DNA of 64,000 bases, taken from Methanococcoides burtonii DSM 6242. GTDB lineage: Archaea; Halobacteriota; Methanosarcinia; Methanosarcinales; Methanosarcinaceae. The DNA is taken from positions 341,579 to 405,578 of the forward strand of contig NC_007955.1 in the NCBI RefSeq assembly GCF_000013725.1. Reading direction: 5' to 3'. Every line of letters begins with the position of its first letter. Positions within the stretch are counted from its first letter, which is position 1. Below, piece after piece: positions 1 to 64,000 of the stretch. The translations under genes were made by a program, and so were the position numbers. Under the pieces are notes generated by a model that was not told the DNA's origin, searched no databases, and saw only the letters and a list, made by a program, of their open reading frames with translations.

Positions 1-1740
1 ACTTTCAAGGGTTCGCTTAAAGCATTCATCCGGGGAGATGCGGAGAAAGTAGAAGGGGTAATGAACAAAATTTCTGAAATTGCAAATTTTGAAATTATTT
101 CCTGCAAGAAAGAAGTCCCTGAGACAATAGATTCTCTTAATCTGGAAGAGATGAAAAACATTTCTCAAAATGAAAATAATTCTCTAAAGGAAGATGTCCT
201 CAATAATGAAGATATTGAAGAGGAGCACGAAATATTCGGTACCACTATTCAAAACAATGAAAGTCGTATGGATCGATTTAGAGACAAATTATGGAAATTA
301 ATAAATATTTTTACAAGAAATACTAATTCAAGTGTTCTGGGAGTGGGAAGTAACCAGCAAGAAGAAACACCGGTAATAGTGGCAGAGGTATTTGAAAAGC
401 AAGAAATAATTCCGGAAATAATTGCAGAGGAAATTGAAAAGCAAGACGAAATTCCAGAAATAATGGTAGAGGAAAAGAACCAGCAAGAAGTAGTAGATTT
501 CAGGAATACAGAATCAACTCAAGAAAATGATACTGTCATACAGGATACTACTAAAAAAGGATATGTTGGAAACAAAAGACAAGATACAATACGGGTTCGA
601 GTTTCAAATATTGATAGTATAATGAACCTTGTTGGAGAACTTGTTATCAATAAAGGTTGCCTTCTTCAAATTTCCCAGGAACATAAGATACCCGAACTTG
701 AGGAAGCCACTTCAATTCTGGATAAATCCATCACAAGTTTGCAAGATGAAGTGATGATGATCAGGATGGTCAAGATCGAAAAAGTATTCAAAAAGTTCCC
801 CCGAATGGTGAGAGATCTAAGCCGAAAATTCGGAAAAGACATTGCTTTTGAAATCGAAGGTCAGGAGACTGAACTGGATCGAACCATCCTTGACGAGATA
901 AGTGATCCTCTGGTTCATCTTGTTAGGAACTGTGTAGATCATGGGGTCGAAAGTCCAGAAGAAAGAGCAAAAGCCGGAAAAAGTAAAACAGGACACATAA
1001 AACTTTCAGCAAAAAGAGAGAAAAATAACGTCATCATTGAAATTGAAGACGATGGTAAAGGCTTGGATCTGGAAAGGATCAAAAGCAAGGCTCTAGAAAA
1101 GGGAATACTTTCACTGGCTGAATTGGATAAACTTGGTGAAGATGAAATAAGTTCCCTCATTTTTACGTCAGGACTATCCACAAAAGACAATGCTACTGAG
1201 ATCTCAGGAAGGGGAGTCGGGATGGATGCCGTAAAAACAACTGTTGAAAAGCTGGGGGGTAAAATAAAAATATACTCCAAAAAGGGAAAAGGCACTAAGA
1301 TGAGAATCAATCTCCCTCCCACAGTTGCAATAATAAAATCGCTCATTATTGAATCCGGAAATGAGATATATGCAATCCCAATTTCCAATGTAGTTGAAGC
1401 ACTCGATGTCAATAAAGATAATTTTAAACTTATACGTGATCAGCCGTTGCTCTATGTAAGGGAAAAGCTGCTACCTGCAATAAGGCTAAAAGAATTTTTT
1501 GACATTGGAGAACATGTAACACAATTGGAAAAAGAAGTTGGTATTATAGTAGAGAGGGAGAATGAAGAAGTTGCGTTACTCGTTGATTCAATAATCGATC
1601 AGCAGGAAATTGTGATAAAACCACTGGGAAGTATTTTGTCAAAAGTTAAAGGATTTATCGGAGTTACAATTCTTGGTGATGGTAAAGTCATACCGATCCT
1701 GGATGTATCAGCACTAGTAGGAGGGGATATAGATGCCTGA
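1..1740 (+). CDS. cheA: Chemotaxis histidine kinase CheA, 5'-truncated by the window edge
   Basis: CheA autophosphorylates in response to chemoreceptors coupled through CheW and passes phosphate to CheY/CheB at the cytoplasmic face of the receptor array. The frame is open from base 1, so the ATG at 61 is internal. The missing part is the N-terminal HPt domain. What remains begins in a P2-like segment (RGDAEKVEGVM), followed by a long acidic linker with repeated EIIPE/EIPEI units, then the P3 dimerisation helices (NLVGELVINKG), the P4 ATPase (N box HLVRNCVDHGVE, G box GRGVGMDAV) and a C-terminal CheW-like P5 domain. It overlaps cheC by 8 bp and is co-transcribed with cheC, cheD and cheR. Identity is very secure; only the N-terminus is unseen. 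Confidence 0.96.
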   Translation, partial: TFKGSLKAFIRGDAEKVEGVMNKISEIANFEIISCKKEVPETIDSLNLEEMKNISQNENNSLKEDVLNNEDIEEEHEIFGTTIQNNESRMDRFRDKLWKLINIFTRNTNSSVLGVGSNQQEETPVIVAEVFEKQEIIPEIIAEEIEKQDEIPEIMVEEKNQQEVVDFRNTESTQENDTVIQDTTKKGYVGNKRQDTIRVRVSNIDSIMNLVGELVINKGCLLQISQEHKIPELEEATSILDKSITSLQDEVMMIRMVKIEKVFKKFPRMVRDLSRKFGKDIAFEIEGQETELDRTILDEISDPLVHLVRNCVDHGVESPEERAKAGKSKTGHIKLSAKREKNNVIIEIEDDGKGLDLERIKSKALEKGILSLAELDKLGEDEISSLIFTSGLSTKDNATEISGRGVGMDAVKTTVEKLGGKIKIYSKKGKGTKMRINLPPTVAIIKSLIIESGNEIYAIPISNVVEALDVNKDNFKLIRDQPLLYVREKLLPAIRLKEFFDIGEHVTQLEKEVGIIVERENEEVALLVDSIIDQQEIVIKPLGSILSKVKGFIGVTILGDGKVIPILDVSALVGGDIDA

Positions 1741-2335
1741 ATTAGAATGTCTTAGTGAAATGGAAGTAGAAGTTTTAAAAGAACTTGGTAATATTGGTAC
1801 CGGACATGCAGCTACTTCACTTTCAAAATTGTTAAATAAATATATTGAAATGACTGTTCCTGAAGTAAAGATCATAAATATAGCAGATCTTCATGATGAA
1901 TTGCATGATGAAATTGTAGCTGGTGTCCTTATAGCATTAGAGGATCTGGAAGGGGTCAACTCTGGATACCTATATGTCATGCTACCTGTAAAATCTGCAG
2001 ATATACTTGTAAAAGAAATGTATGGGACAGATGACGTTGATGATGAGATGTATGCTTCTGCAGTAATGGAAGCCGGGAACATACTTTCTTCAGCATTTTG
2101 TGATGCAGCAGCTGACTTTCTGGACATAATACTGTTACCTTCCCCACCAAACTATGCAGTTGATATGGCTACTGCAGTTGTGGATGGAATTGTTTCCCAG
2201 ATGGCACAAAAAAGTGACAATCTAATTATGTTTGAGACTTCGCTTAACTCCGAGTCAGATCTTGAAATAAATCTGGCATTGCTACCTGAAGACGATCTAT
2301 TTAAGAACATTATGAATCTACTGGATGGACTATGA
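1733..2335 (+). CDS. cheC: CheC-family CheY-P phosphatase
   Basis: CheC dephosphorylates CheY-P and binds CheD, giving adaptation in CheC/CheD/CheR-type chemotaxis of archaea and Bacillus. The 200-aa product has the two CheC signatures: ELGNIGTGHAATSLSKLL near residue 16 and MEAGNILSSAFCDAAA near residue 112. Each carries the E-x3-N pair that forms an active site in this family. The start ATG overlaps the end of cheA and follows a strong ribosome-binding site (AGGAGGGGAT). Its stop overlaps the ATG of cheD as ATGA, so translation is probably coupled. Confidence 0.95.
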   Translation: MPELECLSEMEVEVLKELGNIGTGHAATSLSKLLNKYIEMTVPEVKIINIADLHDELHDEIVAGVLIALEDLEGVNSGYLYVMLPVKSADILVKEMYGTDDVDDEMYASAVMEAGNILSSAFCDAAADFLDIILLPSPPNYAVDMATAVVDGIVSQMAQKSDNLIMFETSLNSESDLEINLALLPEDDLFKNIMNLLDGL

Positions 2336-2994
2336 CCTGCGATATCGCATTTGTCTCAACAGCAAGCGCAAAAGCGATTGTTTTGGGCAGAAATAAAACA
2401 GTAGTGGGTTCATACTGTTCTATGAATGGTAGATGTGCATATGGCTCCTGTAATATGGGGTGTGAATTGATCATGGAAGCCAAGAATCACTTAAATGGTA
2501 GTTCCATCGGTCCCAATGTGAAATTATTAGAAGGAGAATTAAGTGCCGGCATTGGAGAATACAAAATGGGGAAAGATGTCCTTTTAAAAGCAATGGGACT
2601 TGGTTCTTGCGTAGGGGTGGTGCTTTACGACCAATCAACTCGTATGGCCGGTATTGCACACGTGTTGCTTCCCGGAGCATCAAGCGACGGAAAGACCAAG
2701 CATGCTGAAACTGCTATAACAACGATGCTTGAAGACATGGTAAGCAATGGAGCAAGACGAAGACATATTTGTGCAAAGTTTGCAGGTGGTGCCCAGATAT
2801 TTAAGCATATGAGTCTGGACATACTTAAGATAGGGGATCGAAATATAAAATCGGTTGAGGAAACCTTGGCAAAAGAGAAAATAAAAATATTAGCCACAGA
2901 TGTAGGGGGAGATATGGGGAGAAATGTTCTTTTCAATACGATCGATGGAAGCTTAATTGTTAAGTATAGCAATGGGGAGTTATTATGGATGTAA
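2332..2994 (+). CDS. cheD: CheD receptor glutamine deamidase
   Basis: CheD deamidates glutamines in methyl-accepting receptors and is regulated by CheC. The core is clear: GLGSCVGVVLYD with the catalytic Cys, and GIAHVLLP with the catalytic His. At 220 aa the frame is longer than the usual ~160 aa. The first 47 residues are Cys-rich (CSMNGRCAYGSCNMGC) and have no CheD similarity that I can see. An internal ATG at 2473, preceded by GGGGTGTGA, would give a normal 174-aa protein. The upstream ATG forms an ATGA overlap with cheC. I keep the long frame but regard 2473 as an equally plausible start. Confidence 0.9.
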   Translation: MTCDIAFVSTASAKAIVLGRNKTVVGSYCSMNGRCAYGSCNMGCELIMEAKNHLNGSSIGPNVKLLEGELSAGIGEYKMGKDVLLKAMGLGSCVGVVLYDQSTRMAGIAHVLLPGASSDGKTKHAETAITTMLEDMVSNGARRRHICAKFAGGAQIFKHMSLDILKIGDRNIKSVEETLAKEKIKILATDVGGDMGRNVLFNTIDGSLIVKYSNGELLWM

Positions 2995-3797
2995 GTACTA
3001 TGGATCCCTTTAATCTTCTTACAAAAAAGATCTCGAAATCATCGGGCATAATACTCGATGGTTATAGAGACTCATATCTGAAGAGAAGAATTGACCTGAG
3101 AATGAGGGCTATAGAGGTCAGTGACTATAAAGATTATTCACAACTTCTGGATAAGAATGAAGATGAATTAGCTGCACTCATAGATACTCTTACTGTCAAT
3201 GTGACCGAGTTTATGCGAGACAAAACTCCGTTCGTATATTTTAAGGACAAATTGATCGCAGATATAATAGAACGAAAACAATCATCACAAAGCAAACTTG
3301 TTAGATTCTGGAGTGCAGGTTGTTCCAATGGAGAAGAACCCTATTCTATTGGTATATGTGCAAAAGAGGCATTGCCTAAAGATTGGAATATATCGATATA
3401 TGCTACTGATATAGATGTAAAATGTCTGAAAAATGCTTCAGAAGGTGTGTACTGCCAGGACAAAATTGAAAAACTTGATCCTATTCTCAAGGACAAATAT
3501 TTTGAAAGATCCGAGGATAATTTTAAAATAAAAAATATCCAAAACCTCTCATATCGATTCAAAAATTATGATCTGACAAATGATAGCCCGGTTTCAAAAC
3601 ATTTTGATACTGTTTTTTGCAGAAATGTGATGATATATTTCAATGAAGGTCAAAAAGTAAAAATGATAAGCAACTTCCATGAATCCCTCACAAAAGGCGG
3701 ATATCTCATAATAGGCAAATCCGAAACATTGCCTCCTGAAGTGAGAAGTTTATTTGAAACCGTAAGCGTAAGGGACAAGATATACATGAAAATCTGA
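2985..3797 (+). CDS. cheR: Chemotaxis receptor methyltransferase CheR
   Basis: CheR transfers methyl groups from S-adenosylmethionine to receptor glutamates. The 270-aa product has the N-terminal CheR helical domain (LKRRIDLRMRAIEV), the SAM-binding motif FWSAGCSNGEEPYSIG near residue 110, and CRNVMIYFNEGQK near residue 211. The ATG overlaps the end of cheD by 10 bp and follows GGGGAG. It is the last gene of the operon, and a hairpin lies directly after the stop. Confidence 0.96.
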   Translation: MDVSTMDPFNLLTKKISKSSGIILDGYRDSYLKRRIDLRMRAIEVSDYKDYSQLLDKNEDELAALIDTLTVNVTEFMRDKTPFVYFKDKLIADIIERKQSSQSKLVRFWSAGCSNGEEPYSIGICAKEALPKDWNISIYATDIDVKCLKNASEGVYCQDKIEKLDPILKDKYFERSEDNFKIKNIQNLSYRFKNYDLTNDSPVSKHFDTVFCRNVMIYFNEGQKVKMISNFHESLTKGGYLIIGKSETLPPEVRSLFETVSVRDKIYMKI

Positions 3798-3798
3798 G

Positions 3799-3832
3799 GG
3801 CTGATCTTTGCATCGACTCTTTTTAATCAGCC
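3799..3832 (+). terminator. Hairpin after the che operon
   Basis: GGCTGAT and ATCAGCC form a 7-bp stem just after the cheR stop and are followed by a pyrimidine-rich tract (TCTCCTTCTTTTTTATTG). The loop of about 20 nt is long, so this is a plausible but unproven end of the operon transcript. Confidence 0.5.
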
Positions 3833-3839
3833 TCTCCTT

Positions 3840-5123
3840 CTTTTTTATTGTATATAATCTATAACTTTTCGTACCTATAAGCAATATTTATATTATGGTC
3901 TAAGCCAATTCATTTCATATTGCAAACTACTACTTATGCATCCAATCAGCTTCTTACTGTCAAACGTATCTTCAAAGACAATAATAACTGGGATCAATTT
4001 TGCATTGACCATGAAGACATTCTTCGCAATGTTGAGATTGAAGAAGTCAACAAGATGTTATCTTGTAAAGATAAGAGTCGTGGTTTCTTCACTTATCAAT
4101 GTGAAAGTTGTGGTAATTACAAAACGGTCTATTTTGGATGTAACAGTTGTATCTGCACAAATTGTGGTCTAAATCATACTGAAAAATGGTCTAAATCTCT
4201 CAAACGTGCAATGTTCAATGTAGTTCATAGGCATGCTGTTCTTACAATCCCGGATCTTCTGTGGGGTTTTGTTAGAAAGAATCGTTTTCTACTAAAGGTT
4301 TTGATGGATGCAGCAATTGTAGCAATTAATGACACTATTTCATTCAAGCACAGGAATGATCGTTTGCTTGCGGGTGCTATTGTCGTTCTACATCCATTTT
4401 CCAAAGATATGGGTTTTAATCCTCATCTTCATATTCTTCTAACTGAAGGTAGATTTGATATGTATGGTAAATTCATTCACCAAAAGTTCATTCATTTTAA
4501 GACCATGCGAAAAACATGGCAATACCAAGTGCTTACGAGATTCAAAGATGCCCTCTCTAAGGTTCAAGCATTCTCCCATCTTGTAAATCAACTTTTTAAA
4601 GAATATCCTGATGGATTTTATGTTCATATGCCAAAAAACTCAAGAATCACTAACAAACAAAGGATGGCGCAGTATGTCGGCAGGTATATCAGGCATCCAG
4701 CTATCGCAAATTCAAGGTTGTATAGTTATGATGGAAAATCCGTTACTTTTTGGTATAATGATCATGAAGGAGTAAGGCATTTTGTGACAATGGAATTGCA
4801 GGAATTTATTAGAGCGTTAATTCAGCATATTCCTGATCGAAATTTTAAAATGATACGGTATTATGGTGCATATAGTCGCAAAGTCAAAAAGAGATATTCA
4901 AAGTGCTTACAGAGAAGTATAAAGCAGACAAATCTCAAAGACTTCAAAAAAGTGTTGAATAAGTGGGCGCCACAGTGTTCATTTTGTGGTGGCAAAATGA
5001 AGTTTGTTTGGTATGAGAAAAGACCACCTGGGGAAATTGCGGAAGTTAATGGCAATATAAATGATCGGGGTATAGTGATGGGGTAGTCGTACCTACAATA
5101 AATTTGCACCCGAAGGGTGCTTT
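3840..5123 (+). mobile_element. IS91-like rolling-circle insertion sequence
   Basis: This is a one-gene element whose transposase has IS91 features. The right end is well marked by a perfect hairpin at 5106-5120, then TTT and the tetranucleotide CTTG. IS91 elements have oriIS downstream of the transposase, next to a CTTG or GTTC target, which matches. The left end (terIS) could not be placed exactly; it must lie between the che terminator and the transposase start. Confidence 0.6.
3920..5086 (+). CDS. IS91-family HUH transposase
   Basis: This is the nicking and joining enzyme of a rolling-circle insertion sequence. The 388-aa product starts with a zinc-binding region (CESCGNYK, CNSCICTNCG), followed by the HUH nuclease motif GFNPHLHILLTEG near residue 172 and the region YVGRYIRHP near residue 251, whose tyrosines are the likely nicking residues. 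A second Cys pair (CSFCGG) lies near the C-terminus. The chosen start is TTG at 3920, since the next in-frame ATG would remove part of the N-terminus before the zinc domain. TATA-like sequence (ATATTTATATTA) lies about 30 bp upstream. The frame ends with TAG, which is rare here, then TAA four codons later. Confidence 0.85.
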   Translation: MQTTTYASNQLLTVKRIFKDNNNWDQFCIDHEDILRNVEIEEVNKMLSCKDKSRGFFTYQCESCGNYKTVYFGCNSCICTNCGLNHTEKWSKSLKRAMFNVVHRHAVLTIPDLLWGFVRKNRFLLKVLMDAAIVAINDTISFKHRNDRLLAGAIVVLHPFSKDMGFNPHLHILLTEGRFDMYGKFIHQKFIHFKTMRKTWQYQVLTRFKDALSKVQAFSHLVNQLFKEYPDGFYVHMPKNSRITNKQRMAQYVGRYIRHPAIANSRLYSYDGKSVTFWYNDHEGVRHFVTMELQEFIRALIQHIPDRNFKMIRYYGAYSRKVKKRYSKCLQRSIKQTNLKDFKKVLNKWAPQCSFCGGKMKFVWYEKRPPGEIAEVNGNINDRGIVMG

Positions 5124-5127
5124 CTTG
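5106..5127 (+). other. Probable oriIS hairpin and CTTG target of the IS91-like element
   Basis: GCACCC-GAA-GGGTGC is a perfect 6-bp stem with a 3-nt loop, followed by TTT and CTTG. This is the layout of an IS91 origin end next to its target tetranucleotide. It lies inside the frame of the membrane protein on the minus strand, so it also marks where that gene was cut. Confidence 0.55.
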
Positions 5128-5624
5128 TCAGATACATTTTCATTTATTTCCGAAAGAGTCTCTATTTCATCAGAAGAGGTAGTACAGAGACTGTGGATAA
5201 ATTTTATTGTATAAATTATATCGAAAAAACATAGACCTAAAAATCCATGAATTATAATCAATTTTATTGTTATGTTGTAGGTGTTACCAAATGGAATTGA
5301 TGCAAAAGGAATTAACATAAGCGAGAAAAAGATTATAAAAAATCCAACCAACATTGAAAATGAAAAAATCGTTTCAAGATAATTTTTTTCATTTGAATAC
5401 TTAATACTATCCTTATTGAAAGTATAAACAACCACCAGAACACTAACGATTGCTACAAAACTCTGCGCTACTGTACTAAAAAACCAATACCAAACATCAT
5501 TGGTTATTAAAGATCCATTAAGTAATCCACCATAATCCATCAAATGTCCTAAAAGCACAAATAACGTGACGCTTAAAATCAGTCTGGCATAAATTCCATA
5601 AGATATTCGATGGTTAATTTTCAT
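5128..5624 (-). pseudogene. Membrane protein gene truncated by the IS91-like element
   Basis: The minus-strand frame starts at ATG 5624 and encodes about four hydrophobic helices (for example ARLILSVTLFVLLG, AIVSVLVVVYTF, MLVGFFIIFFSLMLI, IHGFLGLCFFDIIY) followed by an acidic tail. I do not recognise the family. The host-derived coding sequence stops at the CTTG near 5127. The frame then runs about 27 codons into the IS hairpin and ends in transposon sequence at 5046. The original C-terminus is missing, so the gene is probably a remnant, although a protein with all membrane helices could still be made. Confidence 0.6.
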
Positions 5625-5717
5625 AGTAGCTCCTAAATTAATAATTCGAAATTGAACTATTGATTGAATGCAAAAAGATAAACATGTCCTGCGATCTTGC
5701 TCGCAGGAAGTCTTTGT

Positions 5718-6200
5718 TTAAGCAAATGGGTGCTCTGCAGAGTCCTTCTTTGCAAGTGCCTCATCTACAGTAGGTGTTCCTTCGATAGCACGCTTTAATG
5801 CAAGCTTTGTTGCTTCGTAGTTGTACTCGTAAATCTTAGCTTTGTCTGTTGCATCCCATTGGAGGAACACTGAAACGATTATCAGTAAATACTCTGCCTC
5901 TTCTTTAGGAATAATTCCCTCTTCTACACTGTCCATTACAGCTTTTGCAATGGATGCCTGGGCAGGTCCGAACATAAGGATAGCCTGGTTTGCATTTTTG
6001 ATAGTTACCTTGTTCACTAAAAGGGTTGCAGGTTTTGGTAGTACATTTGGTTCAAGCACTGCAAGCAATGGTGAGTGGCCCTGTCTTGGTGATGCAAGTG
6101 AGGTCATGAATGCAGTCTCAACTGCACTTCCCTTTGTACCAACTACAATATCGATATGAGCAACCTCTGGTCCTTCTCCTACTAACGCTTCACCAATCAT
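5718..6200 (-). CDS. fae: Formaldehyde-activating enzyme
   Basis: Fae condenses formaldehyde with tetrahydromethanopterin to methylene-H4MPT in the cytoplasm, linking free formaldehyde to the C1 pathway. The 160-aa product has the family N-terminus MIGEALVGEG, the catalytic His in PEVAHID (residue 15), NKVTIKNANQAILMFGPAQ, and the C-terminal YNYEATKLALKRA. The ATG at 6200 has no clear ribosome-binding site. Upstream in the same frame lies ATG-GCA-AAA-ATA-CCA-TAA with a good GGAGAT site, separated from the fae ATG by one codon. The HxlR-type regulator is transcribed divergently. Confidence 0.93.
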   Translation of the reverse strand: MIGEALVGEGPEVAHIDIVVGTKGSAVETAFMTSLASPRQGHSPLLAVLEPNVLPKPATLLVNKVTIKNANQAILMFGPAQASIAKAVMDSVEEGIIPKEEAEYLLIIVSVFLQWDATDKAKIYEYNYEATKLALKRAIEGTPTVDEALAKKDSAEHPFA

Positions 6201-6351
6201 ACTTTATGGTATTTTTGCCATGTTTATATCTCCATTTGAACTTTGTAGAAATGCCATGTTGAATACCTGAATTTAGGTGATTAAAAACCTTATCTTAGTT
6301 TTTTGTAGCAGATCTTGAGGGCTTTCTACAATGCTATGTTCACAGCTTCTA

Positions 6352-6395
6352 ATTACCAATAGTAATTTAAATACTTAAGCTAACCAATTGGTAAT
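6352..6395. promoter_or_regulatory. Inverted-repeat operator between fae and the HxlR regulator
   Basis: ATTACCAAT at 6352-6360 is the exact inverse of ATTGGTAAT at 6387-6395. The right copy is itself the centre of a 10-bp palindrome ACCAATTGGT (6383-6392). A TATA-like AATTTAAATACTTAA lies between the arms. The position, 13 bp before the regulator start, suggests autoregulation of the HxlR protein and possibly control of fae. Confidence 0.5.
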
Positions 6396-6408
6396 CAGGT
6401 GAGAAATC

Positions 6409-6786
6409 ATGGGACAATTGAACCACAGCCCTATAGATAAAGCAATCAAAATAATAAGCAAGAAATGGACACTTAACATCATCAGGGACATGTTTTGTGG
6501 CAAGAAACAATTTAATGAATTTTTAAAAAGTAATCCTAAACTCAGTAGTAAAGTTTTATCAGATAAATTACGTCAACTAGAACAAGACGATCTAATAGAA
6601 AAGTTAATTGTTTCCAAGACACCTTTGTCTATAGAATATCATCTAACAAGTAAGGGTAGGAATTTAAACAAACTGCTTTATGAGATCTCAGGATTCGCAT
6701 ATGAGGAGTTTGTTGATGAATCCACTCATGGATGTACAGAACATAGCTATAAGCTGACTAAAGAAATACTAAACATAAAGGATTGA
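6409..6786 (+). CDS. HxlR-family winged-helix regulator
   Basis: This is a 125-aa DNA-binding protein of the HxlR/MarR-like class. It has the family start CPID-like SPIDKAIKIISKKWTLNIIRD and the recognition region LSSKVLSDKLRQLEQDDLIEK, followed by the wing (IEYHLTSKGRNL). The founding HxlR activates formaldehyde fixation genes in Bacillus, which makes its divergent position beside fae suggestive, but the family is broad and the ligand is unknown. The start follows AGGTGAGAAATC and a palindromic operator. No conserved sensing Cys near the N-terminus is evident; a Cys lies near residue 30 (MFCGKK). Confidence 0.85.
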   Translation: MGQLNHSPIDKAIKIISKKWTLNIIRDMFCGKKQFNEFLKSNPKLSSKVLSDKLRQLEQDDLIEKLIVSKTPLSIEYHLTSKGRNLNKLLYEISGFAYEEFVDESTHGCTEHSYKLTKEILNIKD

Positions 6787-6789
6787 AAA

Positions 6790-6920
6790 GGCTTTGTAGA
6801 AAACATAGCCAAATCAACATCTATGGGTTGAATAGAGATAATATTACAATATCGTGCAACACATCCTATGATATTTTTAAATTTGATTATTGTCCAAATA
6901 TTGAGGATTTCTAAAGAGCC
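6790..6920 (+). repeat. MITE-like repeat, copy 1
   Basis: This is a 131-bp non-coding element bounded by GGCTTTGTAGAAA and its inverse TTTCTAAAGAGCC. An inverted copy of about the same length lies at 42854-42985. Shared internal sequence includes ATATCGTGCAA and GATTATTGTCCAAATATTGA. No transposase with these ends is in the window. Confidence 0.65.
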
Positions 6921-6934
6921 AAATTTATATTTAA

Positions 6935-7138
6935 GGGTATCATTAACATCGAGTGGGTAATTTTAACGTCCTGCAAGCAAATGTTCACAATTCTAGATCA
7001 TCTCCCTGCATAATCCTTTAATTGTGATGTGGTATTTTTGCTCATTCGATTGTGATTTGCATTAGTTCTTTGAATTCCATGACGATTGATAGGTAGATAT
7101 AAATAAATTTAGTTACCCACTCGATGTTGAAGAGATCC
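6935..7138. repeat. MITE with ISL3-type ends
   Basis: The outer 25 bases at each side are inverted and share AACATCGAGTGGGTAA exactly. The right end differs at two of 26 positions from the right end of the ISL3 element at 46682-47976. The 204-bp element has no coding capacity, so it is probably mobilised by an ISL3 transposase. Confidence 0.6.
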
Positions 7139-7261
7139 ATATTTAAAAGTTAAATAATCTATATTTTTTAGATAATTATGGGATTATTTAGCACGCATCT
7201 ATACTAAACTTTAATAAATTGATGTTTGGGCATGGGTTGTGCGAGCATGTTCTACAAACCC

Positions 7262-7378
7262 GTACAAAAAAATGGAGTTACCTATATCCTCTCAATTTAT
7301 GCAGGAGGGATTCGAAACCACGAATTCCTTCTAAATCGGATTTTTAATCCGACTCATTTAATTTGGATGAGCAACTCC
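7262..7378 (+). ncRNA. Candidate structured RNA element, copy A
   Basis: The segment shares GTACAAAAAAAT, TTACCTATATCC and the loop GAAACCAC with copy B at 43106-43175. It can fold as an outer stem GGAGTT/AACTCC (7274-7279 with 7373-7378) enclosing four hairpins: TCCTCT with GGAGGG, GATTCG with CGAATT around an AAACCA loop, TCGGA/TCCGA with loop TTTTTAA, and CTCAT/ATGAG. The first two hairpins are conserved in copy B with compensatory changes. The function is unknown. It lies 240 bp before the geranylgeranyl reductase gene on the same strand. It looks like a cloverleaf but is not a normal tRNA. Confidence 0.4.
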
Positions 7379-7617
7379 TAACTAACAAACTCTGTTATGC
7401 TTGTAGATAAAAGATTAAATAGCTACGATGTTTTAAGGATACCTGAAGCTCATTTTATTTTATTTTAAAACCTGTGCGTAACATAACGATATGTGTACAA
7501 TATTTTAAATAAAATAACTGTTTGTATTACCGCTTGTGAGCTTTATTCGGTTTGAATATGGGAGCAGGACATATCTTATCGAAGCTTGAATTCAATTAAT
7601 TGACCTTTTTAGGGTGA

Positions 7618-8847
7618 ATGATGAAAGACCAATATGATCTAGTAGTTGTAGGTGCCGGCCCCGCAGGTTCGATCGCAGCGACAACCGCTGCTAAAAAAGG
7701 ACTCTCTGTCCTTATGCTCGAGAAGCGGCAGGAGATAGGGGAACCTGTAAGATGTGCTGAAGGTGTTGGTAAAAAAAGGTTGAGACAGCACATTGAACTT
7801 GATGAGAAATGGCTGTGTGGTGAGGTTAGTAGTGCCAAGATTATTTCACCCAACGGTACAACCCTAACAATGGCTGAGGAAGATGCCGGATCTGAGGTTG
7901 GTTATGTCCTGGATCGTAAGATATTTGACCGTACCCTTGTGGAACTGAGTGGTGAAGCCGGTGTGGATATCATGGTAAAGGCAAGGGTTACCGGTCTTAT
8001 CATTGAGGAAAATACTGTTTGTGGTGTTGAGATGATGCATCTTGGCAAGACCTATTCAATCCGCTCTAAGCTTGTCATCGGTGCCGATGGTGTAGAATCC
8101 AAGGTGGGCAGATGGGCAGGTATTGACACGTCATTAAAACCATCTCATATTGAAACATGTGCTCAGTTCCTTGTTAGTGGGGTTGATATTGACCAAAGCT
8201 CCTGTTATTTTTACATGGGCAACAAAGTTGCACCTGGTGGGTATGTCTGGGTGTTCCCGAAAGGTAATAACATGGCAAATGTGGGTATTGGTATTCTCGG
8301 CAGTCGTGCCGGAGAAAAGAAGCCCATTGAGTACCTGACCGATTTCGTTGAGGCAAACTATCCGAACGGCTCTATCATTGAGCAAGTTGCGGGTGCGGTT
8401 CCTGCAAGTGGTCCCATCGAAAAGACCATTGCAAATGGTCTGATGCTTGTCGGGGATGCTGCAAGGCAATCTGATCCATTCACAGGTGGTGGCATTAGCA
8501 ATGCAATGGATGCCGGGCTGTATGCCGGTGAGGTTGCAGCCGAGGCTATTGCTCAGGATGATGTGTCTGAAAAGATACTTCAGAAATACGAAAAACGCTG
8601 GCGTGGGTCCTTTGGTAATGAAATTGCCAATAATCTGATCGTGAAGGAGACTTTTTTCAGTCTTTCTGATGAAGACCTTGATTCACTTGCACTATCGATA
8701 AAGGATGTCGATTTCAAGAAGATGGACCTGATCGATTTCATAGCAGCACTTTTCAAGGCTAACAAGAAGCTTCTCTGGAACTTGCGACCGTTGTTCACAC
8801 AGAAGTTAAAGCAGAAGTTCTCTGGATTGACAAAATTCAAAAGGTAA
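7618..8847 (+). CDS. Geranylgeranyl reductase (digeranylgeranylglycerophospholipid reductase family)
   Basis: This flavoprotein saturates the isoprenoid chains of archaeal ether lipids at the membrane surface. The 409-aa product has the N-terminal FAD motif GAGPAG near residue 12, the [10 protein letters not shown] motif with the conserved Cys, the family loop [19 protein letters not shown] near residue 193, and the second FAD motif [18 protein letters not shown] near residue 278. The length is normal for the family. The start ATG at 7618 follows AGGGTGA. A candidate structured RNA and a long AT-rich leader lie upstream. Confidence 0.92.
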
Positions 8848-8973
8848 GTATGGATGTTATATTTAATATCCAAATTCATTTTTTAGAGTAATATCTCAAG
8901 TTAATGTACCTGACATACGAGCACTTTAGTGTACAAAAGACTAATATCCAACTACTAACCATTCAGACCTTTG

Positions 8974-10035
8974 ATGAGTCAGATCATATGCCCAAAATGT
9001 GGGGTGAAAACGGAAAAACTCTACAAGAACACTTGTAGGGAATGCTTTTTAAAATCATTTACTTTAGCTGAGCTTCCACTTGTCCTTCATGCAAATATCT
9101 GTGCCAAATGTGGCGCACGATTCGACAGGAACAAATGGAGGGATGTGGGTGACCTGGATGAGATAGTCATCAGGACTGTGGAAGATGCTCTTTTGATACA
9201 CAACGAAGCTAAGGATGTCGAGATATATGTCAACCCCCACCAGATGACCCCTCATTTTTACAAGGTGAGGGTAGAGGTCGATGCCATGGTGGAAGGTGAA
9301 TCACTCCATCAGGATCTTAGGGCCGAAGTGCGTGTGATACGTGGAGCATGTGACCGATGTAGTCGCATGGCAGGCGGTTATTTTGAAGGTATTTTACAAA
9401 TACGGGCGACCAACAGGGTCCCGACAGCAGAAGAGATAGATTCCTGCAAGATGATCTGTGCTGTGATGGTAGAAAAGTTATGGAAGAAGGGGGACAGGCT
9501 TGCTTTTATAACCAACAGTAGCGATTCAAAGGATGGGGCTGATCTCTATCTTGGTTCATGTAACGCATGCCGGCACATATGCAAGAGCATCTCCAATGAG
9601 CTTGGTGGCAGTTTTACAGAATCAGCTACTTTGCATAGTCACAAGGAAGGCAAGGACATATACAGAATGACCTATGCAATGAGGTTGCCGGAATTCATGT
9701 CTGGTGATATAATTCTTTTTAAGGGCGATGTTATTGAGATCAAGAACTCAGGTAAGAATACAAAAGGTATTTCTCTGTCAACAGGTTCACGATTCCTGAT
9801 CGAAACGAGTGGTCTGAAAGGGGCTAAACTTATCGCTAACCGTAAAGATGCAGTGGCTGCGGTCCTTGTGGCCGTGGAGGGTGATGATATTATGGTACTG
9901 GATCCAACTACATATCTTACGGTCACATTGAAAAAACCAATGTTCTTTTCATCTTCTGCAGGCAGTGAGATACCTGTAATAAGCACTGAGCAAGGGCTTT
10001 TCGCATTGCCTGAGGATAGTGAGCATAAACTCTAA
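8974..10035 (+). CDS. NMD3-family protein
   Basis: This is the archaeal homologue of NMD3, the eukaryotic 60S export adaptor. Archaea have no nuclear export, so a role in large-subunit maturation or translation is inferred. The N-terminus carries the zinc ribbon pairs CPKCG and CRECF, then CAKCGARFDR. Two further Cys pairs follow (CDRCSRM, CNACRHIC). The C-terminus is beta-rich with a GDDIMVLDP segment. The ATG at 8974 gives MSQIICPKCG; a TTG one codon upstream is also possible. The next gene begins within about 15 bp, so the two are probably one operon. Confidence 0.88.
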   Translation: MSQIICPKCGVKTEKLYKNTCRECFLKSFTLAELPLVLHANICAKCGARFDRNKWRDVGDLDEIVIRTVEDALLIHNEAKDVEIYVNPHQMTPHFYKVRVEVDAMVEGESLHQDLRAEVRVIRGACDRCSRMAGGYFEGILQIRATNRVPTAEEIDSCKMICAVMVEKLWKKGDRLAFITNSSDSKDGADLYLGSCNACRHICKSISNELGGSFTESATLHSHKEGKDIYRMTYAMRLPEFMSGDIILFKGDVIEIKNSGKNTKGISLSTGSRFLIETSGLKGAKLIANRKDAVAAVLVAVEGDDIMVLDPTTYLTVTLKKPMFFSSSAGSEIPVISTEQGLFALPEDSEHKL

Positions 10036-10049
10036 GGTGGTGTCCGCTT

Positions 10050-11204
10050 CTGGAGAATGTACTTATTATCGGATATAGCAGCCGAAATATTGCTTGTTCG
10101 GCAGCTAATGCAGGTTATAATGTCTATGCCATCGATGCATTCTGTGATAAGGACCTTCAGGAGAATACAGTTGATTCCCGAGCACTTCTATCATGTGAAG
10201 ATATCGACATAAAAAATATTGATAGGAAAGTCATTATCGAACTTATCGAAAGTTTCGATACCTTTCCTGATGCTATTGTTCTAGGATCAGGTTTTGAAGA
10301 ACTTGATCTTTCCAGTCTTTCCTGCAGGATATTGAACAATGCTCCTGCTGTTATGAAACAGGTATCTGACAAATCTTCCTTTGCAAAAGATATGGAGTCT
10401 ATGGGGATACCGCATCCGGTCTCCGGTATTGTAGATGAAGCGGAAGATATTGGATATCCTCTAATGGTCAAGCCAAAATGTGCAGGTGGGGGAAGGTTGA
10501 ATCGGGTAGTTCAGGACGAATCTGAATTGAACACTGTTCTTGAAGAATTGCCTGTTATGGATCCTACATTAGAACTTGATGATATTATGATACAGGAATT
10601 CCTTTCCGGATTTCCTGCAAGTGTTTCGCTTATTGCCAATGGGAAATGTTCAGTTCCTATAGCTGTCAATGAACAGCTCATAGGCGTGCCATGGCTTTCC
10701 AGTTTACCGTTCTCATATTGTGGCAATATCACTCCTTACAGGACACCATATACTAGTCAGATGTACGAGATATCGGAGAAGCTTGCAGAGAACTTTGGGC
10801 TTGTCGGGTCTAATGGGGTGGATTTTTTGCTGACAGATAAAGGTCCTTTCGTGATCGAACTGAATGCAAGGTTCCAGGGCAGTCTTGATTCAGTGGAAAT
10901 AGCTACTGGTCTCAATCTTTTTGATATGCATGTCAAGTCTTTCAATGGTATCCTTCCCACAGGTACGCCTGATATTCTAAAATATGCCATGAGGGTGGTC
11001 ATGTATGCTGATCGTGCAGTTAGTATCAATGAGCCAATATGTGAAAAGATAAAGGACATGTCTATTGCTGATATTCCCACTGCGGGTTATAATGCCCTCC
11101 CGGATGATCCTCTGACCTCTATTCTTTGCAGTGGTGGTACGCGTGAAGATGTCATGGAAAAGACGCTTATTATGCGTAGCACTTTAAAGGATATATTTCA
11201 GTGA
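10050..11204 (+). CDS. ATP-grasp carboligase-like protein, apparent CTG start
   Basis: This is an ATP-grasp enzyme, which joins a carboxylate to an amine or thiol through an acyl phosphate; the substrate is unknown. The first ATG in this frame is at 10332, but the preceding codons plainly encode the N-terminal domain (ENVLIIGYSSRNIACSAANA, a nucleotide-binding-like fold). The frame is open from 10029 and contains no ATG, GTG or TTG in that stretch. The likely start is CTG at 10050, seven bases after GGTGGTG. The grasp core is intact: GYPLMVKPKCAGGGRLN, IMIQEFLSGFPASVS and VIELNARFQGSLDS. It follows the nmd3 gene closely. Confidence 0.75.
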   Translation: MENVLIIGYSSRNIACSAANAGYNVYAIDAFCDKDLQENTVDSRALLSCEDIDIKNIDRKVIIELIESFDTFPDAIVLGSGFEELDLSSLSCRILNNAPAVMKQVSDKSSFAKDMESMGIPHPVSGIVDEAEDIGYPLMVKPKCAGGGRLNRVVQDESELNTVLEELPVMDPTLELDDIMIQEFLSGFPASVSLIANGKCSVPIAVNEQLIGVPWLSSLPFSYCGNITPYRTPYTSQMYEISEKLAENFGLVGSNGVDFLLTDKGPFVIELNARFQGSLDSVEIATGLNLFDMHVKSFNGILPTGTPDILKYAMRVVMYADRAVSINEPICEKIKDMSIADIPTAGYNALPDDPLTSILCSGGTREDVMEKTLIMRSTLKDIFQ

Positions 11205-11424
11205 ACTGCTAATTTGTCAAGCTTTAATAGTAAATTATGGACTAGATCCCAATAATAAAACTGGGTCCTACTACGAAGCTGTCAGATACTATTAAAGTAT
11301 GAAAATAGGCTAAAAAAATGCTTATCTGTGTTTTCGTGGATTAGCTATAAATAACAAAATACCTAAGAAACCTAATCTTAACATATTTATCTATTCATGC
11401 TATCTTATTTACAAGGTGATATTA

Positions 11425-11922
11425 GTGACAGATTCAAATGATCCAGTCGTCCGGGGCTATCTACTGCAATTGATAGGTGAAGAGGGGATAGAGATGATAG
11501 AGAATATGCCGGAAGGGGAGGTCACCGATGAACAGATCGCTGAAGCCTCTGGTGTAATGCTCAATATCGTCAGAAGGACCCTTTTCATTATGAACGAGAA
11601 CAATCTTGCCGTTTGCAGGAGGGAAAGGGATTCCAGCAGTGGATGGCTTACTTACCTCTGGCAGTTGGATCTTAGTGATATTGAATCACATCTGGTGAAG
11701 GAAAAGAAAAGGATAACCAAGAACCTTGAAATTAGATATAATTTTGAGGTCGATAGTGTATTCTACACTTGTCCGGAAGGCTGCGTAAGGTTCGAGTTCA
11801 AAGAAGCTAGTAAGTGTGAGTTCATGTGTCCGGCTTGCGGTGAGGATATGATGTTCGAAGACAATTCCGTCATGGTTAAAAAACTGCGTGACAGGCTTGA
11901 TGCACTTGAAGCGAGCAGCTAA
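11425..11922 (+). CDS. tfe: Transcription factor E (TFE alpha)
   Basis: TFE assists promoter opening by RNA polymerase together with TBP and TFB. The protein of about 165 aa has the N-terminal extended winged helix (IEMIENMPEGEVTDEQIAEA) and a C-terminal zinc ribbon with CPEGC and CPACG, the usual TFE layout and length. I choose GTG at 11425 because GGTGAT lies five bases before it. A GTG at 11416 would add three residues but would overlap that ribosome-binding site. A TATA-like ACATATTTAT lies about 40 bp upstream. The HD-domain gene follows after 2 bp. Confidence 0.93.
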   Translation: MTDSNDPVVRGYLLQLIGEEGIEMIENMPEGEVTDEQIAEASGVMLNIVRRTLFIMNENNLAVCRRERDSSSGWLTYLWQLDLSDIESHLVKEKKRITKNLEIRYNFEVDSVFYTCPEGCVRFEFKEASKCEFMCPACGEDMMFEDNSVMVKKLRDRLDALEASS

Positions 11923-11924
11923 AG

Positions 11925-12431
11925 ATGCTATCAGGTTCTGATGCACTGAAACTCCTTAAAGATGAAGGCTGTGCAGACAACGTTATTCGACACTGTCAGG
12001 TCGTATCAGAAACTGCTGTAAGCATTGCATGTGAGCTTCAGGAGAAAGGACAGAAGGTCGATATTCAACTTGTTGAGGTAGGTGCTTTATTGCATGATCT
12101 CGGAAGGTCGCGCACACATGGTATAAAGCATGCCATTGAAGGTGCTTCAATTGCTGAAAAGCTTGATCTTGACCCCCGTATCATCCAGATCATAAAAAAT
12201 CATATTGGTGCAGGTATAACTTCTGAGGAAGCAAAGGTCATGGGTCTTCCTGAAGTTGATCATCTTCCAATAAGCACCGAAGAGAAGATCGTAGCTCATG
12301 CTGATAATCTTGTAATGGGGGATAAGCGTGTCCCGCTTGCAAGGTGTATACGGCGAATGCATGATAGGAATATTAGCAAGGAAGCTATCCAAAGGGTGCA
12401 GGCTCTTGCTGATGAGTTTAACTATTACTGA
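11925..12431 (+). CDS. HD-domain phosphohydrolase
   Basis: This is a 168-aa protein of the archaeal HDIG group (TIGR00295-like). The metal ligands are visible: H24 region (VIRHCQVVSETA), HDLGR with the HD pair near residue 52, HAIEGA, and KNHIGAG. The family is predicted to hydrolyse phosphoester or nucleotide substrates, but no substrate can be named. It begins two bases after the TFE stop with GCGAGCAGC as a poor ribosome-binding site, which suggests translational coupling. Confidence 0.85.
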   Translation: MLSGSDALKLLKDEGCADNVIRHCQVVSETAVSIACELQEKGQKVDIQLVEVGALLHDLGRSRTHGIKHAIEGASIAEKLDLDPRIIQIIKNHIGAGITSEEAKVMGLPEVDHLPISTEEKIVAHADNLVMGDKRVPLARCIRRMHDRNISKEAIQRVQALADEFNYY

Positions 12432-12559
12432 TCGAAAGTATATTGCGGTCATTGATAGAAACAGTTATATAATAAAATCGCTAAAGAGGGTTTGTATTGC
12501 GGGAAGCAAACACATTTTTACCTATTGATTTTCTCGTTTTTTGTTATGAGGTATAATTA

Positions 12560-13192
12560 ATGGATAATGATAAGCATTTAAAAGGTACAACTACTGTAGG
12601 TATAGTCTGCACTGATGGTGTAGTTCTTGCTACTGAACAGAGGGCAACCATGGGTCACTTTATCGCAAGTAAGACCGCAAAGAAGATCTATCAAATCGAT
12701 GATCTGGTTGGAATGACAACTGCGGGTTCTGTAGGCGATGCTCAGCAGATTGTACGTATTATAAGTGTGGAATCCAAGCTTTTTAAGATGCGCAGACAGG
12801 AATCAATTACTATCAAAGGCATTACCACTCTTCTTTCGAATATGCTTAGTGGTCAGAGATATTATCCTCTTATGGTCCAGTTGCTTATTGGCGGCGTTGA
12901 TAAGAACGGTCCTGCTATCTATTCCCTCGATGCTCTCGGAGGCAATATCGAGGAAACAAGGGCGGTTTCAACAGGTTCCGGTTCTCCAATGGCCTACGGT
13001 GTTCTTGAAGATCGCTACACCGAGGATATGACCGTAGTGGAAGGTGTTGATCTTGCCATCCGTGCTCTTCACAATGCTATGAAGAGAGATTCAGCATCAG
13101 GCGAAAACATTGATGTTGTTGTGATCACAAAGGACAAGTATGAAAGACTGGACCCTGAAGCAGTTATGAAAAAACGTGAACTATTGAACTGA
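12560..13192 (+). CDS. psmB: Proteasome beta subunit
   Basis: This is the catalytic subunit of the archaeal 20S proteasome. The nine-residue propeptide (MDNDKHLKG) ends before Thr10, which becomes the N-terminal nucleophile after self-processing ([17 protein letters not shown]). The Lys33-equivalent sits in [16 protein letters not shown], and the Asp/Ser pair lies near [15 protein letters not shown]. Length 210 aa is normal. A TATA-like GTTATATAATAAAATC lies about 95 bp upstream. The alpha subunit is not in this window. Confidence 0.96.
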
Positions 13193-13294
13193 TCTTAAAA
13201 GGACCATTACTCTTTCGAGGTATGGTCCAATTCATACATTTTTTTAATATACTATAACATTTTTTTGACGTTTTTGAAATAGGAAGGCTGTTTA

Positions 13295-15205
13295 ATGGCA
13301 ATAGAAGACGTATTAGCGGATCTGAAAAAGAAAATTGAAGAAAAGGTCCCAGACAACACAACCATAACCAGTGTTGAGTTTGAAGGACCGCAACTCGTTG
13401 TTTATACTGAGGATCCAAAGAACTTTGCAGACAATGGCCAGATCGTGAGAACTCTCGCGAAAACCCTCCGTACAAGGATCGTTGTTCGTCCAGATCCTAA
13501 AGTATTGGTATCTCCTGAAGAAGCAATTGGGAAGATAAAGGATACTGTTCCAAAGGATGCTGTTCTATCTAATTTTCATTTTGACCCTGATGTGGGGGAA
13601 GTTGTTATCGAAGCGGAAAAACCGGGTTTGGTAATAGGTAAGCACGGTGAGACACTTCGTGAGATCACGAAAAAGATCGGTTGGACCCCTAAGGTAGTTC
13701 GTACACCTCCAATTAAATCAAGGACCGTGAAGAACATCAGAGAGTTCATGCGTACTAATCATAAAGATAGGAAGGAAATACTCAAAGCCGTAGGTCGTAA
13801 CATTCACAGGGAATGTACTTCCAAGGACCACTGGGTCAGAGTGACTTCCCTTGGTGGATGTAAAGAGGTTGGCAGGAGCTGTTTCTTATTATCAACACCT
13901 GAATCCAAGATAATGATCGATTGTGGTGTGAACGTTGGTTCTGATGATAATATGACACCATACCTCTATCTGCCGGAAGTTCAGCCACTTAACCAGATAG
14001 ATGCTGTTGTGATTACACATGCACACCTTGACCATCAGGGACTTGTTCCACTGCTTTACAAATACGGGTACGAAGGTCCTATCTATTGTACATCTCCTAC
14101 AAGGGATATCATGACACTTCTGCAGCTTGATTTCATCGATGTTGCTGCAAAGGAGGGTAAAAAGCCTCCGTACGAATCCACAAATGTGCGTGATGCACTC
14201 AAACATACTATTGCACTTGATTATGAAGAAGTTACAGACATTGCTCCTGATGTCAAGCTGACATTCCATAATGCAGGACACATTATCGGTTCCGCAATAT
14301 CACATTTCCATATAGGTGATGGATTACATAATGTAGTTGTCACTGGTGATTACAAGTATGGCCCTACCAGGCTTTTCGATCCTGCAGTGAACAAGTTCCC
14401 ACGTGTCGAGACTGTAATTACCGAATCTACATACGGAGCTGCCTCAGCAGTACAGCCGTCCCTAAAGGAAGCCGAGAAGAACCTTCAACAGATCATAAAG
14501 AATACCCTCAATAACAAAGGTATCGTGCTGATCCCTGCTTTTGCTGTGGGAAGAAGCCAAGAAGTTATGATAGTTCTTGAAGATGCTATCAGGAGAGGGA
14601 TCATCGATGATGTTCCTGTTTATCTCGATGGTATGATCTGGGAAGCAACGGCAATCCATGCGACATATCCGGAATATTTAAACAATAATTTAAGGAAGCT
14701 CATATTTCAGAAAGGCCAGAACCCATTCCTTGCAGAATGTTTCAAACCGGTAGATTCGAACGATCTTAGAAAGAAGATCATAGAGGACCCCCATCCATGT
14801 GTCATCCTTTCTACCTCAGGTATGATGAACGCAGGACCTGTCATGGAGTATTTCAAGGCTTTTGCACCTGACCCTAACAACACGCTTGTTTTTGTTGGTT
14901 ACCAGGCAGATGGCACCCTTGGAAGACGTATCCAGAAAGGCTGGAAAGAGATACCTGTTTCATCCAAGGGTGGGACTGAAGTTGTAAAGATGAATATGGG
15001 CGTTGAGGTCGTTGATGGTTTCTCCGGTCACTCGGATAGAAAACAGTTAATGGAGTACTTCAAGAAGATGAAACCACAACCAGAACGTGTTTTCACAGAG
15101 CATGGTGATGAACGTTCATGCATCGATCTTGCAAGCTCATTACATAAAAAATATCGTCTGGAGACCCGGGCGCTTACAAACCTTGAAACTATAAGGCTGG
15201 TGTGA
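13295..15205 (+). CDS. fttA: Termination factor FttA / aCPSF1 (KH-MBL-beta-CASP ribonuclease)
   Basis: FttA cleaves the nascent RNA and releases archaeal RNA polymerase, acting in transcription termination and RNA processing. The 636-aa protein has two N-terminal KH-type domains (second KH loop GLVIGKHGE, residues 111-119), the metallo-beta-lactamase motif HAHLDH at 242-247 with the later metal ligands in [11 protein letters not shown] and [13 protein letters not shown], the beta-CASP insertion ([13 protein letters not shown]), and the C-terminal DGFSGHSDR and TEHGDERS. Length and order match the family. It lies about 100 bp after psmB, and its stop is 3 bp from the stop of a convergent gene. 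Confidence 0.95.
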
Positions 15206-15208
15206 TAC

Positions 15209-15850
15209 TCACACCAACTGTTTTAGGAATTCCAGAAGTTCACTGTGATTATTGAATACCTTGTCTGCCTTTTCAAGCCCTTTTGGGTTAACATGGGTTG
15301 AAACAGCAACGCAATAAAGGCTTGCATTTTTTGCAGATTCCACCCCCAGTGGCGCGTTCTCTATAACAAGACATTTCTCTTTATCTACACCAAAATATTC
15401 CACAGCTTTAAGGTATGGTTCTGGGTGGGGTTTTCCATGAGCTACATCAGCGCCTGAGATGAGTAGGTCGAATATATCCGGATAGAGTTTATTGAACATT
15501 TTGTCAATTATGGGGCGGTCTGAGCCTGAAACAACAGCTAAATTGTACTTGTCCTTTTTCTCATTTAGGAAATCATACATGCCTTCAAAGGCAGTTGCTT
15601 TTTCGTATTTAAAAAAAAGCTCACGTTTTCGAACTCTTAATTTTTCGATCAGTTCGGGATCTGCGTCTCTTCCTGCCTTTTTGAAAATGAGCTCAATTAT
15701 TCCTACGAAGTTTGAACCTTCTATATCATAGATATCCTGTCTGATCACGTCAATTCCAACTTCCGAGAAGGTCTGTATCCATGCATCAGCATGAAACGGC
15801 ATGGAGTTCACAAGAACGCCATCTGCATCAAAGATCAAGGTGTTGAACAT
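15209..15850 (-). CDS. HAD-superfamily hydrolase (phosphoglucomutase/phosphatase-like)
   Basis: This is a Rossmann-fold phosphatase or phosphomutase. Motif I is FDADGVLVNSMPFH, motif II VVSGSDR, motif III HGKPHPEPYLKA, and motif IV ENAPLGVESAKNA. The cap domain is alpha-helical and of C1 type, as in beta-phosphoglucomutase and related phosphatases. The substrate cannot be read from sequence. I use ATG 15850; an in-frame TTG three codons upstream is possible. Its stop is 3 bp from the convergent fttA stop, so the two 3' ends meet. Confidence 0.85.
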   Translation of the reverse strand: MFNTLIFDADGVLVNSMPFHADAWIQTFSEVGIDVIRQDIYDIEGSNFVGIIELIFKKAGRDADPELIEKLRVRKRELFFKYEKATAFEGMYDFLNEKKDKYNLAVVSGSDRPIIDKMFNKLYPDIFDLLISGADVAHGKPHPEPYLKAVEYFGVDKEKCLVIENAPLGVESAKNASLYCVAVSTHVNPKGLEKADKVFNNHSELLEFLKQLV

Positions 15851-15989
15851 AGTTATCAATTCGGGATTATAGGACTTAAAGATTATTGCTTAAACATTTA
15901 TTTATAAGGATTTAAAAACAGTTCTGTTTATTCAGTATCAGAAAAGATTAATAACTATACGGTACAACATATTTGATGAGGTGAAATGT

Positions 15990-16115
15990 ATGTCTAAATT
16001 TAACAAACGTGATTCTGAACGGAAGGGTATAAAAAAAGTTGAACTGTTGGATGATAAATTAATACACGAAAACCTCGATGATCTCAAAGGAGAAGGTGGT
16101 GAAGTACTAGATTGA
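15990..16115 (+). CDS. 41-aa charged protein coupled to the ubiquitin-like gene
   Basis: This short, unrecognised protein is highly charged (MSKFNKRDSERKGIKK at the N-terminus, then LLDDKLIHENLDDLKGE). The ATG follows GAGGTGA with good spacing, and a TATA-like TATTTATAAGGATTTAAA lies near 15897. Its TGA overlaps the TTG start of the next gene by 4 bp as TTGA, and its last codons (GGTGGTGA) provide that gene's ribosome-binding site. Such coupling argues that it is a real gene made together with the ubiquitin-like protein. Confidence 0.65.
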   Translation: MSKFNKRDSERKGIKKVELLDDKLIHENLDDLKGEGGEVLD

Positions 16116-16324
16116 GCACAACAATTAAAGTCAAGATATTTCCTGATACCCCGGATGGGCAGGCAATAAATGTTCCTGATGGATCTACTTACGAAGACCT
16201 TCTAAATGTGATGGATATCAATCAGGAACTTGTCATTTTGTTGAATGATGGAAAAGCTGTCCCAATCGATGATGTTGTTATCGAAGGCACAGTTACCATA
16301 CTCAAAGCTATATCGGGCGGTTAA
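16112..16324 (+). CDS. Ubiquitin-like small archaeal modifier / MoaD-ThiS family protein
   Basis: This is a 70-aa beta-grasp protein ending in the diglycine AISGG, the tail that is adenylated by an E1-like enzyme and then used as sulfur carrier or attached to lysines. The start is TTG, set by the GGTGGTGA site inside the preceding ORF. The fold is seen in IKVKIFPD and GSTYEDLLNVMDI. It could serve as MoaD for molybdopterin synthesis with the MoaE domain encoded at 19.3-20.1 kb, or as a SAMP. I cannot separate these roles from sequence. Confidence 0.85.
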   Translation: MSTTIKVKIFPDTPDGQAINVPDGSTYEDLLNVMDINQELVILLNDGKAVPIDDVVIEGTVTILKAISGG

Positions 16325-16378
16325 AAGCAAAAAGCTGAATAATATGATCTAGCCTGAAAGTAACGGCTTAAATAAGTT

Positions 16379-16402
16379 GGATATCCTTATATAGGGATAT
16401 CC
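16379..16402. terminator. Palindromic hairpin between convergent genes
   Basis: GGATATCC and GGATATCC (each self-complementary) flank TTATATAG and form an 8-9 bp stem. The hairpin is followed by CTTTATTTT on the plus strand. It lies between the ubiquitin-like gene and the convergent regulator, whose stop codon begins two bases later, so it can serve both. Confidence 0.55.
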
Positions 16403-16403
16403 T

Positions 16404-16784
16404 TTATTTTGCAAGATCCTTCAATTTATCGATTATACGCATTCTTGCTTCGTTCTCTTCTCGAATCTTTGATTCATAGTGTTTTACAATATTATCAAAA
16501 GGCGTTTTTAAAGTATAGATCTTTGTAGGTCTACCTTTGCCTGTAACCTTTTCATTATGGATCGAAATCCAATCGTGCTCGCGCATTGACCTCATTGCAA
16601 CACTAACTTCGGGTTGACGAAGTCCAGTTTTCATTTCAATCTCTTGTGAGGATGCTTCACTCACATTTGAAAGATATGCAACAGTAGTTGCAAGGTTGCG
16701 CGTCATTCCTAAACTCTTCAACGAATCGATAATTTCTTCGCTGGAATCATCTAATAGCTTTCCACCAGTGCTAATCATGTCCAT
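16404..16784 (-). CDS. Winged-helix transcriptional regulator
   Basis: This is a 126-aa DNA-binding protein. The helix-turn-helix is SSQEIEMKTGLRQPEVSVAM and the wing is GKGRPTKIYTLKTP, followed by a C-terminal coiled coil (YESKIREENEARMRIIDKLK) that probably dimerises. It resembles TrmB/MarR-like archaeal regulators. ATG 16784 is used; a GTG one codon upstream is possible. A 22-bp palindrome sits directly before the start, so it probably represses itself. No effector domain is present. Confidence 0.8.
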   Translation of the reverse strand: MDMISTGGKLLDDSSEEIIDSLKSLGMTRNLATTVAYLSNVSEASSQEIEMKTGLRQPEVSVAMRSMREHDWISIHNEKVTGKGRPTKIYTLKTPFDNIVKHYESKIREENEARMRIIDKLKDLAK

Positions 16785-16788
16785 CACC

Positions 16789-16810
16789 GTACCATTTATG
16801 TAAGTGGTAC
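16789..16810. promoter_or_regulatory. 22-bp palindromic operator at the start of the regulator gene
   Basis: GTACCATTTA and TAAGTGGTAC face each other around a TG centre, with a single mismatched pair. A partial third copy (AAGTACCCATTTAAG) follows from 16814. The palindrome ends about five bases from the start codon, so protein bound there would block transcription or translation. Confidence 0.6.
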
Positions 16811-17031
16811 ATTAAGTACCCATTTAAGTTATGTGATTATTATATTTAAACCCATATGTATCATAGATCATTACTATGGTTTTGGTATGAGATATGCAAC
16901 AATATATATAACCTTTCTTAATAAATCACACATAATCCAAACATTATTTCTATACTCGATTAATATTTAATATAAATATATAAATTTTTAATCTGTTATG
17001 TGACAATAAATGATATTAGGGCCTAAAAAAG

Positions 17032-17068
17032 AAATGGATAAAAGCCACAGGCTGCTCTCTATCCATTT
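17032..17068 (-). terminator. Terminator hairpin of asd
   Basis: AAATGGATA and TATCCATTT form a 9-bp stem just downstream of the asd stop. On the minus strand the hairpin is followed by CTTTTTTAGG, giving the pattern of an intrinsic-like terminator. Confidence 0.55.
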
Positions 17069-17088
17069 AAATTAATCTTATTGCGATG

Positions 17089-18081
17089 TCAGAGTTTTTC
17101 AGCGATCTGAACCGCGTTCAGAGCAGCACCCTTAAGGATCTGGTCCCCACAGACAAAGAACTCAAGACCATGGTCCCCAAATACAAGATTCTGTCTTATC
17201 CTGCCAACTTCCACATCATACTTTTTAGTAGCGTTCAATGGCATTGGGTAGATATTGTGCTCAATATCATCCTTTAACTCAATACCTTCGACCTGTCCTA
17301 ATAATTTCTTTGCATCGACAGGATCGATCGATCTTTCTGTTTCTATGACAATGCTCTCCCCATGAACTCGCATGGTGGGTATCCTTACGCATGTACAACT
17401 TATTGGGATATCAGGCTCTGAAAATATTTTCCTTGTTTCCCATACTACCTTCATTTCCTCACGAGTGTAATCGTTTTCCTGGAAGCTGTCAATATGTGGT
17501 ATCGTATTGAAAGCGATGGGGTGTGCAAAGACCTTATTCTTAACTTCTTTACCTTCAAGATAGTTCTTCGTCTCTTCGGTCAGTTCACTCATGCCAGCTG
17601 CTCCAGCCCCGCTAGTCGCCTGGTAAGTACTGATAATAACCTTCTTCAATCCATATTTTTTGTGAAGTGCATACAAAGGGATCGCTGCAATGGCAGTCGT
17701 GCAGTTCGGGTTGGCAATAAGCTTAGAATTTCCGATAGCATCAGCGTTTATCTCAGGTACTACCAACGGAACCTTATCATCATATCTGAAAGCACTGCTG
17801 TTATCGATAACATAACAGTCGGCACTTGTTGCCTTTTCTGCATTTTTTTTGCTCCAGTCACCACTTATTGCAAAAAATGCAATATTCAGTTGTGAATAAT
17901 CTGCCATATCAGCATTTTCAATAGTAATAGATCCAAAAAGAGTATCTATTGTTTTGCCTGCACTTCGCTCAGATGCAAAAAGCCTTAGTTGTTCTACAGG
18001 AAAGTTCCTTTCGTGTAGTACTTCTATAATTTCCTTACCCACTGCACCAGTAGCACCCATAATTCCTACATTGTAGCTCAT
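17089..18081 (-). CDS. asd: Aspartate-semialdehyde dehydrogenase
   Basis: Asd reduces aspartyl phosphate to aspartate semialdehyde with NADPH, feeding lysine, threonine, methionine and, in methanogens, the alternative aromatic pathway. The 330-aa product has the nucleotide motif GATGAVGKEI near residue 9, the catalytic Cys127 in ANPNCTT, the SGAGAAG loop near 175, and the substrate region VRIPTMRVHGE with the catalytic His. Length is normal. It is a single gene with its own terminator; the region upstream is a decayed sequence. Confidence 0.95.
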   Translation of the reverse strand: MSYNVGIMGATGAVGKEIIEVLHERNFPVEQLRLFASERSAGKTIDTLFGSITIENADMADYSQLNIAFFAISGDWSKKNAEKATSADCYVIDNSSAFRYDDKVPLVVPEINADAIGNSKLIANPNCTTAIAAIPLYALHKKYGLKKVIISTYQATSGAGAAGMSELTEETKNYLEGKEVKNKVFAHPIAFNTIPHIDSFQENDYTREEMKVVWETRKIFSEPDIPISCTCVRIPTMRVHGESIVIETERSIDPVDAKKLLGQVEGIELKDDIEHNIYPMPLNATKKYDVEVGRIRQNLVFGDHGLEFFVCGDQILKGAALNAVQIAEKL

Positions 18082-18098
18082 TTTAGTTCATCCCTTAG

Positions 18099-18506
18099 TT
18101 GCTGGAAGTTCATAGAATCCCAATTCTTAAAAAACCTATCGACAACTCAAGTTCTAATGCTGAAAAATTCATTATTGACAAAAGCTATTTTCTAAAGCTT
18201 CCTCTGTTGACCATTTCAATTATTCTGACGAATCTCTCACCGCCGCTATATATAAGACCATGTCGGCAAAGACCATCCTTATATCGAAATATGCTCATAT
18301 TTAATAGAGGCGATTGGATATCTTTAAAAGTTGAGGTCAGGCAAATAATTCTCATTTTGATAATAGCTTTGTTTTTTTGGTTCATTGAATGTTTGTTATT
18401 TGGATGGCTCTGATCTAAATAGACAATAATAGTTCCTTCTCTGTGCAAAACTTGCATCAATGACTAAAGAAAGAAGTGGATATCATCATCCACTAATAAT
18501 TTTTAA
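18099..18506 (+). pseudogene. Probable decayed sensor part of a histidine kinase
   Basis: The 440 bp between asd and the kinase core hold a frame (18099-18413) ending in one strong membrane helix (IILILIIALFFWFIECLLFG). Methanosarcinal histidine kinases often have such a helix before the kinase core. Several stops separate it from the kinase frame. I read this as the ruined N-terminal half of the kinase gene, but the similarity is only one helix. Confidence 0.3.
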
Positions 18507-18524
18507 TTGTTCATTGTCCATAAA

Positions 18525-19232
18525 ATGACACTGGCGGAGGATGCAAATCTATCGAAATCCGAGTTTATAATGAACATGAGCCATGAAGTAAGGACACCTT
18601 TAAATTCAGTAATAGGGTTTTCAAGTGTTTTGCTCGACAAGCCCGGCAATCGGGATGAATCTCAGGTAAGATATCTCCATAATATATTGTTCAATGGCAA
18701 ACATTTGCTTGAGATATTCAATGAGATCCTTGCCATTTCAAAAATAGAATCTGGGGCAATGGTTTTCCAACCAAAAAAATTCTTAATAAGCAATGTTATT
18801 TCTGAAATTGAAACTTCAATGATGCCCTTTGCTTTAGAAAAAGGTATAATTTTAACTCATATTATTGATGTTGAGAATGCGATTATGAATGCTGATGAGT
18901 TCAAGTTCAAGCATATACTCTATAACCTGGTACATAATGCCATTAAGTTCACACCCGATGGTAGACATGTTACGATTGAAACAAAGAAATGCGGTAAATC
19001 AATGTGCTTTTTTGTAAAAGATACAGGTATTGGTATTTTACCAACTAATCAGATCAAATTGTTTGAGCAATTTTACCAGGTAGATTCCTCAACTACCCGG
19101 AAATATGGTGGCATTGGTCTGGGGCTTAACATCGTTAAAAAATTTGTGGAAATACACGGTGGCAAAGTCTGGATCGAAAGTGAAGTTGAAAAAGGAAGCA
19201 CCTTTGGATTCAGCATACCAGATAATCTCTAA
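18525..19232 (+). CDS. Histidine kinase core without a sensor domain
   Basis: The product of about 235 aa contains only the phospho-acceptor and ATPase domains. The H box is [17 protein letters not shown], the N box [13 protein letters not shown], the G1 box VKDTGIGI, the F box LFEQFYQVD and the G2 box [12 protein letters not shown]. All catalytic motifs are intact, but no sensor, PAS or membrane segment is present. ATG 18525 is used; a TTG at 18507 is also in frame. Neither has a good ribosome-binding site, which supports a truncated gene. It could be a soluble kinase or a pseudogene; no response regulator is adjacent. Confidence 0.7.
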
Positions 19233-19316
19233 GATATCTCCTTTGAATGGATGTGGGTCGATGCCTTACTAACGAATCAAACATCATTTCAAAATTTATA
19301 TTATATTTTCAAAGTT

Positions 19317-20147
19317 TCAGGCATGATCATGTACCCAAAAATTACCATCGATGGTTATCTCTTTTTTCCATATGGGCACTTCTGATTTCACTCGATCCAA
19401 TGTCTCACTAAGAGCTGCGAACAGTTGCTGGCGGTGGCCTGCTGCTATCACGATATATACGATATCTTCAAGTGGCATTATCCTTCCGGCTTTATGATGA
19501 ATGAGAACATCGATGATACCATCCTGTTGCATCATTTCTTCCCTTATCTTTTGGATGCTGGCATCTGCGACCTTATCATATTTCTCGAATTCGAGCATTC
19601 GGGTCTCGTAATCTTCATTATCAGTCCTTACGATACCGATAAAAGTACCAATTCCACCTGCTTTTACAATTTCTGGATTTGATCTGACCTTTTCTATAAG
19701 GGAATTGAGCGTAACGTGGTCCGGTTGTTCCATTAGCATTGAGACGATATTTTCAAGGTTCCAGTCGGCCTTTTCAGGAAGTCTTGCAATAACATTAGAA
19801 ACGTCCTCATCCATTTCCCCGAGAACGACCTTTGGAACCTCACTGTCCTTTGCACCTTCAACGATGGCAAAATCCATTCCTGCATCAGCAAGTTCATCCA
19901 GTGCTTTTTCAAAAGAGGGGTTACGACTTATTGTCACAAGTTCCCTGTCCGTGACGGCAGTTACCATGTCGGCACCGGAATCGAAATGTTTGCCGGTATC
20001 AGTATTCGGATCATCAAGACGATGGTCAAGCATCAGTTTGACCGTTCCCACACGACCAAGTTCTAAAAGCTCCTTTACCATTCGGGTAACGAAGGTCGTT
20101 TTCCCTGTGTTCTTGTAGCCTATGACTGAAATGACTTTCATATTCAT
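19317..20147 (-). CDS. MobB-MoaE fusion for molybdopterin cofactor synthesis
   Basis: The N-terminal half is MobB-like, a GTP-binding adaptor for molybdenum (or tungsten) guanine dinucleotide cofactor, with P-loop GYKNTGKTTF near residue 10. The C-terminal ~140 residues are MoaE, the large subunit of molybdopterin synthase (GTFIGIVRTDNEDYETRMLEFE, HHKAGRIMPLEDIVYIVIAAGHR, PIWKKE with the catalytic Lys). MoaE works with a MoaD carrying a C-terminal GG. The only such protein here is at 16112-16324. The cofactor is needed for formylmethanofuran dehydrogenase. Start ATG 20147 or 20141. Confidence 0.9.
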   Translation of the reverse strand: MNMKVISVIGYKNTGKTTFVTRMVKELLELGRVGTVKLMLDHRLDDPNTDTGKHFDSGADMVTAVTDRELVTISRNPSFEKALDELADAGMDFAIVEGAKDSEVPKVVLGEMDEDVSNVIARLPEKADWNLENIVSMLMEQPDHVTLNSLIEKVRSNPEIVKAGGIGTFIGIVRTDNEDYETRMLEFEKYDKVADASIQKIREEMMQQDGIIDVLIHHKAGRIMPLEDIVYIVIAAGHRQQLFAALSETLDRVKSEVPIWKKEITIDGNFWVHDHA

Positions 20148-20272
20148 TTCTATTCATGACTTATATAAATAAGTACGGTGAAAGGATGAAAAAAGTTTAT
20201 TCTTTCTAAAAATATATATCAGAAACTTAAATATGGATTACTTTATATTTATAAAGAATATTATTGTGTTCT

Positions 20273-20962
20273 ATGTGCGGTTATCAGGTACGAATACATG
20301 ACATGCCATCGGAAGATCGGCCAAGAGAACGCTTGTTGAAACATGGTCCCGGTTTTCTTTCCAATGCAGAACTGCTTTCGGTGATCCTTAGAACAGGGTC
20401 AAAGGATGAGAATGTGGTCAGCATGTCCAGTCGTATTCTCTCGGAATACAATCTGAAACAGTTGAGCCAGGCGAACATAAGCCAGCTCACAAAGATACGT
20501 GGTATCGGTCCTGCTAAAGCTTCCCAGATAGCAGCTCTTTTCGAACTTGCAAGAAAACTGGAGATCTTCACAGATGATCCGAAAAGGAAGATACGCTCGG
20601 CAAACGATGTATATTCTCTGCTCTATCCCAGACATCGTGAATTGAAAAAAGAACATCTTACAGCCCTTTATCTTGATACTAAGAATAATATCATCAAGGA
20701 AGAGGTGATCTCCATTGGCAGCCTGAACGCAAACATCGTGCATCCGCGTGAAGTGTTCAAATCAGCTCTCATGGAATCATCAGCGTCAGTCATACTAACG
20801 CATAATCACCCCTCAGGCGACCCTGCACCAAGCAGGGAGGACATAGCCGTAACGGAAAAGCTCGTTGAAGGCGGCAAGATCCTTGGCATCAGTGTGTTGG
20901 ACCATGTGATTATCGGGGACGGCAGGTATGTCAGTTTGAAAGAGGAAGGCTACATAAGCTGA
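20273..20962 (+). CDS. radC: RadC-family JAB/MPN metalloprotein
   Basis: RadC was named for DNA repair, but its biochemical role is uncertain. The ~229-aa product has the N-terminal helix-hairpin-helix region (LTKIRGIGPAKASQIAAL) and a C-terminal MPN domain with the metal site THNHPSGDPAPSRED. It is common in bacteria and rarer in archaea, so it was probably acquired. I choose ATG 20273 (MCGYQVRIHDMP); a TTG at 20264 also fits. A TATA-like CTTTATATTTATAAAG lies about 25 bp upstream, so the transcript may be nearly leaderless. Confidence 0.88.
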   Translation: MCGYQVRIHDMPSEDRPRERLLKHGPGFLSNAELLSVILRTGSKDENVVSMSSRILSEYNLKQLSQANISQLTKIRGIGPAKASQIAALFELARKLEIFTDDPKRKIRSANDVYSLLYPRHRELKKEHLTALYLDTKNNIIKEEVISIGSLNANIVHPREVFKSALMESSASVILTHNHPSGDPAPSREDIAVTEKLVEGGKILGISVLDHVIIGDGRYVSLKEEGYIS

Positions 20963-20994
20963 TGGGTGAAATTCTGTATTGAAATCACTCATTA

Positions 20995-21180
20995 TCACAA
21001 AGCTATTTTCTTCTGTATAAATGGACTGAGATAAGTGAGTACATTATCCAGTGCGTTAATCTCTTCTGTGACCTCGTTTGGATCAGTGTGGATGACCATC
21101 AAGACTGTATCAAAGTTATACTGGGTAGAACTGATAGCTGCAATATATGGTGCCTGTGGAATGGATATATCTTTAAAGAT
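20995..21180 (-). pseudogene. 3' fragment of an unrecognised gene
   Basis: The last ~60 codons of a minus-strand frame look like real protein (PQAPYIAAISSTQYNFDTVL, then HTDPNEVTEEINALDNVL, LSPFIQKK). Upstream the frame runs into the terminase remnant near 21184, so the 5' part is gone. I do not recognise the family. Confidence 0.4.
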
Positions 21181-21624
21181 CATCATGTATCGAAGATTCC
21201 AGATATGGTTCGCATCGTTGTTGGTGTGGATCCCGCAGTGACCTAAAAGGATGGCTCGGATGATACTGGCATCGTAGTTGCTGGAATTGACAAGAAGAAA
21301 CATGGGTATGTCCTGGGGGATTACACTTGTCACACTACGCCACGCAAATGGGCAGCTGAAGCAATTGCAGCGTTTGAGAAGCATCAGGGTGACCGTGTCA
21401 TTGGCGAAGTGAACAATGGTGGTGATCTTGTAGAAGCGAACTTGAGATCAGTAGATCCATCAATTCCCTACAAGGCTGTCAGAGCAAGCCGAGGGAAGCA
21501 GACCAGAGCTGAACCGATATCGTCTTACTATGAGCAGGGGCGTATCCATCATGTGGGTACATTCCCGGCTCTTGAGGATCAGATGTGTGATTGGATTCCG
21601 GGGGAAGGAAGATCTCCTGACCGA

Positions 21625-22578
21625 TGTCTAGCAGAAGGGACCATGGTCATGACAGATGTTGGAGGTATCCCAATTGAGAATATCCGAGAGGGTATGTTTG
21701 TTTTGACTCGTGAGGGATACAAGCGGGTACTTGCTGCTGGACAGACGAGTTCGTCATCCGATACAATGACTGTTCATTTTTCGAACGGTGTAACGTTGAA
21801 CGGTACCGGAAACCATCCTGTGTATGTGGAGGGGAAAGGGTTTACTAATATAGATGCATTAGTATGGTATGATAGGGTGATAACATGCGAAGAGAACTTG
21901 TCGAATATAAAGGAATCACGTTTGCAAGATATCCGACGTCTAAAAGCATATCCCGCAGCCGATACTTCTATCCGTTCATCAAAGAAAAGAACGGAACGAA
22001 AATCCAAGCTCTTCACCAAGAGATATGGAAAGATGCGAACGGGGAGATACCCGATGGGTACGATATCCACCACAGAGACGGCAACCCTTCCAACAATTAG
22101 ATTGATAACCTCGAATGTCTATCGAAAAAGGAACACGCTGAGCGCCACAACGACGGATGTAGCGACACACAGAGGGAACACCTCGACAAAGTACGCCCAC
22201 TTACGAAGGAGTGGCATGCTTCGGGCGAGGGTCATGAATGGCATGTTGAGCATGGAAAGCGGACATGGAAAACTCGTGACATCAAGACAAGGGTATGTGA
22301 GCAATGTGGGCGCGAATATGAAACAAAGTGCGCTAGGGATGATATCAGATTCTGTTCTCGCAAATGTATTAACCAATACAATGAGCAGACCAAAAAATAT
22401 TATGAGAAGCGAATCTGCCCGGTATGTGGATCAGAGTTCGAAGTCAAGAAGTCAAAAAAGCAGGCAACATGCTCACGTAAGTGTGCTTGGGTCATACGGC
22501 GCCGGCAAAAGGAAAGTGTACAATCTGACAGTTGAAGAGTGTAACGAGTATTTTGCGAACGGGATCTTAGTCCACAAC
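21625..22578 (+). other. Intein (318 codons) in the terminase remnant
   Basis: The N-terminal splicing block begins with Cys (CLAEGTMVMTDVGGIPIENI) and contains the block B motif NGTGNHPVYVEGKGF. The C-terminal blocks are KVYNLTVEECNEYFANG and the terminal ILVHN before the +1 Cys. All splicing residues (Cys1, TxxH-type His, terminal HN, Cys+1) are present. Between residues ~88 and ~290 the same frame gives a Ser/Thr/Arg-rich sequence without endonuclease motifs. That is because the stretch encodes an HNH protein in another frame. Confidence 0.85.
21885..22535 (+). CDS. HNH endonuclease nested out of frame inside the intein, with an in-frame TAG
   Basis: In the frame one base before the intein frame, ATG 21885 follows AGGGTGAT and opens 216 codons to TGA 22533. 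The first 71 codons end in the HNH motif GYDIHHRDGNPSNN. Codon 72 is TAG (22098-22100), followed directly by IDNLECLSKKEHAERHN, the normal continuation of the motif. The rest has two zinc-finger-like units (CEQCGREYETKC, CSRKC; CPVCGSEFEV, CSRKC). Typical HNH motifs have one residue at the TAG position. In pyrrolysine-decoding methanogens TAG may be read as pyrrolysine. Otherwise this is one nonsense mutation. Confidence 0.75.
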
Positions 22579-22756
22579 TGCGATGCACTTGTGTGGGCCT
22601 TGACGGAATTACTTCCTCCGGAGAAGCCTGGGAAACCTTTGCCTCGGTTTAGTGGGGGATTTGGTGTGAGTGGTGGGTTAAGAGTCTGATAAGTTAAGCT
22701 GCCTGTTTGTTTTGGTCTATATAAATTATATTTTCCCAATGAACATAAGGATCAAA

Positions 22757-23302
22757 CTACTCCACTTTCACCAAGTTATATTTGTTACCCATAGTCCAAG
22801 GTGTATTTTCAAAATCAAATATAGGATACCGAGTAATGTAAGGATAATGGGTACTATCTTCACCATCGTTTGGATTAACATGGAAATCCCGATAGAATTC
22901 AAGTGTCTCTACTTCATCATTTTTGACATCCAGATGCCACACAGTTGTCTGCAATGTATAGTTCCCAGAACGATTAAGCTTCATAGATATCTTATTGTTT
23001 AGTGTGACAGCTTCACCTGAAAGAACGGTTTTTGTCTCAAGGCCACCTCTCCGATCGGAAACAATCTCAAGACTATCACAATTGATAATTTGATGAGTTG
23101 GTGGGAATAACGTAGCCGGGAAATCAGAACGTTCAGTATTATAAACGGTGATTTCTAGTTGCAAATTCAAGTATTCAGTATTACCAACTGATTCATGCCC
23201 GAGTTCATATCCAACATTTGAAATTTTTAATTCTGGATCTGTTGCTGTTTCTACCGTAGTTCCGATTATCCATACTTCCGAATGACTTGATCAATTTGTC
23301 AT
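22757..23302 (-). pseudogene. Hypothetical protein gene with TGA at codon 4
   Basis: The minus-strand frame from ATG 23302 reads MTN, then TGA, then an open stretch of 177 codons beginning SSHSEVWIIGTTVETATDPE. The body is beta-rich with CARDB-like character (NLQLEITVYNTE, SGEAVTLNNKISMKLNRSGN). No signal peptide is visible. An internal TTG at 23170 could start a 137-aa product, but the similarity in style continues upstream, so the gene is probably broken. Function unknown. Confidence 0.45.
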
Positions 23303-23462
23303 ATTTTACAATCCTTCATTTTTAGAAATCATTATAAATCTCTTGTAAATACCTGATTTTTCCAAACCACTCCATGACTTTTACTTTTATTTTTCACAAA
23401 GTCATTTGATTTTACATAGACAAAGCTAATCGATTTACATTTTTTTGATAACCAAGTTGAAA

Positions 23463-24232
23463 TTATCGTTTTCTTAATCGCGTGCGTAGCACTCGATTTC
23501 TTTCACAATTGTATGTTTTTAACTTATTCAAAAATGTTTGAACTGGAATTACACATAATGATTTATATCCATCTGAAAGAATCGTAGAAATATCTTCACT
23601 GATAGTTGATTTAAACTCACATGCTGTAATTTTCAGAACCGATTTTAACATGTTTAAAATATTGTACAATACACATTGAATTACAAAAAACAGTGTTCTT
23701 GCTACAGGTGATACTGAACATGTTCTGATCTTGAACTCGTTTTTCACTCTGTATCCGGTTTCTATGTTCCACCTTTTCTTATATTCCTTCGGAATGCTAT
23801 TGATGAATTCTTCACATGAGGAGGTATTTTTATTCGTTGCAAATAGAGAATATCCTTTATCTTTGTTGTAGAGTGCAACAATATTAAATGTAGGCCCTCC
23901 CTTTTGTAGATCTCAAAACATATATTCCTAAATTCATGAAGAATATGTTCAGAGCTATTATGGTTGATGTAGTTGAAAATAGTGTCAGAGGAGAGTATTT
24001 TCAAATTTGAATCCTTTGATTTTAATGCATTACTTGCTGATTCAAGAGAATTAGCAGAGGATGTTGCGGCATGCAACAATACTGTTATAACATCTTGATA
24101 ATCAAATTTCGCACTGAATGGCAAAGTTATTATACTATTTTTACTAAACAGTTCTGATGATACGGCCAGTAAACTGGCAGTGTTTTCAAAATTCATGGAG
24201 CTATTGTTGTGGTGCACACACAACAATTCCAT
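23463..24232 (-). pseudogene. Internally deleted, frameshifted DDE transposase
   Basis: The 5' frame (24232-23900) holds a transposase N-terminus (SANSLESASNALKSKDSN, SSDTIFNYINHNS). After KR near 23900 the frame must change by one base to continue as GGPTFNIVALYNKDKGYSLF, and then to the C-terminal KKRWNIETGYRVKNEFKIRT and FFVIQCVLYNILNMLK. The C-terminal IETxYR pattern is that of ISH3/IS4-like enzymes. At about 255 residues it lacks roughly the central third with the first catalytic Asp. It cannot be active. Confidence 0.6.
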
Positions 24233-24472
24233 GTTTTTGTAATAACTTTTCTTGAGAATTATGACTGAAAAATATAAAAGAGGCTTAGTTAATCGGAACT
24301 ATGGTCATTCGGAACTACTGCATGTAATAGAGAGTACCTTTAGAAAATCCCATCTTCTTCCATTCAGAATAAGGCATATCAATGATTTTTTCCTTAGTAG
24401 ATTTTCAGTAATTTATTGCAATCGCTTGCTGGCCGAAGATCCAATATTTTGATCAACACTTATTTTGCTCAC

Positions 24473-24820
24473 TTACTTCCCACCTGTTCTAACATTCTCT
24501 AAGAATGCATCCCCTCTGATCGTTAGTTCATAGTTGATCTTATCAGATGAATCGGTCTTAGCAATATAGAATGAATCTTCCAGCATATCGAGATTAAGTC
24601 TTGCTTGCATATTATTTAGATCATATTTGTCTTTTATTTGGTCAAGACTTTTCGGACCATCCTTCATAAATTCGATTATTTTCCTGCGTGTTGGGTTTTG
24701 AAGGATTTTCAAAGCAACGGCATGGTCTTCTGAAGGGTTTCGTTTTTTCCCTGCTTCTTTCATCTGTTCGATGAGTTTCTGTTTTTTTCGGTTATTTTCA
24801 TCTAAATCCATACGCATCAT
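24473..24820 (-). CDS. ArsR-like winged-helix regulator
   Basis: This is a 115-aa protein with a basic N-terminal helix (NNRKKQKLIEQMKEAGKKRN) and a winged helix (ALKILQNPTRRKIIEFMKDG, SLDQIKDKYDLNNMQARLNL, then the wing KINYELTIRGDAFLENV). It follows the ABC transporter genes on the same strand, about 160 bp after the permease. It may regulate them, although its own upstream region could hold a separate promoter. No metal-binding Cys is present. Confidence 0.75.
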   Translation of the reverse strand: MMRMDLDENNRKKQKLIEQMKEAGKKRNPSEDHAVALKILQNPTRRKIIEFMKDGPKSLDQIKDKYDLNNMQARLNLDMLEDSFYIAKTDSSDKINYELTIRGDAFLENVRTGGK

Positions 24821-24979
24821 CCATCATGAATAATCATTATTAATTATATCTTTTTTGGTGTCACTTACTTTCTACAGACAATTAAACATCTTTAGTATGT
24901 CTAAGCCACTTCATCAGCGAGATTACCTAATGGAATAATTACAAAACTTGTCTGAAATTGTTCATTCTTGTTTCTCTGT

Positions 24980-25729
24980 TCAAATATTTATCTTCCTGAA
25001 CAGATAGGAACCTATTACTACCATCAATATCGTAAATCCTGAAAGAACTACAAAACTTATGACAGGGTCTATCTGGGAACTTTCAAGAAGACCATACCTG
25101 ATACCTTCAACCCCATACGTAAGAGGGTCCAGCAGTGTAAGGAACCTCATATTTGCCGGCAAGCTGTCAATCGGGAATAGAGCGCCAGATAATCCAAATA
25201 TAGGGAATATGACAAAGTTCATTATAAGCTGGAAGCCATGCATATCCTCCATCCTTGAAGCTATGGCAATTCCAAAAGCTGCGAACGAAAGCCCGATGAG
25301 CACCATAAAAACAATGGCTATAACAAATCCAGGAATACTGCTTATCTTAAGCCCCATGAACACTGACAGAATAAAGATTATAAGTCCCTGTATGACGGCT
25401 GTGGTAGCCCCTCCAAAAGTCTGACCAAGCATGATCTCAGTTCTTGAGACTGGTGCAACCAATGTTTCTTTCAAAAAACCAAACTGCTTGTCCCATATTA
25501 TTTCCATACCTGAGAATACCGAAGTGAAAAGAACGCTCATGGAAATGATCCCCGGGATTATGAAGCCTATGTATCCCTGCTCCATACCAGGAAGAACAAC
25601 TACGGAATTAAGACCAAATCCAAGGACTAACAGAAAAAACACTGGCATACCCAGGCTACCTAAAAGTCTGCTTTTTGAACGAAGATATCGCTTCACGTTC
25701 CTTAACCAGATAGTATAAATTATGTCCAT
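24980..25729 (-). CDS. ABC-2 type transporter permease
   Basis: This is a 249-aa membrane protein with six hydrophobic segments and the ABC-2 signature region (MEIIWDKQFGFLKETLVAPVSR, near residue 72; FGLSGALFPIDSLPANMRFLTLLDPLTYGVEG near 175, given here in part). It pairs with the ATPase encoded 4 bp upstream. DrrAB-type systems export drugs, lipids or glycans. The substrate cannot be predicted. Confidence 0.9.
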   Translation of the reverse strand: MDIIYTIWLRNVKRYLRSKSRLLGSLGMPVFFLLVLGFGLNSVVVLPGMEQGYIGFIIPGIISMSVLFTSVFSGMEIIWDKQFGFLKETLVAPVSRTEIMLGQTFGGATTAVIQGLIIFILSVFMGLKISSIPGFVIAIVFMVLIGLSFAAFGIAIASRMEDMHGFQLIMNFVIFPIFGLSGALFPIDSLPANMRFLTLLDPLTYGVEGIRYGLLESSQIDPVISFVVLSGFTILMVVIGSYLFRKINI

Positions 25730-25733
25730 TCCG

Positions 25734-26717
25734 TCACTTCCTTACCCTTTGAGCCATACGCATCCGTTCCTTCCCATTAGCTCCCTCTTCTCTGATGGTC
25801 CTGCCTGTAAAATACAGGAACACATCTTCAAGAGTTGGTTTATGAATGGAGATAGAATCAATAGGAATACTATTATCAGAAGCCATAGTAACGATCTGTG
25901 CAACATGCTTTTCCGCATTTTGTAAGTCAATGGTGAGAGATGAATCATGAAGCTCAATGTTTTTGATTTCTGGTAAGGACCTAATAACTGAATAGAGTTT
26001 ATTATTTTCAGAAGAAACTATAGTGATTATATCCCCACCTACATCATTTTTCAATTTATCAGAAGTATCCAGGGCTACTATTCCACCTTTGTCCATGATG
26101 GCAATCCGATGGCATAGCTTGTCAGCTTCTTCCATATAATGCGTGGTGAGAATTATGGTAATACCTTTTTCTTTGTTCAATTTCTCTATGTACTTCCAGA
26201 GGTGATTCCTTGTCTGCGGATCAAGTCCGAGGGTTGGTTCGTCCAGGAACAGGACCTTTGGTTCATGCAATAGTCCCCTTGCGATTTCCAGGCGTCTTCT
26301 CATGCCACCCGAATATGTTTTCACAATATTGTCCTTTTTACCATCCAATTCCACCAGTTCAAGGAGTTCCATTATCTTCTCTTGCCTGATGTTCTTAGGA
26401 ATACGATAAAGTCTTCCATGAAAATCCATATTTTCATAGGCTGTAAGTTCTTCGTCCAGACTCTGGTCCTGGAATACTATCCCAATGGACTTGCGAACAT
26501 CATCTTCATTTGTCTGGATGTCAAATCCGTTGACAGATGCTTTTCCAGAGCTTGGTTTGAGCATGGTCGAAAGCATAGACATAGTAGTAGTCTTCCCGGC
26601 CCCGTTGGGACCAAGCAGACCAAATACCTCTCCTTGCTTTATGCTAAAGGAAAGGTTGTTTACAGCGGTAAAACCACCAAATTTCTTAGTAAGACCTTCA
26701 ACTTTAATTGCAAACAT
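25734..26717 (-). CDS. ABC transporter ATP-binding protein (DrrA type)
   Basis: This is the ATPase of an ABC-2 exporter. The Walker A motif is GPNGAGKTTT, the Q loop IVFQDQSLDEELT, the signature TYSGGMRRRLEIARGL, Walker B VLFLDEPTLGLDP and the switch His TTHYMEEAD. The ~120-residue C-terminal extension is typical of the DrrA group. The frame is open 63 codons further upstream (to 26906), but that part overlaps a flavoprotein fragment in another frame and has no ABC similarity. I choose ATG 26717 with the AGGAAA site. Confidence 0.9.
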   Translation of the reverse strand: MFAIKVEGLTKKFGGFTAVNNLSFSIKQGEVFGLLGPNGAGKTTTMSMLSTMLKPSSGKASVNGFDIQTNEDDVRKSIGIVFQDQSLDEELTAYENMDFHGRLYRIPKNIRQEKIMELLELVELDGKKDNIVKTYSGGMRRRLEIARGLLHEPKVLFLDEPTLGLDPQTRNHLWKYIEKLNKEKGITIILTTHYMEEADKLCHRIAIMDKGGIVALDTSDKLKNDVGGDIITIVSSENNKLYSVIRSLPEIKNIELHDSSLTIDLQNAEKHVAQIVTMASDNSIPIDSISIHKPTLEDVFLYFTGRTIREEGANGKERMRMAQRVRK

Positions 26718-26868
26718 TTTTCCTGCACCAGTGCCTTCCAGCATCATGTTTCTTTTTTCCGCAGGGACATGATTGGTAAGTACCAATTCATCCCTATAGT
26801 TGCATTTTCTGACGAGCTTCCATAACTTCCTGTGCTGTTTTCTCACGGTTGTAATTAGCAGAGCGCAG

Positions 26869-27060
26869 TTACCTACCAAGCTTTTTACCCACCTGTTCAG
26901 CTGCAAACATCACTTTTTTATCCTCTGTAACATCAGGAATTGTATCCTCATTTATTGGACAGTTAGGTTCATTTTTAGTATAGTTTCCCCCTACCTTGCA
27001 GACTTCAACGTATGAGCAATAGTAGCATCCATAAGAACCTATTCCTTCAACATTCGATAT
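26869..27060 (-). pseudogene. 3' fragment of a flavodoxin-family oxidoreductase
   Basis: The minus-strand frame reads GSYGCYYCSYVEVCKVGGNY, then PNCPINEDTIPDVTEDKK, and ends AAEQVGKKLGR. The Cys-rich insert and the AA-x-x-G-KxLG end resemble the C-terminus of NAD(P)H-dependent FMN reductase/iron-sulfur flavoproteins. The 5' part is absent; beyond 27070 lies AT-rich sequence and the group II intron remnant. Confidence 0.45.
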
Positions 27061-27179
27061 AACTTTAATTTTGTTATATAAACAGAATGTATTTAGAAAC
27101 TCAGTAGATGCCGAAGGGTTTAAACCCCCAAGACTTACATTAACTGCAAGTTATCCCCAGAGGATATCAGCTTCACGGT

Positions 27180-27610
27180 GCCTGAATTGATACCATCTTT
27201 CAAGGAAAGAATCTTGGATAGTCAATAAATATTGGCATACCAAAGGAAAGAGGAAATGGGTATTTTCAACAAAGAAAAACCAACTGAAATGTTTGTCAGA
27301 TGAAAAGATAGTTAGACATATAAAACTAACCTTAAACGAAAACCCTTACACTGACACCGAATACTTTGCTAAACGCAAGTACAAACAAGGCTCTAAAAAG
27401 CTATCAGGAATGTTTAAGACAGTATGGGAAAATCAAAAAGGCAAATGTCCGTTTTGTAATCTACTGATTGACATCGATAATGGTGGAGAAGAAAGACCTC
27501 TACACCATTAAAATGGAAATCACAATGACGACAGAACTTGTAACATGGGCAGAAAGAGAAATGGATACAAATCCTTTATTATTAATGAAAATGAAATAAA
27601 AGATTAAGAA
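27180..27610 (+). pseudogene. Group II intron reverse transcriptase/maturase tail
   Basis: From about 27226 the plus strand encodes YWHTKGKRKWVFSTKKNQLK and DEKIVRHIKLTLNENPYTD, then YFAKRKYKQGSKK and QKGKCPFCNLLIDIDNG up to RPLHH and a TAA at 27509-27511. This is the maturase/HNH end of an intron-encoded protein (the usual motif pattern is a KGKCPxC pair followed by LHH). The HNH continuation (NGNHNDDRTCNMG) is in another frame. The RT domain is gone. The intron RNA itself was not recognised. Confidence 0.65.
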
Positions 27611-27776
27611 TTATGAATTAACTCTTAATTCACATTTATATATGTTTTAAAATAATAAAACTGGAATATACTCTATTTGTAGATTGCCGTTACTTTTATA
27701 ACGCCTTACACGTTTTGTTGTCTAGATTATTACATCATTATTACATTGTTATTACATGATCATTGGTGATATTTTT

Positions 27777-29678
27777 ATGAGCAGAAAGATCGACTACCGT
27801 GAACTTGGCTTAAAATGCGGACTTGAAATTCATCAGCAACTTGACTCTAAGGAAAAAATGTTCTGTAAATGCCCCACTACGATCCGCAACACGGATGAGT
27901 CGAACTTTGAGTTCTTCCGTTATTTGAGACCGACTGCAAGCGAGATGGGTGAGACAGACAAAGCAGCACTTGAGCAGACAAAGGTCAACAGGAAGTACAT
28001 TTACAAGGCCTACGATACCACATGCCTTATTGAAAATGATGAGGAACCACCAAGGAAACTGAACAGGGAAGTGCTTGACATCGCCCTGTCCATCTCAAAA
28101 CTCCTGCACATGGTTCCAGTGGAACAACTTCACATGATGAGGAAGATCGTTGTGGATGGCTCGAACACCTCCGGATTCCAGAGGACAGCATTCCTGGCAA
28201 ATGGCGGGAATCTGGATACTTCCGAAGGTACGGTGGGCATCGATGTGATCTGTGTAGAAGAAGAAGCTGCACAGAAGATAGAAGATGCTGGCGATTCCAT
28301 AATTTATTCACTCGACAGACTTGGTATCCCTCTTGTAGAGATAGCTACTAATCCAGACATAATCTCCCCTTCCCATGCCAGAGAAACCGCAGCTAAGATT
28401 GGCATGCTACTTCGTTCCACAGGAAAGGTCAAGAGAGGAATAGGAACCATCAGGCAGGATGTTAATATCTCCATTGCAAAAGGAGCAAGGGTTGAGATAA
28501 AAGGTGTCCAGGCACTCGACCTCATCGAAACCATTGTGGAAAGGGAAGTGGAAAGGCAGGTCAATCTCCTTGAGATACGCAGGTCCCTCAATGAAAGGAA
28601 TGCCAGTGTTCATGACGAGATATTCGATGTGACCGAGCTCTTCAAAGGCACAGAGTCGAAGGTCATCAAGAGAAGCAACAAGAAAGGGAAGGTATTTGCT
28701 GTTCTATTACCTGGTTTTGCCGGACATGTCGGAATGGAAGTACAGCCAGGAAGACGTCTTGGCACTGAATTCTCCGACCGTGCAAAGACATCCGGTGTCG
28801 GAGGTATATTCCATACCGATGAGCTGCCCAACTATGGCATTACTGAGGACGAGGTCACAACACTGCGTGAATTCGTTGGTGCCGGTAAAAATGATGCTGT
28901 TATAATGGTAGCAGATAAGGAAAAGCGCGCAAGGGGTGCAATGGAAAGTGTACTGATCCGTGCCGCTGAAGCACTTGAATTCATTCCTGAAGAGACCCGG
29001 AAGGGATTGCCTGACGGGAACAGCGCTTATATGAGACCACTTCCAGGTGCTTCAAGGATGTATCCTGAAACCGATGTACCACAAGTGGAGATAAGCCGCG
29101 AATATTTCGAGTCGATCCCTGTACCGGAATTGCTTACTGAAAGAGCAAAGCGTTTCAGCAAGGAATATGGGCTTAACGAAGAACTAGCGCAAAAGATCGT
29201 ATATTCACAAGACCTGACGCTGTTCGAAGAGCTCATCTCCCGATTCAGTGCTGACAAGATCATTACAGCCACTCTGATCGTTCGAACTATCACAGGCACA
29301 GTTTCCGAACTTAAACGTGATGGTGTTGATGTCGAAAAGATCACTGATGAACACTTTAAGCAGATGTTCGAAGTCATATCTTCAGGAGAGGTTGCTAAAG
29401 AGGCAATTGAGAAGATCCTACGCCATGTTGCTCAACGGCCGGATACCTTTGTGAGGGATTTACTGGAAGAGCTTGGGCTTACAGGCACTGATACCACAAA
29501 AATTGAAGCTTTCATTGAAAAGCTTGTGGAAGAAAGACAGGATTTCATTACAGAAAAGGGACCTGGAGCTGTCGGACCTCTCATGGGATTAGTCATGGGA
29601 GAATTCCGCGGTAAAGTGGATGGTAAAGTTCTCAGCGAACTTTTGAAACAAAAGATTAATGAATTCCTTAACACATAA
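27777..29678 (+). CDS. gatE: Glutamyl-tRNA(Gln) amidotransferase subunit E
   Basis: GatE is the tRNA-recruiting subunit of the archaeal GatDE amidotransferase, which converts Glu-tRNA(Gln) to Gln-tRNA(Gln). The 633-aa product has the kinase-like cradle domain ([52 protein letters not shown]), a GAD-type insert ([18 protein letters not shown]), the helical region ([18 protein letters not shown]) and the YqeY-like tail ([20 protein letters not shown]). I choose ATG 27777 because GGTGAT sits six bases before it; the ATG at 27756 has none. GatD is not in the window. Confidence 0.95.
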
Positions 29679-29686
29679 TACTAATT

Positions 29687-30751
29687 ATGATAAATTCCAC
29701 ATATATTAAGAGGAATTTAATAATCAGATCAGCAGTGATACTTCTTGTAACATTAGTGTCACTTCCTCTTGCAGGAGCAGTCACAGTAACTGATCATTAC
29801 CAGCTTACCGAAGGTATCAATCAGGTAGCTCCTGCATGGAGTCCTGATAGCGATAGGATAGTATATTCTTCTGAGCAGACCATCTGGACAATGAATTCCG
29901 ATGGAACAAATAAAAATGAGATATATGATAGTATAGTATGGGATGGAGAACCTGTATTCAATACCGATGGTGATAGACTTTATTTTGCATCGGAACATGT
30001 CAATCCATACTCTGCTAAATTTATAAGTATCCATGTTGTGGACATTGATGGACTGAATCGCACACAGATCACTAAAAATGCTGATATGAGAGCACCCGCT
30101 GTAAGTCCTGACGGTACACAACTAGCATACCTTTCAAAACTTTCTGGAAACTATGAAATATGGGTAATGGATATCGATGGAAGCAATCAAACACAGATAA
30201 CAGACTCTGATATCGATGAAGGTGTACCTGCATGGAGTCCTGATGGAAAACATATCATATATTCACTAGAGGGAAATATCTGGAAGGTCAACATAGGACC
30301 GAAGGTCCCGAGCATCCTGAAAGAGAATTACTATACTAGCTACAACCCCGTATTCAATCCAGAAGGAACGAAGGTAGCTTATGTTTTAGAAACAAATGGG
30401 GTAAAGGACATCTGGATAATGAATGCTGATGGGAAGGGAACGAAGCAGCTTACTTTTTCAGATCAAGATGAGATAGACCCTGCATGGAGTCCTGATGGGA
30501 AAAGTATAGCATATTCCTCAAATAAAGCTGGTGAGTTCAACATATGGAAAATGGAACTTTCAATGACCGAAGCAACCATTCCTCATGATCCTGAATATAA
30601 AGATGAGGACGATCTGGTAGAAAATAATTTCATCATTGAAAAACTGGAGGATCTTGCAAGATCATCACCATTAGGAGTATTTATAGGAGCTTTTATTCTG
30701 GGTTCTGCGCTAGTAATTATGATCACTAAGAGTTTCATGAAAGGGTTGTAA
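29687..30751 (+). CDS. TolB-like beta-propeller surface protein
   Basis: This 354-aa protein has an N-terminal signal segment (SAVILLVTLVSLPLAGAV), about six WD40-like PD40 repeats and a C-terminal membrane helix (GVFIGAFILGSALVIMI). The repeats are easy to see, for example APAWSPDSDRIVYSS, APAVSPDGTQLAYLS, VPAWSPDGKHIIYS and DPAWSPDGKSIAYSS. It is therefore a membrane-anchored extracellular propeller, common in Methanosarcinales and of unknown function. The ATG lies 8 bp after gatE, so the two may be co-transcribed. Confidence 0.8.
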   Translation: MINSTYIKRNLIIRSAVILLVTLVSLPLAGAVTVTDHYQLTEGINQVAPAWSPDSDRIVYSSEQTIWTMNSDGTNKNEIYDSIVWDGEPVFNTDGDRLYFASEHVNPYSAKFISIHVVDIDGLNRTQITKNADMRAPAVSPDGTQLAYLSKLSGNYEIWVMDIDGSNQTQITDSDIDEGVPAWSPDGKHIIYSLEGNIWKVNIGPKVPSILKENYYTSYNPVFNPEGTKVAYVLETNGVKDIWIMNADGKGTKQLTFSDQDEIDPAWSPDGKSIAYSSNKAGEFNIWKMELSMTEATIPHDPEYKDEDDLVENNFIIEKLEDLARSSPLGVFIGAFILGSALVIMITKSFMKGL

Positions 30752-30802
30752 GGACAACTCGCCTCATTCTTTTTTATGACCTTATTGCTGCTTACTAGTG
30801 TT

Positions 30803-31080
30803 TCATATTATTCTTTTCAATACTTTTTTGATCAAATCGATATTTATTATAGCTTTATCAGGAATAGTGCTATCAAATATCCAACCACATAATAGAGACA
30901 TCGCTACAAAGACCCTACCATATTTTGCATATATCCTATAGAAATGAGATGGCTGAAAGGTTGGTACTATTCGATATAGGAACAGAGTGATAGCCCCAAG
31001 AAATGCGAAAGTTATCTCTTTATTCTCACGTACTCATAACCAGATGAGATAAAACCCACCAATCTACAGAATACAAGTAC
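30803..31080 (-). pseudogene. YnfA/UPF0060-family small membrane protein remnant
   Basis: A minus-strand open stretch reads ENKEITFAFLGAITLFLYR, IVPTFQPSHFYRIYAKYG, RVFVAMSLLCGWIFDSTIPD and ends KKVLKRII. The QPxxFxRxYAxYG-x-VFVxMSLLxGW pattern is that of YnfA proteins. It has no start codon in frame (TGA at 31034-31036), and the preceding GYEYVR-like part is in another frame. The end after IPD is also unlike YnfA. The rest of the 30752-31478 interval shows no convincing gene. Confidence 0.5.
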
Positions 31081-31478
31081 ATTTATATACTGACAGTTTC
31101 TTTACGAAGCTCAGCTAACATTAACAAGATATGTCACAAGAATGTATCGAATGGAATTAAAGAACAATACTATAGAGCACTTTAAGGAAAGTTATCAAGT
31201 GTTTTGAGCAGGGTTTGTAATAATTGTGATATTTCCAATTGTCTTTGTAATGGCTTCGGTCTTGAAAGTGTTGATAGGCCATTATAAGGCCATAATTGGA
31301 TGTATGCTTGTTTTTCCATTGATAATTCAAAGCATTTCATTTCCACATGAATATTCACAAGTTTTCATCATCTGGATTTACGTTTTTCGTAAAACTCCAC
31401 CCTATTTATGTTATTGGGACTTCTTTCGAGAATTTGTGAAAATTACAAGTAGATAGTAATTTTTAAAATGGGATAATT

Positions 31479-33017
31479 ATGGCATTTATAGAAAAACTAA
31501 ATAGTGACGAAATAAACTTCAAAAACGAGGTCCTATCCGGACTGACAGTTTCATTGGCTCTCGTGCCTGAAGCTGTAGCTTTTTCAATTATAGCGAATGT
31601 CAGTCCATTGGTCGGACTATACTCTGCATTCATCATTGGACTAATAACTGCGATATTAGGCGGCAGACCGGGAATGATCTCAGGTGCTACAGGTGCAATC
31701 GCAGTTGTGGTTGTGGCTCTGGTAATCCAACATGGAGTAGAGTATCTTTTTGCTGCCGTAGTTCTAATGGGAATTATCCAAATGATCATTGGAGCTTTGA
31801 AATTGGGTAAATTCATTAGGCTCGTTCCACATGCTGTGATGTTTGGATTTGTAAATGGACTGGCTATAGTGATCTTCATGGCACAACTTGCCCAGTTCAA
31901 GGTCACTGACATTAATGGTATCGAGCACTGGTTAGGTGGACAGGCACTTCTGGTCATGTTAGGTTTTGTAGGATTGACCATGGCCATCATCTATTTGTTG
32001 CCACGGTTCACAAAGGCAGTTCCCGCTTCACTGGCTGCAATAATAGTTGTCTCAACCATCGTAATCTATTTCCAGATACAGACAAGAACTGTTGGAGATA
32101 TTGCATCTATTGCAGGCGGTTTTCCGAAGTTCCATTTGCCAAAGGTACCACTGAATTTAGAGACAATAAAGATAATTTTCCCATATTCGCTCATAATGGC
32201 ACTGGTGGGATTGATCGAAAGTCTATTGACACTTACTGTTATCGATGAAATGACCGAGACCAGAAGCCGGGGAAATAAAGAAAGTGTTGCACAAGGTGTT
32301 GCAAATCTGGTTTGTGGGTTCTTTGGAGGCATGGGCGGCTGTGCAATGATCGGACAGAGCCTCATCAACATAAATTCAGGCGCGAGGAACAGGATATCAG
32401 GTATCGTTGCAGCTCTTGGTCTGTTATTTTTCGTGTTAGTAGGTTCATCTCTTATCGAAAAGATACCAATGGCAGCATTGGTCGGTGTGATGTTCGTGGT
32501 TGCCATAGGAACATTTGAATGGGCATCATTAAAGATATTCAGAAAAGTACCAATCACAGATGTCCTTGTGATGGTAGTCGTTGCAAGCATAACCGTTATC
32601 TATCACAATCTTGCAGCAGCAGTGATCGCGGGTGTCATCATTTCTGCATTGGCGTTTGCATGGGAACATGCTAAACTCGTGCGTTCAAGAGAAATAGTAG
32701 ATGACAATGGGATCAAACACTACGAATTCTTTGGCCCGTTGTTCTTTGGCTCAGTTACAGAATTCCAAAGCAAGTTCGATGTGCTGAACGATCCTGACGA
32801 GATAATTATCGACCTTAAGGAATCAAGGGTTGCTGACCACTCTGCTATCGAAGCATTGAACAAGATCACTGAACGCTACGCTAAGGTTGGTAAAACGGTA
32901 CATCTGCGACATTTAAGCGAAGATTGCAGAGTATTGTTGGACAATGCATCTGCCATAATTGACGTCAATCACTGGGAAGATCCACATTATAAAGTGCCTT
33001 CCGATATACTGGGATAA
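31479..33017 (+). CDS. SulP-family anion transporter with STAS domain
   Basis: This is a 512-aa membrane transporter for sulfate or bicarbonate. It has the SulP N-terminal signature (LSGLTVSLALVPEAVAFSII, ISGATGAIAVVV), about 11-12 hydrophobic segments, GLIESLLTLTVIDEMTETRS near residue 245, and a C-terminal STAS domain from residue ~415 (DEIIIDLKESRVADHSAIEA). The substrate cannot be assigned. The start ATG has no strong ribosome-binding site. A GTGGGTA/TACCCAC hairpin at 33024-33046 follows the stop. Confidence 0.9.
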   Translation: MAFIEKLNSDEINFKNEVLSGLTVSLALVPEAVAFSIIANVSPLVGLYSAFIIGLITAILGGRPGMISGATGAIAVVVVALVIQHGVEYLFAAVVLMGIIQMIIGALKLGKFIRLVPHAVMFGFVNGLAIVIFMAQLAQFKVTDINGIEHWLGGQALLVMLGFVGLTMAIIYLLPRFTKAVPASLAAIIVVSTIVIYFQIQTRTVGDIASIAGGFPKFHLPKVPLNLETIKIIFPYSLIMALVGLIESLLTLTVIDEMTETRSRGNKESVAQGVANLVCGFFGGMGGCAMIGQSLININSGARNRISGIVAALGLLFFVLVGSSLIEKIPMAALVGVMFVVAIGTFEWASLKIFRKVPITDVLVMVVVASITVIYHNLAAAVIAGVIISALAFAWEHAKLVRSREIVDDNGIKHYEFFGPLFFGSVTEFQSKFDVLNDPDEIIIDLKESRVADHSAIEALNKITERYAKVGKTVHLRHLSEDCRVLLDNASAIIDVNHWEDPHYKVPSDILG

Positions 33018-33023
33018 GACGTG

Positions 33024-33046
33024 GTGGGTAGACTGAGTTTACCCAC
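33024..33046 (+). terminator. Possible hairpin after sulP
   Basis: GTGGGTA and TACCCAC form a 7-bp stem with a 9-nt loop six bases after the stop. What follows is A-rich rather than T-rich, so the role as terminator is weakly supported. Confidence 0.3.
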
Positions 33047-33240
33047 ACTATACTAAAAAAAATAGATAAAGGCTCAATTTCGGCCTTCCGATCAAAATTA
33101 TATCAGCTCAATTATTACACTGCTAATCGGAATACCTCTTTTCTTATTTTATCGCTATTATTATTCAGCAAAGTCATTTCAAGCAGTTCGAACTTTTAAG
33201 AAAGGTATATGTTTATAGCTTTAGGAACTTTCATTCCACC

Positions 33241-33438
33241 ATGAGTGCAGGTAATACCAGAGCAAATATCAAAGTTGGAGCAAATGTAGGCATCGTCTTA
33301 AAGAACGATCAACGATCCGGTAAAATAACTCAAGGCGTTGTAAAGAGAATTCTAACCAAGTCTTCCACTCACCCTCACGGAATAAAGGTTCAACTGGAAG
33401 ATGGTCAGGTTGGAAGAGTAAAAGAGATCAATAACTAA
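33241..33438 (+). CDS. YwbE-family small protein (DUF2196)
   Basis: This 65-aa basic protein matches the YwbE family (TRANIKVGANVGIVLKNDQR, GVVKRILTKSSTHPHGIKVQ, DGQVGRVKEI). The fold is a small beta-barrel, and the function is unknown; it is found in bacteria and methanogens. The ATG lies immediately at the expected start of a nearly leaderless transcript, with a TATA-like ATGTTTATAGCTTTA about 30 bp upstream. Confidence 0.85.
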   Translation: MSAGNTRANIKVGANVGIVLKNDQRSGKITQGVVKRILTKSSTHPHGIKVQLEDGQVGRVKEINN

Positions 33439-33484
33439 AAAGCAGACCAACGAATTGATCCGATCGATAAGTTACATAAGTAAC

Positions 33485-34249
33485 TTATATCAGCATCTTC
33501 CCTCTTTGCCAATCATTGATGATCTTAATAGCGATCCTCATTTCGTCCACTTCCCCACCCTTTTTAAGGCAATTTCCCTTCAGACCTATGAGCTCTAAGA
33601 CCTTTTCGGGATTATTTTCCTTTATCTCTATATTGTAGAACTCTTCAAGTACAGACTTATTATTATCACAGATGTGTGCAATGATCTTCATGGCCACTCC
33701 TATGGGATCATTCAGGTGAGTGGCATCTTTAACTCCAAGAAGACCCTGCCTGTACTCATCGTTATCACCAAAAGGTATGACACCAGGCGTATCAATGAAA
33801 ACTATTCGGGAACCGGCCTTCACAATTTGCACTCCCTTTGTGTGTCCGGATATTGAAGACGTACCTGCTTTGTTCTTTCCGGCCACTCCATTGATGACCG
33901 AAGATTTTCCGGTGTTTGGGTAACCGAGGGAACCGATCAAAATATTTCGCCCCTGAATGTCAGCGATCTCAAGGATCTTATGCCTCAACATGGTCGTACC
34001 ATACCGTTCCTTACTGGAAACAAAGACCGTTGGTGCAACCTTTGATAATCGGGATTTGGCTTTCTGAAGAGTTTCCTTTGATACAAGATCACATTTGCTG
34101 AGAACTATTATCAGTGGCTTACCCGAACGTTTAACATCACGTTCGACCTCAAGGTTTCTAGTCTCATCCGGAAAACGAGCATCCACGACCTCAAGAAGGA
34201 TATCGGCCTGCTTTATGACATCCTTTACCATCAACTTGTAACTTGCCAT
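33485..34249 (-). CDS. Circularly permuted GTPase (YlqF/RbgA-like)
   Basis: This is a 254-aa GTPase of the permuted class that acts in large ribosomal subunit assembly. Motif order shows the permutation: G4 (VLSKCDLV) and G5 (FVSSKERYG) precede G1 (GYPNTGKSSVING), G2 (SISGHTKGVQ) and G3 (FIDTPGV). The C-terminal helical region (LELIGLKGNCLKKGGEVDE) is the RNA-binding-like part. It is close in size to archaeal members. The facing YwbE-family gene on the other strand may also relate to ribosomes, but that is speculation. Confidence 0.88.
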   Translation of the reverse strand: MASYKLMVKDVIKQADILLEVVDARFPDETRNLEVERDVKRSGKPLIIVLSKCDLVSKETLQKAKSRLSKVAPTVFVSSKERYGTTMLRHKILEIADIQGRNILIGSLGYPNTGKSSVINGVAGKNKAGTSSISGHTKGVQIVKAGSRIVFIDTPGVIPFGDNDEYRQGLLGVKDATHLNDPIGVAMKIIAHICDNNKSVLEEFYNIEIKENNPEKVLELIGLKGNCLKKGGEVDEMRIAIKIINDWQRGKMLI

Positions 34250-34389
34250 TACATGTTTTACAACATGAGCCTATAAGGATGTGTTGAGAGGTTCAGGAAT
34301 TATCCTGCTTTTGGAGTAGCAAATGGTAGATATGACCTCACATCATACCGCTTGATCACACTTCAATCCCCACACCTCACAATCTCATC

Positions 34390-35595
34390 TCACAAAACAA
34401 AGATAGAAACGTTCTTGTCAGCCGAGTATAGCATCAATTCATTCCACCTCTTTTGTAATTTACATAGGTGCTCAAAGGGATCAATGTCAGGAATTGCATC
34501 AGTAATTACAAGCTCTATGTTCCTGAGAGCTTCCTAGCTTCCAACACTATCACCTTTACTCAGATATTCTTCAGACAGCAAACGACAGGATTTACCAATC
34601 TTTTCTTCAAGATCGTCACCAAGGAAACTTCCAGGATAACAGCTCAGATCTTCCGCAGACAGCATGATCATTCCATCGGTCTCTTTCTGGCTCATGAGCT
34701 TTGCCCGCTCATAGACAAATCTGTAAATGTCTTCCCTCACCCTTTTCCACGTTGGATGGGATTTGGCAGGAGGCAGGTGCTTGATGGCAAGCTCATTGTC
34801 AAGGAGGAAGGAATGCCCGAACATTCTTGCATTGATAAGATAATCGATGTCCTCACCCCGTGAAACCATCGGGTCGAAAGGAACTTTCATGAACAGGTCC
34901 CGATGAATCACCATATTCCCGCCAAAGACGAAAGGAGTCTCCTTGAGCCTTGGAGATGTGTCTATGATCTCATCAAAAGCTTCGTTCATGCAGATATTCT
35001 TATCCCAGTATTTAGTCCAGGGATTTTCAGGAACTTCGACATGATAATCCCCGTTAGGCTGGAGATAGTACCCTGCAACCGCATTGATGAACCTGCCCTC
35101 ATGGTATTTCCCTATGAATTCCTTTGCCTTGGATATGAATTGCGGGTCTTCGAAGACCTCATCGTCATCGATAAGGAGTGCGACATCTGAACCCATTATG
35201 TGAGGAACAAAAAGGCACATGTTCCTTATGTTGGAATATCCTGTGAGTGAAAGCAGATCACAGTATTCCCCCATGCCATCCTTTTTCAGGACCTCATGCA
35301 ACTTTTCCAGATGCGATGGCCCGAACATGTGAACCCTGACATCGGCATTCGAAGAGGATCTGATGACATCCCTTACCTTCTGCTCGACCTGTTCCGCGAT
35401 CTCCATATTATTTGGAGCCACCAGCACCACCAGTTCAAAATCCGTATCTTCAAGTATTACCAGACTCTCGATAGCTCTCCCAAGCGTACCCTCAGAGTCT
35501 AAAGGCGTGGCATGATCATATACAGCATCACCTTCAAGCCAGCCTATGCTACTTTCTCTTCCCCAGTAACTGGGAATGACCATTGTTAGTTTCAA
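34390..35595 (-). CDS. Family 2-like glycosyltransferase with an in-frame TAG near the end
   Basis: This is a GT-A-fold glycosyltransferase: VIPSYWGRESSIGWLEG at the N-terminus, the metal-binding DDDE motif in VALLIDDDEVFEDPQF, and FVFGGNMVIHRDLF with SRGEDIDYLINAR, the acceptor-side motif. Translation to the TAG at 34534-34536 gives 353 aa ending KGDSVGS. The same frame continues EALRNIELVITDAIPDID, PFEHLCKLQKRWNELM and YSADKNVSIFVL to TGA at 34390. Those 47 codons look like protein. In a pyrrolysine-decoding archaeon the TAG may be read through. If not, the product is the 353-aa form. Donor and acceptor are unknown. Confidence 0.75.
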
Positions 35596-35744
35596 AATTA
35601 TGTATCCCCTGATATTTAATTTGTTTGAATACTAATAATATTTACGGTGATTTATAAGGTGATGAAGTATAATTGTTTTTGTTTTTTTGGATTTATTCTT
35701 AGATGACAAAATTGAATGAAATGTAAACCTTAGGAGTGAAAACT

Positions 35745-35984
35745 ATGACTTACATTTGTCCAAAGTACCAGGTATCTCTTACAGATTATGATTATTTAAA
35801 GATCCCCTGTATCGTTGATGAGAAAGAAAATCCATTTGCCACATGTCCAGTGTGTGGTAAAGACTCGAATATAATCACTAAATGGAGCCGTCAGGAAGGA
35901 AATAACATAAGGAGAATATATAAGGATATTATAGTATTACTGTTGACTAACTCTAAGTTATTTGTGCAAAAAATATTAGTGTAG
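35745..35984 (+). CDS. Small hypothetical protein with a CPVC motif
   Basis: The 79-aa frame starts at ATG 35745, five bases after GGAGTGA. It has a Cys cluster (YICPKYQ, FATCPVCGKDSN) suggesting a small zinc-binding protein, then a hydrophobic end (IIVLLLTNSKLF). The TAG stop coincides with the TGTA target duplication of the IS5 element, so the insertion lies exactly at its end. The family is not recognised. Confidence 0.5.
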   Translation: MTYICPKYQVSLTDYDYLKIPCIVDEKENPFATCPVCGKDSNIITKWSRQEGNNIRRIYKDIIVLLLTNSKLFVQKILV

Positions 35985-37124
35985 AGAATTCCGATAAACC
36001 TCGGAAACAGACGCAATATTTATAATATATTACAATAATTTTGTATTATGTCCTTAACAAACTTTGCTTTTAAAGAAGAGTACAAACGTCTTGAAAATCT
36101 CGGTGACAAGCTCTCTGAAATTGAATCTCTCATCGATTGGAAACCATTTCGTCCAATTATAGCAGAGATGTATATCAATAAAACAGAGTTCGGTGGCAGA
36201 CCAAACGTTGATGAAATCGTCATGCTCAAAATGTTAGTATTGCAACAATGGCATGGACTATCTGACCCTGAACTTGAAAGACAAGCTACTGACAGAATTT
36301 CCTTTAGGAAATTCTTGGGCTTTCCTGCAAAAATTCCAGATCATACTACTGTTTGGGCATTTAGAGAACGAATTGCTCAATCAGGAAAAGAAGATGAAAT
36401 CTGGAATGAAATGCAAAGACAACTTGATAAGAAAGGTTTGAGGATCAAACAAGGTATGATTCAGGATGCAACATTTATACATGCTGATCCAGGACATGCA
36501 AATCTTGATACTCCTCGTGGAAATGAAGCAAAGACCAGAAGATGTAAGGACGGTACATGGACAAAAAAGGCATCTAAGTCACATTTTGGATATAAACTAC
36601 ATACCATTGAAGATACCGAATATGATCTGATAAGGAGATATAGGACAACTACTGCCTCAGTTCATGATAGTCAGGTGGATCTTTCTGAAGAAGGCGAAGT
36701 TGTTTACAGAGATAGAGGTTACTTTGGTGCAATTTCAAAAGGATATGATGCAACTATGCAAAGGGGCGTGCGAGGTCATCCTATTGGTATTAGGGATAAG
36801 ATGAGAAACAAAAGAATAAGCAGGAAAAGAGCAAAGGGAGAAAGACCTTATGCTGTTATCAAAAATGTGTTTACGTCAGGATTTGTAAGAGTAACAACGT
36901 TGGCAAGAGTAAATGTCAAAATGGCGATTACAGCATTCAGCTATAATCTCTATCAATTGAGGACAATAAGAAGAAAATCATTAGGATGAATAGCGGTAGC
37001 TATTCAAAAAAGTTGGAAAGTATATAAATAGATACTAGCAAACTGCTGGAAATAGAGAGAAAAGCTCAAAATTTTAGCTGGAAAAATTTGCTTTGAAAAA
37101 AATCAGCAGTTAATCGCAATTCTC
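35984..37124 (+). mobile_element. IS5-family insertion sequence
   Basis: The 1141-bp element has imperfect inverted ends GAGAATTCCGATAAAC and (inverted) GAGAATTGCGATTAAC. It is flanked by a 4-bp direct repeat TGTA (35980-35983 and 37125-37128), which is the target duplication. It contains one intact transposase gene. Confidence 0.85.
36048..36989 (+). CDS. IS5-family DDE transposase
   Basis: The 313-aa product has the IS5 N-terminal domain (FGGRPNVDEIVMLKMLVLQQ, LSDPELERQATDRISFRKFL, IPDHTTVWAFRERI) and the DDE core: MIQDATFIHAD, the second Asp in VYRDRGYFGA, and the C-terminal ERPYAVIKNVF with the Glu. It is full length and both IS ends are intact, so the element may still be active. Confidence 0.92.
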   Translation: MSLTNFAFKEEYKRLENLGDKLSEIESLIDWKPFRPIIAEMYINKTEFGGRPNVDEIVMLKMLVLQQWHGLSDPELERQATDRISFRKFLGFPAKIPDHTTVWAFRERIAQSGKEDEIWNEMQRQLDKKGLRIKQGMIQDATFIHADPGHANLDTPRGNEAKTRRCKDGTWTKKASKSHFGYKLHTIEDTEYDLIRRYRTTTASVHDSQVDLSEEGEVVYRDRGYFGAISKGYDATMQRGVRGHPIGIRDKMRNKRISRKRAKGERPYAVIKNVFTSGFVRVTTLARVNVKMAITAFSYNLYQLRTIRRKSLG

Positions 37125-37274
37125 TGTAGTACAAACATTATTATCAATGTAGTACATATGTTATTATTAATGTTTTTACTAAGTATTTTTTGAGAAGATT
37201 TTCTGTACTTTCTCAATAACGATATAATGCATTCTACAAAATTCTAAAAGTTAAATTTGGAAGGCGATAATAAT

Positions 37275-39737
37275 ATGACATTTCACATTGTTGGCATTGG
37301 GGCTTCTGCTGGTGGACTTGAGGCGATTGCAGAGTTTTTTGAGAACATGCCTCACAATTCCGGAATGGCATTTATTGTAGTTCAACACCTTTCACCGGAC
37401 TACAAGAGCTTAATGGTAGAGATCCTTTCAAAACATACGCAAATGGAAGTTCTTCGTGCAGAAGAAGGAATGCTAGTTGAACCTAATAAGGTATACTTAA
37501 TCCCACCCAAAAAGAACCTATCAATATTTAATCAAAGACTTTTAATCGAACAAAGTAGCAGTACTCTGCCAAATTATCCTGTCGATATATTGTTTCGTTC
37601 TCTTGCACAAGACCAGGCTGAAAAAGCTATAGCTATAATTTTATCAGGAACAGGGAGCGATGGCTCTCTTGGTATTCATCACATCAAAGAGAATGGTGGA
37701 ATTGTAATAGTACAAAATCCAGAATCAGCAAAGTTAAGTGGAATGCCAGAAAATGCAATATCCACAGAGCTTGTTGATTTTATACTTACACCAGCACAAA
37801 TGCCATCACAATTAATTTCATTTATAGACCATCCACCTGTAACTAATAATAATCATGAGGATTTATTATTAATATCTCCAAATGAATTCGATATTATTTT
37901 ATCTATACTCCGTAATAGAAATAATTTCGACTTTAGTGAATATCGATCAAATACGATCTTAAGAAGAATAGAGCGTAGAATGATAATGAATCAGGTTACC
38001 AACTTAAAAGATTATATTATGATCTTACAAAATAATCCAAGTGAAGCAACGGTTCTTCACAAAGAGATTTTGATAGGTGTTACAAGCTTTTTCCGTGATG
38101 AAAGTGCTTTTGACGAGTTACAGAATAAATGGCTACCTATTTTGTTTTCTGAAAAAAAGGACAAAAATCTTCGACTATGGGTCGTGGGGTGTTCTACAGG
38201 TGAGGAAGCATATAGCGTTGCAATTGTACTAAAAGAATTGATGGACAAGTTGAATAACTACTTTAATGTTAAAATATTCGCAACTGATATTAATCAAGAA
38301 GCCATAAATAGTGCTTCCGTTGGTTTTTTTCCGAAAAGTATACTTGGTAACATCTCTAGTGAAAGGCTATCGAAATATTTTGTTCCAAAGGACTCAGGTT
38401 TCCAGATTTCGAGAGATATCAGGCAAATGGTTATATTTGCACAACATGATATAATAAAAGATCCACCATTTAACAATATAGATATGATCACTTGCCGTAA
38501 CATGCTTATCTATATGCAACCTGTACTTCAAACAAAAGTTCTTGATCTTTTAAATTATTCATTAAAGAAAAAAGGTATACTTTTTTTGGGATCATGTGAG
38601 ACGTCCGGAGCACTTGTCGAGTACTTTGAAACCTTAAGTAGCAAATGGAAAATCTATAGTTCAAAAGGACGTACAAAACAAATTGATGCAAAAAGGATGT
38701 ATGCAAAAACAATCACGTTTCCGGATAAAGAAAAACAAGTTTCTATAAATATATATAAAGACTCTTCTTATATGCAAGAAGACAAACTTATTAAAAGGTT
38801 ATTATCAATCCTGCCGGATAAATATTTACCTTTAACTGCTGTTGTCGGAAGTGATATGACTCTCCGGTATTTGGTAGGCAACTCTGAAGATTACTTCAAA
38901 TTACCAGCTGGCAAATTGGAATATAACATAACTAAAATGGTACCTAAGGAACTAATAATTCCTCTGTCAACAGGCCTTAAAAAAGTATTCCAAAATGAAG
39001 AAGACTTGAGCTATAACAATATACACTTTAAATCGAAAAATAATACTCAGTACATAAAGTTGAATCTGAAACTTCTTCCCCATAAATTTGGTGAAGAAGC
39101 ACTCGCTGCAGTTTTCTTTGAAGAGATTAACTCTGACAAGGGTAACAATTTCAACGACGTTAATTTAGAATATGATATTGGTAGGGAAACGAAACAGCAC
39201 ATAAATGATCTTGAACAAGACCTACTGCTTACCAAAGAGACACTTCATGCAGCTATTGAAGAACTTGAAACTTCAAACGAAGAGTTACAGTCAACTAATG
39301 AGGAATTGCTTGCCAGCAACGAAGAGCTTCAAAGTACAAACGAAGAATTGCATAATGTAAATTCAGAATATCAATTAAAAATAATTGAATTGACAGAACT
39401 TAACAATGATTTTAAAAATCTTCTTTCAACTGTACAGATTGGTACGCTTTTCCTCGATGAAAATTTAAATGTTAGAAAATTTACAGCACCAATGGATAAT
39501 TTATTTGCTCTTGATAACAGTGATATTGGCAAATCTATCTATAACCTAAAAAATAAAACGACTGTTGAAGATCTAGTAAATAAATTCGTACAGGTTCACA
39601 AAACTATAAAATCTCAAGAAATAGAAGTTAAAACAAAAGATGGAATAGAATTTGAATTAAAGATAATTCCTTATGATATCGGACAAAACAACTATTCGGG
39701 AGTTATGATTACTGCTCTTGACAAGACTTGCAAATAA
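37275..39737 (+). CDS. CheB-CheR-PAS fusion protein
   Basis: This 820-aa protein joins a CheB methylesterase domain (VGIGASAGGLEAIAEFFENM, VVQHLSPDYKSLM with the catalytic His, GTGSDGSLGIHHIKENGG with the Asp), a CheR domain (FRDESAFDELQ, WVVGCSTGEEAYSVAIVLKE, CRNMLIYMQPVLQ), a coiled coil of repeated NEELQSTNEEL units and a C-terminal PAS domain. Such fusions occur with kinases in methanogens and bacteria and are thought to work outside classical chemotaxis. It lacks a receiver domain. ATG 37275 follows GGAAGGCGAT. The next gene, a PAS histidine kinase, begins 15 bp later. Confidence 0.93.
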   Translation: MTFHIVGIGASAGGLEAIAEFFENMPHNSGMAFIVVQHLSPDYKSLMVEILSKHTQMEVLRAEEGMLVEPNKVYLIPPKKNLSIFNQRLLIEQSSSTLPNYPVDILFRSLAQDQAEKAIAIILSGTGSDGSLGIHHIKENGGIVIVQNPESAKLSGMPENAISTELVDFILTPAQMPSQLISFIDHPPVTNNNHEDLLLISPNEFDIILSILRNRNNFDFSEYRSNTILRRIERRMIMNQVTNLKDYIMILQNNPSEATVLHKEILIGVTSFFRDESAFDELQNKWLPILFSEKKDKNLRLWVVGCSTGEEAYSVAIVLKELMDKLNNYFNVKIFATDINQEAINSASVGFFPKSILGNISSERLSKYFVPKDSGFQISRDIRQMVIFAQHDIIKDPPFNNIDMITCRNMLIYMQPVLQTKVLDLLNYSLKKKGILFLGSCETSGALVEYFETLSSKWKIYSSKGRTKQIDAKRMYAKTITFPDKEKQVSINIYKDSSYMQEDKLIKRLLSILPDKYLPLTAVVGSDMTLRYLVGNSEDYFKLPAGKLEYNITKMVPKELIIPLSTGLKKVFQNEEDLSYNNIHFKSKNNTQYIKLNLKLLPHKFGEEALAAVFFEEINSDKGNNFNDVNLEYDIGRETKQHINDLEQDLLLTKETLHAAIEELETSNEELQSTNEELLASNEELQSTNEELHNVNSEYQLKIIELTELNNDFKNLLSTVQIGTLFLDENLNVRKFTAPMDNLFALDNSDIGKSIYNLKNKTTVEDLVNKFVQVHKTIKSQEIEVKTKDGIEFELKIIPYDIGQNNYSGVMITALDKTCK

Positions 39738-39752
39738 AAATATGGTGGTAAG

Positions 39753-41063
39753 ATGTTAGAAAATGATCTAGAAAGATTAAGGAAATCTGCATCAAAAAAA
39801 CTAACTCCTTTAGATAACTATGCACGCTTTGAATCGTTTACAAAAAACGATATCATAGAAATTGTAGAAGAATTAAGAATACACCAAATTGAACTTGAAA
39901 TACAAAACGAAGAGCTAAAAACATCTCAAATCGAGTTACTTGCACAAAAAGAGGCATATTTCACATTATTTAATAAAATTCCAGTTGGATATGTTTTGTT
40001 AGATGTGAATGCATCGATAATCAGAATGAATGAAACATTTTCTAAGATGATTTTTAAGGAGATAGATAAAGTTTTATTTAAGGGCTTATCCGATTTTATT
40101 TATGATCTTGATAAACAAATATTTTTAAGCCGATATCGTGCATTTTTTGAAAATCCTACTAACAAGAAAATGGAGATTCGTTTCAACAAAAATGTAGGGC
40201 TTATTTATTGTGAATTAACAGGAAGAATAGAAGACAGTGTTGCATTAACTTCTTCATTAAATTTAAACTCTTCGAAACTTCTATTGCTTGCTATTACGGA
40301 CATATCTGATCGTAAGATGGCAGAAATTTCATTGTTAAAGAGTAAAGATATACTGGAAAATGCTAGCAGAATAAAATCTAATTTTATAGGAAATGTTAGT
40401 CACGAGTTGAGAACTCCTCTTAATTCGATTATAGGATTCTCTCACATACTAAAAGAAAACAATGAGAATAATTTAACTGAGAACCAACTCAAATATTGCT
40501 CTAATGTAGAGATTAGTGGTAAACATCTCTTAGCACTGATTAACGATGTTCTCGACATTTCAAAAATAGAATCAGGTGAAGCCCGATTTGAACCTGAGTT
40601 ATTTAAACTGAATCTGTTGATTCATGAAGTTGTTGAATCTTTAGCTCCCTTTGCCAATAAAAAATCAATTGAGTTGGAGATGACGTTAAAGCATAAAAAC
40701 ATAGGGGTACATGCTGATAGGACAAAAATAAAACAAATTCTTTTGAATCTTTTGAATAATTCTATAAAATTTACTCCCGCGTGTGGCAAAATAATGTTAA
40801 CTGTGGGTGTGGATGAAGAAAATATAAATATATCAATTTCCGATAATGGAATCGGTATAGCTAAATATAATTACGACAGAATTTTTGAACCTTTTAATCA
40901 GGCAGATATGCTCCTTACTAAACAATACGAGGGAACAGGGCTTGGCCTTTCCATTGCCAAAAAGTATGTTGAAATGCACAAGGGACAAATTTGGGTAAAA
41001 AGCGAATTAGGAGTAGGAACTACGTTTAACATTAAAATTCCTATAATTGCAAAAAACGTTTGA
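39753..41063 (+). CDS. PAS-containing hybrid-free histidine kinase
   Basis: This is a 436-aa soluble kinase. It starts with a coiled coil (VEELRIHQIELEIQNEELKT), which resembles the helical linker of the preceding CheB-CheR protein, then a PAS domain (FTLFNKIPVGYVLLDVNAS), the phospho-acceptor domain (NVSHELRTPLNSIIGFS) and the ATPase domain (LLNNSIKFTPACGK, ISDNGIGI, GTGLGLSIAKK). No membrane segment is present. It probably senses together with the CheB-CheR-PAS protein encoded upstream in the same operon. Confidence 0.92.
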   Translation: MLENDLERLRKSASKKLTPLDNYARFESFTKNDIIEIVEELRIHQIELEIQNEELKTSQIELLAQKEAYFTLFNKIPVGYVLLDVNASIIRMNETFSKMIFKEIDKVLFKGLSDFIYDLDKQIFLSRYRAFFENPTNKKMEIRFNKNVGLIYCELTGRIEDSVALTSSLNLNSSKLLLLAITDISDRKMAEISLLKSKDILENASRIKSNFIGNVSHELRTPLNSIIGFSHILKENNENNLTENQLKYCSNVEISGKHLLALINDVLDISKIESGEARFEPELFKLNLLIHEVVESLAPFANKKSIELEMTLKHKNIGVHADRTKIKQILLNLLNNSIKFTPACGKIMLTVGVDEENINISISDNGIGIAKYNYDRIFEPFNQADMLLTKQYEGTGLGLSIAKKYVEMHKGQIWVKSELGVGTTFNIKIPIIAKNV

Positions 41064-41319
41064 CTTTTGCTTTGAATGTTATATGGACTCGTACATATGC
41101 ATCAATCATGCCTATGATAATGTTTTGTTGACAAAAAATAAATAAAAACAGGCAGTTTAAAAAACAAATTGATGGCCGTAATGTGGGATATAACTTCCAC
41201 CTTTATACAAAATATGTTTTGGATACAACAACTTCTCGTACAGCAGATTTGAAATTTATGATGCATTTATTTTTGTTTGAATACAATTTTATTCGTAACT
41301 ATTCAGCCTACCTAGAGTC

Positions 41320-42590
41320 AATCCTGTATTACCAACCTTTACACAAAAAGATTAGAAGCTCAAACAATTGTTGGAATAAATGGCATTCCAGCAATTGCAT
41401 TTCGAATTGCATCCATCACAGGAACCTGATTCTTCTTAACAGTAGAAATGTAACTTCTTACCCGCGAGAAAATTAATGCTCCTTGCATACTTCGGAATGT
41501 ACCTGATATCTTCTGCTGTACTTTCATCATTCTCACATCCCTTTCTGCAAGATTATTCTCAAATGGAACTTTTAGATCATGCATAAACCTGAGAATATCA
41601 TTTTTATAACCAATAAACCGATCCAGCAGATTTTTTGCTGTGGTTTGTTTAGTTCTTCCTCGCTTCTTTGATTTGGCTTGAAGTTGAGGATTTTCTTCTA
41701 TCCCAATATGAATAATCTGGCCGTACCAATCTTCAAACTCTTTAATTCTCTCTGGTTTCATACAACCAGACATTTTTCGGATCTGGTCAACTGACTTTTT
41801 GACATCAATAAGTAGAATATTCATAGCTTTTGACCACAATTGATTATCGTTCTCGCTTACACTTGTTAATTCTCGCAATAGATGAGCATTACAGATCGAA
41901 TGATCACAATCATATTTGTAATATGATTTCCAGAAATAATGAACTACTGTACCATTGAAATTTGGTAAGATTCCCATCGCATTCATTGCTTCAGAGCCTC
42001 TTTTTTGATGAGGATAATAACATGTCATTTTGTTTGTAGAAGCAACATGTAACCACTGTCGTTTTCCTTCTATCCTCATACCAGTTTCATCACAATTTAT
42101 CACAGGAGATTCTATTAAGAAGTTCTTGATCTGCTGTTCGAAATCTTCAAGCGATCTCTCACAATTGCTACATTTGTGTACTTTGTGAATTATAACTTCG
42201 TCAGGAACATCTACCATTCTGAGAGTAGTTCCAGGATGGTCTTTCTGACCACCTGGTTTCTTTCCACTCTTTTTTCGTCTGCTTTTTGTTTTTGGTTTCT
42301 CATTAATAAAAACATCAGTTGAAGGTGGTTTACTGCTGTTTCGGCTGTTTTTTTTGAGTTGCTCTTCCAACTTTTTAACTCGTTCTTCGAGTTCGGTTAT
42401 TCTGGCAGCTTGTAGTTCTATGATCCTTTGTTGTTCAGCAATGATGTCGTACAATGTAGTGACAAGAGTGACAACTGCTTCGGGACCTTGTTCATAAACT
42501 GCTAGGATTTCTTTGCGTTTCGTGTTCATTCACCTCCTGTTTGGCAAAACCAATTGATTTTTTGGGTGTGAACTTAAATAGAATGCTACT
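41320..42590 (-). mobile_element. IS66-family element, internally deleted
   Basis: One IS66-type transposase gene is flanked by AT-rich sequence with weakly similar inverted ends (ATTCTATTTAAGTTCACACC side and the inverse near 41320). The accessory IS66 genes tnpA and tnpB are absent. The ends are approximate. Confidence 0.5.
41360..42529 (-). CDS. IS66-family transposase lacking an internal segment
   Basis: The 389-aa product has the leucine-zipper N-terminus (ELQAARITELEERVKKLEEQ), the basic region KNSRNSSKPPSTD, the zinc pair CSNCERSLED, and the DDE core: VINCDETGMRIEG, CNAHLLRELTS and NLAERDVRMMKV. Full-length relatives are around 480 aa. Here the zinc region jumps directly to the catalytic core (FEQQIKNFLIESPVINC), so roughly 90-110 residues are missing with the frame kept. 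That suggests an inactive or altered enzyme. Confidence 0.85.
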   Translation of the reverse strand: MNTKRKEILAVYEQGPEAVVTLVTTLYDIIAEQQRIIELQAARITELEERVKKLEEQLKKNSRNSSKPPSTDVFINEKPKTKSRRKKSGKKPGGQKDHPGTTLRMVDVPDEVIIHKVHKCSNCERSLEDFEQQIKNFLIESPVINCDETGMRIEGKRQWLHVASTNKMTCYYPHQKRGSEAMNAMGILPNFNGTVVHYFWKSYYKYDCDHSICNAHLLRELTSVSENDNQLWSKAMNILLIDVKKSVDQIRKMSGCMKPERIKEFEDWYGQIIHIGIEENPQLQAKSKKRGRTKQTTAKNLLDRFIGYKNDILRFMHDLKVPFENNLAERDVRMMKVQQKISGTFRSMQGALIFSRVRSYISTVKKNQVPVMDAIRNAIAGMPFIPTIV

Positions 42591-42801
42591 ACTTGCTTTT
42601 TTCGTAAAAATCCATGTCAGAAGATGAAATAGATTGAGGTGGGGGGATTTTAGCACGCAAAGGTGGCTGAATAGTTACTTTTATTCTATCTTTTACTAAA
42701 ATTAAATCAGCTCTTTGAGCTCCTGAAAGTGATGTTTGCTTTACATTATATTCATTTTTAGAATAGAGCTCCAATAAAATCTTCAAATTCATATCATCCA
42801 T
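42589..42801 (-). CDS. Small hypothetical protein
   Basis: This 70-aa frame (MDDMNLKILLELYSKNEYN at the start, QPPLRAKIPPPQSISSSDMD near the end) matches no family I know. It lies between the IS66 element and the MITE. Codon choice looks normal, but the upstream region has no clear ribosome-binding site, so it may be chance or a fragment. Confidence 0.3.
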   Translation of the reverse strand: MDDMNLKILLELYSKNEYNVKQTSLSGAQRADLILVKDRIKVTIQPPLRAKIPPPQSISSSDMDFYEKSK

Positions 42802-42853
42802 GATGTCAATTTCATTAACTTTGTTCTTTCACTTATAACAGATATGAAAATTA

Positions 42854-42985
42854 GGCTCTGTATAAATCCTCAATATTCGAACAATAATCTGATTTACAAA
42901 TGTTATCTAATGTATTGCACGATATTTGATTATAATCTCAATTCTAATCTATGTATGTGGATTTTGATAGGATTTCTACAGAGCC
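42854..42985 (-). repeat. MITE-like repeat, copy 2
   Basis: This 132-bp element is an inverted copy of the repeat at 6790-6920, with ends GGCTCTGTATAAATCCTCAA and (inverted) GGCTCTGTAGAAATCCT. Internal shared blocks include TTGCACGATATTTGATTATA. As with copy 1, a candidate structured RNA element lies a few hundred bases to the right. Confidence 0.65.
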
Positions 42986-43105
42986 GAAAATAACATGATC
43001 TATTATTGTAACGTCGTATTAATTAAAACATTTATTTTAGTATAAAAGCTTAATAATATATTTTTAAATTTAAAAGTTGTTTGTGCAAAAGGTTTACACC
43101 ACCCA

Positions 43106-43175
43106 GTACAAAAAAATAGACTTACCTATATCCCCTGCTTACTATGTGGGGAATTGGATTTGAAACCACAAATCT
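43106..43175 (+). ncRNA. Candidate structured RNA element, copy B
   Basis: This shares GTACAAAAAAATAGACTTAC, CTATATCC and GAAACCAC with copy A at 7262. Two hairpins are conserved: TCCCC/GGGGA (UCCUC/GGAGGG in copy A), and GATTTG/CAAATC around an AAACCA loop (GATTCG/CGAATT in copy A). The paired changes keep base pairing. A TATA-like TTAATAATATATTTTTAAA lies 30-40 bp upstream. It precedes the KTSC gene by about 150 bp. The function is unknown. Confidence 0.4.
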
Positions 43176-43323
43176 ATACAAGTATTAATGTTTTACATTC
43201 CTTCCAAAAGTGTCAAATATTAGAGATTTGCAATTGTGCACTAAATGTAAATAATAGGAAGGAAAATGAGTGGTACGATCTAAAAATATTGATGTATTTT
43301 TTTTAACAAGGGAGGTGATATTT

Positions 43324-43536
43324 TTGGAAAGAAAATCTGTTAGATCCTCAAATATAAAATCAATAGGATATGATGAAGATGCTTGTATATTGGAAGTAGA
43401 GTTCAACAAAAGTTCTATTTATCACTACCATGGGGTTCCTCTTAAGCTTTATAATCGGCTAATGAATGCTTCTTCAAAAGGAAGATTTTTGAAAAACAAG
43501 ATATATAAGTACAAACACAGTTGCATCAAAAAATAA
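43324..43536 (+). CDS. KTSC-domain protein
   Basis: This 70-aa protein is a KTSC domain (SNIKSIGYDEDACILEVEFN, YHYHGVPLKLYNRLMNASSK, GRFLKNKIYKYK), a small fold found alone or attached to other domains, of unknown function. The frame is open upstream to GTG 43270. A perfect ribosome-binding site GGAGGTGAT at 43311-43319 points to TTG 43324 as the start, which also matches the usual beginning of the domain. Confidence 0.85.
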   Translation: MERKSVRSSNIKSIGYDEDACILEVEFNKSSIYHYHGVPLKLYNRLMNASSKGRFLKNKIYKYKHSCIKK

Positions 43537-43864
43537 TTTAATCGTGAAGGTTACTTAATTTTCACATTCCTAATATAGAAATATCAAACTTAATAGTTGT
43601 TCTATTGTTGACTTTTATTTTCATTTTTAGCTTAAATTTAACCGGAAGTCGTTTAAATTTAACATTTTATCTTTTTTGTCAAACTTGAAATTCGGAAAAA
43701 GAATTCTACAGATCCATTACTTAATATGTTCAGTTCGAGGATCATAATAAACTTAGTTATGTTTATTCGATCAAAAATAGGCTATATAGAGGTCCAGATT
43801 ATTGATTGAACCCGACTTTTAATTGTTCGATGCGGTTTTTTGTCTCACTTATTTCATTGTGTCC
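43537..43864. other. Intergenic region without a convincing gene
   Basis: This AT-rich stretch has a short inverted pair (TTAAATTTAAC ... GTTTAAATTTAA, 43632-43660). Near 43584-43610 a piece resembles the 3' end of the carboxymuconolactone-decarboxylase-like gene at 45715 (minus strand, NRTTIKFD versus NRSTIKFK), probably a relic. The rest is featureless. Confidence 0.3.
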
Positions 43865-44158
43865 TTACTCAATACACGTCCTGTCTCCTTTTCTTTTTTG
43901 CTTCTTGTCTCCGTTGCCATCTCTAGATCCATGTCCAAGTCCAAGGGAGTTGTCATTGATACCATCACCATCTTCGTCTATGAAGTTATCACATACACCG
44001 TCACCATCTATGAAATTGTTACATCGACCATCGACATCTGCACCTATGAAAGAATTCATGCCTGCTCCCCTTTCCTGGCCTGCAGCTATGGCAGATACTG
44101 CTAAAAGACTGACCAACATGAATGTCACAGCAATCACACTAAATGTTCTTATTTTCAT
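43865..44158 (-). CDS. Small secreted Asp-rich protein
   Basis: This 97-aa product has a clear signal peptide (MKIRTFSVIAVTFMLVSLLA ending AIAAG), then repeats rich in Asp, Asn and Gly: FIGADVDGRCNNFIDGDGVC, then DNFIDEDGDGINDN. The D-x-D-G-D-x-x-x-D spacing is like calcium-binding thrombospondin type 3 or dockerin-type loops. The two Cys may bridge. The end is basic (KKQKRKGDRTC). A TATA-like element lies upstream. It is exported and probably binds calcium; the function is unknown. Confidence 0.7.
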   Translation of the reverse strand: MKIRTFSVIAVTFMLVSLLAVSAIAAGQERGAGMNSFIGADVDGRCNNFIDGDGVCDNFIDEDGDGINDNSLGLGHGSRDGNGDKKQKRKGDRTCIE

Positions 44159-44363
44159 TATTTTACCTCATATTATATTCCTATTTGCATATCTCAAGGT
44201 TCTAGCTTCTTGTTTATCTGGTGGTACATCCGGCCTGAAACTGCAATTTCCATATTATCAGGGGAAAATATAAACATACTTTATTTCATGAAAACTTTTA
44301 TGTATACATTCAGGCAAAATAAATCATTTAATACTTTATTTTGAATTAAATTGCTTTATCATC

Positions 44364-45641
44364 GAGATTATCAAATTAGCTTTTCGCTTTAAAAGCGTAA
44401 CTCTTTTTTCAAGACTACTGGCACCACTCTGGGCATAGCTTATGCATTGCATTTATATAGCAGAAAATGTGCCAGCCCATGAAATATTATTACGATGTTT
44501 CGGACGGAATCTGTACCAGAGATTCAATTGCTAACTATCTGAACACAGATAATGCATCAATATGCCAATTTTTGTATTTCTTAGATATCGATGACATTGC
44601 TTCTTATGTTGAAAGTAGCTATTATGCCGATAAGGACTGGCACTTTCGGTATAAGGTTTCGTCAATGATAAAGCTCATCGTTGTGAAATGTTATAGAAAC
44701 CTCTCATTTGAGAAAACAATATCGACCTTAACAAAAGAAGAAGCGCAGCTTCTTTCTTTTGAAGACAATAACGGCATTATGAATCTTCCATCCCCTGCAA
44801 CACTGCATCATTTTGTAAAATACAGACTTGGAAAAACTGGACTCGATGAAGTAATGTTCAAAATTGGAAAGAATATCTCTAAAAATACAAAGATTAGAGA
44901 TGCGAAAACAGATTCAACTCCACTTGAAGCATCAAGATATGACAAGTATGCAGATTACAATCCGCATTATAATTGTAAGATGGACAAAGCTCACATCACC
45001 ATGATTGGACCACTTCCAATCTACATGACTCATACAAAAGGTGCTTCTCACGATTCTCCTGAATTGAAGAAACATATTGATGCATTGGTAGAAATGGGAG
45101 TTGACATTGACACTTATGCATTGGATGGAGGTTATGATTCATTCAGGAATCATGCAGATATCTGGTATAAGTTGAATGCAAAACCAGTGATTGCATACTC
45201 TTCGGATTCTAAAGTTCAATACGAGGGAATGATGGAAAGAATTGATCACTGGGTTAACAAAATGTGGAAACTTGGTGGATCTATTCATATGAAATATGAA
45301 GAAAAACTTCATTTCCTCTATGAAAATGGAAGAGAAAAACAGGTAGGTATGCACTTGCGAAACAAGAATATCAAAGATGATGGATTCGATGAAGATTATT
45401 CGCACAGGGGTGAATGTGAACGAGTACACAATCATATTAAGTGGACTGTAAAGTTCGACATCAGAGGAATGAAAAATAGCAGTAAGAAACTGTATTCAGT
45501 TATGAATTTCGTTGCATATCAATTGCTTGTAGCTACAAATTTGCAAAATGGAGTTAAAGAAACGAACTCATTTGCAAATTATGTATGAGGTAATGTCATC
45601 AAATTAGAATGGGAGGATTTATGAGCTAATTTGATAATCTC
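44364..45641 (+). mobile_element. Insertion sequence with 18-bp perfect inverted ends
   Basis: GAGATTATCAAATTAGCT at 44364-44381 is the exact inverse of the sequence at 45624-45641. The 1278-bp element holds one transposase gene. No target duplication is evident at these ends. Confidence 0.85.
44467..45588 (+). CDS. DDE transposase of an IS1182/ISNCY-like element
   Basis: This is a 373-aa transposase with the N-terminal domain FRYKVSSMIKLIVVKCYRNL, and the DDE core: RDAKTDSTPLEASRYDKYAD, the second Asp in YALDGGYDSF, and the Glu in SHRGECERVHNHIKW. The first start is a GTG; ATG 44479 is also possible. It is full length within intact inverted ends, so activity is possible. I cannot fix the family name from sequence alone. 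Confidence 0.8.
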   Translation: MCQPMKYYYDVSDGICTRDSIANYLNTDNASICQFLYFLDIDDIASYVESSYYADKDWHFRYKVSSMIKLIVVKCYRNLSFEKTISTLTKEEAQLLSFEDNNGIMNLPSPATLHHFVKYRLGKTGLDEVMFKIGKNISKNTKIRDAKTDSTPLEASRYDKYADYNPHYNCKMDKAHITMIGPLPIYMTHTKGASHDSPELKKHIDALVEMGVDIDTYALDGGYDSFRNHADIWYKLNAKPVIAYSSDSKVQYEGMMERIDHWVNKMWKLGGSIHMKYEEKLHFLYENGREKQVGMHLRNKNIKDDGFDEDYSHRGECERVHNHIKWTVKFDIRGMKNSSKKLYSVMNFVAYQLLVATNLQNGVKETNSFANYV

Positions 45642-45714
45642 AAATATGACAAATCAATTTTAGCAAAAATAGAAATATACTATCTCCATATACTACACTT
45701 AAAAATTGATTTAT

Positions 45715-46317
45715 TTATACAATTTTAAACTTAATAGTGGACCTATTAAATAATTTTGCTAAAAGCGCATGTATAAGAGCTATAGGCAGATAAATTATAG
45801 TGCATAGAATCATACCAATCTCATATGGCAAACTGCTTCTATTATCTGGTTTTCCTTTAAATCTATTAACGAAAGAACCCCAAGGGATTCCAGCTGCGTT
45901 TCCAAGCATCATAATTCTTATCGACGCAAGAATGCCTTTTGCTTCTCGAAGTCCATAGATTTCTATAATTCGTTCCCAGGATTCTTTAGAAGGATATCCT
46001 CTAGAATCAGCGTAATGCTGACCAAATACGACTGCAGACATTTCTTCTTCAGGTACATCATCACTTATTCCTGCGAGCATACTTTGAATCTCTTCATTTG
46101 ACATACCTGCTTCAAGTGCCATCTTTGTATGCGCATATGAACATACTTCACATCCGTTTACCTCTGTTACAGCAAGCATAATACGCTCAAGGAAATGCTG
46201 GCTTAAAAGCTCATTTTTCTTAGCATATAGAAGATCATAGGTTGAAAAAAAGGCTAGATAAGTTATTTTATAAAATTCTCCTAATGAGTACAATTTCCTT
46301 CCAAAATTATCTTTCAT
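45715..46317 (-). CDS. Carboxymuconolactone decarboxylase/AhpD-family protein with membrane tail
   Basis: This is a 200-aa protein. Residues ~40-150 form an AhpD-like domain with the redox motif EVCSYAHTKMALEAG (Cys-x-x-x-x-His form, with a second Cys in NGCEVCS) and a following ISDDVPEEEM. The C-terminus has a hydrophobic segment (GMILCTIIYLPIALIHALLA). AhpD-like proteins act in peroxide or thiol redox reactions. The start ATG is preceded by GGAGTGTAAAG. It is flanked by insertion sequences. Confidence 0.8.
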   Translation of the reverse strand: MKDNFGRKLYSLGEFYKITYLAFFSTYDLLYAKKNELLSQHFLERIMLAVTEVNGCEVCSYAHTKMALEAGMSNEEIQSMLAGISDDVPEEEMSAVVFGQHYADSRGYPSKESWERIIEIYGLREAKGILASIRIMMLGNAAGIPWGSFVNRFKGKPDNRSSLPYEIGMILCTIIYLPIALIHALLAKLFNRSTIKFKIV

Positions 46318-46378
46318 ATCTTTACACTCCTAACATTAAGTATTAGGTGGTTGTTTTTTTACATGTATAGTACATATA

Positions 46379-46511
46379 TTAGATTAAAATACCTATGTCC
46401 ATACCAAGATTGTTTCTCTTCTCGATGCGCTGAATTAGTTCCTCAACAGTAATCGGTTCAGTATAGATTATGATAAAACACTCCCTTTCTGTAGTTCGTT
46501 TGTTCATTAAT
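46379..46511 (-). pseudogene. Short gene remnant next to the ISH3 end
   Basis: From an ATG near 46507 the minus strand reads MNKRTTERECFIIIYTEPIT, then VEELIQRIEKRNNLGMDIG. The ~42-aa frame looks protein-like, but the frame also runs on through the ISH3 end. It is probably the piece of a gene cut by that element. The family is not recognised. Confidence 0.25.
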
Positions 46512-46681
46512 TTCAGTAGTTCTCTAATTTTGGCATAATCCACTAAATCAACACCACTCGGCACATTTATATACCATTAATATGCCCTCTCCATGTTATC
46601 ACGACTAGAATTAACACCTGCTCACTGTATCAAAACTGATCTACCACCACTTCTGGACAACATCCCTATTTCAATAAATAG
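46512..46681 (-). mobile_element. ISH3 element remnant (end and first codons of the transposase)
   Basis: This stretch matches the end of the intact ISH3 element at 56812-58062 in inverted orientation: the terminal TTCAGTAGTTCTCTAAT, the promoter region and the first ~25 codons of the transposase up to ATTTCAATAAAT. There it is cut by the ISL3 element. The rest of this ISH3 copy is absent on the other side. Confidence 0.75.
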
Positions 46682-47976
46682 AGATTCTCTTTAAGATCGT
46701 GTGGGTAATTTCAATTTCCCCGCCATCAAGAATATCATTGTATTCCTATACATTTCAGTCTTCAATCCATATGATCTCTTGAAAGCTGTCTTGATCTTGT
46801 TGTTCAATCCTTCGACAACCCCATTACTGTTATCTCCTTTAATTGATTCCAAAATTCCATACGAATTTCTTTTTATCATCTTTGCCAATGTAATGATCTC
46901 TTTAATATTACTATGAGTTCCCCAGTAGTACCATTTTTCCAGATATTCCCTTGCAACTCTTATGTTTTTGATTTCCCAGAATCGTTTTAATGCAAGTTTG
47001 AACTTGTAAGCTTTAGCAGTCTTAGTATCTAAATCTTTGATGGATTTTATTTTAATAATTTCTCTATCAGTTAAATTTTCTGGATTCTTCAACCACATGA
47101 ATCTTGTTTTACCAAGTTCTTTATTCGATTGATATTCACTTCTTCTAACTTTATCGATAGCATCATTCATCATTTTAACAATATGGAATTTACCAACGTC
47201 TTCACGATACTTATCAAAAACAACCTTCGCATTCGGGAAATATTCTTTTGCTCCACCTTTGAAAGCAGGAGACATATCCATTGATATGTATTTTATGTTA
47301 TCAGGATTTGTTTTTGTAGATAGGAAATCTCTAAATTTCCTAAACCCATCCTTTCTCTTTCCATTTTCAATATGGATTACCCTATCTTTATTCAAATCAT
47401 AGAACAAAGTCACATAACTGTGACCTTTCTTGACAGAAATCTCATCCACTCCAATTATATCAAGATTCGATAGATCCGTTTTCACCATTGATTCCTTAAC
47501 ATAATGACTAAGAATTCTCCATAATGAATCTTCATGACCATTTACCATATCAGCAATAGCAGACACTGTCATTTTTTTGGACATGCAACAAATAAGGCTT
47601 CTAAGAAAAGAGTAAATCCAGTATTTAGTCTTGTCCAGGGAACATTTACAAGCTTTACACCGTGTTCATTGCATTTTGTTCGTGGCACTCTTGTATGAAG
47701 ATATGTTTCATGATGGAAGAAATCGAGATGTCTCCATACCTTTTCTTTAGTATCATGCAATTCACTCAATTTGTTACAAATGGGACAAGGGAACTTCGTT
47801 CCCTTGGTAAAATCAAGGTAAATATCCATTCTTTTTTTGGAAGTATTAAGATCAATATCTTTTACAAACCAAGGCGATGACAATCCGAGTGCAATTTGAA
47901 GGAGTTCTTTATCTTCCATACTGATTGAATTGGAAGAAATGAATATTAAATTACCCACTCAATGTTGATGAGATCC
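46682..47976 (-). mobile_element. ISL3-family insertion sequence
   Basis: The imperfect inverted ends both contain GTGGGTAAT (GATTCTCTTTAAGATCGTGTGGG on the left, and inverted GGATCTCATCAACATTGAGT on the right). The element interrupts an ISH3 remnant on its left side. No 8-bp target duplication is visible, which fits a later rearrangement of one flank. Confidence 0.7.
46691..47958 (-). CDS. ISL3 transposase in two frames joined at an A7 run
   Basis: The first frame (47958-47569) has the ISL3 zinc-finger region (PCPICNKLSELHDTKEKVWR, RTKCNEHGVKLVNVPWTR) and stops after ACPKK. The second frame (from 47584) carries the HTH (MTVSAIADMVNGHEDSLWRI) and the DDE core (IIGVDEISVKKGHSYVTLFY, YISMDMSPAFKGGAKEYFP, SNGVVEGLNNKIKTAFKRS). 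They join at CCAAAAAAATGA by a -1 shift. ISL3 enzymes are normally one ORF, so this is either a one-base change in the homopolymer or frameshifting. Confidence 0.8.
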
Positions 47977-48491
47977 TTATTTATTTATTCTATTCATTAT
48001 GTAGAAGAAATATTCTAAACTCAGATATCTCTCATACACCACTCCATCTTTAAATTTGGCATGTTTGTATTTAAGGCTTCTGCCTATAATATATCATACA
48101 GTAATTAACACAAAATATATTAAAAATAGGATAATCATTTTGAATCAAGAGCTGGTCTTTCCAGTGTTCTGTAGAAATCTTTATAAGGCAAAAAAGAAAA
48201 GTTTGCATAACTTGTACTTTTAACAAAAAATGATGTTATAATTAGAATATAAGTTCTTTACACGATTATTTACTTCCATTTCCTTTTGTGATATGTTTGC
48301 AATACGAGACCGTTCGTTTTAAATCATGTATGTACTTTTATTTTCATTGATGTCTTTTTTAAGTCATTCAATTATATCCTTTTAGAAGAATAACTTCGAA
48401 ACATTAATGTATGGTACTTGTTAACAGATGTCAGCATTAGTGCGTGTTATGTGGTAGCATATACCAGGCAAAAAAATGGCAAGTGATAACT
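47977..48491. other. Intergenic region without a convincing gene
   Basis: This is AT-rich sequence with no ORF that I trust. A piece near 48168 (TGTTCTGTAGAAATC) resembles the end of the MITE found at 6790 and 42854 and may be a relic. The last 70 bp hold the promoter region of the symporter genes (TATA-like AGCATATACC). Confidence 0.35.
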
Positions 48492-48611
48492 ATGTTAGGA
48501 ATTGATAATCCTCAAATCTGGTTGGCATCTATATTGTGCATTGTTAGTGCATTGGGATGTATGGTCTATGGTCCTTTGAAGTGGAATGAAGAGGAAAGCG
48601 AGGAGTGGTAA
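48492..48611 (+). CDS. Symporter small accessory protein
   Basis: This 39-aa protein consists of one membrane helix and a charged tail (IDNPQIWLASILCIVSALGC, WNEEESEEW). Small proteins of this kind precede SSS-family sodium/solute symporter genes in methanogens. The symporter start follows 3 bp after its TAA, and the AGGAG at its end serves as the next ribosome-binding site. Because the partner is truncated here, the protein may have lost its function. Confidence 0.75.
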   Translation: MLGIDNPQIWLASILCIVSALGCMVYGPLKWNEEESEEW

Positions 48612-48614
48612 TAA

Positions 48615-49080
48615 GTGGCGGTAAATACTTCAACACTTGGTATCTTCGTTCTTGTATATCTTCTCGCAGTATTTTACTGTGGCTGGTTGGCTTACAAAAG
48701 GACGAAGGATGTAGAAGACTACATGCTTGCCGGAAGGAAGGTAAATCCTTATATTCTTGCTCTTTCCTATGGTGCTGCTTTCATCAGTACAGCGGCTATA
48801 ATCGGGTTTGGAGGAGTGACGGGAACACTTGGTCTTGGAACTCTCTGGCTTGTGTTCATGAATATCTTTGTGGGTATCTTTATAGCGTTCGTGGTATTTG
48901 GTGCAAGGACCAGAAGGATAGGTTTGAACCTTGGTGCTGTAACTTTCCCTGAACTTATCGGAAGGCGTTTCCAGTCTCGTTTCATTCAAGGCTATTCTGG
49001 TGCTCTCATTGCTCTTTTTATGCCTCTTTATGCCGGTATCGTCCTTATTGGCGGTGCAAGGTTCATGGAAACCGCATTAT
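48615..49080 (+). pseudogene. SSS-family sodium/solute symporter, first ~155 codons only
   Basis: From GTG 48615 the frame encodes four membrane helices of an SSS transporter (STLGIFVLVYLLAVFYCGWL, TKDVEDYMLAGRKVNP, LSYGAAFISTAAIIGFGGVT, RRFQSRFIQGYSGALIALFM). After GGARFMETAL near 49080 the frame passes without a stop into an unrelated cysteine protease sequence. A normal symporter has about 500-550 residues, so two thirds are missing. The join is a deletion or recombination fusion. Confidence 0.8.
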
Positions 49081-50188
49081 GCATGTCAAATATTGCTTTT
49101 GCAGGAACAACTGATACCGCATTAAATATAGAAGATGGGACTAAAATTGCATCATTCTATACTATGGAATTGGCAAATACATTCCCTGAACTTGCTTGTT
49201 GGGAAGGTTCGTCAGTAGAACATGAAACTACGTACTACAATTTTAACGGGGACATAACTGCATATACCTTTAATGTGGTTAAGAATGATAGATACCAGGA
49301 ATATATTTTAGTTTCTGCAACAAAGGACAATTATCCAATACTTGAATTTTCAAAGGGCAAATTGCCACACATGGATTCAGATATTAAAGATGGAACACAA
49401 AGTCTTGTAACTGATTATGCATCCGAAAATCGTTTATCTATCGAAAAAAGCACACCGATCTATGCGGGTGCAACATTCTATTATGATAAATATGAAATGG
49501 TGGACAGTAGAGATAAATCCGAAAAAACCATTTTAGTTGATCGTTTTTCAAAGAATGTAATAGATATAACTAATGCTAAACCATTGGATAATGTGGAGAA
49601 AAATACCATACTTGAAAATGAAGATATCCAAGAAGCATGGACAAATTTAGAGTATAGTATGACTGACACCAAATATTCAGCATCACCTATAGCTACAAGA
49701 AGTAGTCTTGGTTATATATTCGATGTTCCTTTGAAGCATGGTACATAAGCTGTTCTCCTACTGCAGCAGCTATGGTTCTTGAATACTGGGATGAAAATGG
49801 ATATTCAAATTTCTCATATGGGGACACCCTAATTGAAGAATTAGCCGATGCAATGGGCACGAATGAAAATGGTATCAATGGTACCAAGATCTCACATATT
49901 GATGATGGTATTGAAGAAGTATGTGATTATTATGGATACTCAGACTTTACAATTGTAAATGATGACAATTTATTCATGTCTGAAACAATGTTTGAAATTG
50001 ATGCAGGCAATCCATTTGTTTTGAGTATGATTTATGGTGGACTTGGAAGTGGGTATACCAATCCATACAATAATCATTCTGTTACATGTATGGGATATTC
50101 TGAAGGTACGATTGACTATCTATTCCTACACGACACATGGGACGATGAAGACCACCATTACATAACTTTTGGCGGCATTGGTATTTAA
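49081..50188 (+). pseudogene. C39-like cysteine peptidase, 5'-fused and frameshifted
   Basis: The first part (49081-49745) is a prodomain-like region (DTALNIEDGTKIASFYTMEL, TTYYNFNGDITAYTFNVVKN) in frame with the symporter piece. Near 49733 the frame shifts: YIFDVPLKHGT-stop should read IFDVPFEAWYISCSPTAAA, consistent with loss of one T. The next frame has the catalytic Cys (SCSPTAAAMVLEYW), His (NNHSVTCMGY) and Asp (LHDTWDDEDHHYI) of a papain-like C39 peptidase. The secretion signal is missing because of the fusion. An IS1 element begins 5 bp after the stop. Confidence 0.7.
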
Positions 50189-50192
50189 GTAG

Positions 50193-50935
50193 AGTTTATA
50201 TGTTATCAGGACCTATATTTGTGCATGAACTGTCCCAAGTGCAAGAGCTCCAATCATAAAAAGAACGGTAAAATCGATGGACTTCAACGCTACAAATGCC
50301 ATGATTGTGAGTATAACTATTCAGTGGAGCTAAAATCAACTGCTAGCCCCATGTCTGTTAAACGGCAGGCTTTACAACTCTATCTCGAAGGATTAGGATT
50401 TCGTTCAATTGGACGTTTTTTAGGAGTTAGCCACGTTTCTGTCCAAAAATGGATAAAGAAGTTTGGTCGTGAATTAGAGGATCTAAAGAGCGAAAATGAA
50501 ATATCGATTGTTGAATTAGATGAAATGCACACTTATATCGGGAACAAAAAAAATATTGTTGGATCTGGATTGCTGTTGATAGAGATGGAAAAAGGTTCAT
50601 CGACTGCTCTTTTGGTAGCAGGGGAACGGAAACAGGACTAAAACTCTGGAAAAAATTAAAGGGGAAGGAGATTGGAGAAGTGATGACTGATCACTGGAGG
50701 GCATATGCAGAGTTTGTTCCAGAGAAAATTCACACTCAATCCAAAGCTGAAACATATACTGTTGAAGGATATAACAGCATATTCAGGCACTTTCTGGCAA
50801 GATTGAGAAGAAAGTCAAAGTGTTATACTAAGAGTCTTGAAATGCTGAAGTACTCTGTTCTTCTTTTGATGAAGTACAGAAATAAAGAATTAGCGATGTT
50901 TAATTAACAATGCCAGAATTATTACTGTATAAACT
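50193..50935 (+). mobile_element. IS1-family insertion sequence
   Basis: This is an element of about 743 bp bounded by AGTTTATA and its inverse TATAAACT with further imperfect similarity inward (TTATCAGGACC and inverted AATTCTGGCA). It holds one transposase gene split by a -1 frame change. Confidence 0.65.
50225..50907 (+). CDS. IS1-family transposase in two frames joined at an A8 run
   Basis: The first frame has the zinc finger (MNCPKCKSSNHKKNGK, YKCHDCEYNY), the HTH (LGFRSIGRFLGVSHVSVQKW) and the first catalytic Asp region (ELDEMHTYIGNKK). At GGGAACAAAAAAAATATTG the reading frame must move by -1 to continue as YCWIWIAVDRDGKRFIDCSF and GTETGLKLWKKLKGKEIG, then MTDHWRAYAEFVP and the final VEGYNSIFRHFLARLRRKSK. 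IS1 is known to use -1 frameshifting at an A-run, so this may be programmed. Start ATG 50225, or TTG 50219. Confidence 0.85.
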
Positions 50936-51008
50936 GGATTTTGTCGTTTCATACTAATCACCTGAAAAAGGAAAAAAGAGAGGTAATATTAATCCTCTCC
51001 TTACTTGA

Positions 51009-51760
51009 TTAAGGAGTTCTAAATCCTTCGATAGTACTTTTGTTATTTGCGATTAATAAAATGTTGTTATGAGTACTATCTCCTTGACGAGATAAATCTG
51101 AGTATTGGAGGTCCATGTAATTTGGATATTGGTCATTAAACACAGCAGTCATTATTGTTTGGTGTAGTGTGTAAATTCCCCATGAATATGCTGCATTGTG
51201 AGTTGCTCCAAAATTGTGCCCAAATTCATGAGCTATCAACACACACCTAGCATTATAAGAGCCACTATAACTGCTGAGTAAGCCCGCTGATTTCATCTGA
51301 ACAACAGAATATGCACGTTCATCACTTCCATTGTAAACGTAGGCTCTTCCAATTTCATTTCCATTAGCTCCAGTAAAATCTTTTCCATAGAGAAGCATTG
51401 CCAAATCACTATCGGTTATATCCCTATATGCTGGAATATCGTCTTTAAAGAAATGTAAAGCTTGGCTGGAATTGTAATGTGGATATGGCTGTTTGTTTTG
51501 CACTTGAATCAATTGGACTTTGGAGTGTGTATTCTCCATTGACTTCAGATAGTCTAATTGTCGCTGCTTACGTGTTTGTGTCAATATTTTCCCTCACATT
51601 TATGAAAGATTTCAAAGATATAGGAGGGAGATATAAATTCACTTCCTTTGAAGATTGGGGTTCATGATGCAGCAATTGTTTGCAGTTTTTTAATACCAAT
51701 GCCATTGATACTTTTATTGTATAGTGCAATATGTATTCCATGCCTGTATCTAGCTTCATT
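51009..51760 (-). pseudogene. Metzincin-type zinc metallopeptidase remnant
   Basis: The 3' part (51009-51500) has the zinc motif CVLIAHEFGHNFGATHN, a downstream Met (IMTAVFNDQYPNYMDLQYSD) and a normal C-terminus. Upstream, coding-like sequence continues in another frame (IRLSEVNGEYTLQSPIDSSA, then QFQPSFTFL) after an in-frame TAA near 51568, and further up as NLYLPPISLKSFINVRENID. At least two lesions break it, and the signal peptide region is not recognisable. It was probably a secreted protease, like its neighbour the C39 peptidase. Confidence 0.6.
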
Positions 51761-51908
51761 AGCTTATCTCATATTAGCAGCAAGTTGCATCCAAATCTTG
51801 TTTAATGATCCAGTAGCAAAAGGGAATAAACTCAAAGATAGAATGATTATGACCTTAACCATTTCAAGCTTTGTGGGCATATTTACAGAAATAGCATTAG
51901 TCTTCTGA
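51648..51908 (+). CDS. Small hydrophobic hypothetical protein
   Basis: This 86-aa plus-strand frame has two to three hydrophobic segments (IVCSFLIPMPLILLLYSAIC, LASLAYLILAASCIQILF) and a polar link (NDPVAKGNKLKDRMIM). It overlaps the decayed start of the metallopeptidase on the other strand, and a GGGAG precedes it at some distance. It may be real or chance; no family is recognised. Confidence 0.3.
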   Translation: MKIGVHDAAIVCSFLIPMPLILLLYSAICIPCLYLASLAYLILAASCIQILFNDPVAKGNKLKDRMIMTLTISSFVGIFTEIALVF

Positions 51909-52138
51909 AGATATACTCTTTAATTCTTCTAGAGTATTGGTACCTTCTTTCTTTGCTGGTTTCTGGAAGAGTTCTTTTAATTTTGATACTGCATTTTTGT
52001 CAATAAAAAATTCATTTACAGTTTTGTATTTGTTCAGAAGCATGCTGATCTTTATATCGGGATATCGGTTGACAAGATAATTCTTTCTGATGGGAACTGC
52101 ATCAATTCACTTAGATCCTTTGTAAATTCCTTATCCAT
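51897..52138 (-). pseudogene. Small gene with one frameshift, downstream of cysK
   Basis: From ATG 52138 the minus strand reads MDKEFTKDLSELMQ; a one-base shift near 52096 then gives VPIRKNYLVNRYPDIKISML, LNKYKTVNEFFIDKNAVSKL and KELFQKPAKKEGTNTLEELK to TAA. The ~85-residue product is charged and helical and is not recognised. It starts only 5 bp after the cysK stop, so it was once part of that operon. Confidence 0.5.
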
Positions 52139-52143
52139 AAATA

Positions 52144-53073
52144 TCACTCCTTTTCCACAATTGTTGTACTAAGATATCGCTCCCCTGTATCTGGAAGGAC
52201 AACAACTATCATCTTTCCTTCATTCTCCTTCCGTCTTGCAACATCCAAAGCCGCAAAAAGAGCTGCACCAGATGAGATGCCTGCGAGTATCCCTTCCTTT
52301 TTGGCAAGTTCACGTGTCGTCTCAAAGGCATCTTCATTACTGACCGTTATAATTTCATCAATAATATCCACGTTCAGCACATCCGGCACGAAACCGGCAC
52401 CAATCCCCTGTATCATATGAGGCCCCGGACTGCCGCCGGAAAGTACAGCTGAATCCTTTGGTTCCACAGCTATTGCTTTAAACCCGGGCTTACGAGACTT
52501 TAGTTCTTCTGAAACACCCGTAATAGTTCCTCCGGTCCCAACGCCTGCTACCAGTATATCGACCTTTCCTCCGGTATCATCCCATATCTCCCCAGCTGTA
52601 GTGCAGCGGTGGATATCAGGATTTGCCGGATTCATGAACTGATGCGGGATAAAAGAATCAGGTGTCTCCTTTCCAATTCTTTCCGCTTCCTCGATAGCTC
52701 CTTTCATACCATTTGGGCCAGGGGTGAGCACGATCTCAGCTCCAAGGACCTTCAATATATTTCTCCTCTCAACGCTCATGGTCTCAGGCATTGTCAATAT
52801 CAGCCTGTAACCTTTAGTAGCACAAACAAAAGCCAGTCCGATACCTGTGTTTCCGGAAGTTGGCTCAATAACGATGGCTCCCTTTTTGAGCATTCCGTCC
52901 TTTTCTGCGGTCTCTATCATATTCAAGGCAATACGGTCTTTGATCGAACCCAGTGGATTAAAAGCCTCCACTTTCACAAGGACAGTAGCATAGCATCCTA
53001 CAGTTATTCTGTTCAACCGTACAAGCGGTGTCTTTCCAACAGTTTTTGTTATATCTTCGTAAATATTTTCCAT
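52144..53073 (-). CDS. cysK: Cysteine synthase (O-acetylserine sulfhydrylase)
   Basis: CysK makes cysteine from O-acetylserine and sulfide using pyridoxal phosphate. The 309-aa product has the PLP lysine K45 in [11 protein letters not shown], the substrate loop [14 protein letters not shown], the phosphate-binding [10 protein letters not shown], and the C-terminal [10 protein letters not shown]. It lies 51 bp after cysE on the same strand. Methanogens often make cysteine on tRNA; this pair gives a bacterial-type free-cysteine route and was probably acquired. Confidence 0.96.
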
Positions 53074-53124
53074 GTATAAACCCCAATATAACTTCCTGAA
53101 ATGCTTAAAAATATAGCTGCACTT

Positions 53125-54096
53125 TCAGGAAGATGTTCTATCCTTGAAAACCAGCTTTGGTTCTTCTATCAGTACTTTAGTATCTGCTGGTACTGATCTC
53201 GTTAACCAGACATTACCTCCTATAACGGAGCGCGCTCCTATAACGGTATCACCGCCAAGGATCGTTGAATTGGAATATATCACGACATCATCCTCTATCG
53301 TGGGATGTCTTTTAAGGTCACGAAGTATCTGTCCCTCTTCACCCCTTGGGAAACTAAGTGAACCGAGGGTAACCCCCTGGTATATCCTTACATTGTCTCC
53401 TATCTCTGAAGTCTCCCCTATGACCACCCCTGTACCATGGTCGATAAAAAATCCTTTTCCGATCTTTGCACCCGGATGGATATCGATTCCAACTACGCTG
53501 TGGGCATATTCGGTCATAATACGCGGAAGGATCTTAATATCCTGTTCATTCAACTCATGAGCTATCCTGTAGACCATAAGAGCAAAAATTCCCGGATAAC
53601 TGAAAATGATCTCATCGTACCCTTTTGCAGCCGGGTCATGCTCATAGGCTGCAATAATATCTGCTGCAAGAAGTGACCTTATCTGTGGTATCTTCCTTAA
53701 CAGCATAACTGTTTCTTCCTGTCCTTTTTCAATACATTCGGCACAATCCTCTTCCGTGCGACGACACTCATGAAGAATACTGTTCGTCACCTGTTTTGAC
53801 AGTTTTTCAAAAAGTTCGTTGATCTCATTTCCAATATGATATATCAGATTGCTCCTTTCAACCGTTTGATCTCCAAAATAACCCGGGAAAAGCACATCCT
53901 TAAAAAGGTCTATGATCTCAACAATTGATTCCCTTGAAGGTATGACCGCTGAATCAATATGTTCAAAGCAGCCTTTATCTGAGCAGCTACTTGCAACGGA
54001 ATCGATGATCTCCGGTAATTTTGAACGATAACTCATTCCCATAATTGAATATTGCATCGAACATCGTTTCGTTCTTTTGTCTAACATATCCCGCAT
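53125..54096 (-). CDS. cysE: Serine acetyltransferase
   Basis: CysE acetylates serine with acetyl-CoA, the first step of cysteine synthesis, and forms a complex with CysK. The 323-aa product has a long helical N-terminal half (DLFKDVLFPGYF, then CRRTEEDCAECIEKGQEETV) and a C-terminal left-handed beta-helix of hexapeptides (GIDIHPGAKIGKGFFIDHGT, GVVIGETSEIGDNVRIYQGV), with the catalytic His pair in DIHPGA and DHGTG. The N-terminal extension is like the longer plant/bacterial subgroup. ATG 54096 follows GAGGAGTGG. Confidence 0.95.
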   Translation of the reverse strand: MRDMLDKRTKRCSMQYSIMGMSYRSKLPEIIDSVASSCSDKGCFEHIDSAVIPSRESIVEIIDLFKDVLFPGYFGDQTVERSNLIYHIGNEINELFEKLSKQVTNSILHECRRTEEDCAECIEKGQEETVMLLRKIPQIRSLLAADIIAAYEHDPAAKGYDEIIFSYPGIFALMVYRIAHELNEQDIKILPRIMTEYAHSVVGIDIHPGAKIGKGFFIDHGTGVVIGETSEIGDNVRIYQGVTLGSLSFPRGEEGQILRDLKRHPTIEDDVVIYSNSTILGGDTVIGARSVIGGNVWLTRSVPADTKVLIEEPKLVFKDRTSS

Positions 54097-54315
54097 CCAC
54101 TCCTCAAATATCTCATAGGTTTAATATGTTTTAAAATAAAATTTAATTTGGAATAAACTAAACTGAAATACTTGAATGTTCAAGTTGTTACCTATGCCCC
54201 ATTATTTAATGTGGTATACTTTGATTTAAGCATTATGACATATCTTGCCGCTTTTCTAAATGCGTTTAAAAACAGTTCCAGAATATTTATAAGCTGGAAG
54301 TCTATTTCTGAAACT

Positions 54316-55695
54316 ATGCAATTTCAGCGTTCGTTCTCATATTTTTTATTGATCTTGTTATTCATCTTATGCATAGGTTGTGTCTCAGATGATAGTTCAA
54401 CAAATAATTATGACCAAAACCCTGATCAAGTTCTTTCTGATCCGGATGTTGAAACCTACAATGTAAGTCTCAAAAAGACGGCAGTTCTTGATATTGACAA
54501 CGGTTATTCTCTTAAGTTGTTGGAAATAAATAGGAAAGAGAATTTTGTTCGTCTCTCCTTTAGAAAGGATGGTCAGGAGTATTTGACCTCTAAATTATTG
54601 ACTGGTAATAACTATGCAATAAAAGATCCGAATGATGAATTCGTTGTCTATTCTGTAATTGTGGATAAGATCTACGATAACAGTTTTCTCATCGACCTGA
54701 CCTATACGACAAAGTCGTCCATCTCTCTAGAGGTTCCGGTTTTAGATATTGATCAACAGAAGGTGCCTGAAGTTAGCATTGGCATTGATACTATCTCCCG
54801 AAATTATGAGTGGGAATACGATAGTACTAAATTCAGTATGACAGCCGAGTATTACAAAGACAACTATGGGATATATTCTGAAAGAAGCCGAACCCGTGAT
54901 TTTGATCAGTTCGTAACAGACACATATGATGATACATTAATATCCCAACTTACTTCCCAGGTGGAGAAGATGGCATATGATGGTGGCTATGGGGAAAATG
55001 ATATTCCCTATATCACCATGGCTTTTGTGCAATCGCTTCCATATGTGAGCGATAGTGCGTCAGCTGGTTATGATGAATACCCGAGGTTCCCATTCGAAAC
55101 ACTCTATCATGGCGGTGGTGATTGTGAAGATTCTTCGATCCTCCTTGCATCCTTACTCTATGATATGGGATATGGTGTAGCACTGATCGAACTTCCCGGA
55201 CACATGGCTGTAGGCGTTAAAGGAGAAGATGATCTTTCTGGAAGCTATTACAACTATAACGGGGTAAAGTACTATTATCTGGAAACTACAGCTTCCGGCT
55301 GGGGTGTGGGTGTCATTCCTGGTGATTACACAAATGAAGAAGCCACCATAAAACCTATTGGGATAGGTTCTCCTGAATTAAGTCTTACATTTACCGGCAC
55401 TGGTGAGGAGAATTACTATGGGATATATGTCGATCTGGAGATTGTGATCGAGAATGTAGGATCAATTACTGCTGAAGACGTGGTGATATACACAGCTCTT
55501 GAAAGCACAGATGAAGGGATGGTCTGGGATCAGATAAAAAGTGATACTATACCTGAAATCGCTCCGGAAAGTAGCATTGTTTACTCAGTTTCCAGACTGA
55601 AAGTACCCGATGGTGAAAGTTATCGCGTGGGTATCACGGGATGGGGGTCGAACGTGAATTCTGAATATATCTATAGTGAATGGAGATCCTCTTAA
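54316..55695 (+). CDS. Transglutaminase-like cysteine peptidase lipoprotein
   Basis: The mature protein is probably lipid-anchored outside the cell: the signal FSYFLLILLFILCIGC ends in a lipobox. A 140-residue beta-rich region follows, then a transglutaminase-like core with Cys in HGGGDCEDSSILLASLLYDM, His in ELPGHMAVGV, and an acidic third residue in YYYLETTASGWGVGV. The C-terminus is a CARDB-like domain (EIVIENVGSITAEDVVIYTA). I choose ATG 54316 because the signal begins there; an upstream ATG at 54172 in the same frame would bury it. Function unknown; a cell-surface peptidase is likely. Confidence 0.8.
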   Translation: MQFQRSFSYFLLILLFILCIGCVSDDSSTNNYDQNPDQVLSDPDVETYNVSLKKTAVLDIDNGYSLKLLEINRKENFVRLSFRKDGQEYLTSKLLTGNNYAIKDPNDEFVVYSVIVDKIYDNSFLIDLTYTTKSSISLEVPVLDIDQQKVPEVSIGIDTISRNYEWEYDSTKFSMTAEYYKDNYGIYSERSRTRDFDQFVTDTYDDTLISQLTSQVEKMAYDGGYGENDIPYITMAFVQSLPYVSDSASAGYDEYPRFPFETLYHGGGDCEDSSILLASLLYDMGYGVALIELPGHMAVGVKGEDDLSGSYYNYNGVKYYYLETTASGWGVGVIPGDYTNEEATIKPIGIGSPELSLTFTGTGEENYYGIYVDLEIVIENVGSITAEDVVIYTALESTDEGMVWDQIKSDTIPEIAPESSIVYSVSRLKVPDGESYRVGITGWGSNVNSEYIYSEWRSS

Positions 55696-55733
55696 AAAAG
55701 ATGGTATCAAGTGAAGAACATATTTTTTAAGAC

Positions 55734-56666
55734 TTACCAGAAAAATAGGATAATACCTATAATTGCTAGCATGATACCGTTTTGCATGATAAGGGAGATT
55801 GCCATGATCTTCAAACCCAGCTCTGGTCGGAATATTCCTGTGTAATATGGAAGCATGCTCTTTATTCTTGGGACGCTTGCCAGCACTCTCCCTATCAGAA
55901 GAGCAAGAATGATATCCTTTGTACTAAGTAGTTGAGCTGAAAGTAAATTTCCCGCGATCGTATATGCAGCTATATTACTGGCAAACCATCCTGCAATTAT
56001 CGGCAGGGCTTCCGGTGGCACATAATTGACAAGAAAAGAGCTTTTCATAATATTGGCGATCATATCGAATATCCCTGTTTCCATCAGTTGGAAAATAGCA
56101 ATTGATACGATTGTTGTCGTCAATATCATCCTAATTATCGTTCGTTTTGATCTTTTCAGCGCAATCAATGACGCTTCTTTTAACTTTTTCTTTTCAATAT
56201 CAGTGTGAAGTATGCCCGATATTCTGGGTGTAAGGAACAAGCGTGCTGCTACTAAAGCTATTAGTGTTTTCACAAACCCTATGAGCACTACAATTCCCAG
56301 ATAGATCAATCCTGTTGTTCCCAGCAGTGCGACCATTATGGGGAGAAGATCTCTTGAAAGCACTATACTCGAAGGAAATGAATTTACCATTGTTGCAATG
56401 ATGGTCTCTTTCCGGTCTATGTGCTTATCATAATGTAATTTAGCTATCATCGAGTTTCCCGCTGTGGAAGATCCAAAGGATGTGAGGAAACTAAGCCCTA
56501 TTTCCTGTCTTAGATGGCCATAGTGCATTAAAGGGGATGCAAGGAATCCAAACTTATTGACCCATCCCATTTCAACCAGAATGGCCATGGCAAGTGTTCC
56601 TATAACTATCGGAGGGAGGACCTTTATAAGATATTCGAACGCGAGAAAAAGTGCATCTATCCACAT
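55734..56666 (-). CDS. Nucleoside-recognition (Gate) domain membrane protein
   Basis: This is a 310-aa protein with eight or more hydrophobic segments and two Gate-like regions (FLTSFGSSTAGNSMIAKLHY, and IAGWFASNIAAYTIAGNLLS). Relatives include spore maturation proteins and the FeoB C-terminal part. Transport is assumed, but the substrate is unknown. Methanogens carry several of these. It ends 38 bp from the convergent lipoprotein gene. Confidence 0.8.
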   Translation of the reverse strand: MWIDALFLAFEYLIKVLPPIVIGTLAMAILVEMGWVNKFGFLASPLMHYGHLRQEIGLSFLTSFGSSTAGNSMIAKLHYDKHIDRKETIIATMVNSFPSSIVLSRDLLPIMVALLGTTGLIYLGIVVLIGFVKTLIALVAARLFLTPRISGILHTDIEKKKLKEASLIALKRSKRTIIRMILTTTIVSIAIFQLMETGIFDMIANIMKSSFLVNYVPPEALPIIAGWFASNIAAYTIAGNLLSAQLLSTKDIILALLIGRVLASVPRIKSMLPYYTGIFRPELGLKIMAISLIMQNGIMLAIIGIILFFW

Positions 56667-56707
56667 TTGCGGGACAATTGATCATATTAGTTAAGAGCTT
56701 TACGCAT

Positions 56708-56811
56708 TCAATCCTTTTTTCTGACTTTCTTAAGGTCCCACATTTCTGCAAAATTATCCAGGAGACTGTCAAGAGTCATACCTTCATTTTGGAGTAAACT
56801 GATCAACTTAT
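56708..56811 (-). pseudogene. 3' fragment of a small gene cut by ISH3
   Basis: Directly outside the left ISH3 end, the minus strand reads KLISLLQNEGMTLDSLLDNF, AEMWDLKKVRKKD and TGA. On the other side of the element, an ATG near 58088 opens MITKLSN towards the ISH3 end. The two pieces probably belonged to one small gene of unknown function. Confidence 0.4.
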
Positions 56812-58062
56812 TTCAGTACTTCACTAATATTCCCTCCACTAAATAAATTATATAATCTCACCTATAACATTTCACTACTAACTTCACTTTCAACCTTTTT
56901 TCACCCATTCCTCAACAAAGTGAACAAATAAATCAAATCTAAAAACATCTTCCTCTATTGTTTTTGGTCCCCTTTTCACTTTCCTAAAATGCATTCTCTG
57001 GATTGATACCCATGCATTTTTCAACATAAATGATATCAACGCATAGAAATATCGTAGCATTGGATTTCTTGAGGATGTTTTCGGTTTCACCACATTCCGC
57101 ATTCGATATGATGATTCAATCGCAAATCGCTTCCTGTAGATCATACTAATCTTTCCGGGTTCCCAATCAATTCCATAAACAACAAACCCTAGATTCTCAC
57201 AACCATTCTTCCCTCTCTTTCCTTTCAGATACTTAACATCAATAGCAATATCAAGTCCCACATCTCCTTTCTTATTCTTCATGACGTACTTTTCATAGCG
57301 TTTATTATTTCCATCAAGAATATCTTTTATTCTCTTTCCCTTTCTTACAACAGGAGTGATATGTGGAATGTCATTCTCCTGCAAAAATGTAAAAACATCT
57401 CTGGAATAAAATTCTCTGTCCAAACAAATAATATTTATTTTGAGATTGATTTTATCAACTACGTCTATGAAATATTTCAGATAATCTGTCTTCGTTTTGC
57501 CTTTTTCCACAGGTAACATGGAAATTGTAAATCTTGTGTATTTGTTTATAATGCAAAGAGAAATATAAGAGTAGAATGAGTTTGTTGATTTCTTAGCTTG
57601 TCCTCGAATCACATAGTTTTCATTGACATAATTCACTTCTCCATAGTATGGATCATTTGTATAATCGATGGCAAGATCATACTTTTTATTTGAATCAAGG
57701 GTTTTGTGGGATGATTGCAAGAGAATCTTTGCATTGTTTTCAATGAGCTGATCGAAATCAATCTTATGTAAATGATATCTCATTGATGTTTCACATGGAG
57801 TATTATGATATTGTTTACCAATCGAATGAATTGAAAGTTTATCGGTGGACATTCCGAGAATATTAGTGAAGAGGTCTTTAGGAGTAAGTGATCCATTTAT
57901 TGAAATGGGAATGTTGTCCAGAAGTGGTGGTAGAACAGTTTTGATACAGTGAGCAGGTGTTAATTCTAGTCGTGATAACATGGAGGGGGCATTTTAAAGG
58001 TATATAAATGTGCCGAGTGGTGTTGATTTAGTGGATTATGCCAAAATTAGAGAACTACTGAA
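56812..58062 (-). mobile_element. ISH3-family insertion sequence, apparently complete
   Basis: The imperfect inverted ends are TTCAGTACTTCACTAATATT and (inverted) TTCAGTAGTTCTCTAATTTT, both followed inward by CCACTAAAT. The 1251-bp element has one intact gene and disrupts a small minus-strand gene. A second, truncated copy lies at 46512. Confidence 0.8.
56890..57981 (-). CDS. ISH3-family DDE transposase
   Basis: This 363-aa transposase is of the ISH3 (IS4-like) archaeal group. It has the N-terminal domain (LSRLELTPAHCIKTVLPPLL), the catalytic core with KYDLAIDYTNDPYYG (first Asp), IICLDREFYSRDV (second Asp), and the C-terminal RFAIESSYRMRNVVKPKTSS with the Glu. Length is normal. The start overlaps a promoter region conserved in the truncated copy. 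Confidence 0.9.
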   Translation of the reverse strand: MLSRLELTPAHCIKTVLPPLLDNIPISINGSLTPKDLFTNILGMSTDKLSIHSIGKQYHNTPCETSMRYHLHKIDFDQLIENNAKILLQSSHKTLDSNKKYDLAIDYTNDPYYGEVNYVNENYVIRGQAKKSTNSFYSYISLCIINKYTRFTISMLPVEKGKTKTDYLKYFIDVVDKINLKINIICLDREFYSRDVFTFLQENDIPHITPVVRKGKRIKDILDGNNKRYEKYVMKNKKGDVGLDIAIDVKYLKGKRGKNGCENLGFVVYGIDWEPGKISMIYRKRFAIESSYRMRNVVKPKTSSRNPMLRYFYALISFMLKNAWVSIQRMHFRKVKRGPKTIEEDVFRFDLFVHFVEEWVKKG

Positions 58063-58489
58063 TTTGATAATTTCGTAATCATAAGGCCTTTTTTGTAGAA
58101 GCCACAAAATAATGTGGATGAAACATGAGATATTCACTTTGAGATCATACAGTAATCCTCAGTGACAATAAAACAAATATAGCTAACTATTGAAATTATG
58201 TCTTACCCATTTAGGTATCCACCATCATTAAAGGAAATTTGAACTTTGATCGGAGCTATTAATTTATACTGTCTTCATATATTCGAATAATATTAAAGCT
58301 GATAATGGATTGCTAATCAAAGAATAAATATAAAAACTAGTAGCAGAAGTACTAAGTATTAGATACATCACTTATTGATGATTGCACTGATCCACTCAAA
58401 AACAACAACAAACCCCCTATAAATAATAATATATACTTCAAAGAATCTACATGAAATTATTTAAGTAAAGATCGATATAGGTGAATACG
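58063..58489. other. Intergenic region without a convincing gene
   Basis: The first ~25 bp hold the 5' fragment of the gene cut by ISH3 (minus strand MITKLSN). The rest is AT-rich with no trusted ORF. TATA-like TAATAATATATACTT near 58427 is the likely promoter of the ASCH gene, with GGTGA directly before its start. Confidence 0.4.
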
Positions 58490-59098
58490 ATGGTTCAAGA
58501 CACAACACCCACAAAAGCAGATATCAGTCTACCTGATAAATGGGATGTTGCTGTTATTCCAAAAGAACCAACCTATTTTGATCGTTTCTTACCTACTACA
58601 CACCAGCAGACTACGCTGACAGAATGTGGTATTGACCCGGGGGATGAATATGCTTTACCACACCCAAAAATACGTGTACTTGCAATAAGACAGCCTTGGG
58701 CATCACTTATCATTCGTGGTCTGAAGAATATAGAAGTACGTTCAAAGAACACTTATGTTCGAGGAACGATAGCCATCTATGCAAGCAGATCAATTATTCG
58801 GAAAAAAGACCTGAAATTGGTGAACGAGAACTATGATATCCCCATTGAACAGCTTGATGATCTGCCTACAGGAATGATAATCGGAACAGTGAACCTTGTT
58901 GAATGCAAAGAATATGAATCGGATTTTCATTTTAAGCTTGACCAAAGACGACATTTGAATCCGGAAGAGAGTTATTCCAAGAACATAAAAGGATGGTTCT
59001 TAAAGTCTCCACGTCCGATAGAACCTGTCAATTACAAATTCAATGGAGAAGTTGTCTGGAGTCTGGCAAATACTGATATCCTTCAGCAAACTACTTAA
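58490..59098 (+). CDS. ASCH-domain protein
   Basis: The product of about 202 aa has a C-terminal ASCH domain (VLAIRQPWASLIIRGLKNIE, RGTIAIYASRSIIRK, GMIIGTVNLVECKEY, KGWFLKSPRPIEP), a PUA-related fold that binds RNA or modified nucleotides. The N-terminal ~65 residues (DKWDVAVIPKEPTYFDRFLP) are not recognised. ATG 58490 follows GGTGA; a GTG at 58481 is also in frame but lies inside that site. Confidence 0.85.
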   Translation: MVQDTTPTKADISLPDKWDVAVIPKEPTYFDRFLPTTHQQTTLTECGIDPGDEYALPHPKIRVLAIRQPWASLIIRGLKNIEVRSKNTYVRGTIAIYASRSIIRKKDLKLVNENYDIPIEQLDDLPTGMIIGTVNLVECKEYESDFHFKLDQRRHLNPEESYSKNIKGWFLKSPRPIEPVNYKFNGEVVWSLANTDILQQTT

Positions 59099-59342
59099 GA
59101 TCTTGAAAGTGTTTTTATTTTTCTATCCGATTAGTTATGAATTATGTATAGGCATTGGAATGAGCCGATCTAATTGATATATCAAATTTAAAATTATATC
59201 TTTATATACATGTACTGCATAATACAAAGCAAATTAAAGAGATAAAATCAATATCTGTTAAATCGAAAATAAATTAATTTGAACTGACTTTTGATCTGAA
59301 ATTATCTAAACAGATTAAAGGATTTTATTTAACTTCAAATAA

Positions 59343-61265
<1,923 letters not shown>

Positions 61266-61275
61266 GGTGATATAA

Positions 61276-63768
61276 ATGGCAGATAACATGAATAATGAAC
61301 CTGGCGATGTACAGCCAAATGATGAACCTCTGGATATAAAGCCCACAGATACCAGTGAAAGGATCGTCCCTATCCTGATTCAGGATGAGATGAAGAATTC
61401 CTATATCGATTATGCAATGAGCGTAATAGTTGGAAGGGCTTTACCAGATGCACGTGATGGTCTCAAACCGGTACACAGGCGTATACTCTATGCCATGAAA
61501 GAAGCCGGCATGACATATGATAAAGCATACAAGAAGTCTGCCCGTGTGGTGGGAGACGTTCTTGGTAAATATCACCCACATGGCGATACTGCAGTTTATG
61601 ATTCTCTTGTGAGAATGGTGCAGGAATTTTCCCTAAGATATCCCTTGATCGATGGTCAGGGTAACTTCGGTTCAATTGACGGTGATTCCGCAGCAGCTAT
61701 GCGATATACCGAGTCCCGAATGGACCGTATCTCCAACGAGATGCTCGCAGATATTGATAAGGAGACAGTTCTATACAGGCCCAACTACGATGGTTCTCTA
61801 AAGGAGCCGACCGTACTTCCTGCAAGACTACCAAATCTTCTTATCAATGGTTCTACAGGAATTGCAGTGGGAATGGCCACCAATATGGCACCACACAATC
61901 TTGGGGAGGTCATTGATGCCACTTTAATGCTTATTGAGGATCCTGAGACCCCCATTTCCAGTCTAATGGAAATAGTCAAAGGTCCTGATTTTCCAACAGG
62001 CGGAGTTATCCTTGGTCATCAGGGTATAAAGTCCGCATATGAGACTGGAAGAGGGCCTATCAAGATACGGGCGGTTACCTCTATAGAAGAAATGAAGAAC
62101 GACAAGAAGCGTATCGTTGTTTCGGAACTGCCATACCAGGTCAATAAATCAAGATTAATCGAAAACATTGCTGCTCTTGTAAGGGAAAAGAAGATAGTCG
62201 GCATTTCAGACCTTCGTGATGAATCTGACCGTGATGGTATCCGCGTTTCTATTGAACTTACAAGGAACACAAATCCTGAAGTTATACTGAACCAGCTTTA
62301 CAAGCATACCCAGATGCAGACGACTTTTGGTATCATCAACCTTGCACTTGTCGATAATATTCCAAGGGAATTGACCCTTAAGGAACTGCTTCAGATATAC
62401 CTTGAGCATAGGATCGATGTCATACTCAAACGTTCCATGTTCGATATGAGAAAGGCTGATGAGAAAGCCCATATCCTTAAGGGATTAATGATCGCTCTTG
62501 ACCATATCGATGAGGTCATAGCTCTGATTCGCGGTTCAAATGCTGTGGATGAGGCCAAGGAAGGGCTAATGACCAGGTTCGGGCTTGATGAAGTTCAAGC
62601 AAAGGCCATCCTGGATATGCGTTTGCAGAAGTTGACAGGACTGGAAAGGCAGAAGATAGAGGATGAGCATGGAGAGCTTGTCAAGCTTATCGAGGACCTG
62701 AAAGACATCATTGAAAGTGATGAAAGGAAATATAGCATCATAAAGGAAGAGTTACATGCCATCCGCGAAAGGTTTGCAGATAAGCGAAGGACAGAGATCA
62801 CAGGTTCACATGTCGAATTTGAGGATGAGGATCTGATCCCTGTAGAAGAGGTTATCGTTACGATCACCAATAGCGGCTATATCAAGAGGATGCCTGTGGA
62901 TACCTACAGTCAGCAGCACAGGGGTGGAAAAGGAGTCATTGGAATGGAAACAAAGGAACAGGATGTCGTTGAAGATATCTTTATATCATCCACTCATGAT
63001 TACCTGATGTTCTTCACCAACCGCGGAAAAGTCCACTGGAAAAAGGTTTACGGTCTCCCAGAAGGAAGTCGTCAGTCAAAGGGTAAGGCTGTTGTAAACC
63101 TGCTTGATCTTGCTGAGAATGAATCCGTTACTGCAACAATAACAGTGAAGGAATTCGAAGAGGATAAGTTCTTATTTATGGCAACACGAATGGGAACTGT
63201 AAAGAAGACCCCATTGTCGGATTTCAGTAATGTGAGAAAGGCCGGTATCATTGCGCTCAAACTTGATGAAGGGGACGAGCTTGTCAATGTGGCACTCACG
63301 GACGGCTCCAAGGAAATAATGATGGTCTCAAGACATGGAAAGGCCATCAGATTCTGTGAAAGGGATGTCCGTCCAATGGGTCGTACTGCAAGAGGTGTTC
63401 GTGGAATGAGGCTTACCGGCGATGATATTGTGGTAAGTCTTGATATTGTTGACCTGAGCACAAAACTACTCACCATCACAGAGAACGGATATGGAAAACG
63501 TACAACGTTTGACGAGTACCGTGGAATGAAACGTGGCGGACAGGGTGTGATCACCATAGTGACAAGTCTCAGGAACGGTCCTGTAATAAATGTAAAGGCC
63601 GTTAAAGAGGAAGATGAGGTCATGGTGACAAGTTCTGAAGGAATTTTCATCAGAATTCCTGTGAAGGATATACGTGCACAGGGAAGAAACACACAGGGTG
63701 TCAAAATTATGAATGTGCGCCCCGGCGACAAGGTTGTGGGTGTTGCAAGAATTAAAAATGAGGAATGA
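61276..63768 (+). CDS. gyrA: DNA gyrase subunit A
   Basis: GyrA cleaves and rejoins DNA and wraps it for supercoiling. The 830-aa product has the winged-helix region ([20 protein letters not shown]), [18 protein letters not shown], the catalytic Tyr144 in [12 protein letters not shown], the coiled-coil tower and a C-terminal beta-pinwheel with the GyrA box QHRGGKG. Thr105 stands where quinolone-sensitive bacterial enzymes have Ser. The start follows GAGGTGATATAA, which overlaps the gyrB stop. Confidence 0.97.
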
Positions 63769-63835
63769 CACAAACTAAACACTTTTAAATATTGACCATA
63801 TTTACTAGACTAAATCAGCTTAAAGGATGATCATT

Positions 63836-64000
63836 ATGGAACTTGAAAAATTAAGACACGGTACAGAACTTATCAAACGCGGCTTTGCAAAGATGCAGAA
63901 AGGCGGCGTTATCATGGACGTTACGACCCCTGAGGAAGCAAAGATCGCTGAAGAGGCAGGAGCTGTTGCAGTTATGGCACTCCACGCAGTCCCTTCAGAC
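63836..64000 (+). CDS. pdxS: Pyridoxal 5'-phosphate synthase subunit PdxS, 3'-truncated by the window edge
   Basis: PdxS makes pyridoxal phosphate from ribose 5-phosphate, glyceraldehyde 3-phosphate and glutamine-derived ammonia together with PdxT. The 55 visible codons include [37 protein letters not shown] and [10 protein letters not shown], the highly conserved N-terminus. ATG 63836 follows AAGGATGAT, and a TATA-like CTTTTAAATATTG lies upstream. Confidence 0.94.

Follow-up and report, generated by a model that had tools for sequence, protein, structure and literature searches.

An HNH endonuclease gene nested out of frame in a terminase intein of Methanococcoides burtonii, and its relatives among tailed viruses

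The window analysed here is a stretch of 64,000 nucleotides from the genome of Methanococcoides burtonii DSM 6242, which is a single contig of 2,575,032 bases. Frame 1 of its forward strand is open from 21247 to 22689 (480 codons) and reads as the end of the nuclease domain of a phage terminase large subunit (TerL) interrupted by an intein, with intein blocks at either end. The intein, at 21625-22578, is of the class 1 type, spans 318 codons within the TerL fragment and is matched by the Pfam families Hint_2 and Intein_splicing and by the NCBIfam model intein_Cterm, while a different frame across it codes for an HNH endonuclease. The features are as follows (all on the + strand).

21193..21624, +: N-extein, what is left of the TerL nuclease (RNase H-like) domain, the ATPase half being absent (Terminase_6C match)
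21244..21246, +: TAA stop within the TerL remnant, in the otherwise recognisable stretch 'VDPAVT*KDGSDDTG'; Ser in both sister copies
21625..21888, +: N-terminal Hint half of the intein, 88 codons, with Cys1, block A and block B TGNH (Hint_2/Intein_splicing; AlphaFold pLDDT ~97 for residues 1-88)
21874..21881, +: AGGGTGAT, the HNH ribosome-binding site, inside intein codons (pairs with 6 bases of the 16S 3' end)
21885..22535, +: HNH endonuclease with two zinc-finger-like Cys sets, at offset +2 relative to the intein frame (HNH_3 E=2.9e-17; PHROG 15471 E=4e-39)
21889..22467, +: intein frame across the HNH (the shadow), 193 codons rich in Ser, Thr and Arg, without stops and predicted to be disordered (pLDDT ~45)
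22098..22100, +: in-frame TAG of the HNH frame, a candidate pyrrolysine codon (TAG rarity and PylS)
22468..22578, +: C-terminal Hint half of the intein, 37 codons, with a His-Asn end (intein_Cterm; pLDDT ~97); contains the HNH stop TGA at 22533-22535
22579..22689, +: C-extein of the TerL remnant, with the +1 Cys codon at 22579-22581 (the empty alleles of both sisters have Ile or Val)

Upstream, at 19317-20147, lies the gene for a MobB-MoaE fusion protein, followed by radC, and downstream of the TerL remnant, at 22757-24298, are several minus-strand ORFs without a Pfam match, which are perhaps further decayed mobile DNA.

A preliminary description of this locus had placed the splicing blocks in one stop-free frame of 318 codons, and that is what the open frame contains. 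The residues of a class 1 intein are all present (C1, T61-G-N-H64, H317-N318 and C+1), and Cys1, H64 and N318 are invariant across the intein family surveyed below. AlphaFold builds from residues 1-88 and 282-318 a confident Hint fold of 125 residues (pLDDT ~97), with the shadow at ~45. The Foldseek matches to this model have the Hint fold (inteins, hedgehog and BIL domains); the Mtu RecA intein (TMt 0.79) and gp41-1 (0.61) head them, and DnaB and NrdJ-1 are also present. Both gp41-1 and NrdJ-1, which are among the best fold matches, are inteins of fractured-gene origin, and the 88- and 37-residue halves found in the window equal those of gp41-1. The window copy itself does not have the fractured-gene or split-intein layout, its frame being continuous. 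By its residues, its Hint fold and its exact in-frame insertion into a conserved motif of the host protein, of which intein-free alleles exist, it is classed as a class 1 intein, for which splicing is predicted.

The HNH gene occupies frame 3, from the ATG at 21885 to the TGA at 22533-22535, and retains all the invariant residues of its family (H62, H63, N70, N71, N75, H84 and H88) together with the zinc-site cysteines; on this motif and its DNA-binding zinc sites the predicted product is an HNH homing endonuclease. Within the AGGGTGAT site, GGTGAT pairs with the 3' end of the organism's own 16S rRNA (GGATCACCTCC), which is the same in all three rRNA operons. The other frame, the separate ATG and the AGGGTGAT site had been rightly recognised at 21885-22535, but the frame is not one standard ORF: it is interrupted by the TAG at 22098-22100, the sole stop in 216 codons, which falls at the variable residue 72, between N71 and I73.

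The host gene is indeed a terminase bearing an intein, as had been described; overlooked were its reduction to a headless remnant and the TAA at 21244. Among the relatives of the N-extein, an intein-free sister fragment is 91% identical and TerL proteins of other genera, mostly open frames of 435-452 aa, are 70-73% identical. The sister genome G097 matches 19761-22682 at ~90% identity, minus exactly the 954 bases of 21625-22578, and its TerL remnant is likewise truncated and intein-free; a second sister, G092, lacks the same 954-bp stretch at 77% identity, and its homology to the TerL remnant begins at 21193. Since the window and G097 have the truncated start in common, TerL had probably been reduced to a remnant before the two lineages parted. 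The direction of change that we infer is a gain of the intein in the window lineage, since a gain is one step whereas exact loss in several sisters would take more; most simply, the unit was a late arrival in a chromosomal TerL remnant. When flanking identity to G097 was examined for co-conversion, it was 0.80-0.90 near the insertion against ~0.90 further off, a slight drop. Among relatives at large, the distribution of occupied and empty TerL sites is patchy.

Relatives of the HNH were gathered from isolated phages and from viral and genome contigs, and profiles of the HNH and of each Hint half were used to score them; a single protein query of the genome contigs gave no match, while an alignment query gave 46 loci. 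Ninety loci keep the two Hint halves together in a single open frame, and at every one of them the HNH lies at offset +2; the count is a lower bound and comes from isolates, MAGs and viral contigs whose loci are related and so not independent. Their sources include Methanomethylophilaceae, Frankia, Bacteroides, Nitrospiraceae, Simkania and Candidatus Berkelbacteria, as well as viruses of Acinetobacter and Tetrasphaera. All exteins examined match TerL families (PHROGs or Pfam), and the HNH stop falls within or beside the C-terminal Hint block in nearly all nested loci. In the phages Highwayman, TJE1 (of Tetrasphaera; HQ225832) and LS06-2018-MD07 the nested unit is annotated only as TerL. The proposal that an HNH gene had invaded a mini-intein is upheld as to the out-of-frame nesting, but what is seen is an old and widespread architecture, and no recent invasion.

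Several single loci in this survey depart from the common form. At L113:1542-3608, in a Planctomycetota MAG, a TerL intein holds a nested HNH at offset +1 rather than +2, which may be a second, independent nesting. The TerL genes of L044, L067, L086 and L101 carry two inteins each, and in L067 an in-frame LAGLIDADG intein lies upstream of the nested HNH intein. PHROG 35162, of 'unknown function', matches the shadow and IntC region in L038, L044, L067, L072 and window P0002, and probably records translations of the shadow frame.

A single genome in which two sequencing or assembly frameshifts had disguised an ordinary HNH intein of one continuous frame would look just like the window, but the offset is common to 90 loci from isolates, MAGs and viral contigs, and the survey refutes this reading, whose probability is negligible. 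Relatives with the HNH always fused in frame were also looked for: among the surveyed loci none has the HNH in frame with the Hint domain, and in none do the HNH and Hint matches share one frame and ORF as in a canonical bifunctional intein. An in-frame ancestor with two compensating frameshifts is rejected on these surveyed loci, and neither a recent pair of such changes nor a resequencing error is needed to account for the window.

The intein frame is open well beyond what the HNH sequence would allow by chance. Under a recoding null in which each HNH protein was held fixed and its codons redrawn from the locus's own usage, 369 intein-frame stops were expected in the 90 nested loci and none was observed, a zero that is partly by construction as an open common frame defined the nested class; the fair comparison is between ~90 open and six to eight split loci (in six both halves were detected, while L009 and L104 were assigned by eye), with ~3.4 of 90 expected to be open by chance (the sum of the per-locus zero-stop probabilities). 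The third frame of the nested loci has 1484 stops against 1449 expected, and 13 HNH loci without a detected Hint domain have 78 against 72. Among these Hint-less loci, L061 has an open frame and is perhaps a decayed relative. In the window alone, 5.5 stops are expected from the genome's codon usage (P(0)=0.0009), and permuting the HNH's synonymous codons among themselves 20,000 times never gave a stop-free frame. Chance openness of the intein frame is rejected by both the recoding null and these permutations. The earlier account of a stop-free, Ser/Thr/Arg-rich shadow is thereby confirmed over 193 codons, and selection to keep the splicing frame open, which it had proposed, finds strong support across the family.

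Between related copies, uncorrected N/S counts are mostly 0.2-0.5 in the HNH frame and ~1 in the shadow, the HNH frame being under purifying selection while the shadow evolves freely. A shadow N/S of ~1 would also be expected were the insertion inert, with the HNH its only active part and the intein frame left open by composition or chance, and out-of-frame HNH insertions of the ShiLan type do occur without an intein (PMC11855218). Against this stand the stops that are missing from the nested loci whereas Hint-less loci match expectation, the Hint fold at pLDDT ~97, and the retention of the catalytic Cys1, TxxH and His-Asn in the window, with Cys1, H64 and N318 invariant in the family. Moreover, an A directly after the ATG of an HNH Met codon occurs in 0 of 111 cases in nested loci against 12 of 27 in free ones, so that this succession is avoided at the protein level. 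We regard an inert insertion as quite improbable. In Mantel tests, HNH distances correlate more closely with those of the TerL extein (r=0.55) than with those of the Hint domain (r=0.39), which would fit a specificity of the HNH for TerL DNA.

The HNH appears to have its own translation start. Its start codon is ATG in 73 of 90 loci, against 29 and 49 in the other frames, and lies a median of 12 nt after the upstream stop of the same frame; Shine-Dalgarno (SD) matches of at least 5 bases precede 26 of 88 HNH starts against ~2.6 in matched controls, and are absent at 16 of the 88. Alternatively, programmed -1 frameshifting out of the TerL-IntN frame might produce the HNH as a fusion, with no internal initiation, a mechanism with which the offset agrees in all copies, as it equals the -1 frame. 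A slippery heptamer is found near the junction in just one of the 90 loci, and this, along with the closeness of the upstream stop and the enrichment of ATG and SD matches at the start, makes frameshifting still a little less probable than an inert insertion.

Eight loci (L009, L063, L084, L104, L106, L107, L108 and L111) present the arrangement of fractured genes, wherein the IntN frame ends before or within the HNH and IntC-TerL forms a separate ORF, sometimes with its own Met. These are candidate natural split inteins with the HNH between the halves. Free-standing HNH relatives adjoin TerL in phages such as PAE1. In the HNH tree the nested, split and free forms are interleaved with weak support, such that the states cannot be ordered. 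At L004:2891-3712 and L061:2627-3712 the HNH follows an intact TerL and is itself followed by a second copy of the TerL C-terminus in another frame, a region in which no Hint domain was detected.

Taken together, the unit is in all likelihood an ancient and widespread two-product homing unit of tailed viruses, made up of a mini-intein and an out-of-frame HNH gene; that at least 90 related copies, from viruses of both bacteria and archaea, keep both frames open argues against an accident and for a mobile gene conserved as two genes in one. We infer splicing, HNH cleavage, homing and independent translation for it. The 125-residue mini-intein lies in the TerL nuclease motif, and the HNH gene of ~200 codons at the intein's endonuclease position, in frame +2 and with its own start. 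Reading in the TerL frame would yield TerL-IntN, the disordered shadow and IntC-TerL, from which splicing would release active TerL while the shadow is discarded. Initiation at the internal start would yield the HNH protein, which would cleave TerL genes that lack the intein, whereupon repair would copy in the entire 954-bp unit. Selection for splicing would hold the shadow stop-free, whereas selection for homing would preserve the HNH sequence.

The window copy calls for separate consideration, its TAG being an unusual stop in this genome. In the window and 20 further stretches (L164-L183 of G000), TAG ends 5 of 267 long ORFs, three of which have long open extensions, despite making up ~19% of stop trinucleotides in the same stretches; the genome also encodes PylS. 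A parallel is found in G086, of another genus of the family and likewise encoding PylS, where a methanogen-associated element (L155, reverse complement) has an otherwise long TerL with three internal stops, all TAG (1150, 2268 and 2275), one each in TerL, HNH and shadow, which suggests pyrrolysine use in viral genes. As TAG rarely ends genes, PylS is present and the G086 stops are all TAG, pyrrolysine read-through is plausible in the archaeal copies, and the window copy can make a full-length HNH only if its TAG is so read. Its host TerL is already dead, such that the predicted spliced product would be a dead TerL fragment. The earlier view of a two-product unit is supported by the independent starts with enriched SD matches, but with the qualification that the window copy needs TAG read-through and has a dead TerL. 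One might then see the window copy as a plain pseudogene pair, its TAG and TAA both due to decay and its openness inherited from an active viral ancestor; the missing ATPase half, the TAA at 21244 and the truncated, intein-free G097 remnant all point this way. On the other side, every invariant HNH residue is intact, and the only stop in 216 codons is of a kind that rarely ends genes in this PylS-bearing genome and recurs as all three internal stops of G086. We give the pseudogene pair somewhat less than an even chance; as it concerns the copy and not the family, it is compatible with a two-product homing unit.

Several known systems resemble the unit in part. Dassa et al. in 2009 (cited in PMC3229294) reportedly described fractured genes whose split-intein halves lie on either side of a free-standing endonuclease. 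As in those, the mini-intein halves are here parted by a separately translated endonuclease gene, but IntN and IntC share one open frame, and the fractured form is a minority of the family. In canonical HNH inteins, e.g., that of cyanobacterial GyrB, the HNH shares the intein's frame as one of its domains; the window-type unit shares with them the Hint domain and an HNH at the usual endonuclease position but has the HNH out of frame. A parallel might also be struck with group I introns bearing HNH ORFs (I-PfoP3I, PMC3428280), which are likewise splicing elements with a separately translated HNH, except that splicing there is of RNA, whereas here a protein splicing domain lies in a stop-free host frame. 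The ShiLan insertion likewise has a zinc-finger HNH out of frame in an insertion that leaves the host frame open, and a disjunct distribution, but it has no intein splicing blocks, is thought to stay in the protein and lies in a methylase (PMC11855218) rather than TerL; the window HNH, in contrast, is flanked by a complete Hint domain predicted to remove the shadow. The ShiLan paper cites a preprint on non-canonical actinophage inteins (bioRxiv 10.1101/2025.01.02.630785) and Gorbalenya 1998 (PMC11855218). A literature search whose coverage did not extend to that preprint, which possibly overlaps, turned up no account of a TerL intein with an HNH in another frame. The closest published precedents are ShiLan-type insertions and fractured-gene split inteins, and the out-of-frame HNH TerL intein is a new variant in relation to both.

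More broadly, though rather tentatively, out-of-frame nesting might be a general and ancient intein strategy of viruses and a route to fractured-gene split inteins, joined in the viruses of methanogens by the use of TAG for pyrrolysine. As the nested gene has its own start, a stop arising in the shadow would leave a natural split intein of the gp41-1 type, broken at the former place of the nested gene. Textbook inteins occupy a single frame, and a two-frame family of at least 90 members would separate splicing from homing. The nesting would also explain how the endonuclease came to be missed in annotation, with three sequenced phages listing TerL alone, and the family offers a natural, repeated test of selection on overlapping genes. 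It may also provide a tangible route by which split inteins, from which widely used tools for protein ligation derive, could arise from contiguous ones.
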